64,000 nucleotides of DNA, taken from contig NZ_FAOZ01000007.1 of the NCBI RefSeq assembly GCF_001536285.1, forward strand, positions 261,360 through 325,359, given 5' to 3'. A program made the position numbers and the translations under genes. Positions 1 to 64,000 of this stretch are shown here, one piece after another (the first letter of the stretch is position 1; the number at the start of each line of letters is the position of its first letter). The stretch comes from Parafrankia irregularis. Lineage in GTDB: Bacteria; Actinomycetota; Actinomycetes; Frankiales; Frankiaceae. The notes below the pieces were generated by a model. The model saw nothing but the letters and a program-made list of their open reading frames with translations, had not been told where the DNA came from and searched no databases.

Positions 1-3000
1 AGCGGGGGCGGCGCCGGGCGGTGTGGGTGTGGTCGGCGCCGCGTTGCGGCGGGGGAGGCCCTCGGTGGCGCGGACCAGGACGATCGGCGTGCGCACCGGG
101 GTCGGTCGCCAGCCCTCGAACAGGTCCAGGTAGGCGCCCTGCGCGGTCACCTGCGCCTCGGTCATGAGCGCGAACGCCTGATCGTTGACGGCGATGCCGC
201 GCAGTTCCTCAGCGACGTCCGCGTCGGGGATGGCGTCGCCGGGCAGCCAGGTGTCGAGCAGGACGACGGCCGCCAGCGCCATCCCCCGTGCCTCCAGCCG
301 GGCCGCGACCGCGTGGGCGAGCCATCCACCGGACGAATAGCCGGCGAGCGCGACCGGGGCATCCGCGAAATGCCGGGCCATCGTGTCGGCGTGCAGGTCG
401 ACGACGAGCTCGGCGGTCGCCGGCAGCAGCTCGCCGTCACCGAAACCGGGGTGGGCGAGGGCATGGACGTCCCGTCGGCCGTGCAGGTGCAGGGCGAGGC
501 GGGCGAAGGTGTGTGGTCCTGACGGGGCCACCATCGACGGGAGGCAGACCAGCGCGGGGCCGGCCGGACCGGAGGCGAGCGTGACCGGGGATGGCCGGTG
601 GGGGAGTGCGTCCGGGCTGGTGAAGGTGGGTCGCAGCCGCGCGGCGGCACGCAGCACACCGATGCCCGCCGCGAACTTGCCGTCGGCACACGCCTGGCGG
701 TAGAGCTCCCGCACACCTCCGGGCGCGGAGCCGGCCGCGGTGGTGATGCCGCCGCGGTCGCCCGGCGCGCCCCACCCGCTTTCCGGTCCAGGCCTGCGGC
801 CCGTTTCCGGCCCCGGGCCGATGCCCGCCGCGCGATCCGGGTCGCCGGCAGTGCCTCCGTTCGTGGGCGGGTCCGTGCTGGCAGCCCGGGCGGCGAGCAG
901 TGCCGCGAGGTGGGCCGCCAGATCGGCGACGGTGGGGTGTTCGAAGACGACGGTCGTACTCAGCCGAAGGCCGGTCAGCTCGGCGAGTCGGCGGCCCAGC
1001 CGCACGGAGGCGACGGAGTCGAAGCCGATCTCCAGGAAGCGTCGCGCGGTGTCCACGTCCGCCGGGTCGGCATGCCCGAGAATCTCGGCCACCGCGGCCC
1101 GGACGAGGTCGTGCAGGACGCGCCGGCGCTGCGCGGCCGGCAGCGCGCCGAGGCTGACGGAGGTGGGCCGGGCCGGGGCGGGGTGATCCGCCGCCCGTGC
1201 GGTGCCTCCGGCCGCTCCGCCCTGCCGGGTCGGCCAGGCCTGCAGGGCCTGCCCCGGCGCCCCGCCCGCGGTGGCCGTCGAGCCGGCGGCGGTAGCGGGT
1301 CCGGCGGCGCCGGGCTGGGCGGTGCCGGGCCGGGAGGGACCTGTGCTCGCGGTGATCTCGTCGAACAGCCGGGACGGCCGCGCGGCGGTGAAGACCGGCA
1401 GAAACAGCTCCCAGTCGACGTCGGCGAACGTGACAACGCCTCCGGTCGGGTCCGTTGTCTGGCCCACCAGCGCGGCGACCGCGTCGTCGGCGGGCAGCGG
1501 ACGCAGACCGCGACGCTGCAGGTACGCCTGTCGGGACGGCTCGGCGGCCATGCCCGACCCGGCCCACGGGCCGTAGGCGACGCAGGCGGTGGGCAGGCCG
1601 GCGGCCACTCGGAACGCGGCCAGCGCGTCGAGATAGGCGTTCGCCGCGCTGTAGGCGCTCTGCCCGGAGCTGCCCCACGTCGCCGCGATCGAGGACAGCA
1701 GCAGGAGAGGGACGTCGCCGGCGATCCGGTGCGTCAGCTCGGCGGCGGTGACCTTCGGCGCGAGGACGCCCGCGATCTGGTCGAGATCGAGCTCGTGCAG
1801 CGCCGCGGTGGGCCCGAAGACGCCCGCGGCGTGGACGACCGCCCGAAGCGGCGCCTCCTGGTCGGCGACGAGGCCGGTCAGGAGCGTGGCCAGCTGGTCG
1901 TGGTCGGCGGTGTCGCAACGACGCACCACGACGTCGGTTCCGTGCCCGGCCAGCTCGGCGCGCAGGGCGGCCGCGCCCGGCGCGTCCGGGCCCCGGCGGC
2001 TCGCGAGCACCAGTCGCCGGGCTCCGGCGCGGGCGAGATCACGGGCGATCCGCGCGCCGAGCGCCCCCGTCCCTCCGGTGACCAGCACGGTTCCGCCCCG
2101 CAGGTCCCAGGCGGACGGACCCGCCGTTCCCCCTGTGATCGCGGTGCCGGCGGTGTCGGCGGTGCCGGCGGTGTCGGCAGCGGTCGCGGTGGTCGTCGGG
2201 ACGGCGTCGTGGACGAGACGGGGCACGAACAGCGCGGACGTCCGTACGGCGAACTGGTCCTCACCCTGGCCCAGGGCCAGCGCGGCGCCGAGCCAGGCGA
2301 GCGCGGAGTCGTCCAGCGCGGAGGGCAGGTCGATGAGCCCGCCCCACACGTCGGGGCGTTCGAGCGCCAGGGTCCGTCCCAACCCCCACAGGGGCGCCCC
2401 GGCGGGGTCTCGGACGGGGTCGTCGATGCCGGTGGTGACCGCCCCCCGGGTCAGGGCCCACAGCGGTGCGCGCAGCCCGAGGTCGTGGTGCGCCTGCGCG
2501 AGCGCGCAGGTGAGCGCGAAGCCGGTGGTCAGCGCCGGGTGGTCGGGATGCGCCGTGGTGTCCATCGGGAGCAGGGCGAGCACGCCCCCGCGGCCGCCGG
2601 CGGTCGTCGGCGAGCTGGGTGCCGCCGGTGAACCCGGTCCCGCCGGTGAACCCGGTGCTGGCGGCGAACTCGTGGCTTCCGGCGGCCTCAGGGCGTCGAG
2701 CTGGGCACCAAGGCAGGCGTCGAGACGGCCGCGCAGCCGCGGGCGGTCGGCGTCGGTGTGCTCCAGCTTCAGTTCGGTGGTGGTGGCGCCGAGGCGTTCC
2801 AGGATCCAGCGGATGCGGGAGACCTCCTCGTCGCCGACGCCGGCGGGGGGCCGCAGCACGACCCAGGGGCCTGACAGCGGTGAGCCGGAGCCGCCGGTGC
2901 CGGTGAGCGCCGCCGCGTCGGCGAGTGCCGCGGCTCCGGTGAGCGCGGCGTTGGCGGCGTCGGGCAGCGCGCGCCAGGCAGTGCGGTAGCGGGCGGGGCC

Positions 3001-6000
3001 CGGGGTCTGCGCCGACCCGTCCGTGTCGTGGACGCCGTCCGGGGCCGCGCCGGCCGGAGCTGCCGCGGCGGGGACGGGCGGCTCCATCCAGTACCGCCGG
3101 CGCTGGAACGGATAACTCGGCAGATGCAGCCGTACCGGCCTGGTGGCCGCTCCCGGCGAACGTGCGTCCCACGCCTGGGCCCGCTCCTCGGGGACGAGCT
3201 GCGGATCGAGGCCGAGCTGGGGCTGCGATCGGAGACCGGGCTGGTTGGCAGGCTCCCAGGCGATCGCGACGCCGTGGGTGTGCAGCTCGGCGAGGGCATG
3301 GTGCAGCGCGGCCGGCTCGGACCGCCCACTCGCCGCGACACTGACCAGCCGCGGCATCGGCCCCCGTCCACCGTCGCGGGCGGCGGTGCCGTCGAAGCCC
3401 GCGCCGGCTCCGACGGCACCGGTCACGCCGTCACCGGCGACTCCGCCAGCGGGGACGCCGTCGCCGAGCTTGCCGTCGTCGAGCACGGTGTCGTCGAGCA
3501 CGGTGTCCTGGATGTGGAGGGCGAGCGTGGCCCGTGGGCCGATCTCGATCCAGGCCGCGGGGCCCTCCCGTCGGGCGCGGGCGACGGCGTCGCGGAACCG
3601 GACGCGCTCGCGGAGGTGGCGCACCCAGTATTCGGGCTCCGTGACCTGGACGGGCGCCTCCGGATCACCGGCCCGATGTCCGGTCAGCGCCGAGAGGAGC
3701 GGGACCGTCGGGGCGCGGTAGGTGACGCCGCGGACGACGTCGGCGAAGCGTTCCAGAACCGGGTCCAGATGGGCGGAGTGGAAGGCGTGCCGGACGGCGA
3801 GCCGGCGCGTCGGGCGGCCGCGCGCGGCCCAGTGCGCGGTCACGGCGGCGACGGCGTCGTCGTCACCGGCGACGACCACCGAGGCGGCGCTGTTGACCGC
3901 GGCGATCTCGACGCCGTCGAGACCGGCCAGGGACGCGCCCACCTCGTCCTCGCCGGCACTCACCGCGGCCATCGCGCCGCGGCGGGCGCCGCCCATCAGC
4001 CGGCCGCGGGCGGCGACGACCGCGGTCGCGTCGGTGAGTGTCCAGACGCCGGCGACGTGCGCGGCGGTCAGCTCGCCGATGGAGTGGCCGAGCACGAGCC
4101 GGGGGACGAGCCCGAACGTCTCGAGCAGGCGGAACATCGCGACCTGGTACGCGAACAGGGCGCACTGGGTGTACAGCGTCTCGTCGAGCAGCGCGGCGCG
4201 GCGGGTGCCCGGCGCGGCGAACATGACGTCGCGCAGTGGCTCGTCGAGGTGCGGCGCGAAGTGCTCGCAGATCGTGTCGAGGGCGCGTGCGAACACCGGG
4301 TAGGTGGCGTGCAGACGTCCTCCCATCCCGGGCAGCTGGCTGCCCTGCCCGGTGAACGCGACGGCGGGCCGGCCACCGGTGGGGTCGGCCGGGGCGCTGC
4401 CCCGGACCAGCGCCGGCGTGGTGCCGCCGGCCGCGAGGGTGGTGAGTGCCCCGGCCAGCTCCGTGGTACGGGCCGAGGGCGGACCGTCGAGCACGACCGC
4501 CGCGCGGGTGGGCAGGGCCGCGCGGCCGCCGTTGAGGGTGAGCGCGACGTCGTCGCAGCGCAGTTCGGGGTGCCGGCGCAGGTGCTCGGCGAGTCGTGCC
4601 GCGTGCGCCCGCAGCGCGGTCTCGCCGCGGGCCGAGACGACCACCGTCACCGGTGCGGGGACGGATCCCTCCGGTGCCGGCACGCTCCGGCCGCCGAGGC
4701 GCGCGACGTCCCGGCCGCCGGTGTTCTGGGCGGGGATGCTCTGCGTCGGGGTGTTCTGGGCCGCGGTGTTCTGGGCCGCGGCGTTCTGGGACGGGGTGCT
4801 CTGGTTCGGGATACGCGGTGCTGTGGGGGGCTCGGCGAGGATGACGTGCGCGTTCGTCCCCGAGATGCCGAACGCGGAGACCGCGGCCCGCCGCGGGCGG
4901 GCACCCACCGGCCAGGCGACCGGCGCGGTCAGCAGCTCGAGGGCGCCGCCGCTCCAGTCGACGTGCGGGGTGGGGGCGGTGATGTGCAGGCTCGCCGGCA
5001 GCAGCTCGTGACGCATCGCCTCGACGAGCTTGATGAGGCCGGCGACGCCGGCGGCGGCCTGGGTGTGGCCGATGTTGGACTTCAGCGAGCCCAGGTACAG
5101 AGGCCGTCCGGGCGGTCGGGAACCGCCGTACGCGGCGAGCAGGGCGCGGGCCTCGATGGGGTCCCCGAGCGGGGTGCCCGTGCCGTGCGCCTCGATGGCG
5201 TCGACGTCGCCGGGCGCCACGCCGGCGTCCGCGAGGGCCTGGGCGATGAGGCGCTGCTGGGACAGGCCGTTGGGTGCGGTCAGCCCGTTGCTGGCCCCGT
5301 CGGAGTTCACGGCGCTGCCGGCGATGACGGCGAGGACGGGTAGCCGACGCGCGCGGGCCTGCGACAGCCGGGTCAGGACGACCACGGCGGCGCCCTCGGC
5401 CCAGCCGGTGCCGTCGGCGTCGGCGGAGAACGCCCGGCACCGTCCGTCCGGGGCCAGGCCCCGCTTGCGGCTGAACTCGACCAGCATCGCCGGCGTGCTC
5501 ATGAGGGTGACCCCGCCCGCGACAGCGAGATCACATTCCCCGCTGCGCAGCGAGGCCGCGGCCAGGTGGACGGCCACCAGGGAGGCGGAGCACTGGGTGT
5601 CCATGGTCAGCGCGGGGCCCTCGAACCCGAACGTGTAGGAGACCCGCCCGGCGATCACCCCGAGCGCGTTGCCGGTCAGCAGATGGCCCTGCAGGTCGGC
5701 GGGTGCCCGGTGCCAGGCCGACCCGTAGTCCTGCAGGGACACCCCGGTGAACACCCCGGTACGGCTGCCGCGCAGCGACATCGGGTCGATCCCGGCGTGC
5801 TCGAAGGCCTCCCAGGACACCTCCAGCATGAGGCGCTGCTGCGGGTCCATCGCGACGGCCTCCCGCGGGCCGATGCCGAAGAACGCGGCGTCGAACAGAT
5901 CGATGCCGGGCAGGAAGCCGCCGCCGCGGGTGTACGTGGTGCCGGGGTGGTCCGGGTCCGGGTGGTGCAGGTGGGCGAGGTCCCAGCCGCGATCCGCGGG

Positions 6001-6624
6001 CAGCGGCCCGGTGACGTCCCGACCGGCGGCGACCAGCTCCCACAGCGCCTCCGCGGAGTCCGCGCCCGGCAGGCGGCACCCGGTCCCGACGACGACCACG
6101 GGGTCCGCCACCGGCCCGGCTGTCGAGCCGCCTGGTGAACGGACCATCGGGCCGGTCGCCCGGCCGTCTGCCCGGCTGTCCGCCTGGCCGTCTGCCTGGT
6201 CGGTCGTCCGGTCGGTCACCCGGGTGGTCACCGGGACGGCCGTCGGGTTGGTCTGCGAGGACGGGCCGCGGGCGGCGTCCTCGCGCCAGCCGAGGACCGC
6301 GCCGCGCAGATGCGACGCGACCGCCCGTGGGGTCGGCCGTTCGAACAGCAGTGTCGCCGGCAGCGCCACGCCGGTCGCCGCGGCCAGCCGCTCGCGCAGG
6401 GCGTCCGCGGCCCCGCGGTAGATGCCCAGCGCTCGCCAGGGCGCACCGCGGTCGACCGTGGTCGGCTCGCGGCCGCTCACCGCGACCAGGTGGTCGACGA
6501 CCAGCGCCAGCAGGGCGTCCACCTGGTCAGCCGGGTCCAGGCGGACGATCCTGGCCCGCCAGGCGGCCCGGACCTGCTCGGCCGGCGGGCCGGACGGGTG
6601 CGGCTGCGGGTTGCTGTTGTCCAT
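1..6624 (-). CDS. Type I modular polyketide synthase (KS-AT-KR-ACP-TE), 3' end beyond the window
   Basis: Builds and releases a polyketide. The frame is open from ATG 6624 to base 1 (2208 codons visible), with a GGGAGG ribosome site just upstream. Domain order: a carrier-like segment (about residues 25-105) in which the usual phosphopantetheine DSL motif reads YRG (residues 69-71); ketosynthase with Cys345 in DTQCSAS plus the EAHGTGT and KSNIGHT motifs; acyltransferase with GHSIGE (Ser848) and HAFH, both typical of malonyl-CoA selectivity; ketoreductase with TGGTGALG, no LDD motif and a Trp before the catalytic Tyr (A-type pattern); ACP with GFDSV (Ser1870); thioesterase with GYSSG (Ser2097). 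No dehydratase or enoylreductase was seen. The expected product unit is a beta-hydroxy extension with thioesterase release. No partner PKS is in the window, so whether this is the last module of an assembly line or a stand-alone enzyme is open. Confidence 0.95.
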   Translation of the reverse strand, partial: MDNSNPQPHPSGPPAEQVRAAWRARIVRLDPADQVDALLALVVDHLVAVSGREPTTVDRGAPWRALGIYRGAADALRERLAAATGVALPATLLFERPTPRAVASHLRGAVLGWREDAARGPSSQTNPTAVPVTTRVTDRTTDQADGQADSRADGRATGPMVRSPGGSTAGPVADPVVVVGTGCRLPGADSAEALWELVAAGRDVTGPLPADRGWDLAHLHHPDPDHPGTTYTRGGGFLPGIDLFDAAFFGIGPREAVAMDPQQRLMLEVSWEAFEHAGIDPMSLRGSRTGVFTGVSLQDYGSAWHRAPADLQGHLLTGNALGVIAGRVSYTFGFEGPALTMDTQCSASLVAVHLAAASLRSGECDLAVAGGVTLMSTPAMLVEFSRKRGLAPDGRCRAFSADADGTGWAEGAAVVVLTRLSQARARRLPVLAVIAGSAVNSDGASNGLTAPNGLSQQRLIAQALADAGVAPGDVDAIEAHGTGTPLGDPIEARALLAAYGGSRPPGRPLYLGSLKSNIGHTQAAAGVAGLIKLVEAMRHELLPASLHITAPTPHVDWSGGALELLTAPVAWPVGARPRRAAVSAFGISGTNAHVILAEPPTAPRIPNQSTPSQNAAAQNTAAQNTPTQSIPAQNTGGRDVARLGGRSVPAPEGSVPAPVTVVVSARGETALRAHAARLAEHLRRHPELRCDDVALTLNGGRAALPTRAAVVLDGPPSARTTELAGALTTLAAGGTTPALVRGSAPADPTGGRPAVAFTGQGSQLPGMGGRLHATYPVFARALDTICEHFAPHLDEPLRDVMFAAPGTRRAALLDETLYTQCALFAYQVAMFRLLETFGLVPRLVLGHSIGELTAAHVAGVWTLTDATAVVAARGRLMGGARRGAMAAVSAGEDEVGASLAGLDGVEIAAVNSAASVVVAGDDDAVAAVTAHWAARGRPTRRLAVRHAFHSAHLDPVLERFADVVRGVTYRAPTVPLLSALTGHRAGDPEAPVQVTEPEYWVRHLRERVRFRDAVARARREGPAAWIEIGPRATLALHIQDTVLDDTVLDDGKLGDGVPAGGVAGDGVTGAVGAGAGFDGTAARDGGRGPMPRLVSVAASGRSEPAALHHALAELHTHGVAIAWEPANQPGLRSQPQLGLDPQLVPEERAQAWDARSPGAATRPVRLHLPSYPFQRRRYWMEPPVPAAAAPAGAAPDGVHDTDGSAQTPGPARYRTAWRALPDAANAALTGAAALADAAALTGTGGSGSPLSGPWVVLRPPAGVGDEEVSRIRWILERLGATTTELKLEHTDADRPRLRGRLDACLGAQLDALRPPEATSSPPAPGSPAGPGSPAAPSSPTTAGGRGGVLALLPMDTTAHPDHPALTTGFALTCALAQAHHDLGLRAPLWALTRGAVTTGIDDPVRDPAGAPLWGLGRTLALERPDVWGGLIDLPSALDDSALAWLGAALALGQGEDQFAVRTSALFVPRLVHDAVPTTTATAADTAGTADTAGTAITGGTAGPSAWDLRGGTVLVTGGTGALGARIARDLARAGARRLVLASRRGPDAPGAAALRAELAGHGTDVVVRRCDTADHDQLATLLTGLVADQEAPLRAVVHAAGVFGPTAALHELDLDQIAGVLAPKVTAAELTHRIAGDVPLLLLSSIAATWGSSGQSAYSAANAYLDALAAFRVAAGLPTACVAYGPWAGSGMAAEPSRQAYLQRRGLRPLPADDAVAALVGQTTDPTGGVVTFADVDWELFLPVFTAARPSRLFDEITASTGPSRPGTAQPGAAGPATAAGSTATAGGAPGQALQAWPTRQGGAAGGTARAADHPAPARPTSVSLGALPAAQRRRVLHDLVRAAVAEILGHADPADVDTARRFLEIGFDSVASVRLGRRLAELTGLRLSTTVVFEHPTVADLAAHLAALLAARAASTDPPTNGGTAGDPDRAAGIGPGPETGRRPGPESGWGAPGDRGGITTAAGSAPGGVRELYRQACADGKFAAGIGVLRAAARLRPTFTSPDALPHRPSPVTLASGPAGPALVCLPSMVAPSGPHTFARLALHLHGRRDVHALAHPGFGDGELLPATAELVVDLHADTMARHFADAPVALAGYSSGGWLAHAVAARLEARGMALAAVVLLDTWLPGDAIPDADVAEELRGIAVNDQAFALMTEAQVTAQGAYLDLFEGWRPTPVRTPIVLVRATEGLPRRNAAPTTPTPPGAAPA
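4721..4810 (-). repeat. 15-bp tandem repeat in the PKS KS-AT linker
   Basis: Six imperfect units of 15 bp (consensus gtgttctgggccgcg on the + strand) encode a Gln-Asn-Thr-Ala-Ala-like run in the linker between ketosynthase and acyltransferase. It keeps the reading frame, so it probably only changes linker length. Confidence 0.8.
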
Positions 6625-7360
6625 CAGGACCTCCCGAGGGGGCTGACGCCTTCAGGTGTCCGGCGCTTTTCGGTTCTTTGTGGTTCCTTTCGGCTCCGGG
6701 TTTGTTTCGTGGTCCTTCGCGTTTCTCCCGGGGCCTGCCGGAAACCGAGAGGTTCCGCTGTTCCCGTGACCGGATGCCACCGGGAGAACCGTCCGGCATC
6801 GGACGTCCAGCGGTGGGTTCCGGCGTGCCGAGGTTCTGGCGGGACACGGTCCGGGATTTCAGCGGTCAGGTTGGATCCCGTCTCCGGGTGGCCTGCGGCC
6901 ACGCCGCCGGTTTACGTCGGTGGGCAGCCACTCGCGAATTCTGCCGGAGCCCCGCGTCGGCTCAAAACGGCGATGGCGCTGACGGGCTACGCCGAACGGG
7001 TTTGCCGGTGGTCCGTCGGTCCCGGCCGGTCAGGGCTTTCGTCGGGCGGCCGGGTGGGAGACGGCACAGCTGCGGGTGGCGCTCTAATACGTTCGGGCCA
7101 TTGGTCGGCACCGACGGATTGTCGACATCACCGCCGATCCGTAGTGTCGCTTTCCGCTGTTACCGGGTTCATCGCGCACCGACGGCGGGCCGGATCCCTG
7201 CCGGCCGGGGCCGTGGGCTGCCCGAACAGCCCGGCCGCCCGGGCTGATGCGGTCCCCGGGCTGACGAATGCCCGAGCTGTCACGTCACCGGCCCGGCGGT
7301 GCGGCGGTGCGGTGGTGCGGCGGAGTACCGCTGTCTCCCGACCGAGGAGCGAGGACGCGC
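6625..7360. other. Gene-free 0.7-kb region between the PKS and the zinc-ribbon gene
   Basis: No convincing gene on either strand. The part next to the PKS start (6640-6740) is T-rich on the + strand and so would be an A-rich leader of the PKS transcript. It contains related GGTTC/GGAACC-type elements but no clear consensus promoter. The region probably carries the promoters of both divergent units. Confidence 0.4.
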
Positions 7361-7780
7361 ATGCGAAAGATCATTCCGCGGGACGCGGGCCGTGACGACG
7401 GGCGGTCCGCGGCGGCACGGGGGCTGAGCATGGTGTTGGGGCGCCGGTCAGCCGGGCGGTTCGCCCAGCGGCGGTCGAGCATCGAGGTGGGCACCGACTG
7501 GCGCCGGTGCGGTGCCGGGGACGGCGGCTGCGGGGTGCTGCTGCCGCTGAGCCAGCCGACCTGCCCCCGCTGCGGTCGGACGAACCGCGAGGACCTGGCC
7601 CCGCTGGACCTGCGGCGCGCACTGCTCGCCCCGGACGCCGGCGAGGACACGGTGACGATCCTGCGTCCCGCGGCCGTGACCGCGGCCGCCCCGGCTTCTC
7701 CGTCCGCCGCGGTTTCGGCCACTTCGTCGGCCCCGTTGTCCCCGTCGTCCTCTGCCGCACCGGGTGACTCCTGCGGGTGA
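7361..7780 (+). CDS. Small zinc-ribbon-like protein upstream of the vWA/PP2C/kinase genes
   Basis: A 139-residue protein starting at ATG 7361, with a GAGGAGCGAGGA stretch just upstream as ribosome site. The middle (about residues 45-80) holds Cys residues ending in CPRCG, arranged like a degenerate zinc ribbon; the last 45 residues are Ala/Ser/Pro-rich and probably disordered. I do not recognise a named family. It lies 116 bp upstream of the vWA gene on the same strand, so it may belong to the same signalling unit, in which small zinc ribbons are common accessories. Whether it is co-transcribed is unproven. Confidence 0.55.
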   Translation: MRKIIPRDAGRDDGRSAAARGLSMVLGRRSAGRFAQRRSSIEVGTDWRRCGAGDGGCGVLLPLSQPTCPRCGRTNREDLAPLDLRRALLAPDAGEDTVTILRPAAVTAAAPASPSAAVSATSSAPLSPSSSAAPGDSCG

Positions 7781-7896
7781 ACGCCTGCCCGCCGGCCCGC
7801 GATTATTCATCGGAAAGTGCCCTCAGCTAACCCCGGCCCTGAGGTCGAGCGTGGTCGGAGCATCGAAATGTTCGCGCGCTGTGAAACGATAAGGGC

Positions 7897-8769
7897 ATGT
7901 ACTCCGCCGAGATCAATCGCAAGCAGCCGGCATGTCTGCTGCTCGTCATCGATCACTCGACGTCGATGGCTGAGACCTGGGCCGGTGGAACAATGAGCAA
8001 GGCTGACCAGCTCGCGCTCGCCGTCAATCGGCTGCTCGGTAACGCGGTGTTGCTCTGCAGTAGGGGTGACGATCGGGTCTACGACTATTTCGAGGTAGGA
8101 ATTCTGGGCTATGGGCGGGGGGTCGCGCCGGTCCTGTATGGTTCGAGCGTGAGTCGCCCGCTGCTGCCTATCAGCGAGGTCGCGCTGAATCCGAACCGGG
8201 TCGACCATGTCCTGCGGAAGGTGCCTGACGGCGCGGGCGGCCTGGTCGAGGTGCAGACCCCGATACCGGCCTGGGTCGATCCGGTGGCGGACGGGTGGAC
8301 GCCGATGGTCGAGGCGCTGCGGGTCGCCGCCTGGGTCGTCGACGGCTGGTGCCGCACCCACACCGCCAGCTTCCCGCCGATCGTGGTCAACGTGACCGAC
8401 GGGCAGAGCACCGACGGTGATCCGCGGGAGGCGGCCGCCCAGGTGCGGGCCGCGGGCACGGCCGACGGCAACGCGCTGCTGTTCAACGCGCACCTTTCCG
8501 CGACCACGCGCCGGGCCGTGACCTTCCCCCGGGACCGCGCGGACCTGCCCGGCGAGTTCGCGCAGGTGCTGTTCGACATGTCCAGCCACCTGCCGCCCGC
8601 GATGGTCGCGGCGGCGGACAGCCTCGGCTATCCCGCGACCGCCGGGTCGAAGGGCTTCCTGTACAATGCCGACGTCACCGCGCTGATCGAGTTCCTCGAC
8701 ATCGGTACCCGGGCGGTGACGCCGACGGGCCTGCGTGACCTCACCGTCGGGCCGCGGTCCAGCGGATGA
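7897..8769 (+). CDS. TerY-like von Willebrand factor A domain protein
   Basis: A 290-residue, essentially single-domain vWA protein. The MIDAS metal-site motif DxSxS is visible as DHSTS at about residue 24, after a hydrophobic strand, and VTDGQSTDGD further on fits the later metal-binding loop. vWA proteins of the TerY type act as metal-dependent binding scaffolds. The stop overlaps the start of the PP2C gene (ATGA, 8766-8769), so the two are translationally coupled, and a divergent kinase follows. vWA, PP2C and kinase in this order is the arrangement described as the TerY-P triad. No signal peptide, so probably cytoplasmic. Confidence 0.85.
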   Translation: MYSAEINRKQPACLLLVIDHSTSMAETWAGGTMSKADQLALAVNRLLGNAVLLCSRGDDRVYDYFEVGILGYGRGVAPVLYGSSVSRPLLPISEVALNPNRVDHVLRKVPDGAGGLVEVQTPIPAWVDPVADGWTPMVEALRVAAWVVDGWCRTHTASFPPIVVNVTDGQSTDGDPREAAAQVRAAGTADGNALLFNAHLSATTRRAVTFPRDRADLPGEFAQVLFDMSSHLPPAMVAAADSLGYPATAGSKGFLYNADVTALIEFLDIGTRAVTPTGLRDLTVGPRSSG

Positions 8770-9635
8770 CACCGGTGTCCGTCACCGTCCCCACCGCGGC
8801 TGAGGCCGTTCCGGAGGGCTCCGCCGCGCGCGCCGGCTCCGCGGCCGCCGACCCCGCTGTCTGCGCCGGCTCTGCTGGTTCCGCTGGCTCATCGGTGTCT
8901 GCCGGCTCAGCGGTGTCTGCCGGCTCCGCCGGGGCGGCGCGGCTCACGGTGACGTCCCGCACGGTGGCGAAGCTCGGCCGTGCCGACGACGAGAACGAGG
9001 ACTGCTGCGCGGCCTGCCCCGAACGGGGGAGGTTCGCGATCGCGGACGGTGCCTCGACCTCGGCGCGTCCCGAGGTCTGGAGCCGGCTGCTGGTGCACGC
9101 GTTCGTGTGCGAGTCCCTCGACCCGCTGGCACCCGAGGTGCTGGCCGGGCTGCGGGAGCGGTGGTGGGAGCAGGTGAGCCGGCCGGGCCTGCCCTGGTAC
9201 GCGCGGGCGAAGCTGCAGTCGGGGGCGGACGCGTCCTTTCTGGGCCTGTGCGTCGACGTCGAACGCCTGCGGTGGGCGGCGACCTGCGTCGGTGACTCCT
9301 GTGTGTTCCACCTGAGCGGCGGACGGACCCGCACCGCCGGCCCGGTGCTGCGCGCCGAGGACTTCTCCCGCTTCGCGCAGCTCGTCGGCAGCCGCGGCGC
9401 GGCTGTTCCCGCCCCGACCGTGCTGGGCGGCACCTACCAGCCCGGGGATGTGTTCGTGCTCGCCACCGACGCGCTCGCGCGGCTGCTTCTGTGCGCCGAC
9501 GCCGACCGCGGCCGGATGCCCTCGCCGGGCTGGCTCGCGCACAGCGCCGGCCGGTTCGCCCGGATGGTCGCGGCCTACCGCCACCATGGATGTCTCGCCA
9601 ACGACGACACGACGATCTGTGTGGTCCAGACGTGA
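8766..9635 (+). CDS. PP2C-family protein phosphatase (TerY-P-like triad)
   Basis: A 289-residue protein. After an Ala/Ser/Gly-rich first 60 residues the PP2C core shows ADGAS (metal-binding aspartate), GADASFL, VGDSCVFHL, LATDALA and the terminal NDDTT motif, giving the set of acidic residues expected for Mn/Mg-dependent Ser/Thr phosphatases. The Asp-Gly-His-Gly motif of classical PP2C is changed to DGAS, as in divergent bacterial members. It overlaps the vWA gene by 4 bp and is followed 64 bp later by the kinase, so it probably reverses phosphorylation made by that kinase. No membrane segment. Confidence 0.85.
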   Translation: MTPVSVTVPTAAEAVPEGSAARAGSAAADPAVCAGSAGSAGSSVSAGSAVSAGSAGAARLTVTSRTVAKLGRADDENEDCCAACPERGRFAIADGASTSARPEVWSRLLVHAFVCESLDPLAPEVLAGLRERWWEQVSRPGLPWYARAKLQSGADASFLGLCVDVERLRWAATCVGDSCVFHLSGGRTRTAGPVLRAEDFSRFAQLVGSRGAAVPAPTVLGGTYQPGDVFVLATDALARLLLCADADRGRMPSPGWLAHSAGRFARMVAAYRHHGCLANDDTTICVVQT

Positions 9636-9699
9636 CCGTGAGTTCCTTCGGGTGGTGCCCGCTCCGCGGGGGCGGTCACGGGTGTGCGCGGGCGTCGGT

Positions 9700-11406
9700 A
9701 TGAAACTGCCCACCCTGATCGACTACCAACAGGCCGTCCAGGTGCCACGGCTGGCCTTCCTGGACGACCAGCTGCGCCAGAGCGTGCCGCGGCTCACCCC
9801 GCTGGGCATGCCGGCGGTCGCCACCGGCGGCTTCGCGCTCACCTTCGACGTCAGCCACGGCCGGCGCCGGTACGCGGTGCGCTGCTTCCACCGGCACAGC
9901 GACAACCTGGAGCTCCGCTACGCCTGCATCGCCGACTTCGTGCGTTCCGCGGCGCTGGCGTTCCTGGTGGACGTCGACTACCTGCCGGCCGGCATCCGGG
10001 TGGGCGAGCGTGCCTGGCCGATCGTGCGGATGGAGTGGATCGACGGGGTCCGCCTCGACGACTGGGTCCAGGAGAATCTGGACCGCCCGGCCCGGCTGGA
10101 CCGGGCCCGGGTGAGCCTCAACTCCGCCGTCGCCGAGCTGCGCCGGCGCGGTGCCGCGCACGGCGACCTGCAGCACGGGAACATCCTGGTGCTGCCGGAC
10201 TCGTCCATCCGGCTGGTCGACTACGACGGGATGTACCTGCCCGCGCTGGGCGCCCTGGGTGCCTCCGAGCGCGGCCACCGCAACTACCAGCATCCGGACC
10301 GTTCGAACCAGTACGACGTCACGCTGGACCGGTTCGCCCAGGAAGTGATCGTGGTGTCGCTGGCCGCGCTCGCCCGGGACCCGCAGCTGTGGCGTGAGTT
10401 CAACACCGGCGAGAACCTCATCCTCTCGGCGGCCGACTTCGCCGACCCGGGTGCGTCGGCCCTGTTCGCCCGCCTCGAACGGATGCCGGTCGTTGGCCCG
10501 GCCGCCCGGCGGCTGCGCGACGCCTGCCTGGTGGACTACGCCGACGCCGGCGCGATCCTCGACGGCCAGGCGCACGTCCGCTACGCCGCCGCGGCGCCTC
10601 CGGCTGCTCCGGCCGGTTCGGCGAGGCCCGCCGGTCCGGCTGGATCCGCTGGCCTGCCGGGATCGGCCGGTGCGGGCCCGGTGGGTTCCGTGGGGGTCGT
10701 CAGCACCGTCTCGGCGGCCCGGTACCTGCGAACCCGCCCGCTGTATCGCGCGCCCGTCATGGCGCCCTCCGTGCTGTCCGCGCTGGACCGTTCCGGCCTG
10801 CTGGTCCGGCGGGGCCAGGAGGCGATGGTCGTCGGCCGGGTCGCCCGGGTGCGCCAGTTCCGCCGGACGGGGGCGGTGACCGTCCTCGACTTCGCCGACG
10901 GTCACCGAGGCGGCGTCCCCGCGGCGGGCGGCTTCCACGTGGTGGGGTGGGATCGCGTCAGCCGGGAGCTCACCGCCACCCACGGGGACCTGGCAACCCT
11001 GGAAGGGGCCTGGGTTCGGGTGACCGGCCAGATCGCGGTGGACGAACGGGGCGCCGCGGCGTACGACTCCGGTGGCTGGGTGCCCCCGGAGCCCGACGCG
11101 GACGTTACCCGGCCCACCCGGGTAACCCGCCCGGGCCGCACCCCACCCGCGCCCCGGATCGAGCTGCGGCGCGGGAGCCTGCTGCGCCGGCTGACCGAGC
11201 GGGAGGCCGGCAGCCTGCTGCACCGGCCGAGCAGCGTGCCCGCCGCGCCCGCCACCCGGTCGGCCTACGGTTCCGGCCCGGTGCTGCCGCCGCCACCGCG
11301 GCCGGTGCTGCCACCGCCGGTGCCCGGCCCGGCGGCGAACCGCGCCGGTTCCAGCCCCGGTTCCAGGTCAAGGTCCGGCTCGGGGCCGTGGCCCGGCTGG
11401 AGCTGA
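9700..11406 (+). CDS. Divergent protein kinase with C-terminal OB-like domain (TerY-P-like triad)
   Basis: A 568-residue protein starting at ATG 9700. The N-terminal 300 residues are a divergent kinase fold: the catalytic loop is HGDLQHGN (His154 in HGD instead of HRD) and the metal-binding DFG is replaced by VDYDGM, a pattern seen in the kinases of TerY-P triads. An Ala/Pro/Gly linker follows, then about 90 residues (roughly 365-455) that look like an OB-fold (MVVGRVARVRQF ... WVRVTGQI), then a Pro-rich tail. An OB-type domain would suit nucleic-acid or ligand sensing; this is inference. The last gene of the presumed vWA-PP2C-kinase operon. Confidence 0.8.
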   Translation: MKLPTLIDYQQAVQVPRLAFLDDQLRQSVPRLTPLGMPAVATGGFALTFDVSHGRRRYAVRCFHRHSDNLELRYACIADFVRSAALAFLVDVDYLPAGIRVGERAWPIVRMEWIDGVRLDDWVQENLDRPARLDRARVSLNSAVAELRRRGAAHGDLQHGNILVLPDSSIRLVDYDGMYLPALGALGASERGHRNYQHPDRSNQYDVTLDRFAQEVIVVSLAALARDPQLWREFNTGENLILSAADFADPGASALFARLERMPVVGPAARRLRDACLVDYADAGAILDGQAHVRYAAAAPPAAPAGSARPAGPAGSAGLPGSAGAGPVGSVGVVSTVSAARYLRTRPLYRAPVMAPSVLSALDRSGLLVRRGQEAMVVGRVARVRQFRRTGAVTVLDFADGHRGGVPAAGGFHVVGWDRVSRELTATHGDLATLEGAWVRVTGQIAVDERGAAAYDSGGWVPPEPDADVTRPTRVTRPGRTPPAPRIELRRGSLLRRLTEREAGSLLHRPSSVPAAPATRSAYGSGPVLPPPPRPVLPPPVPGPAANRAGSSPGSRSRSGSGPWPGWS

Positions 11407-11566
11407 GCTGGCCCGAACGGGTGGCCGGCCTGGCCCGTACGTGGGATGACCACGATGCGGCGGGCCAGCCGCGGGTGGACCGCGTGAACCGGCATGACTC
11501 GGCCTTGCCAGCGGTACCGGGTGGCGCCAGATGTCGTCCGCTGCGGTCTGGCGCCGTTCGGTGTGG

Positions 11567-12154
11567 TCAGCGCGGCAGGGGAGGCAGGGGGAGGGGGAGC
11601 GCGGGCAGGCCGTCGATGCTCGTGCCGTTGTGGGACCTGTGTTCGCAGTAGGCGGCGAACTCCTCCTCCGTCCTGCGGTCGAAGTACCTGGTGTGCAGGT
11701 CCCGCTCCTGCTGGTACTCCATGAACGGGACGGCGTACCCGCAGCTGTCACTGATGGTCCGGGCCCGCACGACGATGATCGCGCGCAGCCCGCCCGCGTT
11801 CGCCTGCTCGGCCGGGAAGCGGCTGAGCAGCTCACCCCAGCGCGGGTCGTCACGGAACACCGGCTCCCCCTCCCCGTGCACCCGCAGGATCTTCGGCGGC
11901 CCGTCGAAGGCACACCACATGAGCGTGATCCGGCCGTTCTCCCGCAGGTGCGCGATGGTCTCCGCGTGGCTTCCGCCGAAGTCCAGGTAGGCCACGGTCC
12001 GCTCGTCGAGCACCGTCAGCGAACCGTCCCGGCCCTTCGGCGAGAGGTTGATCCGGCCCTGCGCGGACAGTGGCGCGGACGCGACGAAGAAGATCCGTTG
12101 AGCCTGGATGAACGCCCGTAGCCGGTCGTCGAGGAGCTCGTAGGTCTGTCCCAT
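11567..12154 (-). CDS. Pyridoxamine 5'-phosphate oxidase-family FMN-binding protein
   Basis: A 195-residue protein of the PPOX/flavin-reductase-like split-barrel class. Visible features are FFVASAPLSAQGRINLSPKG near the N-terminus, which matches the family's FMN-contacting strands, and HLRENGRITLMWCAFDGPPKILRVHGEG in the middle, also typical. True PdxH enzymes carry extra C-terminal residues not seen here, so this is one of the many general FMN- or F420-binding relatives with unknown substrate. Transcribed convergently with the kinase gene and alone. Confidence 0.8.
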   Translation of the reverse strand: MGQTYELLDDRLRAFIQAQRIFFVASAPLSAQGRINLSPKGRDGSLTVLDERTVAYLDFGGSHAETIAHLRENGRITLMWCAFDGPPKILRVHGEGEPVFRDDPRWGELLSRFPAEQANAGGLRAIIVVRARTISDSCGYAVPFMEYQQERDLHTRYFDRRTEEEFAAYCEHRSHNGTSIDGLPALPLPLPPLPR

Positions 12155-12374
12155 GGCTGAAGTATCCGCACCGGCGGCAGGTATCGGCGTCCCGACAGGT
12201 GTGTGGGTAGCCAGGTGGTGACGGCGTATCTAGCTGTGGGGGTCTCGGCCCCGCGGTCACCGTGCGGCGCAGGCCGGTGCCGTCCAGCGCAGCTGTCCGA
12301 TGACGAGACGATCCGGTGGTGGCGGTGTTTCCCTCCGACGGAGCAGCACAGGAAGATCACGATCGGAGGACCTG

Positions 12375-14141
12375 GTGGCGTTGAAGCCGCTGCGGGCGGG
12401 CGACCCGCTCGTGATGGGGCCGTACCGGCTGGCGGCCCGCCTCGGCAGCGGTGGGATGGGCGTCGTCTACCTCGGAGTCGACGGGCGCGGGCGGCAGGGT
12501 GCCGTCAAGGTGCTGCGCGACGAGTACCTGGAGGACGAGGGGTTCCGGCGGCGGTTCACCCGGGAGGCGGCCGCGATCGCGGCGATCGACAGCCCGCGGG
12601 TCGCCCGGCTGCTGGACGCCGGCCCCGACGGTGACCAGCCGTGGATCGCCACCGAGTACGTCCACGGGCCCACCCTGCTGGGCGCCGTCGCGGCGGACGG
12701 GCCGACCCGGCCGGAGACGCTGCGCACGTTGGCGACGGGCCTCGCCGAGGCGCTGCGCGCCATCCACGGCGCCGACGTGGTGCACCGTGACCTCAAGCCC
12801 AGCAACGTCATCATGGGCGCGGACGGGCCGAAGGTCATCGACTTCGGGATCGCGGTGGGCCTCGCCGGCGCGATGACGGCGTCGGGAGTGGTGCTGGGCA
12901 GCGTCGGCTACATGGCCCCCGAGCTGATCTCGGGGGACTCCCGGCCGGGCCCGGCGGCCGACGTCTTCGGCTGGGCACTCACCGTCGCGTTCGCCGCCAC
13001 CGGCCGCGCGCCGTTCGGGGACGGCCCGCTGCAGACGCTGGTGCTGCGCACCGTGCACGGCGACGCCGACATCGACGGTGTTCCGGATGACCTCCGCCCG
13101 GCGGTCACCACGGCGCTGCGCACCCGGCCCGAGCTGCGCCCCACCGCCACGGATCTGGTGAGCTGGCTGGCGTCCGGGGACGTCCCCGCGGGCCTCGTGC
13201 CGGCACCGGAACCCGCACCGGCCCAGCCGGCTGGGCCGGAGGCCGAGACATCCGGCCTGGCCGAGGCGTCCCGCGTGGCCGATGAGTCCGAACGGGCCGA
13301 ACGGGCCGGACAGGCTGAGGGGGCCGTGGCGGCGGAAGCGACCCGGGTGGCGGGGCGTGCGGGTGGTGCCGGGCGGCGGTCGGGGGGTGCCCATCGGGCC
13401 GGCGGACGTCCGCGTGGCGACAGCGCGCAGCAGCGGGCCAGGTCGTTGGCCGCCCTGGACATCCTCGTGGGCAGCAGCTCCGTCGCGTCGGCCGACCCGG
13501 CGGGCGAGGACCCCGTGCCCGACCGGCCGGCGGCACGGCGGCGCCGGCATCCGGTGACCGCACGCCGCCTGGTGCCCGCGGTCGGTGTGGTGGCGATCGC
13601 CGCCGCGGCGGCGAGCATGGGCGTGGTGCCGAGCCCGGGGGAGGTCCTGGGCATGGCGCACTCCGCCGACAGCGGCGGTCAGGCCGAGCTGTGGCGGGGC
13701 GTCGCCGACGCCGCGGCGCCGGAACCCGCGGCTCCCGCCGCTCCTGCCCTGCCACCGGCCCCGGCGCCTGCACCGCCGGCCCCGCTGCCGGTTCCGCCGG
13801 CCCAGGCGGCGCCCGCGGCACCGGTCGCGGACGTCCGTGGTGCCACCACCGGGCGCCCGGCGCGATACCTGGCCGGCAACCACGAATCCGGGATCGGCGA
13901 CCTCGTCGACATCGACCTTCCCCGCGTCGACGTGGATGTGCCGACGATCGACATCGTGATGCCGCGGATCGAGGTCGGCCTGCCCGGTCTGGCCGTCACC
14001 GTGCCCCAGGTCGAGGTGGACGAGATCGACGTGAGTGAGGTCCTCGCTGCCTGGCAGCGGGCGGTCCCTGTGGACGTCCCCACCATCCCCGTTCTGATCC
14101 AACGTGGATCCGCACAGTCTGACGTCTGGGTGTGGTCCTGA
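12375..14141 (+). CDS. Membrane-anchored Ser/Thr protein kinase (PknB-like)
   Basis: A receptor-type eukaryotic-like kinase, about 588 residues. The N-terminal 270 residues have the glycine loop GSGGMG, VHRDLKPSN (His137), DFGIA and GYMAPE, so all catalytic motifs are intact. A disordered Ala/Gly/Arg-rich juxtamembrane region leads to one membrane segment (about 397-420). The outside part is Pro/Ala-rich and ends in an unusual string of short alternating units of the type VDxPxIDIxMPxIEVxLP. Start chosen at GTG 12375, 4 bp after GGAGGA; TTG 12381 gives the common start MKPLRAGDP and is equally possible. No PASTA repeats. Substrate unknown. Confidence 0.9.
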   Translation: MALKPLRAGDPLVMGPYRLAARLGSGGMGVVYLGVDGRGRQGAVKVLRDEYLEDEGFRRRFTREAAAIAAIDSPRVARLLDAGPDGDQPWIATEYVHGPTLLGAVAADGPTRPETLRTLATGLAEALRAIHGADVVHRDLKPSNVIMGADGPKVIDFGIAVGLAGAMTASGVVLGSVGYMAPELISGDSRPGPAADVFGWALTVAFAATGRAPFGDGPLQTLVLRTVHGDADIDGVPDDLRPAVTTALRTRPELRPTATDLVSWLASGDVPAGLVPAPEPAPAQPAGPEAETSGLAEASRVADESERAERAGQAEGAVAAEATRVAGRAGGAGRRSGGAHRAGGRPRGDSAQQRARSLAALDILVGSSSVASADPAGEDPVPDRPAARRRRHPVTARRLVPAVGVVAIAAAAASMGVVPSPGEVLGMAHSADSGGQAELWRGVADAAAPEPAAPAAPALPPAPAPAPPAPLPVPPAQAAPAAPVADVRGATTGRPARYLAGNHESGIGDLVDIDLPRVDVDVPTIDIVMPRIEVGLPGLAVTVPQVEVDEIDVSEVLAAWQRAVPVDVPTIPVLIQRGSAQSDVWVWS

Positions 14142-14333
14142 CGTTCTGAAGCCGCTCCCGCTGTTCTCGCCCGGGTTTCCGCCCGTAGCAGGATCCAGAG
14201 TTCGGGTCGCCGCTGCTGTCGCTGCCTGTGAACAAGAAGTGCGGACATTGGCTGCTGCAGCAACCGAAATCCTCACTCCTGCCTACTGCCTGGTGACTCC
14301 GCGCCCCTTTGATGCCACTTGTGGGGAGGAGGG

Positions 14334-15680
14334 TCAGCGGAGCGCGCGGAAGGCGCCGTCCAGGTCGGCCAGGATGTCGTCGATGCCTTCGAGGCCCACG
14401 GAGAGGCGGATCTGGTCGGCGGACACGCCGCTGGCCCTCCGCTGCTGCGGTGTCAGCTGCGCGTGGGTGGTCGACGCGGGATGGATGGCCAGCGAGCGGA
14501 CGTCCCCGACGTTCGCCAGGTGGCTGTGCAGGGTGAGCGCCTCGATGAAGGCCGGGCCGCGGCGCAGCCCGTCGGCCAGCTCGAAGGCGAGGACCGCGCC
14601 GGTGCCGCGGGGCAGGTAGCGGTCCGCCGCGGCGCGCCAGGGGCTGTCGGGCAGGCCCGGGTAGGCGACCGCGGTGACGTCGTCGCGGTCCCGCAGCCAC
14701 TGGGCGACCCGCAGGGCGTTCGTGCTGTGCCGCTCCATCCGTAGCGACAGGGTTTCCAGGCCCTGCAGGAGCAGGAACGCGTTCATCGGCGACAGTGCCG
14801 GCCCGAGGTCGCGCAGCAGCCGGGCGCGGGCCCGCAGGATGTAGGCCGTCTCGGGGAACGCGTCGAGGAACACCAGCCCGTCGTAGGCGGGATCGGGCTG
14901 GGTGAAGCGCGGGTAGCGGCCGTTGCCCCAGTCGAAGCGGCCGCCGTCGACGATGATCCCGCCGATGGACGTCCCGTGCCCGCCGATGAACTTCGTCGCC
15001 GAGTGGACGACGATGTCCGCGCCGTGCTCGAAGGGGCGGGCCAGGTAGGGGGAGGCGAGGGTGTTGTCGACGACGAGCGGGATCCCGGCGTCGTGGGCGA
15101 CGCCCGCGACGGCGGCGATGTCGAGGACGTTCCCGCGCGGGTTGCCGATGGTCTCGCCGTAGAACGCGGCGGTGCGCGGCCGGATGGCGGCCCGCCAGGC
15201 GTCGGGGTCGTCGGGGTCGTCGACGAAGGTGGTCTCGATGCCGAGGTCGGCCAGGGTGTGGCGGAACAGTGCGTACGTCCCGCCGTACAGCGACGCGGAC
15301 GACACGATGTGATCGCCGGCCGAGGCGACGTTGAGCAGGGCGAGGGTCTGCGCCGCCTGCCCGCTGGCGGTGGCGAGTGCCGCGACGCCGCCCTCCAGGT
15401 CGGCGACGCGCTGTTCGAGTGCGTCGTGGGTCGGGTTGACCACCCGGGTGTAGGTGAAGCCCGTCTCGGTGAGCGCGAACAGGCCGGCGGCCTGGGCGGC
15501 GTCGGCGAACACGAACGAGGCGCTCTGGTAGATCGGCACCGCGCGGGCGCCGGTCGTCGGGTCCGCGGTGGTGCCGGCATGAACCTGGCGGGTCTCGAAC
15601 GACCAGGCGGCGCTGCGGACTCCGGTGCCGGGCTCGCGCAGGTCCGCCGTCTGGGTCACCGGGTCGACGGTGTCGGTCAC
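14334..15680 (-). CDS. metY: O-acetylhomoserine sulfhydrylase (MetY-type), copy coupled to an oxygenase
   Basis: A PLP enzyme of the Cys/Met metabolism family, 448 residues, that joins O-acetylhomoserine with sulfide or a thiol. Motifs: [13 protein letters not shown] near the start, [16 protein letters not shown] (PLP-binding Asp) and [10 protein letters not shown] with the PLP Lys230. The start GTG 15680 overlaps the stop of the upstream oxygenase gene by 4 bp (GTGA), so the two are translationally coupled. The open frame continues upstream to 16925, but that part is a shadow of the oxygenase. A second copy lies divergently at 17344. Which of the two serves methionine synthesis and which something else is not decided by sequence. 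Confidence 0.93.
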   Translation of the reverse strand: MTDTVDPVTQTADLREPGTGVRSAAWSFETRQVHAGTTADPTTGARAVPIYQSASFVFADAAQAAGLFALTETGFTYTRVVNPTHDALEQRVADLEGGVAALATASGQAAQTLALLNVASAGDHIVSSASLYGGTYALFRHTLADLGIETTFVDDPDDPDAWRAAIRPRTAAFYGETIGNPRGNVLDIAAVAGVAHDAGIPLVVDNTLASPYLARPFEHGADIVVHSATKFIGGHGTSIGGIIVDGGRFDWGNGRYPRFTQPDPAYDGLVFLDAFPETAYILRARARLLRDLGPALSPMNAFLLLQGLETLSLRMERHSTNALRVAQWLRDRDDVTAVAYPGLPDSPWRAAADRYLPRGTGAVLAFELADGLRRGPAFIEALTLHSHLANVGDVRSLAIHPASTTHAQLTPQQRRASGVSADQIRLSVGLEGIDDILADLDGAFRALR

Positions 15681-16909
15681 CGGGCGGCCCCGTCTGGTCG
15701 CGTGAGGTCGGCGTAGTGGCGTCGGGCGACCTCGGGATGGCTGCGCAGCCAGCTCTTCAACGTGTTCTCCCCGTGCTGGGCGAAGATCGGGTTGTCCGGG
15801 TCGGGAGGTCCGGCGTCGGGGATCTGCGCGAGGAGCGCGGGGGGCAGCGGCACGGGCTCGATCGTGGCGGACAGGCCCGGTCCGAAGAAGAACGCCACGG
15901 ATCCTCGTTCGTGGCCTTGTGGTGGGCTCATCACACGGTGCACAGTTGCCGGATAGTAGCGCAGCGTGGCAAGTTCGAACATCTCGCCGATGTTCACCAC
16001 GAACGCCCCCCGCACCGGCGGGGCGTCGATCCACCCGCCCGAGCCGTCGGCGACCTGCAGCCCCGGCAGCCACGCCCGGTCCGCCGCGTTCGCCGGATCC
16101 ACCGGGGTTTCGGGCGCGTCGGGCGCGTCCTGTCGCCGGACGGCGTCCTGCAGGACGAGGCTCAGGAAGCCACCGTCCTTGTGCGCCCCGACGCCCTGCG
16201 AACGGGCGCCGCCGGTGTCCCGCCGGTGCCGGTCGGTGCGCTCGCCGTCTCCGTCTCCGTCTCCGTCTCCGACTCCGGCCACGTGGCCGGTCTCGGCGGC
16301 CGGCCCGTCGGGTGCGGGCAGGTAGCGCAGCAGCTTGAGGTGGGAGCGGGGGTCGTCGGCGAACGTGGCGTCCAGGTGGTCGGGGGCGAGCCCCAGCGAC
16401 TCGGCCAGCGCGCGGACGAGGACCTGCGCGACCCCGGCCAGCGCCGCCATGTACTCCTCGACGACGGACCGCAGCTCGGCCGGGTGCGCCGGCCACTGGT
16501 TGGGGCCGTCCAGGCGCAGGTAGGGCGGGTCGGCGGGGCCGCACACCCGGCGCGGGCGCTCGTCGCCGATGTCGATCTGCTCGCGCAGGTCGGGGTTGCC
16601 CCGGGTGATCTCCTGGCCGAGGCGGGTGTAGCCGCGGAAATGCGGCGAGTGAACGTTCTCGATCCGCAGCTTGGTGGCGGTCGGCAACCGGAAGAAGTCG
16701 CGGCTCACGGCCAGGACCCGATCGGTGAGCGAGGTCGGCACGCCGTGGCCGGTGAGCTGGAAGAAGCCCGGGACGCGGCAGGCCGCGCGCAGCGCGAGGA
16801 CGAACCCGGCCCGGTCGGCGGGGTGCTCGGGTGCGGTGTAGCGGCGCAGGTCGAGCAGGGGAAGCTCGCGCGGCGACGGACCGGATGGACGGCCAGGGGC
16901 CTGGCGCAT
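15677..16909 (-). CDS. 2-oxoglutarate/Fe(II)-type oxygenase, isopenicillin N synthase-like
   Basis: A 410-residue non-haem iron oxygenase. The N-terminal DIOX_N part includes LPLLDLRRY and GFFQLTGHGV. The C-terminal jelly roll has the HxD of the metal triad in GAHKDGG, the distal His in ATVHRV and the co-substrate-binding R-x-S in RGSVAFFF. Just before the HxD motif is a low-complexity insert with a (Gly-Asp) run, encoded by a tccgtc/tctccg microsatellite at about 16246-16275. ATG 16909 has GGGAGG upstream. It is the first gene of a two-gene unit with an O-acetylhomoserine sulfhydrylase, which suggests a sulfur-containing amino acid as substrate or product; that is inference. Confidence 0.88.
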   Translation of the reverse strand: MRQAPGRPSGPSPRELPLLDLRRYTAPEHPADRAGFVLALRAACRVPGFFQLTGHGVPTSLTDRVLAVSRDFFRLPTATKLRIENVHSPHFRGYTRLGQEITRGNPDLREQIDIGDERPRRVCGPADPPYLRLDGPNQWPAHPAELRSVVEEYMAALAGVAQVLVRALAESLGLAPDHLDATFADDPRSHLKLLRYLPAPDGPAAETGHVAGVGDGDGDGDGERTDRHRRDTGGARSQGVGAHKDGGFLSLVLQDAVRRQDAPDAPETPVDPANAADRAWLPGLQVADGSGGWIDAPPVRGAFVVNIGEMFELATLRYYPATVHRVMSPPQGHERGSVAFFFGPGLSATIEPVPLPPALLAQIPDAGPPDPDNPIFAQHGENTLKSWLRSHPEVARRHYADLTRPDGAAR

Positions 16910-16924
16910 GTGGGCCTCCCTGCA

Positions 16925-19895
<2,971 letters not shown>

Positions 19896-20118
19896 GATCG
19901 AGTGAGATCGAGTGCTTTCGGCTGAGGTCGGCCGGGAGGGCCGGAAATCCCGGTGTCAGTAGATGTCCTGATGTGGTCTCGCGGCGGACGGCGGTCATCT
20001 GCGTGGGACGATCGTCACGCGTGGCGGCGAACCCGGGGCACCGAGCGTTCGTCCCGCGCCTGTGGAGGTGCGGTGGCTCGCCGGTGGTGGCCGGCGGTGT
20101 GGTGGCGTGGAAGGGACC

Positions 20119-22026
20119 GTGGCAGAAGGCAGCGCGTTGACGGCGTCCGCGCCGGTGCGACCCGGTCGTATGGCCTCCCGTGCGATGGGCGCCCGGCCGC
20201 GGGCCTGGGCAAGGTTCCGGCTTCCGGCCGCCGCGGTGGCCTGCGGCGCGCTGACCGCGGTGCTCGCGCTGGCCGCCGGCTGGCCGTTCTGGCGCGGCGA
20301 GCCCGCGCTCGCGGCCGTCAACGCCTTCGTCGCCGGCGCGTTCGTCAGCTCCGGGGTGCTGCTCGTCGACATCCCGCTGCTGCGCCGTACCGGGGTTCTC
20401 GTGCTGGCCTCCGGCGTCTGCTGGGCCCTCACCTGGCTGTTGTGCCGGGAGAGCGGGCCGCGCCCGGCGCTGGGCCTGTTCATCAACGCGCTGTTCTTCG
20501 TCGCCTTCGCCTGGGGTGTGCTGCTCTACCCGGACGGCTGCCTCACCGGGCGGGCCGACCGGGTCGTCGGCACTCTCACCACCATCGCCTACGGCCCGCT
20601 CGTGGTGTTGTCGATGGTGGTGTCCGAGCCGGAGTGGAACGGCTTCTCGGCGCAGGCGTCCTGGCCGACGCTGTGGGCCGGCCAGGCCTTCTTCGGGTTC
20701 GTCTCCGGGCTGTACGCGGTGATCAATGCGGTGCTGGCGATGGCCTTCGTGGCGCTGCTCGCGCGCCGGTGGAGCAGGCTCTACGGACTGGAACGGTCCG
20801 TCGTCGCACCCGCGCTGGGCACGCTCGGCGTGGTCGCGCTCTGCCTGGCCGCCCTGTCACCGACGCTGTACAACCGGGAACCGGGTCATGTGGCGGAGGG
20901 CGTCGCCTGGCAGGGCGTCGCCCTCGCGGTGCTCCCGCTGGTGCTGGTGAGCTGCGAGCTGTGGCGCGCGGTGGCGGTCGCGACCGCGGCGGACCGGATG
21001 CTGCGCTCCAGCGGCGGCGCCGCGACGGTGACCGTGGTCCGTGACGCCCTGCGCCGCGCCCTGCGTGACGACACCGTCGAGGTGTACTTCTGGCTCGCCG
21101 ACGAGCGGCGTTTCGTCGACATCGCCGGGCAGCCGGCCAGCGGCGCTCCCGCGCTGGGCGCAGTGCCCGGTCCGGGCGCCGTGCCTGGCGCGGGAGCGCT
21201 GGTGCCCGTGCGCCGTGGCGCGCCGGCGCTGTGGTCCCAGCCCGTGATCGCGCCGTCGGGTGAGCTGTTCGCCCTGGTCACGGGCCGGTCGCCGGTGCTG
21301 CGTCGGCACGGCGCGTTCACCGGGGCGGCGCTGCGGACCGCTCGGCTCTCGCTGCAGAACGCCCATCTGCAGGTGACCATCCAGGCGCGGCTCGTCGAGA
21401 CGCGGGCGGCGCGGCGGCGGGTCGAGGAGGCGGAGGCCGCCGAACGCAGTCGCATCGCGCGCGACCTGCACGACGGCGTGCAGCAGCGGCTGCTCGCGCT
21501 GGCGATGCTGGTGAGCGTCGCCGAGTGGTCCGCCGACGACCCGGCGGCCGCCGCCGCGATGTTCGGGGACATCCGGGCCGGCCTGCTCGCGGCGAACGAC
21601 GAGGTCCGCGCCATCGCCCGCGGTCTCGACCCGGAGACCCTGCGCACCGCCGGCCTGGTGGCGGCGGTACGGCAGGCCGCGGCCAGGCTGGCGCTGCCGG
21701 TGGAGGTCGACGTCGCGCTCGGGCGCGGCGGGCCCTTCGGGGACGTCGCCGAGCGCACGGTCTACTTCGCGGTGTCGGAGGCACTGGCCAACGTGGTCAA
21801 GCACGCACGGGCGACGGCCGCCCGGGTGCGGCTCACCGAGCGATCGGGCGGGCTGGTCGCCGAGGTCAGTGACAACGGGTGCGGCGGCGCGGTGGAGCAT
21901 CCGGCCGGCGGGCTGGCCGGCCTGCGTGACCGGGTGGCGGCGGCCGGCGGTGAGGTGCACCTGTCCAGCCCGGCCGGTGGCCCGACCACCGTCCTGGTCA
22001 TCGTGCCCACGGGCGTGGCGTCGTGA
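20119..22026 (+). CDS. Membrane sensor histidine kinase, HisKA_3/NarL class
   Basis: A 635-residue sensor. About six hydrophobic segments fill residues 35-290, followed by a roughly 110-residue linker domain, a HisKA_3 dimerisation helix with ERSRIARDLHDGVQQRL (phospho-acceptor His451) and an HATPase_c domain (about 540-632) with EALANVVKHA and DNGCGG ... GLAGLRDRV. All catalytic boxes are present. Start GTG 20119 was chosen because GGAAGGGA lies 5 bp before it; the frame stays open to 20062. The stop overlaps the start of a degenerate paralogue. No response regulator gene is adjacent. Confidence 0.88.
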   Translation: MAEGSALTASAPVRPGRMASRAMGARPRAWARFRLPAAAVACGALTAVLALAAGWPFWRGEPALAAVNAFVAGAFVSSGVLLVDIPLLRRTGVLVLASGVCWALTWLLCRESGPRPALGLFINALFFVAFAWGVLLYPDGCLTGRADRVVGTLTTIAYGPLVVLSMVVSEPEWNGFSAQASWPTLWAGQAFFGFVSGLYAVINAVLAMAFVALLARRWSRLYGLERSVVAPALGTLGVVALCLAALSPTLYNREPGHVAEGVAWQGVALAVLPLVLVSCELWRAVAVATAADRMLRSSGGAATVTVVRDALRRALRDDTVEVYFWLADERRFVDIAGQPASGAPALGAVPGPGAVPGAGALVPVRRGAPALWSQPVIAPSGELFALVTGRSPVLRRHGAFTGAALRTARLSLQNAHLQVTIQARLVETRAARRRVEEAEAAERSRIARDLHDGVQQRLLALAMLVSVAEWSADDPAAAAAMFGDIRAGLLAANDEVRAIARGLDPETLRTAGLVAAVRQAAARLALPVEVDVALGRGGPFGDVAERTVYFAVSEALANVVKHARATAARVRLTERSGGLVAEVSDNGCGGAVEHPAGGLAGLRDRVAAAGGEVHLSSPAGGPTTVLVIVPTGVAS

Positions 22027-23507
22027 GGGCCGGGCGGGTGCTGCCGCGGGCGTTCGCCATCGGCGGTGTGGTCGGGGTGGCGGTGCTGGGCGCCGGCTGG
22101 CCGTACCTGCACGGCGCCCCGGCACTGGCCGTGGTGAACGTCCTCATCTCCGGTGGGCTCGCGACGGCCGGCACGGCGCTGATGGCCTCGCCGCCGACGC
22201 GGCGCGCGGGTGCCCCGCTGCTCGCCGCCGGCGTGGCCTGGGTCGCGACCTGGGCGATGAGCTGGAACCACACGCTCCTGCCGCTGCTGGGGATCGCCGG
22301 GAACTGCTCCTTCTACGTCCTGTTCGGCGTCGGGCTGCTCGGCTACCCCCACGGGCGGCTGTCCAGCCTGGCGGACCGCGTGGTTGTCGCGCTGGCCGGC
22401 CTCGCCTTCGGGCCGTTGATGGCGGTCAGCGTGCTGACGTCGCGGCCGGAGTGGAACGGCTACGGGCCCGATGTGTGGTGGCCCGGCTGGTTCGCGGACC
22501 TGCCCACGTTCCAGACGATCAGTGACGTCTACCAGGTCGTCAACCCGTTGCTCGCCTGCGGGTTCGCGATCGGGCTGGTCCGCCGGGTGCGCGCGCTGCG
22601 GGGCCCGGAGCGGGCCGCGGCGTCGCTGGTCCTGGGTGCGGTCGCGGTCGCGGGCATCGGCGTGGCCCTGGTGGCGCCGCCCATCGACGTCGACGACCTG
22701 GACGGCGTGATGCGCGGCATCGAGGCGCAGAGCGTCGTCCTCGCCCTGCTCCCGGTGGCGCTGGGGATCGCCGCCGCCCGGCGGGCGCTGGGGGTGGCCA
22801 CCGCCGCCGACCGGGTGCTGCGCCTCGCGGACCCCGCGACGATCGTCAGCGTGCGTGACGCCCTGCGGACCGTGCTGAACGATCCCACCGTGGAGCTCCG
22901 GTTCTGGCTGCCCGACCTGCGGTGCTATGTCGACGTCGACGGCCGCCCGGCGGCTCTCGGCGGTCCGGTGGACATCGGCGGTGTGGTGGATATCGGCGGT
23001 CCGGTGGACGCCGGCAGTGCGGCCGACGCCGGCCGCACTGCCGAGGCCGGCCGTGCGCCCGAACCCGCGTCCGGCGCTCGGTGGACCCGGGAGGTGCTGA
23101 CCCGGGACGGGGCTCCGCTCGCGGTGGTGACCGGTGATCCCGCCCTCGGCCAGCACCGTGCCTTCACCGACGCCGCGTTGCGCGCCGGGCGGCTCGCGCT
23201 GGAGAACGCGCAGCTGCAGGTGGCGGTGCGGGCGCAGCTGGTCGAGACGCACGCGGCCCACCTGCGGGTCGCCGGCGCGAGCGCCGCGCAGCGCCGCCGT
23301 ATGGCACACGACCTGGGCGACGGCATGCAGCGACGGCTCACGGACCTCGCGCGCGTCGCGTCGCGGGCCCCGGACGCCGACCCCGCCGAGACCCGCCTGC
23401 TACTGCGGCACCTGCACGAGGGGCTGCTCGCCGCGAATCAGGAGGTCCGTGACCTCAGCCGCGGACTGCGCGCCGCCGACGCCGTGCCCGGTGGTCCGAC
23501 CTCCTAG
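22023..23507 (+). CDS. Degenerate histidine-kinase paralogue lacking phospho-His and ATPase domain
   Basis: A 494-residue protein resembling its upstream neighbour in layout: hydrophobic segments to about residue 265, the motif VATAADRVLRLADPATIVSVRDALR matching the neighbour's VATAADRM ... VRDALR, and a HisKA_3-like helix. In that helix the DLHDG motif of active kinases reads DLGDG, replacing the phospho-acceptor His by Gly432. The protein then ends about 60 residues later, after LSRGLRAADAV, so there is no HATPase_c domain. It starts at GTG 22023, overlapping the kinase stop by 4 bp. It cannot autophosphorylate by the known mechanism; a heterodimer partner or membrane co-sensor role is inference. 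Confidence 0.82.
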   Translation: MRAGRVLPRAFAIGGVVGVAVLGAGWPYLHGAPALAVVNVLISGGLATAGTALMASPPTRRAGAPLLAAGVAWVATWAMSWNHTLLPLLGIAGNCSFYVLFGVGLLGYPHGRLSSLADRVVVALAGLAFGPLMAVSVLTSRPEWNGYGPDVWWPGWFADLPTFQTISDVYQVVNPLLACGFAIGLVRRVRALRGPERAAASLVLGAVAVAGIGVALVAPPIDVDDLDGVMRGIEAQSVVLALLPVALGIAAARRALGVATAADRVLRLADPATIVSVRDALRTVLNDPTVELRFWLPDLRCYVDVDGRPAALGGPVDIGGVVDIGGPVDAGSAADAGRTAEAGRAPEPASGARWTREVLTRDGAPLAVVTGDPALGQHRAFTDAALRAGRLALENAQLQVAVRAQLVETHAAHLRVAGASAAQRRRMAHDLGDGMQRRLTDLARVASRAPDADPAETRLLLRHLHEGLLAANQEVRDLSRGLRAADAVPGGPTS

Positions 23508-23662
23508 GCCACCACGATGCTCCCACCGCCGAGCACCCGGCCCGGTACGGCTACGGCTTGCCGGTGAGGAGTTGCGCGAGCCGGTGGCAGTCGCCTGCGG
23601 TACTGAGGCCGCCTGACCGGCGGGTGCGCACGCGGCCCGTGACCGCGTCGAGGACGCCTGGT

Positions 23663-25282
23663 TCAACCACCCGGCGAGGCGCCGGCGTCGTCCGGGTGCC
23701 CGGAGCCGGCCGCCGCGGCGCCGTCGTGGGCGGCCGCTTCGCGGTGCGCAGGCGTGGTTCCGTCCGCGGCGGGCGGCTGCCCGGGAACCTTTCTGCCGGC
23801 GGGTAGGTCGGCTGCCGGCGGCATCGCGTCGCCGACCCGGAGGGGCCGGGTGGCCAGCACGATCAGGAAGATGGCGGCGACCAGGAAGGCGCCGACGAGG
23901 AACGCCCGGGCCACGCCGTGGGCGAGCACGTAGCGGGCCGCGTCGGCCGTCGAGGATCCCGCGGGCACGTCTGCCCGGGAATGCCGGCTGGCCGTCCCGA
24001 ACACCGTGACGAGCACCGCCACGCCCAGCGCCCCACCGACCTGCTGGACGGTGACCATCATGCTGGCCGCCGCGCCGGACAGCTTCGGTGGCACCCCGGC
24101 GACGAGGCTCACGCTCAACGGCACGAACAGCAGTCCGAGCCCGAAGCCGAACATCAGCAGCGGGCCGAGCATGATCGAAACATAGCTGGAGTCTGTCGAG
24201 ACCTGTGACAGCCAGGACATGCCGCCGGTGCCGAGTGCGGCGCCGACGAGCATCAGCGGCTTCGGGCCGAACCTCGGCAGCAGCTTCGATGCCCGCGATG
24301 CCGAGACCAGGATGCCCAGCGACAGTGGGAGGAACGCGAGCCCGGCCCGCAGGGCGCTGAATCGGAGGATCTCCTGGAGGACCTGCGTCCCGAAGAAGAA
24401 CATGCTCAGCATGCTGCCCGTCAACAGCAGCATGAGCAGATAGCTCCGAACCCGGTGCGGCTCGGTGACCAGCTGCCGCGGGACGACGGGCTGCGCCGCC
24501 CGCGACTCGATGACGCCGAACGCGGCCAGTGCCACCACGGCCAGCCCGAACGCCACTTGGGCCTGGCTGTCGCTCCAGCCGTCCGAGGACGCCCGCAGGA
24601 AGCCGTAGACCAGCGACGCGAGGCCGATGACCGACGCCAGCGCACCGGCGGCGTCGAAGCGGCCCTGCTGGCGCGGCGGCGTCCGCAGCACCCGCGGCGC
24701 CAGCAGCACGATGGCGGCGCCGAACGGGACGTTGATGAACATCACCCACCGCCAGGACAGCCAGGTGGTGAGCATGCCGCCGACGATCAGGCCGATCGAG
24801 CCGCCGACGCCGGAGACCGCCGCCCACGCGCCCATCGCTTTCGTCCTGGCGGGCCCCTCGGGGAAGTTCGCCGCGATGAGGGCCAGCGCGTTCGGCGACG
24901 CGCAGGCCGCGCCGACACCCTGCCCGACCCGCGCGGCGACGAGCATCCACGGCTCGGTGGACAGGCCGCCGAGCAGCGAGGCGACGGTGAACAGGACGAT
25001 CCCGCCGACGAGGGTGTTGCGCCGGCCGAGAATGTCACCGGTGCGCCCGCCCAGCAGCAGCAGGCCGCCGTAGGCGAGGGTGTAGGCGTTGATCACCCAG
25101 GCCAGGTTGGTGGTGGAGAAGTACAGGGTCTGCTGTATGTGGGGGAGCGCCACGTTCACGATCGTGATGTCGAGAACCAGCATGAGCTGGCAGGACACGA
25201 TCGTGAGTAGCGCGACGCGGGCCCGCCTGGCCTCGTGGGGCGGCGGCTCGGTGGCGGTCGCGCCCAGGGGCGACGAGGACAT
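23663..25282 (-). CDS. MFS multidrug efflux transporter, DHA2 (EmrB/QacA) type
   Basis: A 539-residue exporter with about 14 hydrophobic segments. Family signatures are LDITIVNVALPHI in the first segment, GRTGDILGRRN in the loop between segments 2 and 3, RVGQGVGAACASPNALALI (motif C-like region) and WRWVMFINVPFG. The last 60 residues are hydrophilic Ala/Pro-rich. ATG 25282 has GGGAGG upstream. It is divergent from a TetR-family gene, the usual local repressor arrangement. Substrate unknown. Confidence 0.92.
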   Translation of the reverse strand: MSSSPLGATATEPPPHEARRARVALLTIVSCQLMLVLDITIVNVALPHIQQTLYFSTTNLAWVINAYTLAYGGLLLLGGRTGDILGRRNTLVGGIVLFTVASLLGGLSTEPWMLVAARVGQGVGAACASPNALALIAANFPEGPARTKAMGAWAAVSGVGGSIGLIVGGMLTTWLSWRWVMFINVPFGAAIVLLAPRVLRTPPRQQGRFDAAGALASVIGLASLVYGFLRASSDGWSDSQAQVAFGLAVVALAAFGVIESRAAQPVVPRQLVTEPHRVRSYLLMLLLTGSMLSMFFFGTQVLQEILRFSALRAGLAFLPLSLGILVSASRASKLLPRFGPKPLMLVGAALGTGGMSWLSQVSTDSSYVSIMLGPLLMFGFGLGLLFVPLSVSLVAGVPPKLSGAAASMMVTVQQVGGALGVAVLVTVFGTASRHSRADVPAGSSTADAARYVLAHGVARAFLVGAFLVAAIFLIVLATRPLRVGDAMPPAADLPAGRKVPGQPPAADGTTPAHREAAAHDGAAAAGSGHPDDAGASPGG

Positions 25283-25304
25283 GGGGGCCTCCCGGCCGGG
25301 CTAA

Positions 25305-25320
25305 GGAACTTTTTCGTACC
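25305..25320. promoter_or_regulatory. Candidate operator between the MFS pump and TetR genes
   Basis: The sequence GGAAC-TTTTTC-GTACC is an imperfect dyad (4 of 5 arm positions pair) lying 23 bp upstream of the pump start in an AT-rich stretch. Position and symmetry fit a TetR-family operator; no other evidence supports it. Confidence 0.35.
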
Positions 25321-25570
25321 CTAAACGATGCTAGCGCCGGACCGGCTACCGAAGGTCACACCGTGTGTGTCGGGCACTCCGACCGGGCGTGCTCGGTGAG
25401 GATCGCGTGGCGGCGGCCCGGTCGCCTTCCGTCGCACTGTCGAGCGCGCAGGTAGCCGGTGAGGCACCGATGGCGAGCCGTAACCGGCGGACGCGCCGGG
25501 CGCCAGCTGCCCGCGCCGGTACGCTCGTGGTCACGGCCCGACTGCGGCCCGCGGACGGAGGCGGAAGATC

Positions 25571-26233
25571 ATGGTGATCCCGCCCGACGCAGCCGCCCAG
25601 GCCCGCGCGAGCACCCGCTCGGGCGGAAATGACGCTGTGACCCGCCGCCGGCACGGTGACGCGCTGCGCCGGGCGATCTACGACGCGGTCTTCGACCAGC
25701 TGCGCACCACCGGCTACGCGAACCTCACGATGGACCGGGTCGCCGCCGCCGCCCACACCTCGAAGGCGGTGCTGTACCGCCGGTGGGATTCCAAGGAGGC
25801 CCTGGTCGGCGAGGCGCTGAGGCACACGCTGCCCGCACCGGCGGACGTGCCGCTCACCGGCGACCTGCGCACCGACATCCTCGCGCTGCTGCGCTGCGTG
25901 CAGATGGCGTTCCTCTCCACCCGCGGCACGGCGTTCCAGCTCGTCTCCGCCGAGGCCGGCTGCGACCGTCCGCTGATCCGCCAGTCGATCATCGATCACG
26001 TGGTCGAGCCGTGCATCGGGCTCATCCTGACGGTGCTGCGCCAGGCGGCCGAGCGCGGCGAGGTGCCGCCGGCGGCGGCGAGTGAAATGGTGGCGGCCAG
26101 TGGCCCGGCGATGCTGGTGCAGTACTCGCTGGTCCGTGAGCCGATGGTGCCGGACGAGTTCGTCGCCGCGGTGGTCGACCAGATCGTCGTCCCCCTCGCC
26201 ACGGCCACCCGCACCGGGCCGGCACCGGCCTAG
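25571..26233 (+). CDS. TetR/AcrR-family transcriptional regulator
   Basis: A 220-residue regulator. The N-terminal helix-turn-helix is seen in AIYDAVFDQLRTTGYANLTMDRVAAAAHTSKAVLYRRWDSKEALV (about residues 35-80), with the typical YRRW recognition helix. The C-terminal ligand domain resembles the TetR_C group with LVQYSLVREPMV. ATG 25571 is preceded by GGAGGCGGAAG. It is divergent from the DHA2 pump at 23663 with 288 bp between them, so it probably represses that pump and itself. Confidence 0.9.
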   Translation: MVIPPDAAAQARASTRSGGNDAVTRRRHGDALRRAIYDAVFDQLRTTGYANLTMDRVAAAAHTSKAVLYRRWDSKEALVGEALRHTLPAPADVPLTGDLRTDILALLRCVQMAFLSTRGTAFQLVSAEAGCDRPLIRQSIIDHVVEPCIGLILTVLRQAAERGEVPPAAASEMVAASGPAMLVQYSLVREPMVPDEFVAAVVDQIVVPLATATRTGPAPA

Positions 26234-26284
26234 CTGGGCACGACCGGCCCACCGGCGGGCTCGCCGGTGGCAGTCTCATGCGTT

Positions 26285-26668
26285 ATGGGCGGTGGCGATG
26301 AACCGGATTCCGGGGCGAACGGGAAGCCGGGTGAGGGAAGCGGTCCGGGGTGCCCGCGGTGCTCACGGACGCTGACCTGGCTGGAGGTTGTTCACCGGCG
26401 CGGCAACTGGGGCGGCTTCGCGCCGCGACCGAGGCCCGAACGGTGGTGGGAGTGCCGACACTGTGACTGGGTCGGTTACCAGCGCCGGGCGGGCGGAGCC
26501 CTGACGGCGATGCGACGTCTCGCGGGCGAGGAGGGAACCTGCTTCTTCTGTGGCGAGGAGGAGGCCAACGTCGTCAGCGCACCGTCGGACGACAACGACG
26601 GCTGGCGCCGGGACTGGCTGGTGTGCCTGGTCTGCGGCACGAGCAACCCTCGTCGTTACAGGTACTGA
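26285..26668 (+). CDS. Small protein with two CxxC zinc ribbons, function unknown
   Basis: A 127-residue protein with two paired-cysteine modules: CPRC with CRHC 34 residues later, and CFFC with CLVC. Each pair is spaced as in zinc ribbons, with Trp-rich stretches (RWWECRHC, GWRRDWLVC) between. No enzyme motif is present. A GTG at 26267 gives 6 more residues; neither start has a clear ribosome site. It is followed by a very strong palindromic terminator and lies between two pump-regulator pairs without obvious link to them. Confidence 0.6.
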   Translation: MGGGDEPDSGANGKPGEGSGPGCPRCSRTLTWLEVVHRRGNWGGFAPRPRPERWWECRHCDWVGYQRRAGGALTAMRRLAGEEGTCFFCGEEEANVVSAPSDDNDGWRRDWLVCLVCGTSNPRRYRY

Positions 26669-26709
26669 GTGTTACAGGTCCTGAAGGCACGGTCCGCGGC
26701 GCGTACGGT

Positions 26710-26757
26710 CGCGGCCCCGGGCCGGGCGACCTGCAGGTCGCCCGGCCCGGGGCCGCG
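26710..26757. terminator. 48-bp perfect palindrome, presumed bidirectional terminator
   Basis: Every base from 26710 to 26757 pairs with its mirror position (24-bp arms, no unpaired loop, centre CTGCAG). It lies 42 bp after the stop of the zinc-ribbon gene and 21 bp after the stop of the convergent MFS gene. A GC-only hairpin without a U-tract is common for actinobacterial terminators. Confidence 0.8.
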
Positions 26758-26777
26758 CAGTGCCGTCCGGCTGCCGG

Positions 26778-28292
26778 TCAGCCGGCGTGAATCGGGACCC
26801 CCTCGCCCTGCGGGATGTCGTCCCGGCCGGCCCGGACGAGGAAGAGGACGGTGACCAGGGCGAGCCCGATCATCACCGCGCTCCAGACGAACGAGGTGGT
26901 GTAGCCCTCGACCGCCGCCTGCGCCTGCGCGGCCGGCCCGGTGCCGTGACCGGTGAGGTAGTCGGTCACCGCCGTCGCGTAGACGGTGTTCAGCAGCGCG
27001 ACACCGAGGGACCCGCCGACCTGCTGGGTGGTGTTCACCAGCGCGCTGGCCACACCGGCGTCATGCTCGGCGACACCGAGCAGCGACACGCTCGACATCG
27101 GCACGAAGGCGAGGCCCATCCCGAAGCTGATCAGGAGCTCGGCCGGGAGAACGTGGCTGGCGTAGCCGGTGTCGACGCCGATCTGGGTCAGCAGCACCAG
27201 GCCGCCGACGGCGAGCGCGCTGCCGAGGACCATCAGGATCTTGGGGCCCGTCCGGGGCAGGAGCTGGCTGGCGATCCCGGCGGAGAAGATGATGCCGGCG
27301 CTGAAGGGCAGGAAGGCAAAGCCGCTGCGCAGTGCGCTGTAGCCCAGTGTCTGCTGGAAGTAGAAGGTGAGGAACAGGAACATCGCGAACAGCCCGCCAC
27401 CGATCAGCATCGAGGCGAGGAAGGACCCGCCGCGGTTGCGCTCCAGCGGCACCCGCAGCGGCAGCAGCGGGTTGGCCGTCCGGGCCTCGATCACGACGAA
27501 CGCGGCGATCAGCACGAACGCGCCGACGAGCAGGCCGATCGTCTTGCCCGATCCCCAACCGTCGTCGGCGGCGACGGTGAAGCCGTAGACCAGGGCGAGC
27601 AGACCGCCGGTCACCGTCACCGTGCCCGGGATGTCGTAGCTGGGCGTGCCCTCGGCCTTGCTCTCCCGCACGATGGGGAGCGCGGCGGCCGCGGCGGCCA
27701 GCGCGATCGGGACGTTGACCAGCAGGCACCACCGCCACGACGTGTACTCGGTCAGCAGCCCGCCGACGATGAGGCCGATCGCGGCACCGCCGCCGGAGAT
27801 CGCGCCGTAGACACCGAACGCGCGGGCGCGCTCCTTGCCCTCGGTGAAGGTCACCGTGATGAGTGACAGCGCCGCCGGCGCCAGCAGTGCGGCGCAGGCT
27901 CCCTGCAGGGCCCGCGCCGCGAACAGCAGCTCGGCGTTCGGGGCCGCGCCACCGAGCGCCGAGGCGCCGGCGAACCCGATCAGGCCCCAGATGAAGATCC
28001 GCTTGCGGCCGAGGAAGTCGGCGATCCGGCCGCCGAGCAGCAGCAGGCCGCCGAAGGCCAGCGTGTAGGCGGTCATGACCCACTGCCGGTCGGCGGTGGA
28101 GATTCCCAGGTCGGCCTGCGCGTGCGGGAGCGCGATGGTCACGATCGAGGCGTCCAGCACGACCATCAGCTGGGCGACGGCGATCACGCTGAGCGCGACC
28201 CAGCGGCGGGGGTCGAGGTGCGCCCCCGGCTCTGGTGACCCGACCGCGGCGGTCGAGGAGCCGCCGCCGGCGACGTCGGTGGATGCGGTCAC
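26778..28292 (-). CDS. MFS multidrug efflux transporter, DHA2 type (second copy)
   Basis: A 504-residue, roughly 14-segment exporter of the EmrB/QacA group. Signatures are LDASIVTIALPHAQ, GRIADFLGRKR, ALQGACAALLAPAALSLI and WRWCLLVNVPIA. Start GTG 28292 is 6 bp after AGGAGAG; the frame stays open to ATG 28337 without a better ribosome site. It resembles the DHA2 pump at 23663 in layout but differs in many segments. It is divergent from a MarR-family gene, its likely regulator. Confidence 0.92.
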   Translation of the reverse strand: MTASTDVAGGGSSTAAVGSPEPGAHLDPRRWVALSVIAVAQLMVVLDASIVTIALPHAQADLGISTADRQWVMTAYTLAFGGLLLLGGRIADFLGRKRIFIWGLIGFAGASALGGAAPNAELLFAARALQGACAALLAPAALSLITVTFTEGKERARAFGVYGAISGGGAAIGLIVGGLLTEYTSWRWCLLVNVPIALAAAAAALPIVRESKAEGTPSYDIPGTVTVTGGLLALVYGFTVAADDGWGSGKTIGLLVGAFVLIAAFVVIEARTANPLLPLRVPLERNRGGSFLASMLIGGGLFAMFLFLTFYFQQTLGYSALRSGFAFLPFSAGIIFSAGIASQLLPRTGPKILMVLGSALAVGGLVLLTQIGVDTGYASHVLPAELLISFGMGLAFVPMSSVSLLGVAEHDAGVASALVNTTQQVGGSLGVALLNTVYATAVTDYLTGHGTGPAAQAQAAVEGYTTSFVWSAVMIGLALVTVLFLVRAGRDDIPQGEGVPIHAG

Positions 28293-28361
28293 GAAGATCT
28301 CTCCTGATGTCTGGGGGTGATCTGTCGGAGTGGCCACCGAGGCGGCCGGGATGCTTGGCAG

Positions 28362-28387
28362 CCGAACAGTACGTCACCGAATAGTAC
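28362..28387. promoter_or_regulatory. 11-bp direct repeat upstream of the MFS/MarR pair, candidate operator
   Basis: CCGAACAGTAC (28362-28372) and CCGAATAGTAC (28377-28387) are spaced 15 bp apart in the 126-bp divergent gap. On the minus strand GTACTATTCGG offers a TACTAT -10-like element. A repeated site at this place fits binding by the MarR regulator. Confidence 0.45.
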
Positions 28388-28418
28388 CGGACCAAACTAA
28401 TTTCTAGGCGGGCCGGCG

Positions 28419-28982
28419 GTGATCAAATACACTCGTGTCGTGGACGGTGGGTGGGACATATGCCCTGGGGAGCCGGCGGACGTATGCGCTGGTGGGCCGA
28501 CGCCCGACAAGGTCGACGACTTCGTCGAGCAGTGGCAGCGCGAGCGTCCGGACCTGGATCTGAGCGCGATGGGGCTCTTCGCGCGCATGAAGGTCTTCGT
28601 CGGCGCCCTGGCGACGGCCATGAACCGCCCGCTCGAGGAGCACGGTCTCACGCTCGGTGACTTCGAGGTGCTGGGTGCGTTGCGGGCGTCCGGTCCGCCG
28701 TGCGTGCTGATCCCCTCCCAGCTCTCCGAGCAGCTGATGATGTCGCGGGCCGGCATCACCAGCCGCCTCGACCGCCTGGAAACCGCCGGCCTGGTGGAAC
28801 GCCGGCTGGACCCGGCTGACCGGCGCAGCTTCCGGGTGGGCCTCACGGACAGCGGGCGCGTCGCCATCGACGCCGCGTTCGCCGAGCACATCGCGAACTT
28901 CACCCGGCTGGCGAACACGCTGACCGCCGAGCAGCGCGAGAATCTCGATGACATCCTGCGGACCCTGCTGCGCGCACTGTGA
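28419..28982 (+). CDS. MarR-family transcriptional regulator
   Basis: A 187-residue regulator. The winged helix-turn-helix is clear: LGDFEVLGALRASGPPCVLIPSQLSEQLMMSRAGITSRLDRLETAGLVERRLDPADRRSFRVGLTDSG, including the DxRxxxVxLT wing. The N-terminal part VEQWQRERPDLDLSAMGLFARM matches the dimer helices of actinobacterial members. The start GTG 28419 has no ribosome site; GTG 28440 is an alternative. Divergent from the DHA2 pump, so probably its repressor. Confidence 0.88.
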   Translation: MIKYTRVVDGGWDICPGEPADVCAGGPTPDKVDDFVEQWQRERPDLDLSAMGLFARMKVFVGALATAMNRPLEEHGLTLGDFEVLGALRASGPPCVLIPSQLSEQLMMSRAGITSRLDRLETAGLVERRLDPADRRSFRVGLTDSGRVAIDAAFAEHIANFTRLANTLTAEQRENLDDILRTLLRAL

Positions 28983-29076
28983 ACACATCCGGTGCGGCCG
29001 GTGTGGTCGGCATCGGGGCACACGCTGACAGGTGGCGGGGCGGATGGGTGACGGGGACGGACAGGAGCACGCGGAC

Positions 29077-29976
29077 ATGAAGGTGGCCTTCATCGGCCTG
29101 GGCACCATGGGCTTCCCCATGGCCGGGCACCTGACCGGGGCCGGTTTCAGCACCGTCGTCCACAACCGCACCGAGGCGACCGCCCGCCGGTGGGTGGAGC
29201 GGTACCCGGGCAGCTCCGCACCCACCCCCGCCGAGGCCGCGACCGGCGCGGACGTCGTCTGCGTCTGTGTCGGCGCCGACGACGACGTCCGCGAGGTGCT
29301 CACCGGACCGGCCGGGGCACTGGCGGCGCTGCGCCCCGGCGCGACCATCGTCGATCATTCGACCACCTCCGCCGAGCTGGCGGTGGAGATCGCGGGCCGG
29401 GCCGCGGAGGCCGGCGTCGGCTTCGTCGACGCCCCCGTCTCCGGCGGGCAGGCGGGCGCCGAGGCCGGCCGGCTGAGCATCATGTGCGGCGCCGACCCGG
29501 AGGTGCTGGAGACCGTCCGGCCGGTGCTCGCCGCCTACGGGGCCACCATCACCCGCATCGGCCCGGTCGGCAGCGGCCAGCTGACGAAGATGGTCAACCA
29601 GATCCTGGTCGCCTCGGCGATCGCCGGCGCCGCGGAGGCCCTCAACTTCGCGATGGCGGCCGGCCTCGACACCGATCTCGTCCTCGCCGCGGTCGGCGGC
29701 GGCGCGGCCAGCTCCTGGTACCTGAACAACCGCGGCCACACCATGGTCCGCGACGAGTTCGACTTCGGCTTCGCCGTCGACTGGATGCGCAAGGACCTGC
29801 GCATCTGCCTGGCCGAGGCGGCCCGCCGGGACATCCCGCTCCCGTTCGCCACCCGGGCCGAGGCCGACTACGCGGCAGCCCAGCAGCGCGGCGACGGCGG
29901 CCTCGACGCCACCGCCGTCATCCGCCTTCGCCGAGCCGAGACGCCCCGGGCCGACCCCGGCCCCGCCGCCGGCTGA
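29077..29976 (+). CDS. 3-hydroxyisobutyrate dehydrogenase-family NAD(P)-dependent oxidoreductase
   Basis: A 299-residue beta-hydroxyacid dehydrogenase. GLGTMGFPMAGHL at the N-terminus is the dinucleotide-binding glycine motif, DAPVSGGQAGAEAG is the substrate-binding family signature, and GSGQLTKMVNQ carries the catalytic Lys. ATG 29077 was chosen because GLGTMG then sits 7 residues from the start as in relatives; AGGAG lies about 11 bp upstream. The substrate could be 3-hydroxyisobutyrate, tartronate semialdehyde or another hydroxyacid and cannot be told from sequence. It stands alone on its strand. Confidence 0.9.
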   Translation: MKVAFIGLGTMGFPMAGHLTGAGFSTVVHNRTEATARRWVERYPGSSAPTPAEAATGADVVCVCVGADDDVREVLTGPAGALAALRPGATIVDHSTTSAELAVEIAGRAAEAGVGFVDAPVSGGQAGAEAGRLSIMCGADPEVLETVRPVLAAYGATITRIGPVGSGQLTKMVNQILVASAIAGAAEALNFAMAAGLDTDLVLAAVGGGAASSWYLNNRGHTMVRDEFDFGFAVDWMRKDLRICLAEAARRDIPLPFATRAEADYAAAQQRGDGGLDATAVIRLRRAETPRADPGPAAG

Positions 29977-30025
29977 CGGACGGAGCCGGGATCCGGGATC
30001 CGGGCCGGGCCGTGGGTCCTCGCCG

Positions 30026-30658
30026 TCAGTGGCGGGGAGTGCGGACGTCCAGCCAGACCAGCCGATGGTCGGAGCTGGGGAACGGGTAAACGCCGGTCAG
30101 CCGGGACAGCGGGTCCGACGACGGCGGCCAGAACACGCCCGCGCCGGTGACCGCGAGGTTCCGCGACGGCAGGACGTAGTCGGCCCGCAGGTTGCCCGGC
30201 GCGGTGTCCGCGAAGTCGGCGGTGTCCTGGGCCGGGTCCCCGCGGTGGGCGGTGTTGGCACCGCCCTGCAGGGCCGCGGCCTCGACGGCGCCAGTGCTCG
30301 TCGGCGCGACCGTGCTGTTCACCCAGCGGCTGTCGAGCAGCTGGGCGGCGGCGGAGGCGACGCTGTCCCCGTCGAGGGGGTCGGCGTTCATGTCACCGGC
30401 GATGACGAAGCGCTCTCCCGGCTTCAGCCCACCGCGACGGCCCCGGTCGTCGTAGAGGTAGGAGCCCGCACCCGGGCGGATGTAGTCGGCCCAGAGCCGG
30501 ATCTCGTCGTGGTTGCGCCGTCCGTTGCGGTCCTCCGGCCCGTCGAACGTCGGCGGGGTGGGATGGCTCGCCAGCAGGTGCACCGTCTCCCGCCCGACCC
30601 GGATCGGGACGTCCCAGTGGCTCTTCGAGGAGAGCCGGAAGACCGCCAGCTCGCCTCG
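30026..30658 (-). pseudogene. 5'-truncated endonuclease/exonuclease/phosphatase-family gene
   Basis: Only the C-terminal half of an EEP-fold hydrolase is present. From LAVFRLSSKSHWDVPIRV to the stop at 30026 the frame reads like a complete C-terminal half with GDMNADP (catalytic Asn/Asp region) and SSDHRLVWLDV (terminal catalytic Asp-His). Upstream of about 30658 the frame remains open but changes to unrelated Arg/Trp/Pro-rich sequence that is partly a shadow of the oxygenase gene. No good start lies in the homologous part. The N-terminal half with the metal-binding Glu is missing, so it should be inactive. Functional full-length relatives are about 350-400 residues. Confidence 0.65.
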
Positions 30659-30770
30659 GCGATCGGCCTGGGGGCGTGGCCACCAGGTTCGGCAAGCTCG
30701 CCGTGCGTTGCCAGGCCACCCCCAGGCCGGGCGCCAACGCGGCGTCGCGCCTGCGACCGGGCCCCGGCGC

Positions 30771-31853
30771 TCAGGCGGCCAGCGGCATGACCTTGTACTC
30801 GAGGTACTCGCCGGAGAGCACCGGGGCGTGCTTCGGCGCCTCGCCGTCCACCCGGCAGGTCGGCAGGCACTCGATGAGCGCGTTCCAGTTCGGCTGGTGG
30901 AAGAACGGCATCGAGATGCGCGGGACGGACCGGTCGGCGGGCGGCGGCACCAGCACCCGGTGCATCGTCGAGACCCACCGGTCATTGGTCCACAGCGCCA
31001 TCAGGTCGCCGATGTTCACCACGTAGGAGCCGGGGACGTACGGCACGTCCACCCATTCGCCGCAGCGGCGGTCGATCACCTGCAGGCCGCGGACGTCCTG
31101 GTAGAGGATGGTCACGGTGCCCGAGTCGGTGTGCGGCATCTTGCGGAACTGCTCCGGGCCGACCTCGCCGTGGACCGCCGGGTAGTAGTTCGCGCACAGG
31201 TTGGTCAGGTGCTCGTCGATGATGCCGTCGAAGTGCGTCTCGGCCAGCCCGAGACCGAGGGCGAACATCCGCATCGTGGTCTGGGCGAACCGCTCCAGCT
31301 CGGTGTAGAGCGCGAGCCAGGCCGGGCGCATCGTCTCGACCTCCGTCGGCCAGACGTTCGGCTTCGACCAGACGTCGAAGTGCTCGCCGAGCCCCGCGCC
31401 CTCGGCGACGCCGGGCTCACCGAGGCGGTTCATCGTGAACAGCTCGCAGATGTCGGGGCGCCGTGCCCGGGCGTACTCCTGCGAGTCGGGGTCCTCGACG
31501 AATCCCTCCAGGTTGATCGTGTCCAGGTCGTAGCCGGCGCCCTGGTTGTGCCAGACCCGCAGGCCGCGCAGCGTCGGGTCGCCCTTGGCCGCCAGGTAGC
31601 GCTCCTTGGCCGCCATCGGCAGCTCGAAGAACGTGCGGACCTCGTCGATCGCCGTCTCCATCAGCGTCGGGTCGATGCCGTGGCCGACCACCGTGAAGAA
31701 GCCGGACGTCCGGCAGGCCTCGTCGAGCGCCGCGCCCACCGCCGCCCGCCGTGCCGGGTCCGAGCTGGTCGCCCCGGAAAAGTCGATCACCGGGACGTAC
31801 CCGGGCACCACGACCGCGTCGGTCGCACTGGGTGCGGTCACTGCCTCGGACAC
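30771..31853 (-). CDS. 2-oxoglutarate/Fe(II)-type oxygenase, isopenicillin N synthase-like
   Basis: A 360-residue oxygenase. The N-terminal DIOX_N part has YVPVIDFSG and GFFTVVGHGI. The metal triad is HTD (MPHTDSGTVTILYQD) plus the distal His in STMHRV, and RISMPFF gives the R-x-S co-substrate motif. GTG 31853 follows AGGAGG by 6 bp, a very good ribosome site, so I prefer it over ATG 31925. The dyad ATTGC-N5-GCAAT lies 71 bp upstream. It belongs to a group with a cupin regulator and a second such oxygenase. The substrate is unknown. Confidence 0.9.
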   Translation of the reverse strand: MSEAVTAPSATDAVVVPGYVPVIDFSGATSSDPARRAAVGAALDEACRTSGFFTVVGHGIDPTLMETAIDEVRTFFELPMAAKERYLAAKGDPTLRGLRVWHNQGAGYDLDTINLEGFVEDPDSQEYARARRPDICELFTMNRLGEPGVAEGAGLGEHFDVWSKPNVWPTEVETMRPAWLALYTELERFAQTTMRMFALGLGLAETHFDGIIDEHLTNLCANYYPAVHGEVGPEQFRKMPHTDSGTVTILYQDVRGLQVIDRRCGEWVDVPYVPGSYVVNIGDLMALWTNDRWVSTMHRVLVPPPADRSVPRISMPFFHQPNWNALIECLPTCRVDGEAPKHAPVLSGEYLEYKVMPLAA

Positions 31854-31923
31854 TGATGCCTCCTGCTCCGCCTGGCCACCCCCGGCCGACGGGTCGACCG
31901 GGCGCTGACGCCTGCTCCGCACC

Positions 31924-31938
31924 ATTGCTCAGTGCAAT
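31924..31938. promoter_or_regulatory. Dyad ATTGC-N5-GCAAT upstream of the oxygenase, candidate operator
   Basis: A perfect inverted repeat, ATTGC-TCAGT-GCAAT. The same arms with the same 5-bp spacing recur at 34185-34199 upstream of the transporter operon. The cupin/helix-turn-helix regulator gene lies between the two. Confidence 0.55.
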
Positions 31939-32011
31939 ACACGCCCTGGATGGGGCCGAGGGCAAGCAACGGTGCGGGATTTCACCGGACCGTTACGAAC
32001 GGGCGGATTTC

Positions 32012-32782
32012 TCAGTGCGGGCGGCCGCGCGGGACGGCGGCGGACATGACCAGGATCCGGGCCGCGCCGGCGCCGACCGAGCGCCACCGGTGCGGGGTCG
32101 TGGCGGCGTACCAGATCGCGTCGCCCGGCCGCAGGTGCTCGGTCCGGTCGGTCTGGAGCTCGACGACGACCTCACCTTCGAGCAGGTAGACGAACTCCTC
32201 GCCGTCGTGCTCGAACCAGTCCCCGAGGAAGCCGCCGGCCCGGACGGTGACCTCCTGGACCTGGATGAGCTTGCTGGGCGCGCCGACCAGCACCCGCGCG
32301 AAAGCCGCGTCCGGCCGGTCCTCGATCGTCGTACCGGCCGCCGTTCCCGCCCTGGTCACGACCACCTCGTCGGCGTCCGAGGGGAGCAGGTCCTGCGGGG
32401 AGAGCTCCAGGGCGTTCGCGATCCGGTAGAGCGTCTGGATGCTCGGGTTGTTGCGCCCGTTCTCCAGCTGGCTCAGGTAGGGCTGGCTGACGCCGGCCCG
32501 CTCGGCCAGCACGGTCATCGGCATCCCGGCGCGCCGGCGGGCCGCGCGGATCGCCGTGCCGATCGCGCGCATGGCCGGCGGTGGCCCGCCGGCCGCCGGC
32601 GTGGCGGCTGCGACGGGCGCGGGCGCGACGGCGGTGTTCGGGGCCGCCGGGGCGGGGACGGCGCCGGTGGTGTCGCCGCCGGGGTCGTCGGGCCGCACCT
32701 CGTTGCTGGTGGCGTCGTTGCTGGTGGCGGCGTTGTCGCCGGGGCGCGGGGACGACACCGGGAGACGTGGGCGTGCGGCCAT
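32012..32782 (-). CDS. XRE-family regulator with C-terminal cupin sensor domain
   Basis: A 256-residue regulator. After about 70 Ala/Pro-rich residues comes an XRE helix-turn-helix (IGTAIRAARRRAGMPMTVLAERAGVSQPYLSQLENGRNNPS), then a cupin_2 barrel with WFEHDGEEFVYLLEGEVVVELQTD and LRPGDAIWYAATTPHRW. The His and Glu residues in that barrel could bind a metal or small ligand. ATG 32782 follows GGAGG by 8 bp; upstream codons to 32911 lack support. This class usually regulates neighbouring metabolic or uptake genes in response to a small effector. It sits between two oxygenase genes and next to the transport operon, so it is the obvious candidate to bind the shared ATTGC-N5-GCAAT dyad. Confidence 0.9.
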   Translation of the reverse strand: MAARPRLPVSSPRPGDNAATSNDATSNEVRPDDPGGDTTGAVPAPAAPNTAVAPAPVAAATPAAGGPPPAMRAIGTAIRAARRRAGMPMTVLAERAGVSQPYLSQLENGRNNPSIQTLYRIANALELSPQDLLPSDADEVVVTRAGTAAGTTIEDRPDAAFARVLVGAPSKLIQVQEVTVRAGGFLGDWFEHDGEEFVYLLEGEVVVELQTDRTEHLRPGDAIWYAATTPHRWRSVGAGAARILVMSAAVPRGRPH

Positions 32783-32930
32783 GCGGGTGTCCTCCAGACG
32801 AGCCGGGTCGGATGCCGGGGATGCGGCCCGGGCGTGATCACGATCGTGCCAGGTGCTCCGGGATCCGCTGCCCGGCGCTGGTGGCCGGCTAGGCGATGGT
32901 AGGTAGTGCACCCGGCCCGATCTGATCGAC

Positions 32931-32959
32931 GTGACAAGAAATTCTCACGAATGTTATAG
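32931..32959 (+). promoter_or_regulatory. Candidate promoter of the second oxygenase gene
   Basis: GTGACA (32931-32936) and TTATAG (32954-32959) are exactly 17 bp apart, matching the sigma-70 consensus in 5 of 6 and 4 of 6 positions. A short dyad ATTC-TCAC-GAAT (32941-32952) fills the spacer, so a regulator bound there would block the promoter. Confidence 0.6.
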
Positions 32960-33021
32960 GCATGGCTTATATTCGCTCCCGCTGGTGCGGTGACATCCAC
33001 TGGCCAGAGGGGAGCAATGCC

Positions 33022-34113
33022 ATGACGGAGCTGGTCCCGGCGGTGGACATCGGCGGGCTGCACGACGGTGACCCGCGCCGGCGCCGGGAGATCGCGTCCG
33101 CGATCGACGACGGGTGCCGCCGAGTGGGGTTCCTGGAGATCGTCGGCCACGGGGTCGAGCCGTCGGTGATCGACGCGGCGCTGCGCGAGCTCGACGCGTT
33201 CTGGGCGTTGCCAGCTCGGACCAAGATGCGCTACGTCCCCGCGGATGTCATGACCAACCGCGGGTACAGCCCGCCGAAGGCCGAGTCGCTGGCCTACAGC
33301 CTCGGTGTGAACGCCGAGCCGGACACCTTCGAGGCGTTCAACATCGGCCCGGAGGGCTGGCCCGCCGGTGACCCCGTGTACGAGCGGGAACGCGACGGGG
33401 TGTTCGCCGTGAACCTGTGGCCCACCGACCCGCCGGGCCTGCGTCCCGCACTCACCGCGTACTTCGCCGCCGTCTCCGGGCTGGCCCGGCGGCTCACCGC
33501 GATCTTCGCGGTGGCGCTCGGCCTGCCCGAGAACTACTTCGACGCGTTCACCGACCACTCCACCGACACCCTGCGCGCACTGCTCTACCGCACCGCCCCG
33601 CGCGGCGGGAACGTCACGGCCGGCGACGCGCCCGCGCCCGCGGATGCGGATGCGGATGCGGCGGCCGGTGAGCCGGCCAGGATGGGTGCGCACACCGACT
33701 ACGGCATCCTGACCGTGCTCTACGGCGACCAGGTGCCCGGCCTGGAGATCGTCGGCCCGGACGGTGGGTGGCACCCGGTCATCCCCAGGCCCGGGGCGTT
33801 CCTGGTCAACCTCGGTGACCTGCTCGCGCAGTGGACCAACGACCACTGGGCCTCCACCGTGCACCGGGTGGTGCTGCCCGTGCCGCGGGCCGACAGGGTG
33901 GCCCGGCGGCGCTCGATCGCGTTCTTCCACGACGGCAACTACGACGCCCGGGTCGAGTGCCTGCCCACCTGTACCGGCGCCGACGACCCGCCGAAGTACC
34001 CGCCGGTGGTCGCCGGCGAGCACCTGGCCGCGAAGTTCGCCGCCCCGCGGCTGCACCGCCCGACGACGGCGACGTCCACGCTCGGTGAGCGAACGGGCGC
34101 GCTCAACCGTTGA
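33022..34113 (+). CDS. 2-oxoglutarate/Fe(II)-type oxygenase, isopenicillin N synthase-like
   Basis: A 363-residue oxygenase. DIOX_N features are VPAVDIGGL and GFLEIVGHGV. The metal site is HTD in MGAHTDYGILTVLYGD plus STVHRV, and RRSIAFF carries R-x-S. A short Ala/Asp repeat (gcggat microsatellite at about 33640-33660) sits just before the HTD motif, the same place as the Gly/Asp insert of the oxygenase at 15677. ATG 33022 follows GAGGGGAGC. Divergent from the cupin regulator and followed after 207 bp by the transporter operon on the same strand. Substrate unknown. Confidence 0.9.
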   Translation: MTELVPAVDIGGLHDGDPRRRREIASAIDDGCRRVGFLEIVGHGVEPSVIDAALRELDAFWALPARTKMRYVPADVMTNRGYSPPKAESLAYSLGVNAEPDTFEAFNIGPEGWPAGDPVYERERDGVFAVNLWPTDPPGLRPALTAYFAAVSGLARRLTAIFAVALGLPENYFDAFTDHSTDTLRALLYRTAPRGGNVTAGDAPAPADADADAAAGEPARMGAHTDYGILTVLYGDQVPGLEIVGPDGGWHPVIPRPGAFLVNLGDLLAQWTNDHWASTVHRVVLPVPRADRVARRRSIAFFHDGNYDARVECLPTCTGADDPPKYPPVVAGEHLAAKFAAPRLHRPTTATSTLGERTGALNR

Positions 34114-34184
34114 GCCGGCGGCCCGCACAGACGGAAACCGGCCGGCAACGACCGGGGACCGATCCGGAAACAGGCCTCCTTAAT

Positions 34185-34199
34185 ATTGCTTCATGCAAT
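34185..34199. promoter_or_regulatory. Dyad ATTGC-N5-GCAAT upstream of the ABC transport operon, candidate operator
   Basis: A perfect inverted repeat, ATTGC-TTCAT-GCAAT, overlapping a TAATAT -10-like element (34181-34186) 122 bp before the binding-protein start. The arms and spacing are identical to those at 31924-31938. Confidence 0.55.
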
Positions 34200-34320
34200 G
34201 AGCTGGGTAGGTGCAGGGCCGACGGGACACGCGTCCGCGCCGATCCGTCGACACCACGCCCGCTCGTCCCGCGGCGCCGATCCCATCCCGGACGCCCCAC
34301 CACCTCTCCCAGGAGAACCC

Positions 34321-35439
34321 ATGTCGACGCTGTCCGACCGCCGCGCCTTCCTCCGCCGTGGGGTGGGCCTTGCGGCGTTTGGCCTGGCAGTTCCCACCGT
34401 GCTGAGCGCCTGCTCGGATGACGACTCCGACACCGCCACCACCTCGACCGACTCGGCCGCGACCACCGGCCCGGCGGACTACGGCGACATCAGCTTCCGG
34501 CTCTCCTACACCCAGGGCGTCGCGTTCGCGGGGACCTATATTGCTGTGAGCGATGGCCTGTACGGCAAGCAGGGCTTCGGTGACGTCACGCTGATCCCCG
34601 GCGGCCCGTCGGCGACCCCGTCACCGACCGACGTCGGCACCGGCAAGGCGTTCCTCGGTGTGGCCTCCACCCCCGACCAGGTCGCGGCCGCCCGGCTCAA
34701 CAACGGCGCCAAGGTCAAGATCGTGGGTGCGCTCTACCAGAAGAACAGCTACGCGATCACCTCGCTCACCTCCGCGCCGATCAGCAGGCCGGCCGACATG
34801 GTCGGCAGGAAGATCGGCGTGCAGGCCGTGAACACCACCGTCTGGGAGGCGTTCCTGGCGGCGGCCGGCATCGACGCCGGTGACGTCACGGCCGTGCCCG
34901 TCCAGTACGACCCGACGCCGCTGACCACCGGCGAGGTCGACGGCTGGTTCTCCTACGTCACCAACGAGCCGATCACGCTCGCGGCCAAGGGGCACCAGGT
35001 GACCACGATGCTGCTGGCCGACAACGGCTACCCGCTCGTCGCGCAGGTCTACATCGCGCAGGACTCCTCCATCTCCGACCGGCGCGAAGAGCTCAAGGCC
35101 GCGCTGAAGGCGGAGATCTCCGGCTGGGGCACCCAGGCGACCACGCCGAGCCGCGGCGTCGACCTGACCCTGCAGACCTACGCCAAGGACGCCGGCCTCA
35201 ACAAGGACGTCGTCACCAAGGTCGCGGACGTCCAGAACGGCCTGATCCTGACCGCGGGCACCAGGACCGCCGGCCTGCTTACGGTCAGCGACGCGCTGAT
35301 CGACACCAACATCAGGACGCTGGCCGCCTCCGGGTACGAGATCGACGCGGCCGACCTGTTCGACCTGTCGCTGCTCGACGAGATCTACCAGGAGTCCCCC
35401 GAGCTGATCTCCGGGCTGCCGGCGGTCCCCGCCTCGTGA
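34321..35439 (+). CDS. ABC transporter substrate-binding lipoprotein, NMT1/SsuA-like
   Basis: A 372-residue exported binding protein. The signal RRAFLRRGVGLAAFGLAVPTVLSAC looks like a twin-arginine signal ending in a lipobox with Cys31. The mature part is of the NMT1/THI5/SsuA type: FRLSYTQGVAFAGTYIAVSDGLYGKQGFGDVTLIPGG, then GKAFLGVAS and DMVGRKIGVQ. Such proteins capture sulfonates, thiamine precursors, nitriles or nitrate-like solutes. ATG 34321 follows AGGAGA. It is coupled by a 4-bp overlap to the permease gene. With flavin monooxygenases downstream, a sulfur- or nitrogen-containing organic solute is likely, but this is inference. Confidence 0.9.
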   Translation: MSTLSDRRAFLRRGVGLAAFGLAVPTVLSACSDDDSDTATTSTDSAATTGPADYGDISFRLSYTQGVAFAGTYIAVSDGLYGKQGFGDVTLIPGGPSATPSPTDVGTGKAFLGVASTPDQVAAARLNNGAKVKIVGALYQKNSYAITSLTSAPISRPADMVGRKIGVQAVNTTVWEAFLAAAGIDAGDVTAVPVQYDPTPLTTGEVDGWFSYVTNEPITLAAKGHQVTTMLLADNGYPLVAQVYIAQDSSISDRREELKAALKAEISGWGTQATTPSRGVDLTLQTYAKDAGLNKDVVTKVADVQNGLILTAGTRTAGLLTVSDALIDTNIRTLAASGYEIDAADLFDLSLLDEIYQESPELISGLPAVPAS

Positions 35440-37151
35440 CCGTCGCGAGCGCGGCCGCGTCCAGCGGCCCTGGCCCCAGCCCCAGCCCCAGCCGCCCCAC
35501 TCGCCCCGGCGGCCCGGGCAGCGGCAGCCCCGGCAGCGGCTCGCCGGCGACCCAGTGGCTCGGGACCGTCGGGCGGACGGTCCGGGCCCGGCTGCTCGCG
35601 CCGACGCTGACGCTCGTCGGTGTCGGCGCGCTGTGGGCGCTGGTCGGTGCCTGGCAGCCCGCCTACGTGCCCGGCCCGCGGGCCGTCGTGGCCGCGCTCG
35701 TCGACAACTGGTCCATGGTCCGCGCGAACGCGAGCGCGACCCTGTCCGGGGCCTTCAAGGGCTGGGTGTGGGGCAACGCGGCCGCGGTCGCCCTCGTGCT
35801 CCTCGGGGCGTTCCTGCCCCGCACCGAACGGCCCATCCTGCGGATCTCGGTCGTCGTCTACTGCCTGCCGGCGATGGCGATCGGGCCGGTGCTGCAGGCG
35901 CTGCTGCCCGGCAACGGCGCCTCGGTCGCGATCGCCGCGCTCAGCGTCTTCTTCAACACGCTGCTGGCCGGCGTGCTCGGTGTCCGCACCGCTCCGCGCG
36001 CCGCGCTCGACGTGGTGCACGCGGCGGGCGGGCGCCCGGTCACCCAGACCCTGCGGGTACGGCTGCGCGCGTCACTGCCGAGCCTGTTCGCCGGCCTGCG
36101 CATCGCGGCACCGGCGGCCATGCTCGGCGCGATCCTCGGTGAGTACCTCGGCGCGGACCGCGGCCTGGGCAACGCGATCATCACCACCCAGCAGCAGATG
36201 GACCTCGCGCTCACCTGGGCGCTGGCCCTGGTCGCGACCGTGATCGCCGGCGCGGGCTACGTCCTGACCGGTCTGGTCGGCCGGCTCGTCGCCCCGTGGG
36301 CGGGCGAGACGGTGGACCTGACCCCGTCGCTGGACCCGGACGCCGACGCGCGCCGGCGCAACGCCGACCGGCCGGCGCCGCTGCGCTGGGCCCGCACCGC
36401 CGGCGCCGCGGTCACCTCCGCCGCCGCCGTCGTCGGCCTGTGGTGGGGCCTGATCATCGTCTTCGACCTCTCCGACCTGGTCGCCAAGACTCCCGTGGAC
36501 GTCTGGGAGTACATGGTCAGCGCGCCGAAGGCCGGGGAGCACCGCTCCGAGCTGTTCAGCGCGCTGGGGACCACCCTGCAGGAGGCGGCGATCGGCTTCG
36601 TCGCCGGAACCGCCATCGCGATGGCGCTGGTGACGTTGCTGGCACTGTGGCCGGCCGCGAGCCAGGCGCTGATGCCGGCCACGATCCTGCTGCAGTCGGT
36701 GCCGCTGACCGTGTTCACGCCGCTGATGCTGACGATGTTCGGCAGCGGCCTGACCGCCACCGTGGTCATCGCCGGCATCATCGTGTTCTTCCCGACGCTG
36801 GTGACCGTGCTCGACGCGGTGCGCGGCACGCCCAGACCGATGGTGGACCTGATCCGCGCGTCCGGCGGTGGCCGGTTCGCGATCCTGGTGAAGGCCCAGC
36901 TGCCGACATCGGTGCCCGCGCTGCTCAGCGCGGCCCGGATCTCGGCACCGCGGGCACTGATCGGCGCGCTCGTCGCCGAGTGGCTGGCGACCGGCCGCGG
37001 CATCGGCTTCCTCATGCTCCGCTCGACGGCGACCTACAAGTACGACCAGCTGTGGTCCGCCGTGGTGCTGACCACGTTCGTCATGGTCCTCGCCAACGCG
37101 GTCGTCACCAGCCTCGAACGCCTCAGTCACCGCCGCCTCGGCAGCGCCTGA
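35436..37151 (+). CDS. ABC transporter permease, two fused inner-membrane domains
   Basis: A 571-residue protein holding two BPD_transp_1 domains in one chain. Each half has about six membrane segments and its own EAA loop: DVVHAAGGRPVTQTLRVRLRASLPSLF in the first half and DLIRASGGGRFAILVKAQLPTSVPALL in the second. SsuC/TauC-type permeases are normally single domains of about 260 residues that dimerise, so this is a tandem fusion. Start GTG 35436 overlaps the binding-protein stop. No ATP-binding subunit gene follows or occurs anywhere in the window, so the transporter must use an ATPase encoded elsewhere or be incomplete. Confidence 0.9.
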   Translation: MTVASAAASSGPGPSPSPSRPTRPGGPGSGSPGSGSPATQWLGTVGRTVRARLLAPTLTLVGVGALWALVGAWQPAYVPGPRAVVAALVDNWSMVRANASATLSGAFKGWVWGNAAAVALVLLGAFLPRTERPILRISVVVYCLPAMAIGPVLQALLPGNGASVAIAALSVFFNTLLAGVLGVRTAPRAALDVVHAAGGRPVTQTLRVRLRASLPSLFAGLRIAAPAAMLGAILGEYLGADRGLGNAIITTQQQMDLALTWALALVATVIAGAGYVLTGLVGRLVAPWAGETVDLTPSLDPDADARRRNADRPAPLRWARTAGAAVTSAAAVVGLWWGLIIVFDLSDLVAKTPVDVWEYMVSAPKAGEHRSELFSALGTTLQEAAIGFVAGTAIAMALVTLLALWPAASQALMPATILLQSVPLTVFTPLMLTMFGSGLTATVVIAGIIVFFPTLVTVLDAVRGTPRPMVDLIRASGGGRFAILVKAQLPTSVPALLSAARISAPRALIGALVAEWLATGRGIGFLMLRSTATYKYDQLWSAVVLTTFVMVLANAVVTSLERLSHRRLGSA

Positions 37152-37192
37152 CTCACCGGCCGGTGCCCGTGCCGGCCCGGCGGCCGCGGAGA

Positions 37193-37357
37193 TCAACGCG
37201 GCTGCCCTGCGACCTCCTCGGCCTCGGCGAGAACACGGGCCGTGTTGCCCCAGGCCAGCGCGTCGAGGTCACGCCTGGACCAGCCCGCGTCCTGGAGCGC
37301 CGCCAGGAGGGCGGGACAGGTGGACACGAGGTCCTCGAAGCACGACTGGCGGGGCCG
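37193..37357 (-). pseudogene. C-terminal remnant of a membrane dipeptidase (peptidase M19)
   Basis: Between an in-frame stop at 37358-37360 and the stop at 37193-37195, the minus strand encodes 54 codons including FEDLVSTCPALLAALQDAGW and DLDALAWGNTARVLAEAE. This matches the tail of M19 dipeptidases, where an L-x-x-G-(W/Y)-(S/T)-x-x-D-(L/I)-x-x-(L/I)-x-x-x-N-x-x-R-V pattern ends the protein. All catalytic zinc ligands are missing and there is no start. I read it as the 3' end of a deleted gene. Confidence 0.55.
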
Positions 37358-37388
37358 TCACGGCGTCCCCGCCTCGGCGCCGAGCGGG

Positions 37389-38756
37389 CTACGCGGTGGC
37401 AACCGGGACCTTGGCAGGCTCCGGCAAGGGGATGCCGAGGTTGTCGCGCAGGGTCGTGCCGGAGTAGTCGGCGCGCAGCGAGCCGCGCTCCTGCAGCAGC
37501 GGGACGACCCTGTCGACGAACTCGTCCAGGCCGGTCGGGGTCAGGTGGGAGCCGACGATGAAGCCGTCGGACCCGCCGTTCTGCACGAACCCGTCCAGCT
37601 GGTCGGCGACCCGGGTCGGGGTGCCGACGAACTCGACCCGGCTGAAGAGGTGGATGGCGAGCTCGCGCAGGGACAGCTTCTTCGCCTCGGCGAGCTCCCG
37701 CCATTCCCGGACCGTCGCGAACGGGTCCTGGTGCAGCCGGGCCCGGCCCTGGATGACCAGCGGGCCGTCCGGGTCGGGATCGACGTCCGGCAACGGGCCG
37801 TCCGGGTCGTAGCCGGACAGGTCGCGGTTCCAGACGGCTTCGAACAGGATCTGCGCCGTTCGGCCGGTGATCTGGGTACGGGCGATCTCCCGCGCCTTCT
37901 CGACGGCGTCGGCCTCGGTGTCGCCGAGGACGAACGAACCGCTGGGCAGGATCCGCACCGAGCCCTCCGGGCGGCCGGCGCGGGCCACCCGGGCCTGGAT
38001 GTCGCGGTAGAACTCCTGCGCCTCGGCCAGATGGTGGTAGGGCGAGAAGATGGCGTCGGCGGTGCTCGCGGCGAAGTCCCGGCCCTGAGGGGACACTCCG
38101 GCCTGGAGAACCACCGGCCGGCCCTGGGGGCTGCGCGGCACGTTGAAGCGGCCCGAGAGGTCGAACTGCCGGCCCTGGAAGCGGAACGCACCCACGTCGC
38201 CCGTGCGCACGAACTGGCCGTGCTCGGCATCGGCGAGCACGGCGTCGGGCGCCCAGGTGTCCCACAGCCGGCGGGTGACGGCGACGAACTCCTCGGCCCG
38301 GACGTACCGGTCGTCGCGGTGCAGGAAGCCGCCGCGCCGGAAGTTCTGGCCGGTGAAGGCGTCGAAGGAGGTGACGACGTTCCAGCCGGCGCGGCCTCCG
38401 GAGAGATGGTCCAGGGACGCGATCTGCCGGGCCAGCTCGTAGGGCTCGTTGAAGGTCGCGTTGAGGGTGCCGACCAGGCCCAGATGCTCGGTGACCGCTG
38501 CCAGTGCGGCGAGTACCGGCAGCGTGTCCGGCCGGCCGATGATGTCCTGGTCGAAGATCCTTCCCAGCCGCTCGCGCAGGATGAGGCCTTCGGCCAGGAA
38601 GAAGAAGTCGAACTTTCCCCGCTCCGCCGTCCGCGCCACATGGCGGAAGGTGGAGAAGTCGATCTGGCTGCCGGCCGCCGGATCCGACCACACGGTGTGA
38701 TGGTTGACGCCTCCGACGTAGGCGCCAAGGATGATCTGCTTACGCGCGTTGCTCAT
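37389..38756 (-). CDS. FMN-dependent monooxygenase, NtaA/SnaA/DszA family
   Basis: A 455-residue luciferase-fold monooxygenase that would use reduced FMN and oxygen to oxidise an organic sulfur or nitrogen compound. Family features are the start RKQIILGAYVGG, FFFLAEGL, the long NVVTSFDAFTGQNFRRGG segment, WNVVTS and RPVVLQAGVSPQGRDFAA, all typical of the NtaA/SnaA/DszA group rather than shorter SsuD. ATG 38756 is preceded by an AGGTAT-like weak site. A second flavin monooxygenase lies 22 bp upstream on the same strand, so they form an operon. It needs an FMN reductase, and none was seen here. Confidence 0.92.
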   Translation of the reverse strand: MSNARKQIILGAYVGGVNHHTVWSDPAAGSQIDFSTFRHVARTAERGKFDFFFLAEGLILRERLGRIFDQDIIGRPDTLPVLAALAAVTEHLGLVGTLNATFNEPYELARQIASLDHLSGGRAGWNVVTSFDAFTGQNFRRGGFLHRDDRYVRAEEFVAVTRRLWDTWAPDAVLADAEHGQFVRTGDVGAFRFQGRQFDLSGRFNVPRSPQGRPVVLQAGVSPQGRDFAASTADAIFSPYHHLAEAQEFYRDIQARVARAGRPEGSVRILPSGSFVLGDTEADAVEKAREIARTQITGRTAQILFEAVWNRDLSGYDPDGPLPDVDPDPDGPLVIQGRARLHQDPFATVREWRELAEAKKLSLRELAIHLFSRVEFVGTPTRVADQLDGFVQNGGSDGFIVGSHLTPTGLDEFVDRVVPLLQERGSLRADYSGTTLRDNLGIPLPEPAKVPVATA

Positions 38757-38778
38757 GCTGATACCTCGAGTCGCGTGG

Positions 38779-39987
38779 TCAGTGGGCTGCCGCGTAGCGG
38801 TCGGCGGGCCGGGCAAGGCCGAGCAGCCCGCGCAGGGTGCCCGCCTCGTAGGCGGTGCGGAACAGGCCGCGGCGCTGGAGCTCGGGGACCAGGGCGCGGG
38901 TGATGGCCTCGAGGTCGTGCGGGACGGTGCCGGGCCGCAGCCGGTAGCCGGAAAGGCCGGCACGCTGCCAGTCCTCCAGCAGATCCGCGAGATCGGCGGA
39001 CGTACCGGTGAAGACCAGCGCGTCGCTGCCGTACTCCTCCCCGGCGGCCGCGTCCAGGCGCTGCCTGCGGGCGGTCGCCGCCGCGGCGGTCTCGTCGAGG
39101 AACACCACCAGATCGCCGAAGATGTGCACGGTTTCTGCCGCCCTGCCGGCCGCTTCCTGCTCGGCGCGGACCTCGGCGACGATCGCCGCGGCCCCATCCG
39201 CGGTTCGCGGGGTCACGTAGATGACGTCGGCGCCACGCGCTCCGAGCCGGTACGGGATGGTCCCGTGCGCGAGCACCGACACCACCGGCTGGCCCTGCGG
39301 CGGCCGCGGCACGATCGACGGCCCGCGCACCGAGAACCAGCGGCCCTCGAAATCGATGTGATGCAGCTTCTCCCGGTCGATGAACCTGCCGGTGGCGACG
39401 TCGCGGATCTCGGCGTCGTCCTCCCAGCTGTCCCACAGCCGGCGCACGACCTCGACGAAGTCGGCCGCCTCGTCGAACCCCTCGGTGATCGCCGCCAGAA
39501 CCTCGGGCCGGTCGAGGTCGGCGACGCCGAAGGCGAGGGCCGGCCGCCGGCCGAAGTGCGTGTTCTCCGCCGGCCGGGATGTCTGCGCCCGCCACCCGGC
39601 CCGGCCACCGCTGGTGAAGTCGAGGGTCGCGATCGCCTTGGAGATGTGGAACGGCTCGGTGTGGGTGACGGTCGCCGTCGGCACCAGCCCGATGCGGCTC
39701 GTGAGCGGAGCCACCCGCGACGCGATCAGCACCGCGTCCAGCCGCCCGCGTACCTGGTCGGTCCGCCCGTCCGGCCCGCCGAAGTCGGACGACTGCAGCC
39801 CGAGGGAGTCCTCGATCGTCACGAAGTCCAGCAGGCCGCGCTCGGCCTCGACGACCTGGTCCAGCCAGTAGCCCGCCGTGAACAGCTCCGCTGGCCGCGC
39901 GTCCGGCTCGCGCCACGCCGCCGGATGCCATCCAGCGCCGTCCAGCGCCACCGCGAGACGCAACGGCGTCCGCGCCGAATCCACCAT
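38779..39987 (-). CDS. LLM-class flavin-dependent monooxygenase
   Basis: A 402-residue bacterial-luciferase-like enzyme. Features are DQVVEAERGLLDFVTIEDSLG, APLTSRIGLVPTATVTHTEPFHISKAIATLDFTSGGRAGWR and PPQGQPVVSVLAHG, which fit the reduced-flavin-binding barrel of the family. ATG 39987 follows AGGAGAG. It is the first gene of a two-gene operon with the NtaA/DszA-type enzyme. Together they suggest stepwise oxidation of one imported compound; the substrate is not readable from sequence. Confidence 0.9.
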   Translation of the reverse strand: MVDSARTPLRLAVALDGAGWHPAAWREPDARPAELFTAGYWLDQVVEAERGLLDFVTIEDSLGLQSSDFGGPDGRTDQVRGRLDAVLIASRVAPLTSRIGLVPTATVTHTEPFHISKAIATLDFTSGGRAGWRAQTSRPAENTHFGRRPALAFGVADLDRPEVLAAITEGFDEAADFVEVVRRLWDSWEDDAEIRDVATGRFIDREKLHHIDFEGRWFSVRGPSIVPRPPQGQPVVSVLAHGTIPYRLGARGADVIYVTPRTADGAAAIVAEVRAEQEAAGRAAETVHIFGDLVVFLDETAAAATARRQRLDAAAGEEYGSDALVFTGTSADLADLLEDWQRAGLSGYRLRPGTVPHDLEAITRALVPELQRRGLFRTAYEAGTLRGLLGLARPADRYAAAH

Positions 39988-40044
39988 CGAGGCCCTCTCC
40001 TGTTCGTCTTCGTCCCGTCACGTGCCTGTGCTGTCACGTGCTGA

Positions 40045-40511
40045 TCAGCGGTGGTGCCATTCCTCGGCGAGCAGCTGGTAGGACCGCACCCGGTCCGCGT
40101 GCTGGTGGGTGATCGTCGTGATGGCGAGTTCGTCCGCGCCGGTCGCGTCCCGCAGCTGCTCCAGGCGGTCAGCCACCGTCCGCGGCGAGCCGACCAGCTG
40201 GGTGCTCACCCGGTCGGCGACCAGCGCCCGCTCCTCGTCGGTCCAGATCCGCGCGAGGGCCTCCTCCGGCGGGGGAAAGGGGACCACCCCGGCACCCGTG
40301 TTGTTGTCGCGCCGCCCACCAAGGCGATCGCGACCGCGGTCGACGAACCGATCACGCCGCCGGCGAGGTGATGCTCGGCGAACCAGTAACGCTGATAACC
40401 GAAAGCCTCGGTCTGACGGGCCAGGTCCACCGCGTTGCGCAACGCCGCCGCATGCGTCGCTCCGGCGCTGACAGGAACGAGATCAAGCACGGAAAGCGGG
40501 ACGTCCGACAT
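40045..40511 (-). pseudogene. LLM flavin oxidoreductase gene with large internal deletion and frameshift
   Basis: The first 70 codons from ATG 40511 (MSDVPLSVLDLVPVSAG ... FGYQRYWFAEHHL ... STAVAIALVGGATT) are a normal N-terminus of a YtnJ/LuxA-like oxidoreductase of about 330-360 residues. The last 75 codons, in a different frame (DRVSTQLVGSPRTVADRLEQL ... SYQLLAEEWHHR, stop at 40045), are a normal C-terminus. The roughly 200-250 codons between are missing, and the join near 40290-40310 shifts frame. The product cannot form the barrel. It lies 57 bp upstream of the monooxygenase operon. Confidence 0.8.
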
Positions 40512-40583
40512 GGAGAGCCTTTCGGTCGACAGCTTCAGAGGGCACGCCAGCAGGGCGAGCCGACGACGCGTCCGCTCCTTCAC

Positions 40584-41425
40584 TCACGGTCTGCACTCAC
40601 CCAAAGCGTCCATGGATGGGAAACGGCCCGAGCCGGGGTGCGGCCGGGGTAAGCGCGCGCTATCCGCTGAGATGTGCTTTACGGCACGCACGTGGGCACC
40701 GCGAAAGAAAACACGGTGTCACCATGGGAAAGGCTCGCCGGCGGAAGACCGGAGGACCGGCCGCCAGGGCGGCGGGCCGACAGGTCAAAGTCGCTTGAAG
40801 TCAGCTCCCCGGCCGCCGGGAGTCTTCACGGCTGACCGTGAGGGACATCTGGTCACCAGGGACAGAGGGCGCTGCTGACACGGCCTTGATCGATGTGCCG
40901 GCGCGTCACCAGAAGGGGCGGGGACGCGACGTCGACAGCTCGTTGGGTATCCACCGTGCCTCTCCCTTTGCCGCCTGCCGACGCATGACCGACGCACAAT
41001 TTCCGGATCCCTGCCCAGTCGCCCACCTGAAGACGATGAGCGGGTCAAAGTGCCTGCCAGGCACCGGCACCTGGTACAGGTGAAACACTAGGGACGGAAC
41101 TCTATTCCGTCAATCTCTACCGGATAAGCGAGTTTTCCGATTCACGCGCGAGTAACACCTGGGGCCCGCATCCTCAACCGGTGGGAGCGCGGGATCGGCG
41201 TCCGTGGGCACGGCCAGCCGATCGGGCAGTCCCGTCTCCTGCACGGCGGCCGATCGAGGAACTCGACGGGATCAACTGAAGCGCCGCAGCCCCGGATCAG
41301 GGTGCGATGCGGATCCGGGGTACATCATCGTCCAGCGCGCCACGCACGCTCAGTGGAAGGGAGGACGCGGCTCCCGGGCCCGCCGCCCGGCCGACGGGCT
41401 GGGAACGGGAACGCAAGGTGTCGCC
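40584..41425. other. Gene-free 0.8-kb region with tandem dyads
   Basis: No gene with credible start, ribosome site and codon usage was found. GC content drops locally (about 41085-41150). Two perfect inverted repeats follow each other: GTGCCTG-C-CAGGCAC (41050-41064) and CACCTG-GTA-CAGGTG (41068-41082). They may be regulator sites or hairpins. Confidence 0.4.
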
Positions 41426-42862
41426 TCAGTTCTCGGCAGGGGGGATGTTGGGGTTGAGCCGGAAGCGGTTCTCCGGGTCGTAACGGCGCTTGACCTGTCG
41501 AAGTCGCTCGACGTTGCTTCCCCAGGCCCGTGCCCGGGCGGCGTCGTCGAGGTCGGCGTCACCGCCGAAGTTGAGGTAGGTGCCCGACGCGGCCCGAAGC
41601 CTGACGGCATCGTCGTAGGCGTCGCGCACCCAACGGATGTTCGCGCCGTCGTCGGCCGGGTCCAGCCAGTTTCCGTCGAGGCTCAGCATGTACCGGGCGC
41701 TGCGGTCGCCGAACGCGGTTTCCGTCGGCCCGACCCGCGCCATGGCGCCTCCCAGGAGAGGCGCGTGGACCATGGTCATCGGATGCGGACGGTTCTGGCC
41801 GACGCGGGCCACGAACGCGGTCGCGTCCTCGTCGAGGCGGTCCAGGTAGACGGACTTCCAGTAGCTCTGCAACCCGCCCTTCGGGAAGAAGGCGTCGAGG
41901 GAGGACTGCGCTGCCCGGTAGGGCAGGGCCTGGCTCATGTCGGCGAGCGGCGAGCCGAACTCGGCGAGCGCCCGACACGCCCGCTGGCCCTCGTCCGGAT
42001 CGCCCGCGTACACGGCGGCCACGATGAACACGTCGCGGTTGTGTACGGCGGGCGGAAGCGCAGGCACCGCCGGCAGTGACCACAGCATGGCACGGCTGGT
42101 GACCTCGTCGGGGACGGTGGACGTCCAGTCCCGCCAGCGGGGGAGCATCTCGGCGGCATCTTCGATCGGGTAGGCGACCATGCCGTTCCAGACGACCGGG
42201 CCGAGCGGATAGGCCTCGAACTCGAAGGACACCACCACGCCGAAGTTGCCGCCCCCGCCGCGCAGCGCCCAGAACAGGTCCTCGTGCTCGGAGGCGCTGC
42301 ACCGCACGACGTCGCCGCTGGCCGTCACGACCTCGGCCGCACGCAGCGCATCGCAGGCCAGCCCGTACCTGCGGTGCAACCAGCCGATTCCGCCCCCGAG
42401 CGTCAGGCCCGCCACACCCGTGGTCGACACGACCCCACCGGGTACCGCGAGCCTGTGCAGCTGCGTCTCACGGTCGACATCGCCCCAGGTGGCACCACCA
42501 GCCACCCGCACCCGCCGCTGCTGCGGGTCGACCCAGACACCCCGCATCGCCGACAGGTCGATCATCAGGCTGTCGTCGGCCGTGGAGGTACCGGCGATGC
42601 TGTGGCCGCCGCCGCGGACGGCGACGAGCAGGTTTCGCGTTGCGGCGAGACGGACGGCGTCGACGACGTCAGCGGCCCCGGTGCACCGGATGATCAGGCC
42701 TGGTCTGCGGTCGAGCATGGCGTTCTGGATGACCCGCACGTCGTCGTATCCGGCGTCGTCCGCGGTCAGGACCTCCCCGCGGAAGATCGCGCGGATCTCC
42801 TCGACTGTCTCGTCCGAAAGCGTCTGCCGCTCGCCTTCCAGCGTAAGCACCTGTGCCGACAT
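41426..42862 (-). CDS. FAD-linked oxidase, berberine-bridge-enzyme type
   Basis: A 478-residue flavin oxidase of the FAD_binding_4/BBE class. GGGHSIAG carries the His that usually binds FAD covalently. The Cys that makes the second covalent link in bicovalent members (in GxCPTVG) is replaced: the segment reads GGVVSTTGVAGLTLGGG, so only single attachment is expected. The C-terminal BBE motif YLNFGGDADLDDAARARAWGSNVERLRQVKRRYDPENRFRLN is intact. ATG 42862 follows GAGGGGAGGG. The substrate could be a sugar, alcohol or secondary metabolite; nothing nearby decides. Confidence 0.92.
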   Translation of the reverse strand: MSAQVLTLEGERQTLSDETVEEIRAIFRGEVLTADDAGYDDVRVIQNAMLDRRPGLIIRCTGAADVVDAVRLAATRNLLVAVRGGGHSIAGTSTADDSLMIDLSAMRGVWVDPQQRRVRVAGGATWGDVDRETQLHRLAVPGGVVSTTGVAGLTLGGGIGWLHRRYGLACDALRAAEVVTASGDVVRCSASEHEDLFWALRGGGGNFGVVVSFEFEAYPLGPVVWNGMVAYPIEDAAEMLPRWRDWTSTVPDEVTSRAMLWSLPAVPALPPAVHNRDVFIVAAVYAGDPDEGQRACRALAEFGSPLADMSQALPYRAAQSSLDAFFPKGGLQSYWKSVYLDRLDEDATAFVARVGQNRPHPMTMVHAPLLGGAMARVGPTETAFGDRSARYMLSLDGNWLDPADDGANIRWVRDAYDDAVRLRAASGTYLNFGGDADLDDAARARAWGSNVERLRQVKRRYDPENRFRLNPNIPPAEN

Positions 42863-43116
42863 GGCGCGTCCCTCCCCTCGTGCTCACCGGTGCTCACCGG
42901 TAAGCACCGGTCTGCGTCACTCACCTCTCCAGACTCGCGCCACGACCGGATGGCCGCAAAGCGTGCCGGTGCCGGGGACATCAGGTCCAGTCACCGGTTT
43001 CGGTGTTTCAGACGGGGCAAGGAGGTAGCTGGATGGGCCGATCTCGAACCGCGGACGGACGTGATCGAACGACCTGACGAGCTGGACCGCCCCGTTGTCC
43101 TGACCGAGGAGTGGCT

Positions 43117-44559
43117 GTGAGCAACCCGGATCCGACCTTCTACCGCTCGCCGGGCGATGCCGTGGCGGCCCCGCCGGAACATCTGGCCTATGTCGCAGCA
43201 TTCGATCCGAAAGGAGCCATATCGGATGCAATGACCGTGGTCGACGTTGACTCCACCTCGTCGTCCTGTGGCCAGATCGTCGGTTGGACGGACCTGCCGG
43301 GGCTCCGCGACGAGTTGCACCACTTCGGCTGGAACGCGTGCAGCAGCGCGCTCTGCCATGACAACCACGGCCATACCGACAACCACGGCCATACCGGCAA
43401 CCACGGCCATACCGGCGGCCTCGAGCGACGTTATCTCGTCGTCCCGGGGCTGCGGTCCTCCCGGATCCACATACTGGACACCCGGCCGGATCCATCCAGC
43501 CCGCGCCTGGTGCACACGATCGAGGCGGCCGAACTCGCCGCCAGGGCCGGCTACTCCCGGCCGCACACCGTCCACTGCGGGCCGCATGGTCTGTACGTGT
43601 CGGCGCTGGGCGGGGCGGACGGCGCCGACGGGCCCGGCGGGGTGGCGCTGCTCGACCATGACACGTTCGAGGTGGTCGGCCCCTGGGAGCAGGACCGCGG
43701 CCCGCAGTACCTGGCGTACGACCTGTGGTGGCATCTCGCGCAGGGAGTGGCGGTCACCTCCGAGTGGGGCACGCCGTCAATGATCGAGGACGGGGTCAAC
43801 GCCGAGCTCCTGCTCGGCCGGAAGTACGGCCACGCTCTGCACTTCTGGGACCTCGGCAGCGGTAAGCACCTGCAGACCGTCGATCTGGGGCACGACAACC
43901 AGATGGTGCTGGAGGTGCGCCCGGCCCACGATCCGCGCGCCTCCCACGGCTTCGCCGGCGTCGTCACCAACGTCACGGATCTTTCCGCGTCCGTGTGGCT
44001 GTGGTACCGCGACGGTGACGGATGGGCCGCGCGGAAGGTCATCACGATTCCGCCCGAACCCGCGGACCCGGCTGATCTGCCACCGGTCATTCGTCCGTTC
44101 GGCGCGGTCCCCGCCCTGGTGACCGACATCGACCTGTCCGTCGACGATCGATGGCTCTACGTGTCCTGCTGGGGGACCGGAGAGCTCAAGCAGTTCGACG
44201 TCCGGGACCCGTTCTCACCGCGGGAGGTCGGGTCGGTGCGCCTCGGTGGGATCACGCGCCGCACCCCTCATCCGGCCGCCCCGGACGAGCCGCTCGCAGG
44301 CGGGCCGCAGATGGTCGAGATCAGCCGGGACGGACGTCGGGTCTACCTGACGAACTCGCTGTACTCGGCGTGGGACGACCAGTTCTACCCGGACGGCGTC
44401 GGCGCGTGGATGGCGCGCCTTGATGCGGACGTGGACGCGGGCGGGATCAGCCCGGACGTCCGCTTCTTCCCCCACGGCGCCGACTTCCGCGGCCGACGCG
44501 TGCACCAGATCCGGCTGGAGGCCGGCGACGCCTCGTCCGACTCCTACTGCTTCGCCTGA
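43117..44559 (+). CDS. Selenium-binding protein/methanethiol oxidase homologue (SBP56 family)
   Basis: A 480-residue protein of the SELENBP1/MtoX family; characterised members oxidise methanethiol to formaldehyde, sulfide and peroxide with copper. The family core is clear: HHFGWNACSS near residue 70, RRYLVVPGLRSSRIHILD, GPQYLAYDLWWHL, GVAVTSEWGTPSM, GHALHFWDLGSGK and TDIDLSVDDRWLYVSCWGTGELKQFDV. A His-rich insert of three six-residue units (NHGHTD/NHGHTG) sits right after the conserved Cys motif. GTG 43117 has GAGGAG 5 bp upstream; GTG 43111 is too close to it. It stands alone, divergent from the FAD oxidase. Confidence 0.9.
   Translation: MSNPDPTFYRSPGDAVAAPPEHLAYVAAFDPKGAISDAMTVVDVDSTSSSCGQIVGWTDLPGLRDELHHFGWNACSSALCHDNHGHTDNHGHTGNHGHTGGLERRYLVVPGLRSSRIHILDTRPDPSSPRLVHTIEAAELAARAGYSRPHTVHCGPHGLYVSALGGADGADGPGGVALLDHDTFEVVGPWEQDRGPQYLAYDLWWHLAQGVAVTSEWGTPSMIEDGVNAELLLGRKYGHALHFWDLGSGKHLQTVDLGHDNQMVLEVRPAHDPRASHGFAGVVTNVTDLSASVWLWYRDGDGWAARKVITIPPEPADPADLPPVIRPFGAVPALVTDIDLSVDDRWLYVSCWGTGELKQFDVRDPFSPREVGSVRLGGITRRTPHPAAPDEPLAGGPQMVEISRDGRRVYLTNSLYSAWDDQFYPDGVGAWMARLDADVDAGGISPDVRFFPHGADFRGRRVHQIRLEAGDASSDSYCFA
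43363..43416 (+). repeat. 18-bp tandem repeat encoding His-rich hexapeptides
   Basis: Three almost identical 18-bp units (AACCACGGCCATACCGRC) encode Asn-His-Gly-His-Thr-Asp/Gly in the methanethiol oxidase homologue. Confidence 0.9.
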
Positions 44560-44601
44560 CGCGGTGCCCTCCCCGGACGCGGTGTCGGGTGAGCTGTGCT
44601 G

Positions 44602-45714
44602 TCAGCGGATCGGTAGCGTCAGGGAGGGGCCGGGGGTGGCCATGCCGCGGCGCCGTCCTGACGATCCGGCACCGGCATTGGCACCGGTGCTGGTGCCCGG
44701 GTCCGCGGCGCGGGGCGTGGGGACGGCGACGGGCAGCGGGCCGGTGGCCAGGCCGGCGTAGCGGGTCTCCTTGCGGACCTGGTAGACCCAGCTCTTGCTG
44801 ACGGTGACGCCCCACCGCGCGAGCAGGGCCACGGCGGCCGTGGCCGAACCGCCGGACTCGTCGAGGGCACGGATGATCGCCGCGCGCTTCACCGACGGGT
44901 CCGTCGCGTCGAGGCCGGTCAGTGGCGCTGGTCCGGTCCGGGTGCCGAGCCTGCCGGGTGCTGGCTGGCGTACGGCGGCCGCCGCGGACCTGAGCTGGCC
45001 GGGGCCGGGGGACAGGCCGGCCGCGGTGGGCTGGCCGCCCGCCGCCGGGCTGTCCGGACCGTCCGGGCTGGCGGACGAGTTCGACGTCCCGGCGTCTGCT
45101 GTCGCGGTCGCCGGTGGCGAGGCCGGCGTCGCCCCCGGAGCCGGCGTCGGTGGCGACGCCGGCGCCGGTCCCGGTGTCGGCGGTTGCGCGGGTTGCGGGC
45201 CCGTGGCCTCGGCTGGTGCCGCGGAGAGGGCGGGCGTCGCTGTCGGGTCCGCCGGTGTCTGGGCAGGCGGGGTCGCGAGCCGCCGGTCGGGATGGATCTG
45301 GCGCATGAGCAGCTCGTACGAGCCGAGCAAAGCCAGCGGCGGCCAGCCGGCGATGACGCGGGCGCTGATGGTGGGGTCCGCGTGCAGCACGTTCGCGGCC
45401 AGGGAGGCACAGGCTCCGGCGGCCAGCAGGCCTCCCGACAGCCAGGACCGGCGCCGCCCCGCGCGCCGGTCACCGAGCATGGCCATGGACGCCGCCACGA
45501 TCAGGCCGTCCACGCTGAACGGCAGGACGGTCGCCGTCATGGGGTCCTCGCCGTACTGCAGGGCGACACCGCGCATGTGCCGGTACGAGACGAAGGCCGC
45601 GACCGTGGCGACCGTGGCCACCGCGATGACCGTCGTGATCCGGATCGCCCGTTCGGACCGCGCGCCCGCCCGCGGAGGTCCCGTCGTCGCCTGTTCGTCC
45701 ACCACACCGCTCAC
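44602..45714 (-). CDS. DUF2637 (Spd-like) membrane protein with C-terminal helix-turn-helix
   Basis: About 370 residues from GTG 45714 (ATG 45780 is an alternative). The N-terminal DUF2637 part has four hydrophobic segments with the family pattern VSYRHMRGVALQYGEDPMTATVLPFSVDGLIVAASMAML and GWPPLALLGSYELLMRQ. A long Pro/Ala/Thr-rich linker follows, then KRAAIIRALDESGGSATAAVALLARWGVTVSKSWVYQVRKE, which looks like a helix-turn-helix. DUF2637 proteins are common on Streptomyces plasmids as spread (Spd) proteins and in actinobacterial chromosomes. Divergent from a ParA gene, which suggests a plasmid-like origin of the pair. Confidence 0.8.
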   Translation of the reverse strand: MSGVVDEQATTGPPRAGARSERAIRITTVIAVATVATVAAFVSYRHMRGVALQYGEDPMTATVLPFSVDGLIVAASMAMLGDRRAGRRRSWLSGGLLAAGACASLAANVLHADPTISARVIAGWPPLALLGSYELLMRQIHPDRRLATPPAQTPADPTATPALSAAPAEATGPQPAQPPTPGPAPASPPTPAPGATPASPPATATADAGTSNSSASPDGPDSPAAGGQPTAAGLSPGPGQLRSAAAAVRQPAPGRLGTRTGPAPLTGLDATDPSVKRAAIIRALDESGGSATAAVALLARWGVTVSKSWVYQVRKETRYAGLATGPLPVAVPTPRAADPGTSTGANAGAGSSGRRRGMATPGPSLTLPIR

Positions 45715-45792
45715 CCAGTCTCCGGGCCCAGTCCCGGCGGTCTGGATCGTCCGTGCCGGGAACAACTTGCGGCAAACCATGGCATGAAGTGT

Positions 45793-45808
45793 GGATTTTG
45801 CGAAATCC
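45793..45808. promoter_or_regulatory. Dyad GGATTT-N4-AAATCC in the DUF2637/parA gap
   Basis: Perfect 6-bp arms around TGCG, just upstream of the DUF2637 gene in the 338-bp divergent region. Candidate operator; no partner protein known. Confidence 0.4.
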
Positions 45809-45947
45809 GGGTCCGTTCGCTCCACACTCTGGTGCCAGCCGCGGCCGCCCGGGGTTGTTGCGGCGGTGTTGCGAGGGTGCGGCGGGGGGAGTGGCGCGCG
45901 ACGCGAAGAGCGTCCAGTGCCCAAATACGGGATGAATCCTGATTCGG

Positions 45948-45968
45948 CCGTAGTCTTCTTGTCTACGG
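45948..45968. promoter_or_regulatory. Dyad CCGTAG-N9-CTACGG upstream of parA
   Basis: Perfect 6-bp arms separated by 9 bp (two helical turns overall), 85 bp before the parA start. Spacing fits a dimeric regulator site. Confidence 0.4.
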
Positions 45969-46052
45969 GGCATAAGGGTGCACGGGATGTCCGGAGGGCG
46001 TAGGGTGCCCGTCCTCCGCGAGGCCGGCGCGCGACCGGGGAGCGAGGATGCC

Positions 46053-47045
46053 GTGAAGGTCGTGACGATCGCCAGCTACAAGGGCGGTGTCGGCAAGACC
46101 ACGTTGACCGCGAACCTCGGAGCGGCCATAGCGCGCCTCGGCCGGCGCGTCCTGCTCGTCGACCTGGACCCGCAGACGAACCTGACCTTCAACTTCTACG
46201 GCGCCGACCAGTGGCGCCGGGATCTCGCCGACCAGCGCAGGACGGTGAAGGCCTGGTTCGAGTCCTGGCGGCCGGGCACACCGCCGCCACCGCTGGCCGG
46301 GTACGTCACGAGCCCCCCCGTCGCCCAGGCGGTGGTGGCCGAGGGCGGGGGCACCCTGGACCTGCTCGCCTCCCATCTCGCGCTCGGCGACATCGAGATG
46401 GCGCTCGTCGGCCATCTCGGCGGGGCGCAGGCGCACCGGTCCACCCGCTACTACTTCGAGGTGTACCAGCAGCTCGCGGCAGGGCTCGCCGCGCTTTCCC
46501 CGACGGACTACGACCTCGTCCTCATCGACTGCCCGTCGCATTTCGGGGTCATCACCCGGGCCGCGGTGGCCGCCTGCGACTACCTGCTCATCCCGTCACG
46601 GCCGGACAACCAGTCGACGGTGGGCGTCGAGCACCTGATGGCGCGGCTGGGGCGCTTCGTCTGGGAGTACAACCGGGTCGCGGAGCTGCAGTCCGGCATC
46701 CACCAGGCGGTGAAGCCGCTCGAGCCGCGGCTGCTGGGCGTCGTCCTGACGATGGTGCAGTACTACCGGGGCTCACCGACGAGCTTCCTGCGCCCGCACA
46801 TCGAGCGGGCCGAGGGGCTGGGGATCCCGATCTTCTCGTCGATGCTGCGGGTGAACAACCGTGGGTTCGCCGGTGTGGCGGGCACCCCGCTGCCGGCGGT
46901 GCTCTCCCCGGATCTCACCCCGGAGCTGGCCCGCGAGCTGCTCGACCTGGTCGAGGAGTTCCTGCTGCGGATGGGTGCGGCCGGCCGCGGCGCCGCCCGG
47001 GTGTGCGACGACGCCGTGCCCGTCACGTCCGACTGGAAGCGGTGA
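46053..47045 (+). CDS. ParA/Soj-family ATPase
   Basis: A 330-residue P-loop ATPase of the ParA/MinD group. [10 protein letters not shown] is the deviant Walker A motif with the signature Lys, [12 protein letters not shown] the switch/A' motif and [12 protein letters not shown] Walker B. The length and RVNNRGFAG region fit chromosomal or plasmid partition ATPases without an N-terminal DNA-binding domain. GTG 46053 has GAGGA 5 bp upstream. No parB follows: the next gene is convergent and unrelated. Role in partition, transfer or protein positioning is open. Confidence 0.88.
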
Positions 47046-47057
47046 CCGGACCCGGCG

Positions 47058-47083
47058 CGGTGGGACGCGTGCGCGTCCCACCG
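47058..47083. terminator. Bidirectional hairpin terminator
   Basis: CGGTGGGACGC and GCGTCCCACCG pair perfectly (11 bp) around a GTGC loop, between the convergent stops of parA (47045) and the binding-protein gene (47118). Confidence 0.75.
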
Positions 47084-47117
47084 GCCGTGGCGTGGTCGGG
47101 TGGGGCGGCTACCTCGG

Positions 47118-48695
47118 TTACTTCCTGATCCACAGCTGGTCGGGCAGCAGCGAGCCGAGTCCGTACTGGGTGACGCCGCCGACGTCCTTGGCCGCCATCA
47201 GGCCCGGGTTCGCGCGGACGGTGAACACACCCGGCACGAGCGCGGTCAGCCGCTGCTGGAACGTCTCGTAGGCGGCCTTGCGGGTGGCCGTGTCGGTGGC
47301 GGTGCGGCCGGTCGCGAGCGCCTCGTCGAGCTGCGGGTCGTCGACGCCGGGGAAGTTGCCGCGGGAGTCGCTGCGGAACGCGGTCCACACCCGCGGGTCC
47401 GGGTCGACGAAGCTCGAGGACCACACGAGCATGTCGAAGTCGCCGGCCATGCCCATCTTGGTGGCCTCCGGGAAGTCGACCACGCGGATGTCGACCTTGA
47501 CGTTCTTGTAGGCGCTGAGCTGCGCCTGGATGTTCTCCGCGGTGTCCTTCATCTCGGACGTGGTGTAGGCGGTGAAGGTGAACTCAACCGGCCTGCCCTC
47601 GGCGGCCAGCTCGTCGAACAGCCGCTGCGCGGTCGCCTTGTCCGTCCTGCGCAACGGCTCGTCGACGTAGAGGGGGGAGGAGTCGGAGAAGAGGGTGTCG
47701 ACGGTCTTCCCGGCGCCGTTGTAGACGGCGAGGTTGAGGGTTTCCATGTCGATCGCGGCGGCGATCGCCTGCCGGGCGCGCAGGTCGTCGAACGGCGCCC
47801 GGCGCATGTTCATCGCCAGGAACAGCCCGCCGTTGAGCGGGGTGACATCGGTGGTGTAGCCCGCGTCGGCGGCCTTGTCGAGGCTGTCCGCGTTCGTCTC
47901 GATGACCACGTCGGCCCCGCCGCTGACGAGGGTGTTGTAGCGCTGGCTCGCGTCGTTCGAGGTGCGGACGGTGATGGTGTCGAGGTAGGGCCGCGGTGCG
48001 TCGTGGTAGCGGGTGTTGCGGGTGAGCTCGATGCGGTCCTGGCGGGTCCAGCTCCTCAGCGTGTACGGACCGGCCCCGACGGGGTTCCTGTCGAAGGATT
48101 CCCTGCCCTTCGCCAGCGCCGCCGGCGAGGCGATCCAGTTCATGGACGTCGTGAGCATCGCCCGCGGGAAGCTCGGCGTCGGCGCCTTCATCCTCACCGT
48201 GAGGGTGGTGGCGTCCACGACCTCGGTGGCGGCGACCAGGGAGGCCTCGGACAGGTACGGCGAGGCGTTGGCCGGGTCGCGGTGGCGATCCCAGTTGACC
48301 TTGACGGCCTCGGCGTCGAGCGGGGTGCCGTCGGAGAAGAGCAGGCCGGGCCGCAGCTTCAGGGTGAACGTGGCACCCTTGTCGGTCGTGTCGAACGACT
48401 CGGCCATCGTGTAGCTGAGCTCGTCGGTCTTCTCGTCGTTGACCATCAGGGTGCCGTACAGGGCGTTGCCGACGAACCCGCTGATCTGCCAGGCGTTCGT
48501 CATGGTCACCGGGTCCATCGAGCTCGGCTCCCGGATCTGCAGGACCTGCGCCGTGCCGCCCTGCACCGGCGCACCGGTGGGACCGCCTGCCGTCGGACCC
48601 GCGCCTGTGTCGTCGCCACCGCCACAGGCGGCACCCAGGGTGAGTGCCGCGCAACAGGCGATGGCGGTGGTCAGTAATCGTGCTCGCCGAGCCAT
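47118..48695 (-). CDS. ABC transporter substrate-binding lipoprotein, peptide/nickel type (SBP_bac_5)
   Basis: A 525-residue exported binding protein. The signal ends in the lipobox LGAAC (Cys24), followed by a Gly-rich linker. SBP_bac_5 features include LRPGLLFSDGTPLDAEAVKVNWDR, NPVGAGPYTLRSW and GGLFLAMNMRRAPFDDLRARQAIAAAIDM, which fit the DppA/OppA/NikA fold. ATG 48695 follows GAGGGGACG. No permease or ATPase genes are nearby, so it is an orphan. Bound ligand unknown: oligopeptides, nickel complexes and glycosides are all possible. Confidence 0.92.
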   Translation of the reverse strand: MARRARLLTTAIACCAALTLGAACGGGDDTGAGPTAGGPTGAPVQGGTAQVLQIREPSSMDPVTMTNAWQISGFVGNALYGTLMVNDEKTDELSYTMAESFDTTDKGATFTLKLRPGLLFSDGTPLDAEAVKVNWDRHRDPANASPYLSEASLVAATEVVDATTLTVRMKAPTPSFPRAMLTTSMNWIASPAALAKGRESFDRNPVGAGPYTLRSWTRQDRIELTRNTRYHDAPRPYLDTITVRTSNDASQRYNTLVSGGADVVIETNADSLDKAADAGYTTDVTPLNGGLFLAMNMRRAPFDDLRARQAIAAAIDMETLNLAVYNGAGKTVDTLFSDSSPLYVDEPLRRTDKATAQRLFDELAAEGRPVEFTFTAYTTSEMKDTAENIQAQLSAYKNVKVDIRVVDFPEATKMGMAGDFDMLVWSSSFVDPDPRVWTAFRSDSRGNFPGVDDPQLDEALATGRTATDTATRKAAYETFQQRLTALVPGVFTVRANPGLMAAKDVGGVTQYGLGSLLPDQLWIRK

Positions 48696-48885
48696 GAGTC
48701 GTCCCCTCGTCGGTGTCGCGGCAGCCCGCGGGTCCGGGCGTGCGCCTGCGTCCGAGCTGGCGCTGGCGGGCGCCCGGACCGGCGCGCTGCCATCTGGTCG
48801 AGTTCCCGCAGCCGTCGGTCGACGTTCAGGCGTCGGCCGGCCCGCCGTAGCGGCGCCGGTAGGCGCGTTCTCGCTCAGTGAGACA

Positions 48886-48918
48886 GCTATCTTTCACGAG
48901 AAGATAGCGAGCTTCTCG
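48886..48918. promoter_or_regulatory. Two overlapping, mutually exclusive inverted repeats upstream of the SBP gene
   Basis: GCTATCTT (48886-48893) pairs with AAGATAGC (48901-48908). CGAGAAG (48897-48903) pairs with CTTCTCG (48912-48918). The two stems share 48901-48903 and cannot form together. They lie about 190-220 bp from the binding-protein start and 170-200 bp before the small SH3-like gene, so they may be operators or an alternative RNA structure. Confidence 0.45.
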
Positions 48919-49086
48919 CAGCGTTGTTGACGGTTTGCGTAACTCCGAGCTGGCGTTTTCGCCCGATTACCGGGCCGGTGCGCGGTCGGCGCGCAGCCAC
49001 CGGACGAGTCGGCACCGTCGCGGCCGCAGGCGCCACGGTGGGCCCCCTGCGTGGGCCCGGAGCCACCACGTTGCATACTGACGGCG

Positions 49087-49308
49087 ATGAGCCAGTCATC
49101 GGTTCCCAGACGTCACCTGCCGACCAGCCCCTTCAAGGCGCCCGTCATCGTGCCTACCCCCGAGTTCGCCGAGGGCGACCGGGTCGTCCACGACGCCTTC
49201 GGGCTTGGCCGGGTCACCCGGGTCGAGGGCCCCCATGCCGTCCTGGTGGATTTCGGGTCAAGCCAGAAACGCATCGCGAGTCCGTTCGAGGGCATGTCAC
49301 ACCTCTGA
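49087..49308 (+). CDS. Small SH3/KOW-like protein resembling the UvrD/PcrA tail, function unknown
   Basis: A 73-residue protein. EGDRVVHDAFGLGRVTRVEGPHAVLVDFGSSQKRI matches the small barrel found at the C-terminus of UvrD/PcrA helicases and in CarD-like proteins, with the GD-x-V-x-H-x-x-F-G-x-G-x-V core. In those proteins this domain contacts RNA polymerase or DNA. Here it stands alone. A CATACT -10-like element is located about 15 bp before ATG 49087. Single-domain copies occur in actinobacteria; a role in transcription-coupled processes is inference. Confidence 0.65.
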   Translation: MSQSSVPRRHLPTSPFKAPVIVPTPEFAEGDRVVHDAFGLGRVTRVEGPHAVLVDFGSSQKRIASPFEGMSHL

Positions 49309-49349
49309 CGGCTCAGGCTGCGCCCAGCCCGCCTCCGGCGCGCGCGGCC

Positions 49350-50630
49350 TCAGGTGTGCTCAGGCTGGTCCGGCCGCGCTGCCGGTGTGCCCGGGGCCGC
49401 CGGTGTGCCCAGGTGCTCCGCCGCCGCGGCCCGCGCCAGCTCCAGCACGATCTTCGGCGCCAGCCCCCGGGCGGCGGCGACCGCGAGCACGTCCTCATGC
49501 TCGACGGAGGCGTTGACGACCTCGCCGCGCGACGAGGCGACCTTCACCCGGACCTGCCCACCGGCGACGGGCACCCGCAGCTCCCGGCGGGCCAGCGCCG
49601 TCTTCGTGACGACGTACTCACGGACCCCGATCGATGACGTGTGGCGGAACAGCACGTCGCGCACACGGTCGGTGTCGGCGGGGGCGCACAGCGCGCAGAC
49701 GGTGTGCGCCGGCCGGCCCTTCTTCATCAGGATCGGCGTGAGCCAGGCGTCGAGCGCGCCACCCGCGAGCAGCGCCGCCAGAGTCGACGGCCACAGCCGT
49801 GGATCCAGATCGTCGACGTTCGCCTCCAGCACGACGTTCTCGCCGTGCCGGGCACCGTGTGCCACCGCCGCGCCGGCCAGGTTCTCCTGACCGACGACGA
49901 GACGGGTCACGTTCGGGTGCTCGGTGAGGTCCCGCCCGCCCGCGCCGAGCCCGACCGCGGTCGTGCGCATCAGTGGCATGGCGCCGAAGCTCTCCGCGAG
50001 GGTGACGGCGAGCGCGACGCCGGTCGGTGTCGCGAGCTCCACGTCGACCGGGCCGCCCGCCGCGGGCGCCCCGCTCGCCCGCAGCAGCTCCAGCACAGCC
50101 GGCCCCGGCAGCGGGATCGCCCCGTGCGCGGCATGGACCCGCCCGCCTCCCAGCGAGATCGGGCTGCACACCAGCCGCCCGACGCCCAGCGCGTGCAGCC
50201 CGACGATGGCGCAGACGACGTCGGCGATGCTGTCGAGCGCACCGACCTCGTGGAAGTGGACCTGCTCGATCGGGCGGCCGTGCACCGCCGCCTCGGCGGC
50301 ACCCAGGGTGCGGAACACGTCCGCGGCACGCCCGCGAACCACCGGGGCGAGCGTGGACGACTCCAGCAGCCCCAGAATGTCGCGTAGCCCCCGGGCCGGC
50401 TGGTTCGGCGCGCAGCGCACCAGCACCTGGGTCGCCCGCAGCCCGCGGCGGGTGACGGTCCGCGCCGCCAGCTCCACGTCGTCGGCCAGGCCGAGCGCGG
50501 CCACGGCGGCGCGCAGGACGTCCAGGGGTGCCCCGGCGTCCACGCAGGCGCCGAGGAGCATGTCCCCGCTGATGCCGCCGGTCACGTCGAGCCAGCCGAC
50601 ATTGTCCGCAGAGATCGTCTCGCCCGCCAT
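49350..50630 (-). CDS. larC: Nickel insertion protein for the lactate racemase cofactor (LarC/DUF111)
   Basis: A 426-residue LarC-family protein. LarC inserts nickel into the pyridinium bis-thiocarboxylate nucleotide made by LarB and LarE, a CTP-dependent reaction. Family motifs: LDVTGGISGDMLLGACVDAGA at the start, VHFHEVGALDSIADVVCA, HGAIPLPGPAVLELL, ELATPTGVAL, EANVDDLDPRLW and MKKGRPAHTVCALC. ATG 50630 puts the GISGDM motif near residue 20 as in relatives; the frame continues open upstream without support. larB, larE and larA are not in the window. Confidence 0.9.
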   Translation of the reverse strand: MAGETISADNVGWLDVTGGISGDMLLGACVDAGAPLDVLRAAVAALGLADDVELAARTVTRRGLRATQVLVRCAPNQPARGLRDILGLLESSTLAPVVRGRAADVFRTLGAAEAAVHGRPIEQVHFHEVGALDSIADVVCAIVGLHALGVGRLVCSPISLGGGRVHAAHGAIPLPGPAVLELLRASGAPAAGGPVDVELATPTGVALAVTLAESFGAMPLMRTTAVGLGAGGRDLTEHPNVTRLVVGQENLAGAAVAHGARHGENVVLEANVDDLDPRLWPSTLAALLAGGALDAWLTPILMKKGRPAHTVCALCAPADTDRVRDVLFRHTSSIGVREYVVTKTALARRELRVPVAGGQVRVKVASSRGEVVNASVEHEDVLAVAAARGLAPKIVLELARAAAAEHLGTPAAPGTPAARPDQPEHT

Positions 50631-50713
50631 GGCCCCATCATCGCCGGCCGCGGCCGGCGGCCGGCGATCCACCCACCCGAGCAGGTCCCGGTCGGGTCCG
50701 GCTCCGGCGTCGG

Positions 50714-51616
50714 TCAGATGTCGTCCCAGGGCACCGCGGCGTACACCTGGGCCAGGGCGGCGACGGCCGCCGGCGCGGCCGGGAACGTCGTCGTGTCGAT
50801 CCGCCCCACCGGCGCGAGGCCGCGCCCGTTCACCACGAAGGCGGCCTGGAACCGGCCGAGGCCCGCCAGCGGCACCGGTTCCCGCCGGGAGCCCGGCAGC
50901 CGCTTGTCGAGCAGCGTCATCGTGACGCCGGTCAGCATCGGGGCCTGCGGCCAGATCACCGTGGCCGGCCCGGCAACGGTCCCGCCAGCCGCGTCCCCGG
51001 TCCCGTCGCCGGTCGTCAGGAAGCCGATGTTGGCGACGGTGGTCTCGCACACCAGCCCGTCCGCGGTGACGAGCAGCGCGTCGTCGAACCCGCGGCGGCG
51101 GGCGAGCCGGGCGCTGTGCAGCTGCCCGAAGGTCCCGACATGCTTGAGATGCGGGAACGGCCGCGGGGAGCACAGCGAGCTCAGCCGCAGCGGGGTGACG
51201 GCCGGCTCCGCCGGTGCGCCGACGGAGACCAGGACATGGACCGCCCCGTTCGCGCCCGGAAAGACCACCACCCGTACGGTCGCGTCACCGCGGCGCTCCG
51301 GACCCTGCGTCGCGGTCGCGGTCGCGGTCGCAGCCGCGGCGGTCGCCGGTGTTGCCGGCGTCGGCGTCGGTGCCGTGGCGAGGGCGTGTCGGATCCGGTC
51401 GCGCAGCAGGTCCGGGTCCAGGCCGGTTCCGTAGAGCTCCTGGTTCGCCTGGTCCAGACGGCGCAGGTGCAGCTCGAGCCCGCGGACCCGGCCGGCCCGG
51501 ACCTGCATGGTCGTGACATGCCCGTCGTTGGTCAGCGCCAGCCGGCGCAGATCGGCCGGGCCGGCCGGGCGGGCGTCGACCTCGACGTGCGGCGACGGCG
51601 TCTCCACGGCGTCCAC
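50714..51616 (-). CDS. Class IV aminotransferase-like PLP protein
   Basis: A 300-residue fold-type IV PLP protein (branched-chain aminotransferase or 4-amino-4-deoxychorismate lyase group). The PLP Lys is in LKHVGTFGQL, the phosphate-binding region in ETTVANIGF, and PMLTGVTMTLL is the family's late motif. An Ala/Thr-rich low-complexity stretch (about residues 80-105) interrupts the N-terminal domain. Both D-amino-acid aminotransferases and PabC-like lyases show this pattern; the sequence alone does not separate them. It lies 83 bp upstream of larC on the same strand and may be co-transcribed. Confidence 0.85.
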   Translation of the reverse strand: MDAVETPSPHVEVDARPAGPADLRRLALTNDGHVTTMQVRAGRVRGLELHLRRLDQANQELYGTGLDPDLLRDRIRHALATAPTPTPATPATAAAATATATATQGPERRGDATVRVVVFPGANGAVHVLVSVGAPAEPAVTPLRLSSLCSPRPFPHLKHVGTFGQLHSARLARRRGFDDALLVTADGLVCETTVANIGFLTTGDGTGDAAGGTVAGPATVIWPQAPMLTGVTMTLLDKRLPGSRREPVPLAGLGRFQAAFVVNGRGLAPVGRIDTTTFPAAPAAVAALAQVYAAVPWDDI

Positions 51617-51856
51617 CGTAGTGCCGCATCGGCGTCATCGTGACCGTTTCCGGGCGGCCGGTCCGGCCGGGCCGACACAGGTGAAGGCCCGATTCGTCCG
51701 CCCCCGCCGGAGGGCACGTGATGTTCGCGGGGGAGGATGTTGTTCCGCCAGCGGCGAATTCCGGTAGCGCGTACGGTGTCGTCGCGACGAAGATCTCCCG
51801 TCACCCTGGCCGGGCGCGGGCGACGACTGCGGGCCGTGAACGAATGGGGGTCTTCG

Positions 51857-54268
51857 GTGACGTCCGAGACGAGGCACGTTGAGGCGGCGGGCCGGCCCTG
51901 GTCGCGCGGCGGGCTGGGCCGGGCGGCGACCGCGGAGACCTCCGCGGTCAGCCTGCTGGACACCCTGAGCGAGGTCGTGTTCCGGACCGACGCGGACGGA
52001 CGCTGGACCTACCTGAACCGGGCCTGGACGACGCTGACCGGCTACGAGGTCGGCCCGAGCCTCGGCGCCCGCCTCCTCGACTACGTCCACCCCGACGAGG
52101 TGGAGTACGCGGCGACGGTGTTCGCCGACGTGGCGCGGGCCGGCACGGACCAGTGTGTGCACGAGGCGCGCTGCCGAACCCGCCACGGTGGCTACCTGCG
52201 GGTCCAGATCCGCGCGAGCGTGCTGCGCGGGCCCGCCGGGGAGGTCGTCGGCAACTCGGGGACGATCGTCGACGTCTCCGGGTCGCGCTCGCACGCCCAG
52301 GTCGTCGGCGAGGAGGCCACCCTGCTGGAGTCGGTCGGCACCGGGAGCGCCTTCGAGGACCTGCCGACCGGTGTCGCCGTCTACGACCGTGAGCTGCGGG
52401 TGCGCCGCTCCTCGAGCGCCGTCGACCGGATGGTCGGCGCCGCGCTGCGGGTCGGTGAGCCGCTGGATCGGCTCGTCGAGCGGGTCCGGCCGGCCGACTG
52501 GCGCTCGCGCTCCCTCGGCGGTGAATGGGGCCTGGTCCCGGTCGCGCTGCGGACGGGCCGCAGCCAGCTCGGGGATCTGGAGCTCGACGTCGAGGGCGGG
52601 TCGGCGCGCTCCGTGCGGGCGACCGTCATTCCGTTCCAGCAGAGCGGCGAGGAGCTGGCGGCGCTGGTGCTGTCCGACATCACCGACCTGCGCCGCGCCG
52701 AGCGGCAGCAGGCCGGGCTCGCCCGGCTCGGCCAGCGGGCACTGGCCGGCGTCGACCTGCCGACCCTGCTGGCGGAGGCGGTCGAGCTGGTCGCCGGGGC
52801 ACTCGAGGTGGCCGTCTGCGAGGTGATCCAGCGGGACGTGGACGGCCGTGAGCTGGACCATGAGGTGGACGGCGGGCCCGGACCGGGGCGGGACCGGGAT
52901 CCTGCCGGCCGGCGGGACGCGGCGCCCACCGCTCCAGGGGTGCTCCTGACGGACCCGGCGGCGGCCACCGCGGCGCTGACCGACCCGGCGGCGCCGACGG
53001 CACCCACGGCGCTCGGTGTCGGCCCGATCTATCTCACCGGGCCGCTCGCGATCGAGGCGCGGTCGCTGGTCCATCTCGCGTTCGACGTCGACGAGCCGGT
53101 GGTGGCGAACAACCTGGACGCCTGCCCGCACCTGCGCAGCGGCTGGTCGGACGCGGGCGGCGCGCAGGCCGCGCTGGCGTCCCGGGTGGGCAGCGCCGGT
53201 TCCCCGTACGGGGTGCTCGCCGTGGCCAGCCTGCTGCCGCGCCGGTTCACCGGCGACGAGGCGCGCTTCGTCCAGGCCGTCGCGAACACCCTCGGCGCGG
53301 CCATCGACCGGGAACGGTCCGAGCGCCGCGCCCGGGCGCGGTACGAGGCGGCCCAGCGGGGCCGGGCGTGGCTCGCGGCCAGCGCCGAGATCACCGCCGG
53401 TGCCATGGTGGCCGGCCAGTCGCAGCAGGCGCGCATGTTGCTGGCGTCGCTGGCGCGGGCGGTCACCTCCGCGGACGTCGGTGCGGTCGCGCTGCCCGAC
53501 GAGGCCGGCAACCTGGTCGCCACCGAGGTGGACTCCGCCGGCCATCGGCATTCCGACCCGGAGACCCTGCACAGCCTCGCGCTGGCGCTGGAGGCGGCCG
53601 AGAGCCGGTCCGAGTTCCTCGCCGGTCGTCCGGTCCTCGTCGACGGCCTGGACGATTCCGATGCCTGGAGTGGCCCGATCGCCCTGGCGCCGCTCGCGGA
53701 GGCGGCTGCGGCGGCGGCAGCGGAGACGGCGGCGGATTCGTCGGATCTGGCTGATTCGTCGGCGGAGCCGGGGAACGAGCGGGACGCCGGCTCGGTCCGC
53801 GGTGGGGTGGACGGGGCGGGCGACCTGCTGGTGGCGGTGCCGATCCCGCCGATCCCGCCGGGACCGCGGCTGCGCGACGCGCTGGTCGTCCCGCTGACCG
53901 CCGCCGGCGAGCAGCTGGGTGCGCTGGTGCTGGGCAACGCTCCGGACGGCGTTCCGTTCGCCGCCGACGACCCGGAGCTCGTGGGGGTGTTCGCGAACGA
54001 CGCGGCGATGGCGATCCACCTGGCCGAGGCGCAGCGCGAGCGGGCCCGGTTCGCGGTGTTCGAGGACCGTGAGCGCATCGCCCGTGACCTGCATGACCTG
54101 GTCATCCAGCGGCTTTTCGCCATCGGGCTGCACCTGCAGTCGCTCACCCGAGCCGTCGGTGACGTGACGGCCGCGCGGCTCAACGCGGCCATCAACGGTC
54201 TTGATTCGAGCATCGAGGACATCCGGCGCACGATCTTCAGGCTTCAGCCGACGCCGGTCGGCGCCTGA
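51857..54268 (+). CDS. PAS/GAF sensor with HisKA_3 helix but no ATPase domain
   Basis: About 803 residues from GTG 51857 (GGGGGT 6 bp upstream; GTG 51836 is an alternative). Order: PAS domain (about 32-145), a second PAS-like part (165-285), GAF (about 305-490), a second GAF (510-720) with an Ala-rich insert, then a HisKA_3 helix ERIARDLHDLVIQRL with intact His746 and IRRTIFRLQP. The protein ends 10 residues after that, where DevS-type kinases would continue with HATPase_c. A perfect terminator follows 7 bp after the stop, so the short form appears to be the real product, not a recent nonsense mutation. Confidence 0.85.
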   Translation: MTSETRHVEAAGRPWSRGGLGRAATAETSAVSLLDTLSEVVFRTDADGRWTYLNRAWTTLTGYEVGPSLGARLLDYVHPDEVEYAATVFADVARAGTDQCVHEARCRTRHGGYLRVQIRASVLRGPAGEVVGNSGTIVDVSGSRSHAQVVGEEATLLESVGTGSAFEDLPTGVAVYDRELRVRRSSSAVDRMVGAALRVGEPLDRLVERVRPADWRSRSLGGEWGLVPVALRTGRSQLGDLELDVEGGSARSVRATVIPFQQSGEELAALVLSDITDLRRAERQQAGLARLGQRALAGVDLPTLLAEAVELVAGALEVAVCEVIQRDVDGRELDHEVDGGPGPGRDRDPAGRRDAAPTAPGVLLTDPAAATAALTDPAAPTAPTALGVGPIYLTGPLAIEARSLVHLAFDVDEPVVANNLDACPHLRSGWSDAGGAQAALASRVGSAGSPYGVLAVASLLPRRFTGDEARFVQAVANTLGAAIDRERSERRARARYEAAQRGRAWLAASAEITAGAMVAGQSQQARMLLASLARAVTSADVGAVALPDEAGNLVATEVDSAGHRHSDPETLHSLALALEAAESRSEFLAGRPVLVDGLDDSDAWSGPIALAPLAEAAAAAAAETAADSSDLADSSAEPGNERDAGSVRGGVDGAGDLLVAVPIPPIPPGPRLRDALVVPLTAAGEQLGALVLGNAPDGVPFAADDPELVGVFANDAAMAIHLAEAQRERARFAVFEDRERIARDLHDLVIQRLFAIGLHLQSLTRAVGDVTAARLNAAINGLDSSIEDIRRTIFRLQPTPVGA

Positions 54269-54274
54269 GACGAA

Positions 54275-54304
54275 GGGGGCAGGCCCGGATCCGGGCCTGC
54301 CCCC
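54275..54304. terminator. 30-bp perfect palindrome, bidirectional terminator
   Basis: All 15 base pairs from 54275 to 54304 match (GGGGGCAGGCCCGGA and its complement). It lies between the stops of the convergent sensor gene (54268) and SnoaL-like gene (54332). Confidence 0.8.
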
Positions 54305-54331
54305 ACCTTCCCGGCGCCTGGAGGCCCGCGG

Positions 54332-55048
54332 TCAGGCGCCGGCCGGGCAGCCGGGGCTGCCCGGCTCATCCGACCCGGTCGCACCGGTCGCACCGGTGCC
54401 GACAAGCTGCCCGAGGAAGAGGCTGTTGTCGTAGAAATGTTCGGTTTCCAGCAGCTTCAGGTCGTCGGAGACCCGGGCGACGGTGACGCCGAACAGCTCG
54501 ATCCGCTCGCCGGTGGGGGCGTTGCCCTTGTAGGGGCCGGTGAAGCTGCCCCAGTGCCGCCATTTGAAGGAGATGACGGGCGGCGGCGAGTACACCTCGA
54601 GGACCTCCCAGAAGAAGCCGCCCGGGAAGGCCGTGTGGAAGACCTCGTGCGAGGACTCGAAGGTCTCCTCGCTCGCCTTGTAGTAGGGATTCTCCCCGAT
54701 CAGGATGTTGTAGCTGCCGCGCTCGGCGAGCTCGGCGCTGCCCGCGGGCGCTCCGCCGTTGAGGCTCACCTTGACCCGGTCGACGACCATGCTGACCCAC
54801 TGTGCCGGGTCGGCCTTGTGGGACAGCTCCATCTCGAAGACCTGCACGAGGTTCTCGACGATGTCGGCGAGCGATCCCGGCTCGTGGCGGGTGGTCCGTT
54901 CGCCGGGCATCACCTCGCGGGAGAAGTGGTAGTCCGGCGGGGCGCCGTGGCGCCATTGCGTGTCCGCCGCCGCCGTCGCGGCGGCGAGGACCGCCTCGCG
55001 GCCCTGTAGGTGCAGCGGAGTCGTGCCGGTCGGGCCGTTGTCGGTCAC
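54332..55048 (-). CDS. SnoaL/NTF2-like protein, function unknown
   Basis: A 238-residue protein with the look of the SnoaL-like/NTF2 superfamily: an N-terminal helix region (EPGSLADIVENLVQVFEMELSHKADPAQWVSMVVDRVKVSL), and later strand-rich parts with SFKWRHWGSFTGPYKGNAPTGERIELFGVTVARVSDDLKLLETEHFYD, which matches the ester-cyclase core where a Trp/Phe-lined pocket binds the ligand. GTG 55048 follows GGAGG. It could be a polyketide cyclase-like enzyme or a binding protein. No polyketide genes are near; the PKS is 48 kb away. Confidence 0.75.
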   Translation of the reverse strand: MTDNGPTGTTPLHLQGREAVLAAATAAADTQWRHGAPPDYHFSREVMPGERTTRHEPGSLADIVENLVQVFEMELSHKADPAQWVSMVVDRVKVSLNGGAPAGSAELAERGSYNILIGENPYYKASEETFESSHEVFHTAFPGGFFWEVLEVYSPPPVISFKWRHWGSFTGPYKGNAPTGERIELFGVTVARVSDDLKLLETEHFYDNSLFLGQLVGTGATGATGSDEPGSPGCPAGA

Positions 55049-55224
55049 CGTGTCGTCCTCCGGAGGTCTGGCTGTCTGGCTCTGACGGTCTGGCTGGTTC
55101 TGGCGGACTGATGCGTCGGCCAGGGAGGGGCTGACGCAGACCTCGATCGGTGTTCCCCGGGTGGTCGTCTCGACGGTCCGGTTGGGTGGCGGAATGCGTC
55201 ATTTGCGACGTAACGGGGTACTTC

Positions 55225-55335
55225 ATGAGTCTGGTCGCGGAACAACCTGCCAGGCCCACACCGTTCGTCCCCGGAGGAACGTCGAAAGTCCCTATGGGAC
55301 AGGTACATCTGCCGCCGTCGGGGGTCGAAGGGTAG
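55225..55335 (+). CDS. Candidate small peptide gene (36 residues)
   Basis: ATG 55225, 7 bp after GGGG, opens a 36-codon frame with protein-like composition (EQPARPTPFVPGG, PMGQVHLPPSG). A short dyad GTCCC-TAT-GGGAC (55288-55300) lies inside. No family recognised; it may equally be the untranslated leader of the cold-shock gene. Apart from this, the 527-bp gap 55049-55575 holds nothing I can support. Confidence 0.25.
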   Translation: MSLVAEQPARPTPFVPGGTSKVPMGQVHLPPSGVEG

Positions 55336-55575
55336 CCCAGGGGTGACCTGAATTATCCGGCGCGGGTGGCCGTGTCGGCGCCAGGACCGCACGAGAACCG
55401 GACCAGGGTGGCCCGCGATGTCGCCCGTCCGTGAGCGGAGACGACCGAAACCCGGCCATGCCGCCGCGGCTTGCCTAAGATGTCGGGCGACTGCCACGGT
55501 CCCCTCCCGCGGTGACGGACGGGCCCGCTCGGCAGCGGGTCGGATCTTGGGTTCCTCAGGGGTTGTGGGTGAGTT

Positions 55576-56004
55576 GTGAGCACGGGTAAAGTCCTTCGTT
55601 TCGATCATGTCCGTGGCTATGGGTTCATCGCGCCGAGCGACGGCGGCGAGGACGTCTTCCTGCACGCGAACGACCTCCTCGTCGAGAAGAGCCTGGTGGT
55701 GCCGGGCGTGTTGATGGAGTTCGACGTCGAGGACAGCGACCGGGGGCGTAAGGCGTCGTCGGCCCGGATCGTGCGGGGCTCGGCCCCCGGTGGGCCGTCG
55801 CCGGTGGCGGGTCCGGGGCCGGTGTCCGCGAGGGCGGACGACGGTGGCGACGGGCTGTGTGACGTCCTGCCGGTGGAGGAGTTCACGCAGGAGGTCACCG
55901 AGGTGCTGCTGCAGACCGAGCCGCCGCTGACCGGCACGCAGATCCTGCACGTGCGTCGCCAGCTCGCCAGCTTCGCGCGCAAGTACGGCTGGGTCGAGAA
56001 CTAG
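55576..56004 (+). CDS. Cold-shock-domain protein with C-terminal extension
   Basis: A 142-residue protein. The N-terminal 68 residues form a cold-shock domain with RNP-1-like RGYGFI and RNP-2-like VFLHAND, so it should bind single-stranded RNA or DNA. A flexible Gly/Pro linker leads to about 50 residues (EEFTQEVTEVLLQTEPPLTGTQILHVRRQLASFARKYGWVEN) that are not part of ordinary 67-residue CspA proteins but are found in longer actinobacterial relatives. Start GTG 55576 after GGGTGAG. Confidence 0.9.
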   Translation: MSTGKVLRFDHVRGYGFIAPSDGGEDVFLHANDLLVEKSLVVPGVLMEFDVEDSDRGRKASSARIVRGSAPGGPSPVAGPGPVSARADDGGDGLCDVLPVEEFTQEVTEVLLQTEPPLTGTQILHVRRQLASFARKYGWVEN

Positions 56005-56050
56005 CGCGGCCGCGAACACGGCAGGCGGGGAACCAGGGCCCTCGACAGGC

Positions 56051-57283
56051 ATGGCGTCCGGACTCTCGGCCGGTGAGCAGGCGGTGACCGTGCTGACCGG
56101 CGCCCGGGTGATCACCCCGGCCGGGATCCTCGACCCCGGCTGGGTGCGGGTCCGCGGCGGCCTGATCGCCGGTGTCGGGCGGGGCCGGGTCGAGGTGCCC
56201 ACCGAGATCGCGGCCGCGGCGGCCGTGCCCACCGAGGTCGTCGACCTGGGCGGGGCGTGGCTCGTACCCGGCTTCATCGACCTGCACGTGCATGGGGGCG
56301 GCGGCCACGACGTCACCGCCTCCCCGGCGGACCTGGCGGCAGCGGTCGCCTTCCACCGCGCCCACGGGACGACCCGCACGCTGGTCTCCCTCGTGACCGC
56401 GCCGGTGGCGCGCCTCGCCGAGCAGCTCGGCTGGATCGCCGCCCTCGCCGCGGCGGGACCCGGCCCGGGTGGCCATGTCGTGGGCGCGCATCTGGAGGGC
56501 CCGTTCCTCGCCGCGGCCCGCCGCGGCGCCCAGCCGGCCGAACACCTGCGCCAGCCCGACCGGGGGGTGTACGCGGAGCTGGCCGCCGCGGCGGCCGGAA
56601 CGCTGCGGGTTGTCACCGTCGCCCCCGAGCTGCCCGGCGCCGGTGCCGTTGTCGCCGCCGCGCTCGCCGACGGCGTGATCGCCGCGGTCGGCCACACCGA
56701 CGCGACCTACGACCAGGCCACCGATGCCTTCGCGGCCGGTATGACGCTCACGACGCACCTGTTCAACGGCATGCGGCCGCTGCATCACCGCGAGCCCGGG
56801 GCCGCCGGCGCGGCGCTCGACGCCGGGGTCGTCTGCGAGCTCATCAACGACGGTGTGCACGTGCACCCGGCGCTGCTGCGGTTCGTCGCCGCCCAGCCGG
56901 ACCGGCTGGTGCTGGTCACCGACGCCGTCGACGCTGCCGGGGTGGGCGACGGGGACTACCGGCTCGGCGGCCAGCCGGTCCGGGTCCGCGGCGGCGAGGC
57001 CCGGCTGGCCGCCGACGGCGCGCTCGCGGGGAGCACCCTGACGATGGACGCCGCGGTGCGCCGTGCCGTCCGGGCCGGCCTGCCGATCGAGACCGCCGTC
57101 GCCGCGGCGGCGACGACCCCGGCCCGGGTCCTGGGCCTGCGGGGCAGCTGCGGGGCGATCGAGCCCGGTCTGGCAGCCGACCTGGTGGTGCTCGACGCCG
57201 ACCTCGCCGTCACCGGCGTCCTGGCGGGCGGGCGGTGGGCGGGCGCGGGGCCGCCCGGCACCGTGAGACGTCCGGCACCGTGA
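56051..57283 (+). CDS. nagA: N-acetylglucosamine-6-phosphate deacetylase
   Basis: Converts GlcNAc-6-phosphate to glucosamine-6-phosphate and acetate in amino-sugar recycling. 410 residues of the amidohydrolase fold. DLHVHGGGG (metal-binding strand), GAHLEGPF (metal-binding Glu), VGHTDA, THLFNGM and VTDA (catalytic Asp) are all present and in order. It is 46 bp after the cold-shock gene. No nagB or transporter genes are adjacent. The last 20 bp overlap a small repeat cluster. Confidence 0.93.
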   Translation: MASGLSAGEQAVTVLTGARVITPAGILDPGWVRVRGGLIAGVGRGRVEVPTEIAAAAAVPTEVVDLGGAWLVPGFIDLHVHGGGGHDVTASPADLAAAVAFHRAHGTTRTLVSLVTAPVARLAEQLGWIAALAAAGPGPGGHVVGAHLEGPFLAAARRGAQPAEHLRQPDRGVYAELAAAAAGTLRVVTVAPELPGAGAVVAAALADGVIAAVGHTDATYDQATDAFAAGMTLTTHLFNGMRPLHHREPGAAGAALDAGVVCELINDGVHVHPALLRFVAAQPDRLVLVTDAVDAAGVGDGDYRLGGQPVRVRGGEARLAADGALAGSTLTMDAAVRRAVRAGLPIETAVAAAATTPARVLGLRGSCGAIEPGLAADLVVLDADLAVTGVLAGGRWAGAGPPGTVRRPAP

Positions 57284-57318
57284 GACGTCCGTGTGACGTC
57301 CGATGCCGTGTGACGTCC
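57263..57318. repeat. Four copies of GTGWGACGTCC at the nagA/tesB junction
   Basis: Copies at 57263, 57280, 57291 and 57308 (11 bp each, centred on GACGTC), with spacings 17, 11 and 17. They straddle the nagA stop and end just before the tesB stop. Confidence 0.75.
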
Positions 57319-57319
57319 G

Positions 57320-58204
57320 TCAGGCCTCCTCCTCGCCGTGGAGGCGGCGGGGGTGATCCAGCGGTGGGCGGAACAGCGCCTCCTGGACCAGGCTCGCGCC
57401 GAGGCGGCCGTCGCGGGCGTGGATGGTGCCGGTGTACCAGCCCCGGCCGCCCGCGACCGTGCGCGGCACATGATCCATCAGCACCCATTCGTCCAGGCGG
57501 ATGTGCCGGTGGAACCAGACGGCGTGGTCCAGGCTGGAACCCGACCGGGCCTGCGCGGTGTGGTACGGCGCGAGGCCCGCGAGCCCGTCCGACAGGTAGG
57601 TCAGGACGACCGCGTGGACCAGCGGATCGTCGGGCAGCGGGTCGGTGCACCGGGCCCACAGCCGGATCGGGAAGTCGACGCCGGCCGCGAGCGGTTCGGC
57701 GCGCGCCTCGAAGGAGATCGGGCGCGCGAGCACGAACTCGTCGAGGCCCTCGGGAGCCGCCAGCGGTGGCATCGGATCGCTGGTGAGGTCCACCCCCGGC
57801 TCCGGTGCCTGGAACGACGCCGACATGTTGAAGATCACCTTGCCGCCCTGTACGGCGACGACCCGGCGGGCGGAGAACGACCGGCCGTCGCGGTCGCGGT
57901 CGACCCGGAACACGGTCGGTCGGGACGCGTCGCCCAGGCGCAGGTAGTAGCCGTGCAGGGAGTGCGGCACCCGGCCCTCGGCGACGGTGCGCCCGGCGGC
58001 GAGCAGTGCCTGGGCCGCGACCTGGCCGCCGTAGAGCGCGTAGCGGTCGTCGAACACCTGCCGGACCCGGAACAGGTCGCGGTCGATCTCCTCCAGGTCC
58101 AGCAGCCCCAGGAGCGTGGACCCGGCCGGATCGACACTCACCGGCCTGATGTCGCTCGCCGGCCTGAAATCGCTGACCGACCTGCTGTCGGCTGTTGGTC
58201 GCAT
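57320..58204 (-). CDS. tesB: Acyl-CoA thioesterase II (TesB-like)
   Basis: A 294-residue double-hotdog thioesterase that hydrolyses acyl-CoA to free acid and CoA. Features: LFRVRQVFDDRYALYGGQVAAQALLAAGRTV with the N-terminal hotdog GGQ motif, VHSLHGYYLRLGD-like segment, SSLDHAVWFHRHIRLDEWVLMDH with the catalytic Asp region, and GWYTGTIHARDGRLGASLVQEALFR near the end. ATG 58204 follows GGCGGAGC. Isolated between repeat clusters on both sides. Confidence 0.9.
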   Translation of the reverse strand: MRPTADSRSVSDFRPASDIRPVSVDPAGSTLLGLLDLEEIDRDLFRVRQVFDDRYALYGGQVAAQALLAAGRTVAEGRVPHSLHGYYLRLGDASRPTVFRVDRDRDGRSFSARRVVAVQGGKVIFNMSASFQAPEPGVDLTSDPMPPLAAPEGLDEFVLARPISFEARAEPLAAGVDFPIRLWARCTDPLPDDPLVHAVVLTYLSDGLAGLAPYHTAQARSGSSLDHAVWFHRHIRLDEWVLMDHVPRTVAGGRGWYTGTIHARDGRLGASLVQEALFRPPLDHPRRLHGEEEA

Positions 58205-58412
58205 GCTCCGCCCTCGCCCTCCGCCGCGGGTCCGGGTCGCCCCGACCCGGACCCGTGCCCGCCCGCGCTCCCGGTCCCGCCGGGCCCCGGCGCGGCGGGA
58301 CTGCCCTGATCGCGGCGCTGTGCCCGCCGCAGATCCGGGATACTGCATTGCTCGGCCCGGCACCCCGTGGTGTGCCCCAGCACACCTTTCGCCAGCTGTC
58401 CCGCCAACGTCC

Positions 58413-58453
58413 CGTCAGACGTCCCGGTGGTGTTGCGTCAGACGTCCCGGTGG
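58413..58453. repeat. 18-bp direct repeat CGTCAGACGTCCCGGTGG, two copies
   Basis: Copies at 58413-58430 and 58436-58453, overlapping the 3' end of the MMPL gene. The GACGTCC core matches the cluster at 57263-57318 on the other side of tesB, in the same orientation. Confidence 0.7.
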
Positions 58454-61400
58454 GTGTCGTCGCGGCGGGTGTCGCCGTGCGGGGAGAACCAGGCGTCCGG
58501 TGACCAGCCGCCGTCATCGGGCTGTCGTTCGCCGAGAGTGGGCAGGTGATGGCCGGCGGATCCGTCCACGGTGTCGGCCGGGTCGTGGGCGCCGTCGGGG
58601 TCCGGGTGCGGGCCCGGTGACGCCGGCGGCGGGGGTGAGGCAGGCGTGGTGGTGGCCGGGGGCCCGTAGCCGTCCGGATCGAACAGCCCGTCCTCCGCGC
58701 GGCCGTAGGTGCTGGCGGAGAAGAGGGCCTTCGGTGCACCGGTGCGGGGGTCGGCCGGGGTTGTCCGGGGCGGTCCGAGGTCGGGCCGCACCGGCGCCGC
58801 GTCGGGCCGCACGGGAACCCCCAGCCGTCCCGACGTCACCGGAAGCACGGCCGGGAAGACCCCACGGGGGACGGTCAGGGCGTCCGCGGGCTCGCCCGCC
58901 GCCTCCCCGCCGGCCTCGCGCAGGCCGAGGCGTTCGTGCACCACGCGCAGCGGCCCGGGCGCCCACCAGTTGTAGCGGCCCGCCAGGGCCATGAACGCGG
59001 GCACCAGCACGGCGCGGACCACGGTGACGTCGAGCAGCACAGCCAGCGCCAGGCCCACCCCGATCATCTTGATGAGGCTGATGCCGGACGTCGCCACCCC
59101 GACCATGACCACGATCAGGGCGAGCGCGGCGCAGGTCAGCAGCGGGCCGGTCGCCGCGAGCCCGCGGGCGACGGCACGGCGGTTGCCGGACCCGCGCAGG
59201 TGCTCCTCCCGGATGCGGGCGAGCAGGAAGATCTCGTAGTCCATGCTGAGTCCGAAGGCGATGCAGAACATCAGCACCGGGCTGGTCAGCTCGACCGTCC
59301 CGGAGACCTGGAAGTGCCCGACCAGGTTCTGCAGGTGCCCGTTCTGGAAGACGAACACCATCACGCCCATCACCGCGGCCAGGTTGAGCGCGTTGAGCAC
59401 CAGCGCCTTGAGCGGCAGCAGGATGCTGCCGGTGAACAGGAACAGCAGGACGAACGTGGCTGTCACCACGACGGCGATCGCCCCCGGCAGGCCGCGCAGG
59501 ACGGTGTCACGGGTCTCCACCAGATGCGGCGCCAGCCCACCGATCTCGACCGGGTACGGGGCGGGGATGTCGCGCACCAGGTTCACCGTGCGCTGGGTCG
59601 CGCTCGAGATCGGGTCGGGTTCGGTCGGCCACAGCGACAGCCAGGCGCCGCCGTGGGTCCCGACGAACTGCTGGCCGGCCTCGGCGGACACGGCGGCGAC
59701 GAGCGCGCCGTCGGTGTAGCTGCCGGCCACGGTGTCCACCCGCGCCATTCCGGGCACGCGCGACAGCCGGGCGGCGTACCCGCCGAGCTCGGCGACCACC
59801 GCGGGCTCCCGGGCGTCCACCCCGGGCACCACGACGGGGATCTGGCAGGGCAGGCAGACGGTGAAGTCGTCGCGCATGGCGTCGTTCACCAGATGCGAGT
59901 CCGCGGTGGTCGGCAGCACGGTGTCGTCGGCGAGGGCGACGCGCAGGTTGCCCAGCGGCAGCGCCAGCAGCACCATCAGCGCGACCGCGGCCCCGCCGAA
60001 CAGCACCGGATGGGCCATCACCCGCCGTGCCAGGCCCATCCACGCCGCTCCCGGCTCGCGCCGCCACGCCGGCCGCCGGCCCGCCGGCTGCCTGTCTGAC
60101 GTCCGCTGGTCCGCTGTGCGCCGGTCTGCTGTGCGCCGGTCCGACGTGCGCGGGCGTGCCGGGCCCCGGCGTGGTGACCACCGGCGGCCGCGCTCGACCC
60201 GCTCGCCCAGCAGTATGACCGCCGCCGGCAGCACCAGCAGCGCCGCCAGCTCCGAGGTGATCACCACCGCGATACCCGCGTAGGCGTAGGAACGCAGGTA
60301 GGGGAGCGGGAACAGCAACGCGCCGGTCAGCGACAGCGCGACCGTCAGGCCGGAGAACAGCACCGTGCGACCCGCGGTGCGCAGGCTGGTGCGCAGCGCG
60401 ACGGGAGCCGGCGCACCGCCGGTCCGTTCCTCCCGGAACCGGCGCAGCAGGAAGAGGCAGTAGTCCACGGCGAGGGCGAAGCCGAGCGCCGTCGTCAGGT
60501 TGAGCGAGAACACCGAGATGTGCGTGATCTCGGAGAGCAGGCGCAGCAGCGCGAGACTCGCGATGACCGCGGTGCCGCCGACGACGATCGGCAGCAGCGC
60601 CGCGGCCACACCCCCGAACGCGAACAGCAGCACGACGAACACCAGCGGCGCGGTGACCAGCTCGGCCCGTTCGAGGTCGGAGCGGCTCTGCTCGGTGACG
60701 TCGCGCATGACCGCCGGTGCGCCACCGAAGCGCACCATGACTCCCGGGCCGTCGTGGGCGTACCGGTCGTGCAGCGCCTCGATGTGCCGGGCGATGGCGT
60801 CCTCGGTGCCGGTGAGCCGGAAGAGCACGAGACCGCTGCGGCCGTCCTCGGAGCGCAGCAGGCCCGCGGTGGGCTCCTGGGACCAGTAGGAGACGATTCC
60901 ACTGACACCCGGTTCGCGGCGCAGCTCCCCGGTGACGTGCTCGCCGAGGCGGCGTGCGGTGGGCCCGTCGATGGTGCCCGGCGCGGTGACCATGATGGCG
61001 ACGTTGGGCGGCGCGCCGGGGAACTCGGCGTCGAGCATCGCCTCGGCGCGGGTGGCCGAGTCGCCGGCCGCGTAGAAGCCGCCGGTGGCGAGCCGGTCGA
61101 AGACCCCGCCGGCCCAGGGGAGCAGGCAGGCGATGACCAGCCCGGTGATGGTCAGCACCCGGCCCGGGCGATTGATCGCGATCCGGGCCAGCAGCGCGAA
61201 CAGCCCGCCGCGACCGCCGGCGGGGATGCTGGCCGGCCCCGGCGAACCACCCGTGCCGCCGTGCCGGCCCGAGTTCCCGGAGCTGCCGTAGTTCCCGGCG
61301 TTTCCGGCGCTGCCGGCGCTGGGGGTGTTTCCCGGGTTTCCCCGGTTTCCGCTGTTGCGCGGGTTACCCATACCGCCCGCGCTTCCCGCGCCACCGGTGT

Positions 61401-61707
61401 TACCGGTGTTACCGGTGTTACCGGGATGTCCCGGCACGCGGCTCGCCTGCTCGTCGGCGGGAGCGACCGCGCTCGCCCGCACCAGCCGAGCCCGGGCCGG
61501 GGGGAGCGCTGCTGGCCCTTTCGGGCGGATTTCTGGCGGTGCCGGCAGAAGGCGGTTGGTGGGCGGTGGCATCGCGCGTGGGGTCAGTGGCGGCGACGAC
61601 ACCGTCGCCGACGCGGCCACGGTTCCCGCGTGGGCGGGTGACCGGTGGCTGTCGGGGCGCCCCGTCGAGCCCCTGAACCGCCGCGTGACTTCGACGGGAA
61701 ATGACAT
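58438..61707 (-). CDS. MMPL-family (RND-type) membrane transporter
   Basis: A 1089-residue transporter; MMPL proteins export lipids or other hydrophobic compounds. Two repeats of a large outside domain plus about six membrane segments are visible, with LTTALGFALAVDYCLFLLRRFREE and LMFCIAFGLSMDYEIFLLARIREEHL (the Asp-Tyr proton-relay motifs) and GRYNWWAP near the end of the membrane part. Unusual extras are a 160-residue N-terminal cytoplasmic region with a Gly-Asn/Gly-x repeat (GNTGNTGNTGG, encoded by accggt/gttacc repeats at about 61400-61425), a short RTADRRTADQRTSDR repeat after the sixth segment, and a Pro-rich C-terminal tail of about 150 residues. Confidence 0.92.
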   Translation of the reverse strand: MSFPVEVTRRFRGSTGRPDSHRSPAHAGTVAASATVSSPPLTPRAMPPPTNRLLPAPPEIRPKGPAALPPARARLVRASAVAPADEQASRVPGHPGNTGNTGNTGGAGSAGGMGNPRNSGNRGNPGNTPSAGSAGNAGNYGSSGNSGRHGGTGGSPGPASIPAGGRGGLFALLARIAINRPGRVLTITGLVIACLLPWAGGVFDRLATGGFYAAGDSATRAEAMLDAEFPGAPPNVAIMVTAPGTIDGPTARRLGEHVTGELRREPGVSGIVSYWSQEPTAGLLRSEDGRSGLVLFRLTGTEDAIARHIEALHDRYAHDGPGVMVRFGGAPAVMRDVTEQSRSDLERAELVTAPLVFVVLLFAFGGVAAALLPIVVGGTAVIASLALLRLLSEITHISVFSLNLTTALGFALAVDYCLFLLRRFREERTGGAPAPVALRTSLRTAGRTVLFSGLTVALSLTGALLFPLPYLRSYAYAGIAVVITSELAALLVLPAAVILLGERVERGRRWSPRRGPARPRTSDRRTADRRTADQRTSDRQPAGRRPAWRREPGAAWMGLARRVMAHPVLFGGAAVALMVLLALPLGNLRVALADDTVLPTTADSHLVNDAMRDDFTVCLPCQIPVVVPGVDAREPAVVAELGGYAARLSRVPGMARVDTVAGSYTDGALVAAVSAEAGQQFVGTHGGAWLSLWPTEPDPISSATQRTVNLVRDIPAPYPVEIGGLAPHLVETRDTVLRGLPGAIAVVVTATFVLLFLFTGSILLPLKALVLNALNLAAVMGVMVFVFQNGHLQNLVGHFQVSGTVELTSPVLMFCIAFGLSMDYEIFLLARIREEHLRGSGNRRAVARGLAATGPLLTCAALALIVVMVGVATSGISLIKMIGVGLALAVLLDVTVVRAVLVPAFMALAGRYNWWAPGPLRVVHERLGLREAGGEAAGEPADALTVPRGVFPAVLPVTSGRLGVPVRPDAAPVRPDLGPPRTTPADPRTGAPKALFSASTYGRAEDGLFDPDGYGPPATTTPASPPPPASPGPHPDPDGAHDPADTVDGSAGHHLPTLGERQPDDGGWSPDAWFSPHGDTRRDDTHRDV

Positions 61708-61861
61708 GCCTTCAACGTAGAAGTGCGAAAGATTGGGTGATACCCCCGTAGAGGGGTACCAAAGTCGTGAATACCTCTTTAATGTTCACGCCGATGGCGC
61801 CAGTACCCCGATGACGTCGTGAGTCACGCCAGTCGGGTATCCGGAGGAGGGGGAGTTCGTC

Positions 61862-62242
61862 GTGACAGACAAGTTCGAACGGCACAACAACGGCGGATCG
61901 CCATCGCAGCGGGAGAGGTGCCCCCGGCCGCAGTACGGGGCACAGCCACGCGGGGGTGGACCGGCCGAGTCGGCGGGTCGTCCGGAGGGTTCCGAGCGGG
62001 CCGGCGGGCCTGCGGGCCCAGCCGCCGGCGGCGGGCGTTCCGGGGGCGAATCGTCCCGTGGCGGGGCGGGATCGGCGCCGCCACCAGGGCAGGAGCAGTC
62101 CGGGGCGGCCGAGACCGGCGGCGGTGCCTCGCCGGCGTCCACCGGCCCGCTGGCGCTGCCCGCGCCGGGCGCGGCCGCGACCAGCCCCCGGCGGGCACCG
62201 GTCGGGCGCACCTTCTGCCCCAGGCCGACACATCGGCGGTGA
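61862..62242 (+). CDS. Candidate disordered 126-residue protein
   Basis: GTG 61862 follows a very strong ribosome site (GGAGGAGGGGGAG). The predicted protein is Gly/Pro/Ala/Ser-rich with no domain, so it would be disordered. Several other frames are open here, including one on the opposite strand, but only this one has a good start. The gap 61708-62456 otherwise holds the MMPL promoter region and no gene I can support. Confidence 0.35.
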   Translation: MTDKFERHNNGGSPSQRERCPRPQYGAQPRGGGPAESAGRPEGSERAGGPAGPAAGGGRSGGESSRGGAGSAPPPGQEQSGAAETGGGASPASTGPLALPAPGAAATSPRRAPVGRTFCPRPTHRR

Positions 62243-62456
62243 TATCCGTCCCGGGACGGCGCGCATTCGGTCCCGGGCTGCACGGGAACTTTCGACCACG
62301 CGAATCCGCCGACGGGGTGCGGGCGATCTCCACGCCCGCACCCCGTCGGTATTTTCGGATGTTTCCTGCGCCGCCCGCGCGGGTGCCGGCCGGCACGGCC
62401 GGGAAAGCTCGGGCGAGCGCCGCCGGAGAAGCCTGAGGCTGGTCCGGCGCCGGTAC

Positions 62457-63305
62457 TCACGGCAGCAGGCTGGAGCGGCGCGCGACATTCACCGCCGCGG
62501 TGCGGTTGTGCACACCGAGCTTGTTCATGATGCTGCGCAGATACGCCTTCACCGTCTCCGGGCTGACCGCGAGCCGGCGGGCCGTCTCGGCGTTGGACAT
62601 ACCCTCCGCGACGAGCCGCAGGACGTCGAGCTCACGCGGGGACAGCCCGAACGGCTGGGCGCGGGTCGGCGGCGCGGTGTCGGGGAACAGGTCCTCCAAC
62701 AGGTCGCGTACCGCGATGATCCGCTCCCGCAGCGCCTGGTCGCTGGTCTGGTAGGTCAGCTCCTCCAGCTCGGAGTCGACCCGGCACAGCACCCGCAGCC
62801 GGGACGCGCCCGGGGTGGCCGCGGCGCCGTCCGCCCGGGCGGTCGTCGTGCGATCGGCCAGCATGGCCTCGAACCGGCGGGCGACACCGAGCGCGGTCTC
62901 CACCGCGGCCGGCGGCACCGGATTGTCGGCCCGCACCCCGCAGTACAGCACCGCGTGCACGATGCCGCCGGCGCGCACCGGTACGGCGACCACCGAGGAG
63001 ATGTCCTCACCCAGGACAGCCCAGTCGCGCTGGTCCTCGGTGTAGCGCGGGCGGGTGCCCGCGTCGATCACGACGGGCCGGCCCAGGGCCACCACCCGTC
63101 CGCCCACGCCGTGGCCCGGCGGCAGGGACATTCCGCGCAACGCGTTCGTGCGGTTCCCGTCGAGCGCGCTGATGGTCAGGTAGCGCGAGCGGGGGTCGAC
63201 CGATCCGCCATAGGCCAGATCGGCGCCGGTACGGGCGCGCAGCCGGGTGACGGCCCGAGGCAGCATCGCCTCGACCGAGCAGCCATCGGTAGTGCCCGAT
63301 GTCAT
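62457..63305 (-). CDS. LuxR-family regulator with GAF domain
   Basis: A 282-residue regulator. The N-terminal 150 residues look like a GAF sensor (ALRGMSLPPGHGVGGRVVALGRPVVI, SSVVAVPVRAGGIVHAVLYCGVR). The C-terminal LuxR helix-turn-helix is complete: LSPRELDVLRLVAEGMSNAETARRLAVSPETVKAYLRSIMNKLGVHNRTAAV. There is no receiver domain, so it is not a two-component response regulator. ATG 63305. Many actinobacterial members control degradation of aromatic or other compounds; the target here is unknown. Confidence 0.9.
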   Translation of the reverse strand: MTSGTTDGCSVEAMLPRAVTRLRARTGADLAYGGSVDPRSRYLTISALDGNRTNALRGMSLPPGHGVGGRVVALGRPVVIDAGTRPRYTEDQRDWAVLGEDISSVVAVPVRAGGIVHAVLYCGVRADNPVPPAAVETALGVARRFEAMLADRTTTARADGAAATPGASRLRVLCRVDSELEELTYQTSDQALRERIIAVRDLLEDLFPDTAPPTRAQPFGLSPRELDVLRLVAEGMSNAETARRLAVSPETVKAYLRSIMNKLGVHNRTAAVNVARRSSLLP

Positions 63306-64000
63306 CGTCTTCCTCTCGTCCGGGGGTCTCGCGGACTAAGAACGAACAAAACTCCGAAACGGCAAATGGTGCCGCCGGCCCGCCCGATTTCCGCGGTCTG
63401 AAGACGACCGAAGACAAGGCGGGGCAGCGAAACCGGCGTCGTGCCGTGCGGTGTCCACGCAGCCGGGTCGGCGTGGCCCTTTACGGCAGACAAATCTCCT
63501 TGCCGGGAATTGAGACTAGCAAGGGGATCTTCGTCCCGGCAATCCGCGCATTGTGCACCGTGGTGCCGAACGCGGGCAGTGAGGGTTGTGATCGGCCGCG
63601 GGTGTAGGGGGTGGCCCGGTGGCGCTGACCCGTGGTGACCCGGCGGGTGGGGGTGGCGCCGGAGGCGGTGGCCGGCCGGTGGTGGATCGCCGGATCGGGC
63701 CGCGCCCGGTCGCCGTGGCTTCCCGGTGGGCCGGGAAGCCGATGATCGGACGTTCGTCCTCCGTTGATATTGATCCGCTCCCCTGTCGGCCGATGGCCGT
63801 TCTTGCGGGTCGAGCGGTTGTCAGTTGTGTTTCCGATGATCGAAGTGTGGGAATGTGCGCCGGTGCGGTTGGGTAAAAACCGGTTCGGTGGGTCCAGGGT
63901 CGGGGCTGTGCCGACGTTGCCGTCGTCACCCCTGGTCGTGGGTGGGCGCCGGTGGGCGATCGTCGGTGCGATCCGTCGGCCGAGGCGGGCGAGGGTGTGC
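63306..64000. other. Gene-free 0.7-kb right edge
   Basis: No gene with good start and codon use on either strand. AT-richer patches at about 63335-63360 and 63490-63550 probably belong to the promoter of the LuxR-type gene. A further AT-rich patch at 63760-63890 may belong to a gene beyond the window. Confidence 0.4.

Follow-up and report, generated by a model that had tools for sequence, protein, structure and literature searches.

A candidate pseudo-histidine kinase encoded next to its intact paralogue in Parafrankia

Two adjacent genes in a 64,000-nucleotide stretch of DNA from the Frankia-type soil bacterium Parafrankia irregularis (the window) encode paralogous sensor proteins, an apparently complete histidine kinase (K1) and a shorter twin (K2). 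By sequence comparison, K2 classifies as a pseudo-histidine kinase: it is derived from a kinase, has lost the catalytic residues, and is preserved by selection. Because the enzyme parts have been lost and selection nevertheless persists, K2 probably tunes K1 and is not an enzyme itself. We favor, with reasonable though far from complete confidence, a role for K2 as a pseudokinase sensor subunit, paired with K1 and damping or gating its activity; both the pairing and the sign of the effect are what we infer from the data below.

Results

K1 has the features of a complete kinase

K1 (20119..22026; all features described here are on the + strand and numbered within the window) is a membrane sensor histidine kinase of the active type, with Pfam matches above the cut-off for both HisKA_3 (53.6 bits) and HATPase_c (33.0 bits). 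The GTG chosen as its start, upstream of which there are further in-frame starts, gives a protein of 635 amino acids and is shared with the sister genome G001. The phospho-acceptor is His451 (CAC, 21469..21471), within RIARDLHDGVQQRL, and the ATPase domain, as marked by the HATPase_c match (21754..22008), has the N, G1, and G2 boxes. A profile of the family (A1) matched DesK with an E value of 1.9e-20. Having HisKA_3 with its His as well as HATPase_c, K1 is classified from its sequence as a complete NarL/DesK-type kinase. It appears complete alone and could act without K2.

K2 retains the sensor and DHp parts and lacks the catalytic parts

K2 (22023..23507) starts with GTG and encodes 494 amino acids. 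It retains the membrane, GAF-like, and DHp parts, and aligns with K1 over 461 columns at 42% identity (E 1e-96). In an AlphaFold2 model, the membrane domain (residues 3-268; 22029..22826) has eight predicted helices, with ten-residue mean pLDDT of 78-97. It is followed by a GAF-like domain (residues 274-388; 22842..23186), a label assigned by eye to a region where Pfam gives no match, with a loop (315-347) modelled at low confidence. The signalling helix and DHp hairpin come last (residues 390-447 and 454-487; 23190..23483), the ten-residue pLDDT of the hairpin being 80-94 as far as residue 480 and lower beyond. The alignment and the model agree with the preliminary description, made from the sequence alone, in which K2 was said to keep the membrane part and DHp helix of its neighbor. 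Fold and sequence searches with K2 gave little: there was no match of the model with Foldseek at E ≤ 0.001, no useful match to the PDB with phmmer, and no match in NCBIfam. VIA-align scored the model at Z up to 14.4 to seven-helix receptors and rhodopsins, a likeness that may be just a shared helical-bundle arrangement.

The catalytic parts of K2 are absent or altered, as had also been described. The HisKA_3 match (residues 424-485) scored 14.9 bits, below the Pfam cut-off of 24; the Pfam search found no HATPase match, and the protein stops after DHp helix 2. At the phospho-acceptor position there is Gly432 (GGC, 23316..23318). This codon is two bases away from the CAC of K1 and Gly is also present in G001, so a sequencing error is unlikely. 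By sequence, then, K2 has none of the three features of a NarL/DesK-type kinase (HisKA_3 above the cut-off, acceptor His, and HATPase). The Gln of the HDxxxQ motif, which serves phosphatase activity, is replaced by Arg in five of the six K2 copies compared.

The end of K1 and the start of K2 overlap by 4 bp (GTGA, 22023..22026), the K2 frame opening inside the codon just before the K1 stop. This overlap is possible in all five intact pairs of the genus. It provides the sole candidate start for K2 in the window and in G001; in G002, G003, and G005 it hinges on the choice of start, closer downstream starts being present too. The preliminary description was correct about the overlap and went too far in taking it to imply equimolar synthesis: what the overlap supports is translational coupling of K1 and K2, and no more.

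The pair is conserved and K2 is under purifying selection

We compared six genomes of the genus (the window and G001 to G005), five of which have an intact pair. K1 and K2 adjoin each other in all six, in a common setting that runs from metX to a convergent MFS gene with MarR. In the exception, G004, K1 lacks its N-terminus and ATPase domain and K2 is frameshifted. The preliminary description had proposed a search for the pair in relatives, where a full-length second kinase would mark K2 as a recent truncation. The ATPase domain is missing from K2 in every genome (6/6), and a full-length second kinase occurs at this locus in none. Trees of K1 and K2 have identical branching. The acceptor position of K2 has Gly in the window and in G001, His in G002 and G004, Asn in G003, and Glu in G005, which amounts to three state changes on the tree. 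The HisKA_3 match of K2 reaches 24.5 bits in G002 and is absent in G005. The comparison supports a duplication giving K1 and K2, with loss of the ATPase domain from K2 before the genus radiated and later loss of the acceptor His on at least two occasions.

The ratio of nonsynonymous to synonymous substitutions (omega) for K2 was 0.09-0.16 in all ten comparisons among the five intact copies, and a value of 1 was strongly rejected (2ΔlnL of 92-201), as expected from purifying selection, for which the preliminary description had suggested checking. K1 had similar values (0.07-0.16). Together with the presence of the pair in all six genomes, these values lead us to reject K2 as a recent truncation or pseudogene, and support the view that what remains of K2 stayed under purifying selection while the adjacent genes were inherited together. 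Constraint is shifted between domains in K2 relative to K1: median omega for the DHp was 0.12 in K2 and 0.03 in K1, and for the GAF-like domain, the lowest in K2, it was 0.05 compared to 0.16, these single-domain values being rough (some were 0.0) because dS for K2 was at least 1.27 in every comparison except that of the window with G001 (0.34). Looser constraint on the DHp of K2 would be expected from lost catalysis, and also from weaker pairing.

Related tandem pairs, two of which probably arose separately

In three related tandem pairs, from G014 (L075), G008 (L078), and G025 (L079), HisKA_3 is found only on the first protein (A) and HATPase_c only on the second (B). A table of motifs, from which 14 rows with wrongly framed or fragmentary ORFs were left out, agrees with this division, and by sequence the pairs qualify as split histidine kinases. 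There were at least three such complementary pairs among the matches listed for 58 genomes. If active, they would work only in trans, because the His and the ATPase sit on different proteins. Full-length second kinases also occur in the same family (G014 and G008). Of eight genomes examined from the genus of G014, just two (G014 and G025) have the A kinase, which argues that complementary pairs are not widespread.

Approximately unbiased (AU) tests, with groups defined post hoc from the tree already in view, rejected K2 as an orthologue of the B kinases (K2+B, p = 0.00017) or of the A and s kinases (K2+A+s, p = 2.7e-05) of G014 and G025. The K1/K2 duplication thus appears distinct from that behind two of the three split pairs, those of G014 and G025 (p < 0.001). 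The appearance of a late duplication could also come from gene conversion between these two genes, K1 and K2. A second G014 pair, x1/x2 (L093), was considered as a fourth complementary pair and rejected: x2 has HATPase above the cut-off and HisKA_3 below it and x1 the reverse, but x1 retains most ATPase motifs. In L036, a kinase that seemed to lack its ATPase, Ns break the sequence and the ATPase lies in a different frame; L036 was left out of the second tree. Among 148 genomes of the class, K2 had matches in 11, eight of them from the same family; the three outside the family span only residues from 348 onward.

An orphan regulator is the best candidate target

No response regulator was found beside K1 and K2, either in the window or in loci L068-L074, by tblastn with two family regulators (a regular expression for receiver domains had missed known cases). 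The single match in the window (62517-62669) was HTH-length. By this evidence, K1 and K2 do not form a two-component operon with a response regulator of their own. An orphan NarL-type regulator, RR1, is present on contig C16 and in all six genomes of the genus, none of which has an intact kinase at that locus. A dead sensor (s) lies between RR1 and a second regulator, RR2, in four of the six species and is absent in two. RR1 is the best candidate target of K1/K2 output.

Discussion

In the mechanism that we favor, K2 would be synthesized together with K1 and form a pair with it, held by the DHp hairpin, in which K2 relays its own membrane/GAF signal to K1. An engineered DesK heterodimer is described as phosphorylated in trans (PMC8301901). 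If K1 acts in trans, a K1:K2 dimer in P. irregularis would have no acceptor for the ATPase of K1 and no ATPase for the His of K1. Such a dimer would make K2 a damper, drawing K1 from the active K1:K1 form, and the damping would be gated by the signal that K2 senses. Output from K1 would then probably pass to RR1. If K1 acts in cis, K1:K2 would keep half of its activity, and a stimulatory role for K2 becomes conceivable. An allosteric partner of this last kind, with K1 active in K1:K2 and K2 activating it or adding a second input, seems unlikely to us. It would account for the persisting selection on the membrane and GAF-like parts of K2, and the DesK heterodimer with one His-less subunit was active, with the signal passing via that subunit (PMC8301901); that case, however, was one of trans phosphorylation in which the subunit without the His still carried a catalytic domain, unlike K2, and the three complementary pairs point to trans as well, if they are active.

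It is also improbable that K2 is independent of K1, forming a homodimer or serving another kinase or regulator, with the overlap reflecting only co-expression. Each genome of the genus does have further kinases of this family that could serve as partners, but K2 adjoins K1 in all six genomes with congruent trees, the overlap is possible in every intact pair, and in G004 both genes are broken. We give very little weight to K2 as a phospho-acceptor subunit, its His phosphorylated by the ATPase of K1 as in a split kinase. The ancestral K2 may have worked in this way, and the His is retained in K2 of G002 and in the broken copy of G004, but such a role is impossible in the window, G001, G003, and G005 because the acceptor there is Gly, Gly, Asn, and Glu. 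Equally hard to credit is a decaying duplicate or a sequencing or assembly artefact; the sub-threshold HisKA_3 and the broken G004 copy are what decay would leave, but omega is far below 1, five intact copies from separate assemblies reached a similar end point, and the Gly codon, shared with G001, requires two base changes.

DivL of Caulobacter belongs to a family other than that of K2, keeps an ATPase-like domain, and is not known to be a duplicate of CckA. This pseudo-histidine kinase is described as controlling CckA, with its ATPase and acceptor residue dispensable (PMC9491836; see also PMC4211667, PMC5361649, PMC9430884). RetS of Pseudomonas aeruginosa, in which the ATPase domain is dead, inhibits autophosphorylation of GacS; unlike K2, it is described with the His/phosphatase motif kept, receiver domains, membership in another class, and no tandem twin (PMC5992135). 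Closer to K1 and K2 are ChrS_CA-fs and HrrS of Corynebacterium glutamicum, which are also paralogous actinobacterial sensor kinases. ChrS_CA-fs, like K2, has lost its ATPase domain directly after the DHp, and it alters the output of intact HrrS with its own His dispensable; a two-hybrid signal between truncated ChrS and HrrS was absent and genetics nonetheless showed importance (PMC9491836). Unlike K2, ChrS_CA-fs is the product of laboratory evolution, and the two kinases belong to separate systems (PMC9491836). The loss in K2 is natural, old, and genus-wide, in one overlapping gene pair.

Rv0600c/Rv0601c and CheA3/CheA4 are split histidine kinases. So is Hik36-Hik43, its functions shared by two proteins (PMC7656254), and Rv0600c/Rv0601c is named with TcrA (PMC9274095). 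The G014, G008, and G025 pairs have the motif pattern of such kinases; K1/K2 is not a split kinase, since K1 carries both His and ATPase. We did not find the K1/K2 pair described in the titles and opening lines of abstracts listed from open-licence literature on tandem, split, or pseudo-histidine kinases and on two-component systems of Frankia. A broader and tentative reading, which we regard as possible but doubtful when all its parts are taken jointly, is that Frankiaceae repeatedly converted tandem-duplicated eight-helix sensor kinases to obligate heterodimers, after at least two separate duplications; that His and ATPase were then divided between the twins, or catalysis was lost in one (K2); that both parts are dead in s, which has no twin; and that Parafrankia has a dispersed network in which K1/K2 drives orphan RR1/RR2 at another locus.

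In the portions of the literature consulted, pseudo-histidine kinases are apparently known mainly as isolated cases. The K2 copies and the related loci could open to plain biochemistry the questions of why dead sensor twins persist in bacteria, in what order catalytic parts are lost, and whether signalling in heterodimers of this type of kinase runs in cis or in trans. The six species form a graded natural series, with the ATPase gone in all, the His kept or replaced by Gly, Asn, or Glu, and one locus decaying; at the related loci the reciprocal result is seen, split pairs that complement each other.

A sensor-kinase paralogue that lacks both catalytic parts

K1 (20119-22026, + strand), a complete NarL/DesK-type sensor kinase, matched HisKA_3 (53.6 bits) and HATPase_c (33.0 bits) and has its acceptor histidine at His451 (codon CAC). 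K2 (22023-23507, + strand), its downstream twin, shares the overlap GTGA with K1 and is 42% identical to it over 461 columns. DesK structures were matched by the family profile (E = 1.9e-20). At the position of the K1 histidine K2 has Gly432 (codon GGC), its HisKA_3 score of 14.9 bits is under the 24-bit cut-off, and the domain search found no HATPase domain in it. The preliminary description of K2 as a paralogue of K1 with glycine for histidine and no ATPase domain was therefore borne out. By these three characters K2 is not a histidine kinase. Nor do K1 and K2 make up a split kinase, K1 having both functions; K2 agrees with what is described for pseudo-histidine-kinase subunits.

The structure of K2, modelled from window and locus sequences (29 in all; pLDDT 86.2, pTM 0.76), has eight membrane helices (residues 3-268) and a small GAF-like domain (274-388), part of which is a loop of low confidence. 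These are followed by a long helix (390-447) and by the second helix of the DHp (454-487), after which the protein ends. The predicted GAF-like domain would be an addition to the preliminary description. Its loop contains a low-complexity Asp/Ile/Gly/Ala stretch (22962-23081, residues 314-353), over which model confidence is low and which is mostly absent from three genomes of the genus (G001, G003 and G005).

Conservation and selection

The genome of the window comprises 9.5 Mb in 82 contigs. Searching relatives for the gene pair, we found it in all six genomes of the genus (that of the window and five others), in the interval bounded by metX on one side and by a convergent MFS transporter gene, accompanied by a MarR gene, on the other, with extra genes intervening at some places. 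K2 ends shortly past the second DHp helix and has no ATPase domain in any of the six. A full-length second kinase in relatives, which would have marked K2 as a recent truncation, was thus not found in the genus, and K2 is not a recent truncation. The acceptor position is glycine in the window and G001, histidine in P. colletiae (G002) and G004, asparagine in G003 and glutamate in G005. Three changes are needed on the tree, so the histidine was lost independently at least twice; these losses came after that of the ATPase domain. The glutamine of the HDxxxQ motif, which has a role in phosphatase activity, is kept in G001 and replaced by arginine in the other five K2 proteins. An MFS transporter gene and a TetR gene (23663-26233) lie between K2 and a conserved gene at 26267, itself followed by MFS2/MarR; they are absent at this place in the sister genome G001, so that either one lineage gained them by insertion or the other lost them.

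Pairwise codon models of the five intact K2 copies gave omega values of 0.087-0.164 in all 10 comparisons (2dlnL 92-201 against omega = 1), consistent with the purifying selection that the preliminary description had proposed to look for. Values for K1 were 0.073-0.160. For the closest pair, the window and G001, K2 dN was 0.037 and dS 0.34. Median omega by domain was 0.19 (membrane), 0.05 (GAF-like) and 0.12 (DHp) in K2, and 0.10, 0.16, 0.03 and 0.09 (ATPase) in K1, single-domain values being rough and some of them 0.0 because dS is high (1.27-2.84 for K2 outside the window/G001 pair). Constraint is shifted between domains in K2 relative to K1.

Coupling of K2 to K1

In all five intact pairs K2 has a possible start that overlaps the K1 stop by 4 bp (GTGA in four, ATGA in one). 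This is the sole candidate K2 start in the window and G001; nearer downstream starts also exist in G002, G003 and G005. The Shine-Dalgarno-like sequence upstream of K2 is weak by eye, which makes translational coupling to K1 likely. Equimolar synthesis had been read from the overlap; the overlap and the likely coupling stand, but equal amounts do not follow from them. The K1 and K2 trees have the same branching, (G003,G004),(G002,(G005,(window,G001))). In G004 the K1 match begins at residue 187 and has no ATPase domain, and K2 is frameshifted; this single case of joint breakage is compatible with a shared function.

Complementary kinase pairs elsewhere in the family

Tandem pairs in three related genomes, G014 (L075:6749-10680), G008 (L078:4471-9724) and G025 (L079:5755-8789), carry HisKA_3 and HATPase_c on different twins, each twin having no match to the other domain. 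The A twins keep the H-box but little of the N, G1 and G2 boxes; the B twins keep these boxes and have A, E or L in place of the histidine. Most of the membrane domain is missing from the G025 B twin. A NarL-type regulator adjoins each pair. The pairs are patchy in distribution, and the A kinase was found in two of the eight genomes searched from the genus of G014. All 16 other family kinases for which no tandem partner was found retain both histidine and ATPase parts, a count that leaves out L036 and the G014 kinase x1 and in which the neighbours of all rows but L049, L050, L056 and L006 were inspected. G014 also has two convergent kinases, x1 and x2 (L093:4026-8309): x2 has kept the ATPase part and lost the histidine, and the last residues of x1 and an adjoining partial regulator match look frame-disturbed.

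In a 40-row kinase tree K1 and K2 each formed one clade (100/100 each) and together a further clade (100/99), whose sister group (97/90) held the A and B kinases of G014 and G025 and a lone Parafrankia kinase, s. Trees joining K2 with B (AU p = 0.00017) or with A and s (p = 2.7e-05) were rejected, the groups having been picked after the tree was seen. The K1/K2 duplication is thus separate from the A/B duplication of G014 and G025 (the G008 pair and x1/x2 being unplaced in the tree), unless gene conversion homogenised K1 and K2.

Possible mode of action

PMC8301901 describes an engineered DesK heterodimer in which a subunit without the histidine sensed and its partner was phosphorylated in trans. 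If phosphorylation is likewise in trans here, a K1:K2 dimer from the species of the window would be unable to autophosphorylate, because K2 supplies neither histidine nor ATPase domain, and K2 would probably damp K1 in step with the signal that K2 reads. This would resemble the comparable damping of GacS by RetS, given as the third RetS mechanism in PMC5992135. The complementary A/B pairs, if active, could work only in trans, which favours the trans reading and, with it, damping by K2. With phosphorylation in cis, K2 would instead act on K1 as an allosteric input. The P. colletiae K2, judged by its retained histidine, could be phosphorylated by K1, so that the six species amount to a series in which this can be tested.

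The nearest analogue in the literature consulted comes from Corynebacterium glutamicum and is called ChrS_CA-fs. As described in PMC9491836, this paralogous kinase no longer has the ATPase domain that followed its DHp, its histidine is dispensable, and it alters signalling via intact HrrS. Native ChrS and HrrS heterodimerise, and the truncated form gave no heterodimer in the two-hybrid assay reported there. Unlike ChrS_CA-fs, which by the same account arose in laboratory evolution, K1/K2 is a natural overlapping pair found throughout its genus.

A candidate response regulator

Searched by tblastn with two family regulators, neither the window nor L068-L074 showed a regulator gene next to K1/K2. 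RR1, a NarL-type regulator encoded elsewhere in all six genomes of the genus, is 60-65% identical to the regulator adjoining the G014 A/B pair. A second regulator, RR2, adjoins it in all six; that of the window's genome (L092:6419-7048), the one scanned, has a receiver and no recognised DNA-binding domain. In G002-G005 kinase s lies between RR1, which is divergent, and RR2 (L094:4584-6377, L095:4245-6161, L076:5677-7506 and L077:5250-7211) and has neither the histidine nor the ATPase motifs in any of the four; it is absent from the window's genome and G001, where RR1 and RR2 are still present. With s dead or absent, there is no working kinase at the RR1 locus in any of the six genomes. From kinship, and from the orphan status of K1/K2 and RR1, we infer that K1 may phosphorylate RR1.
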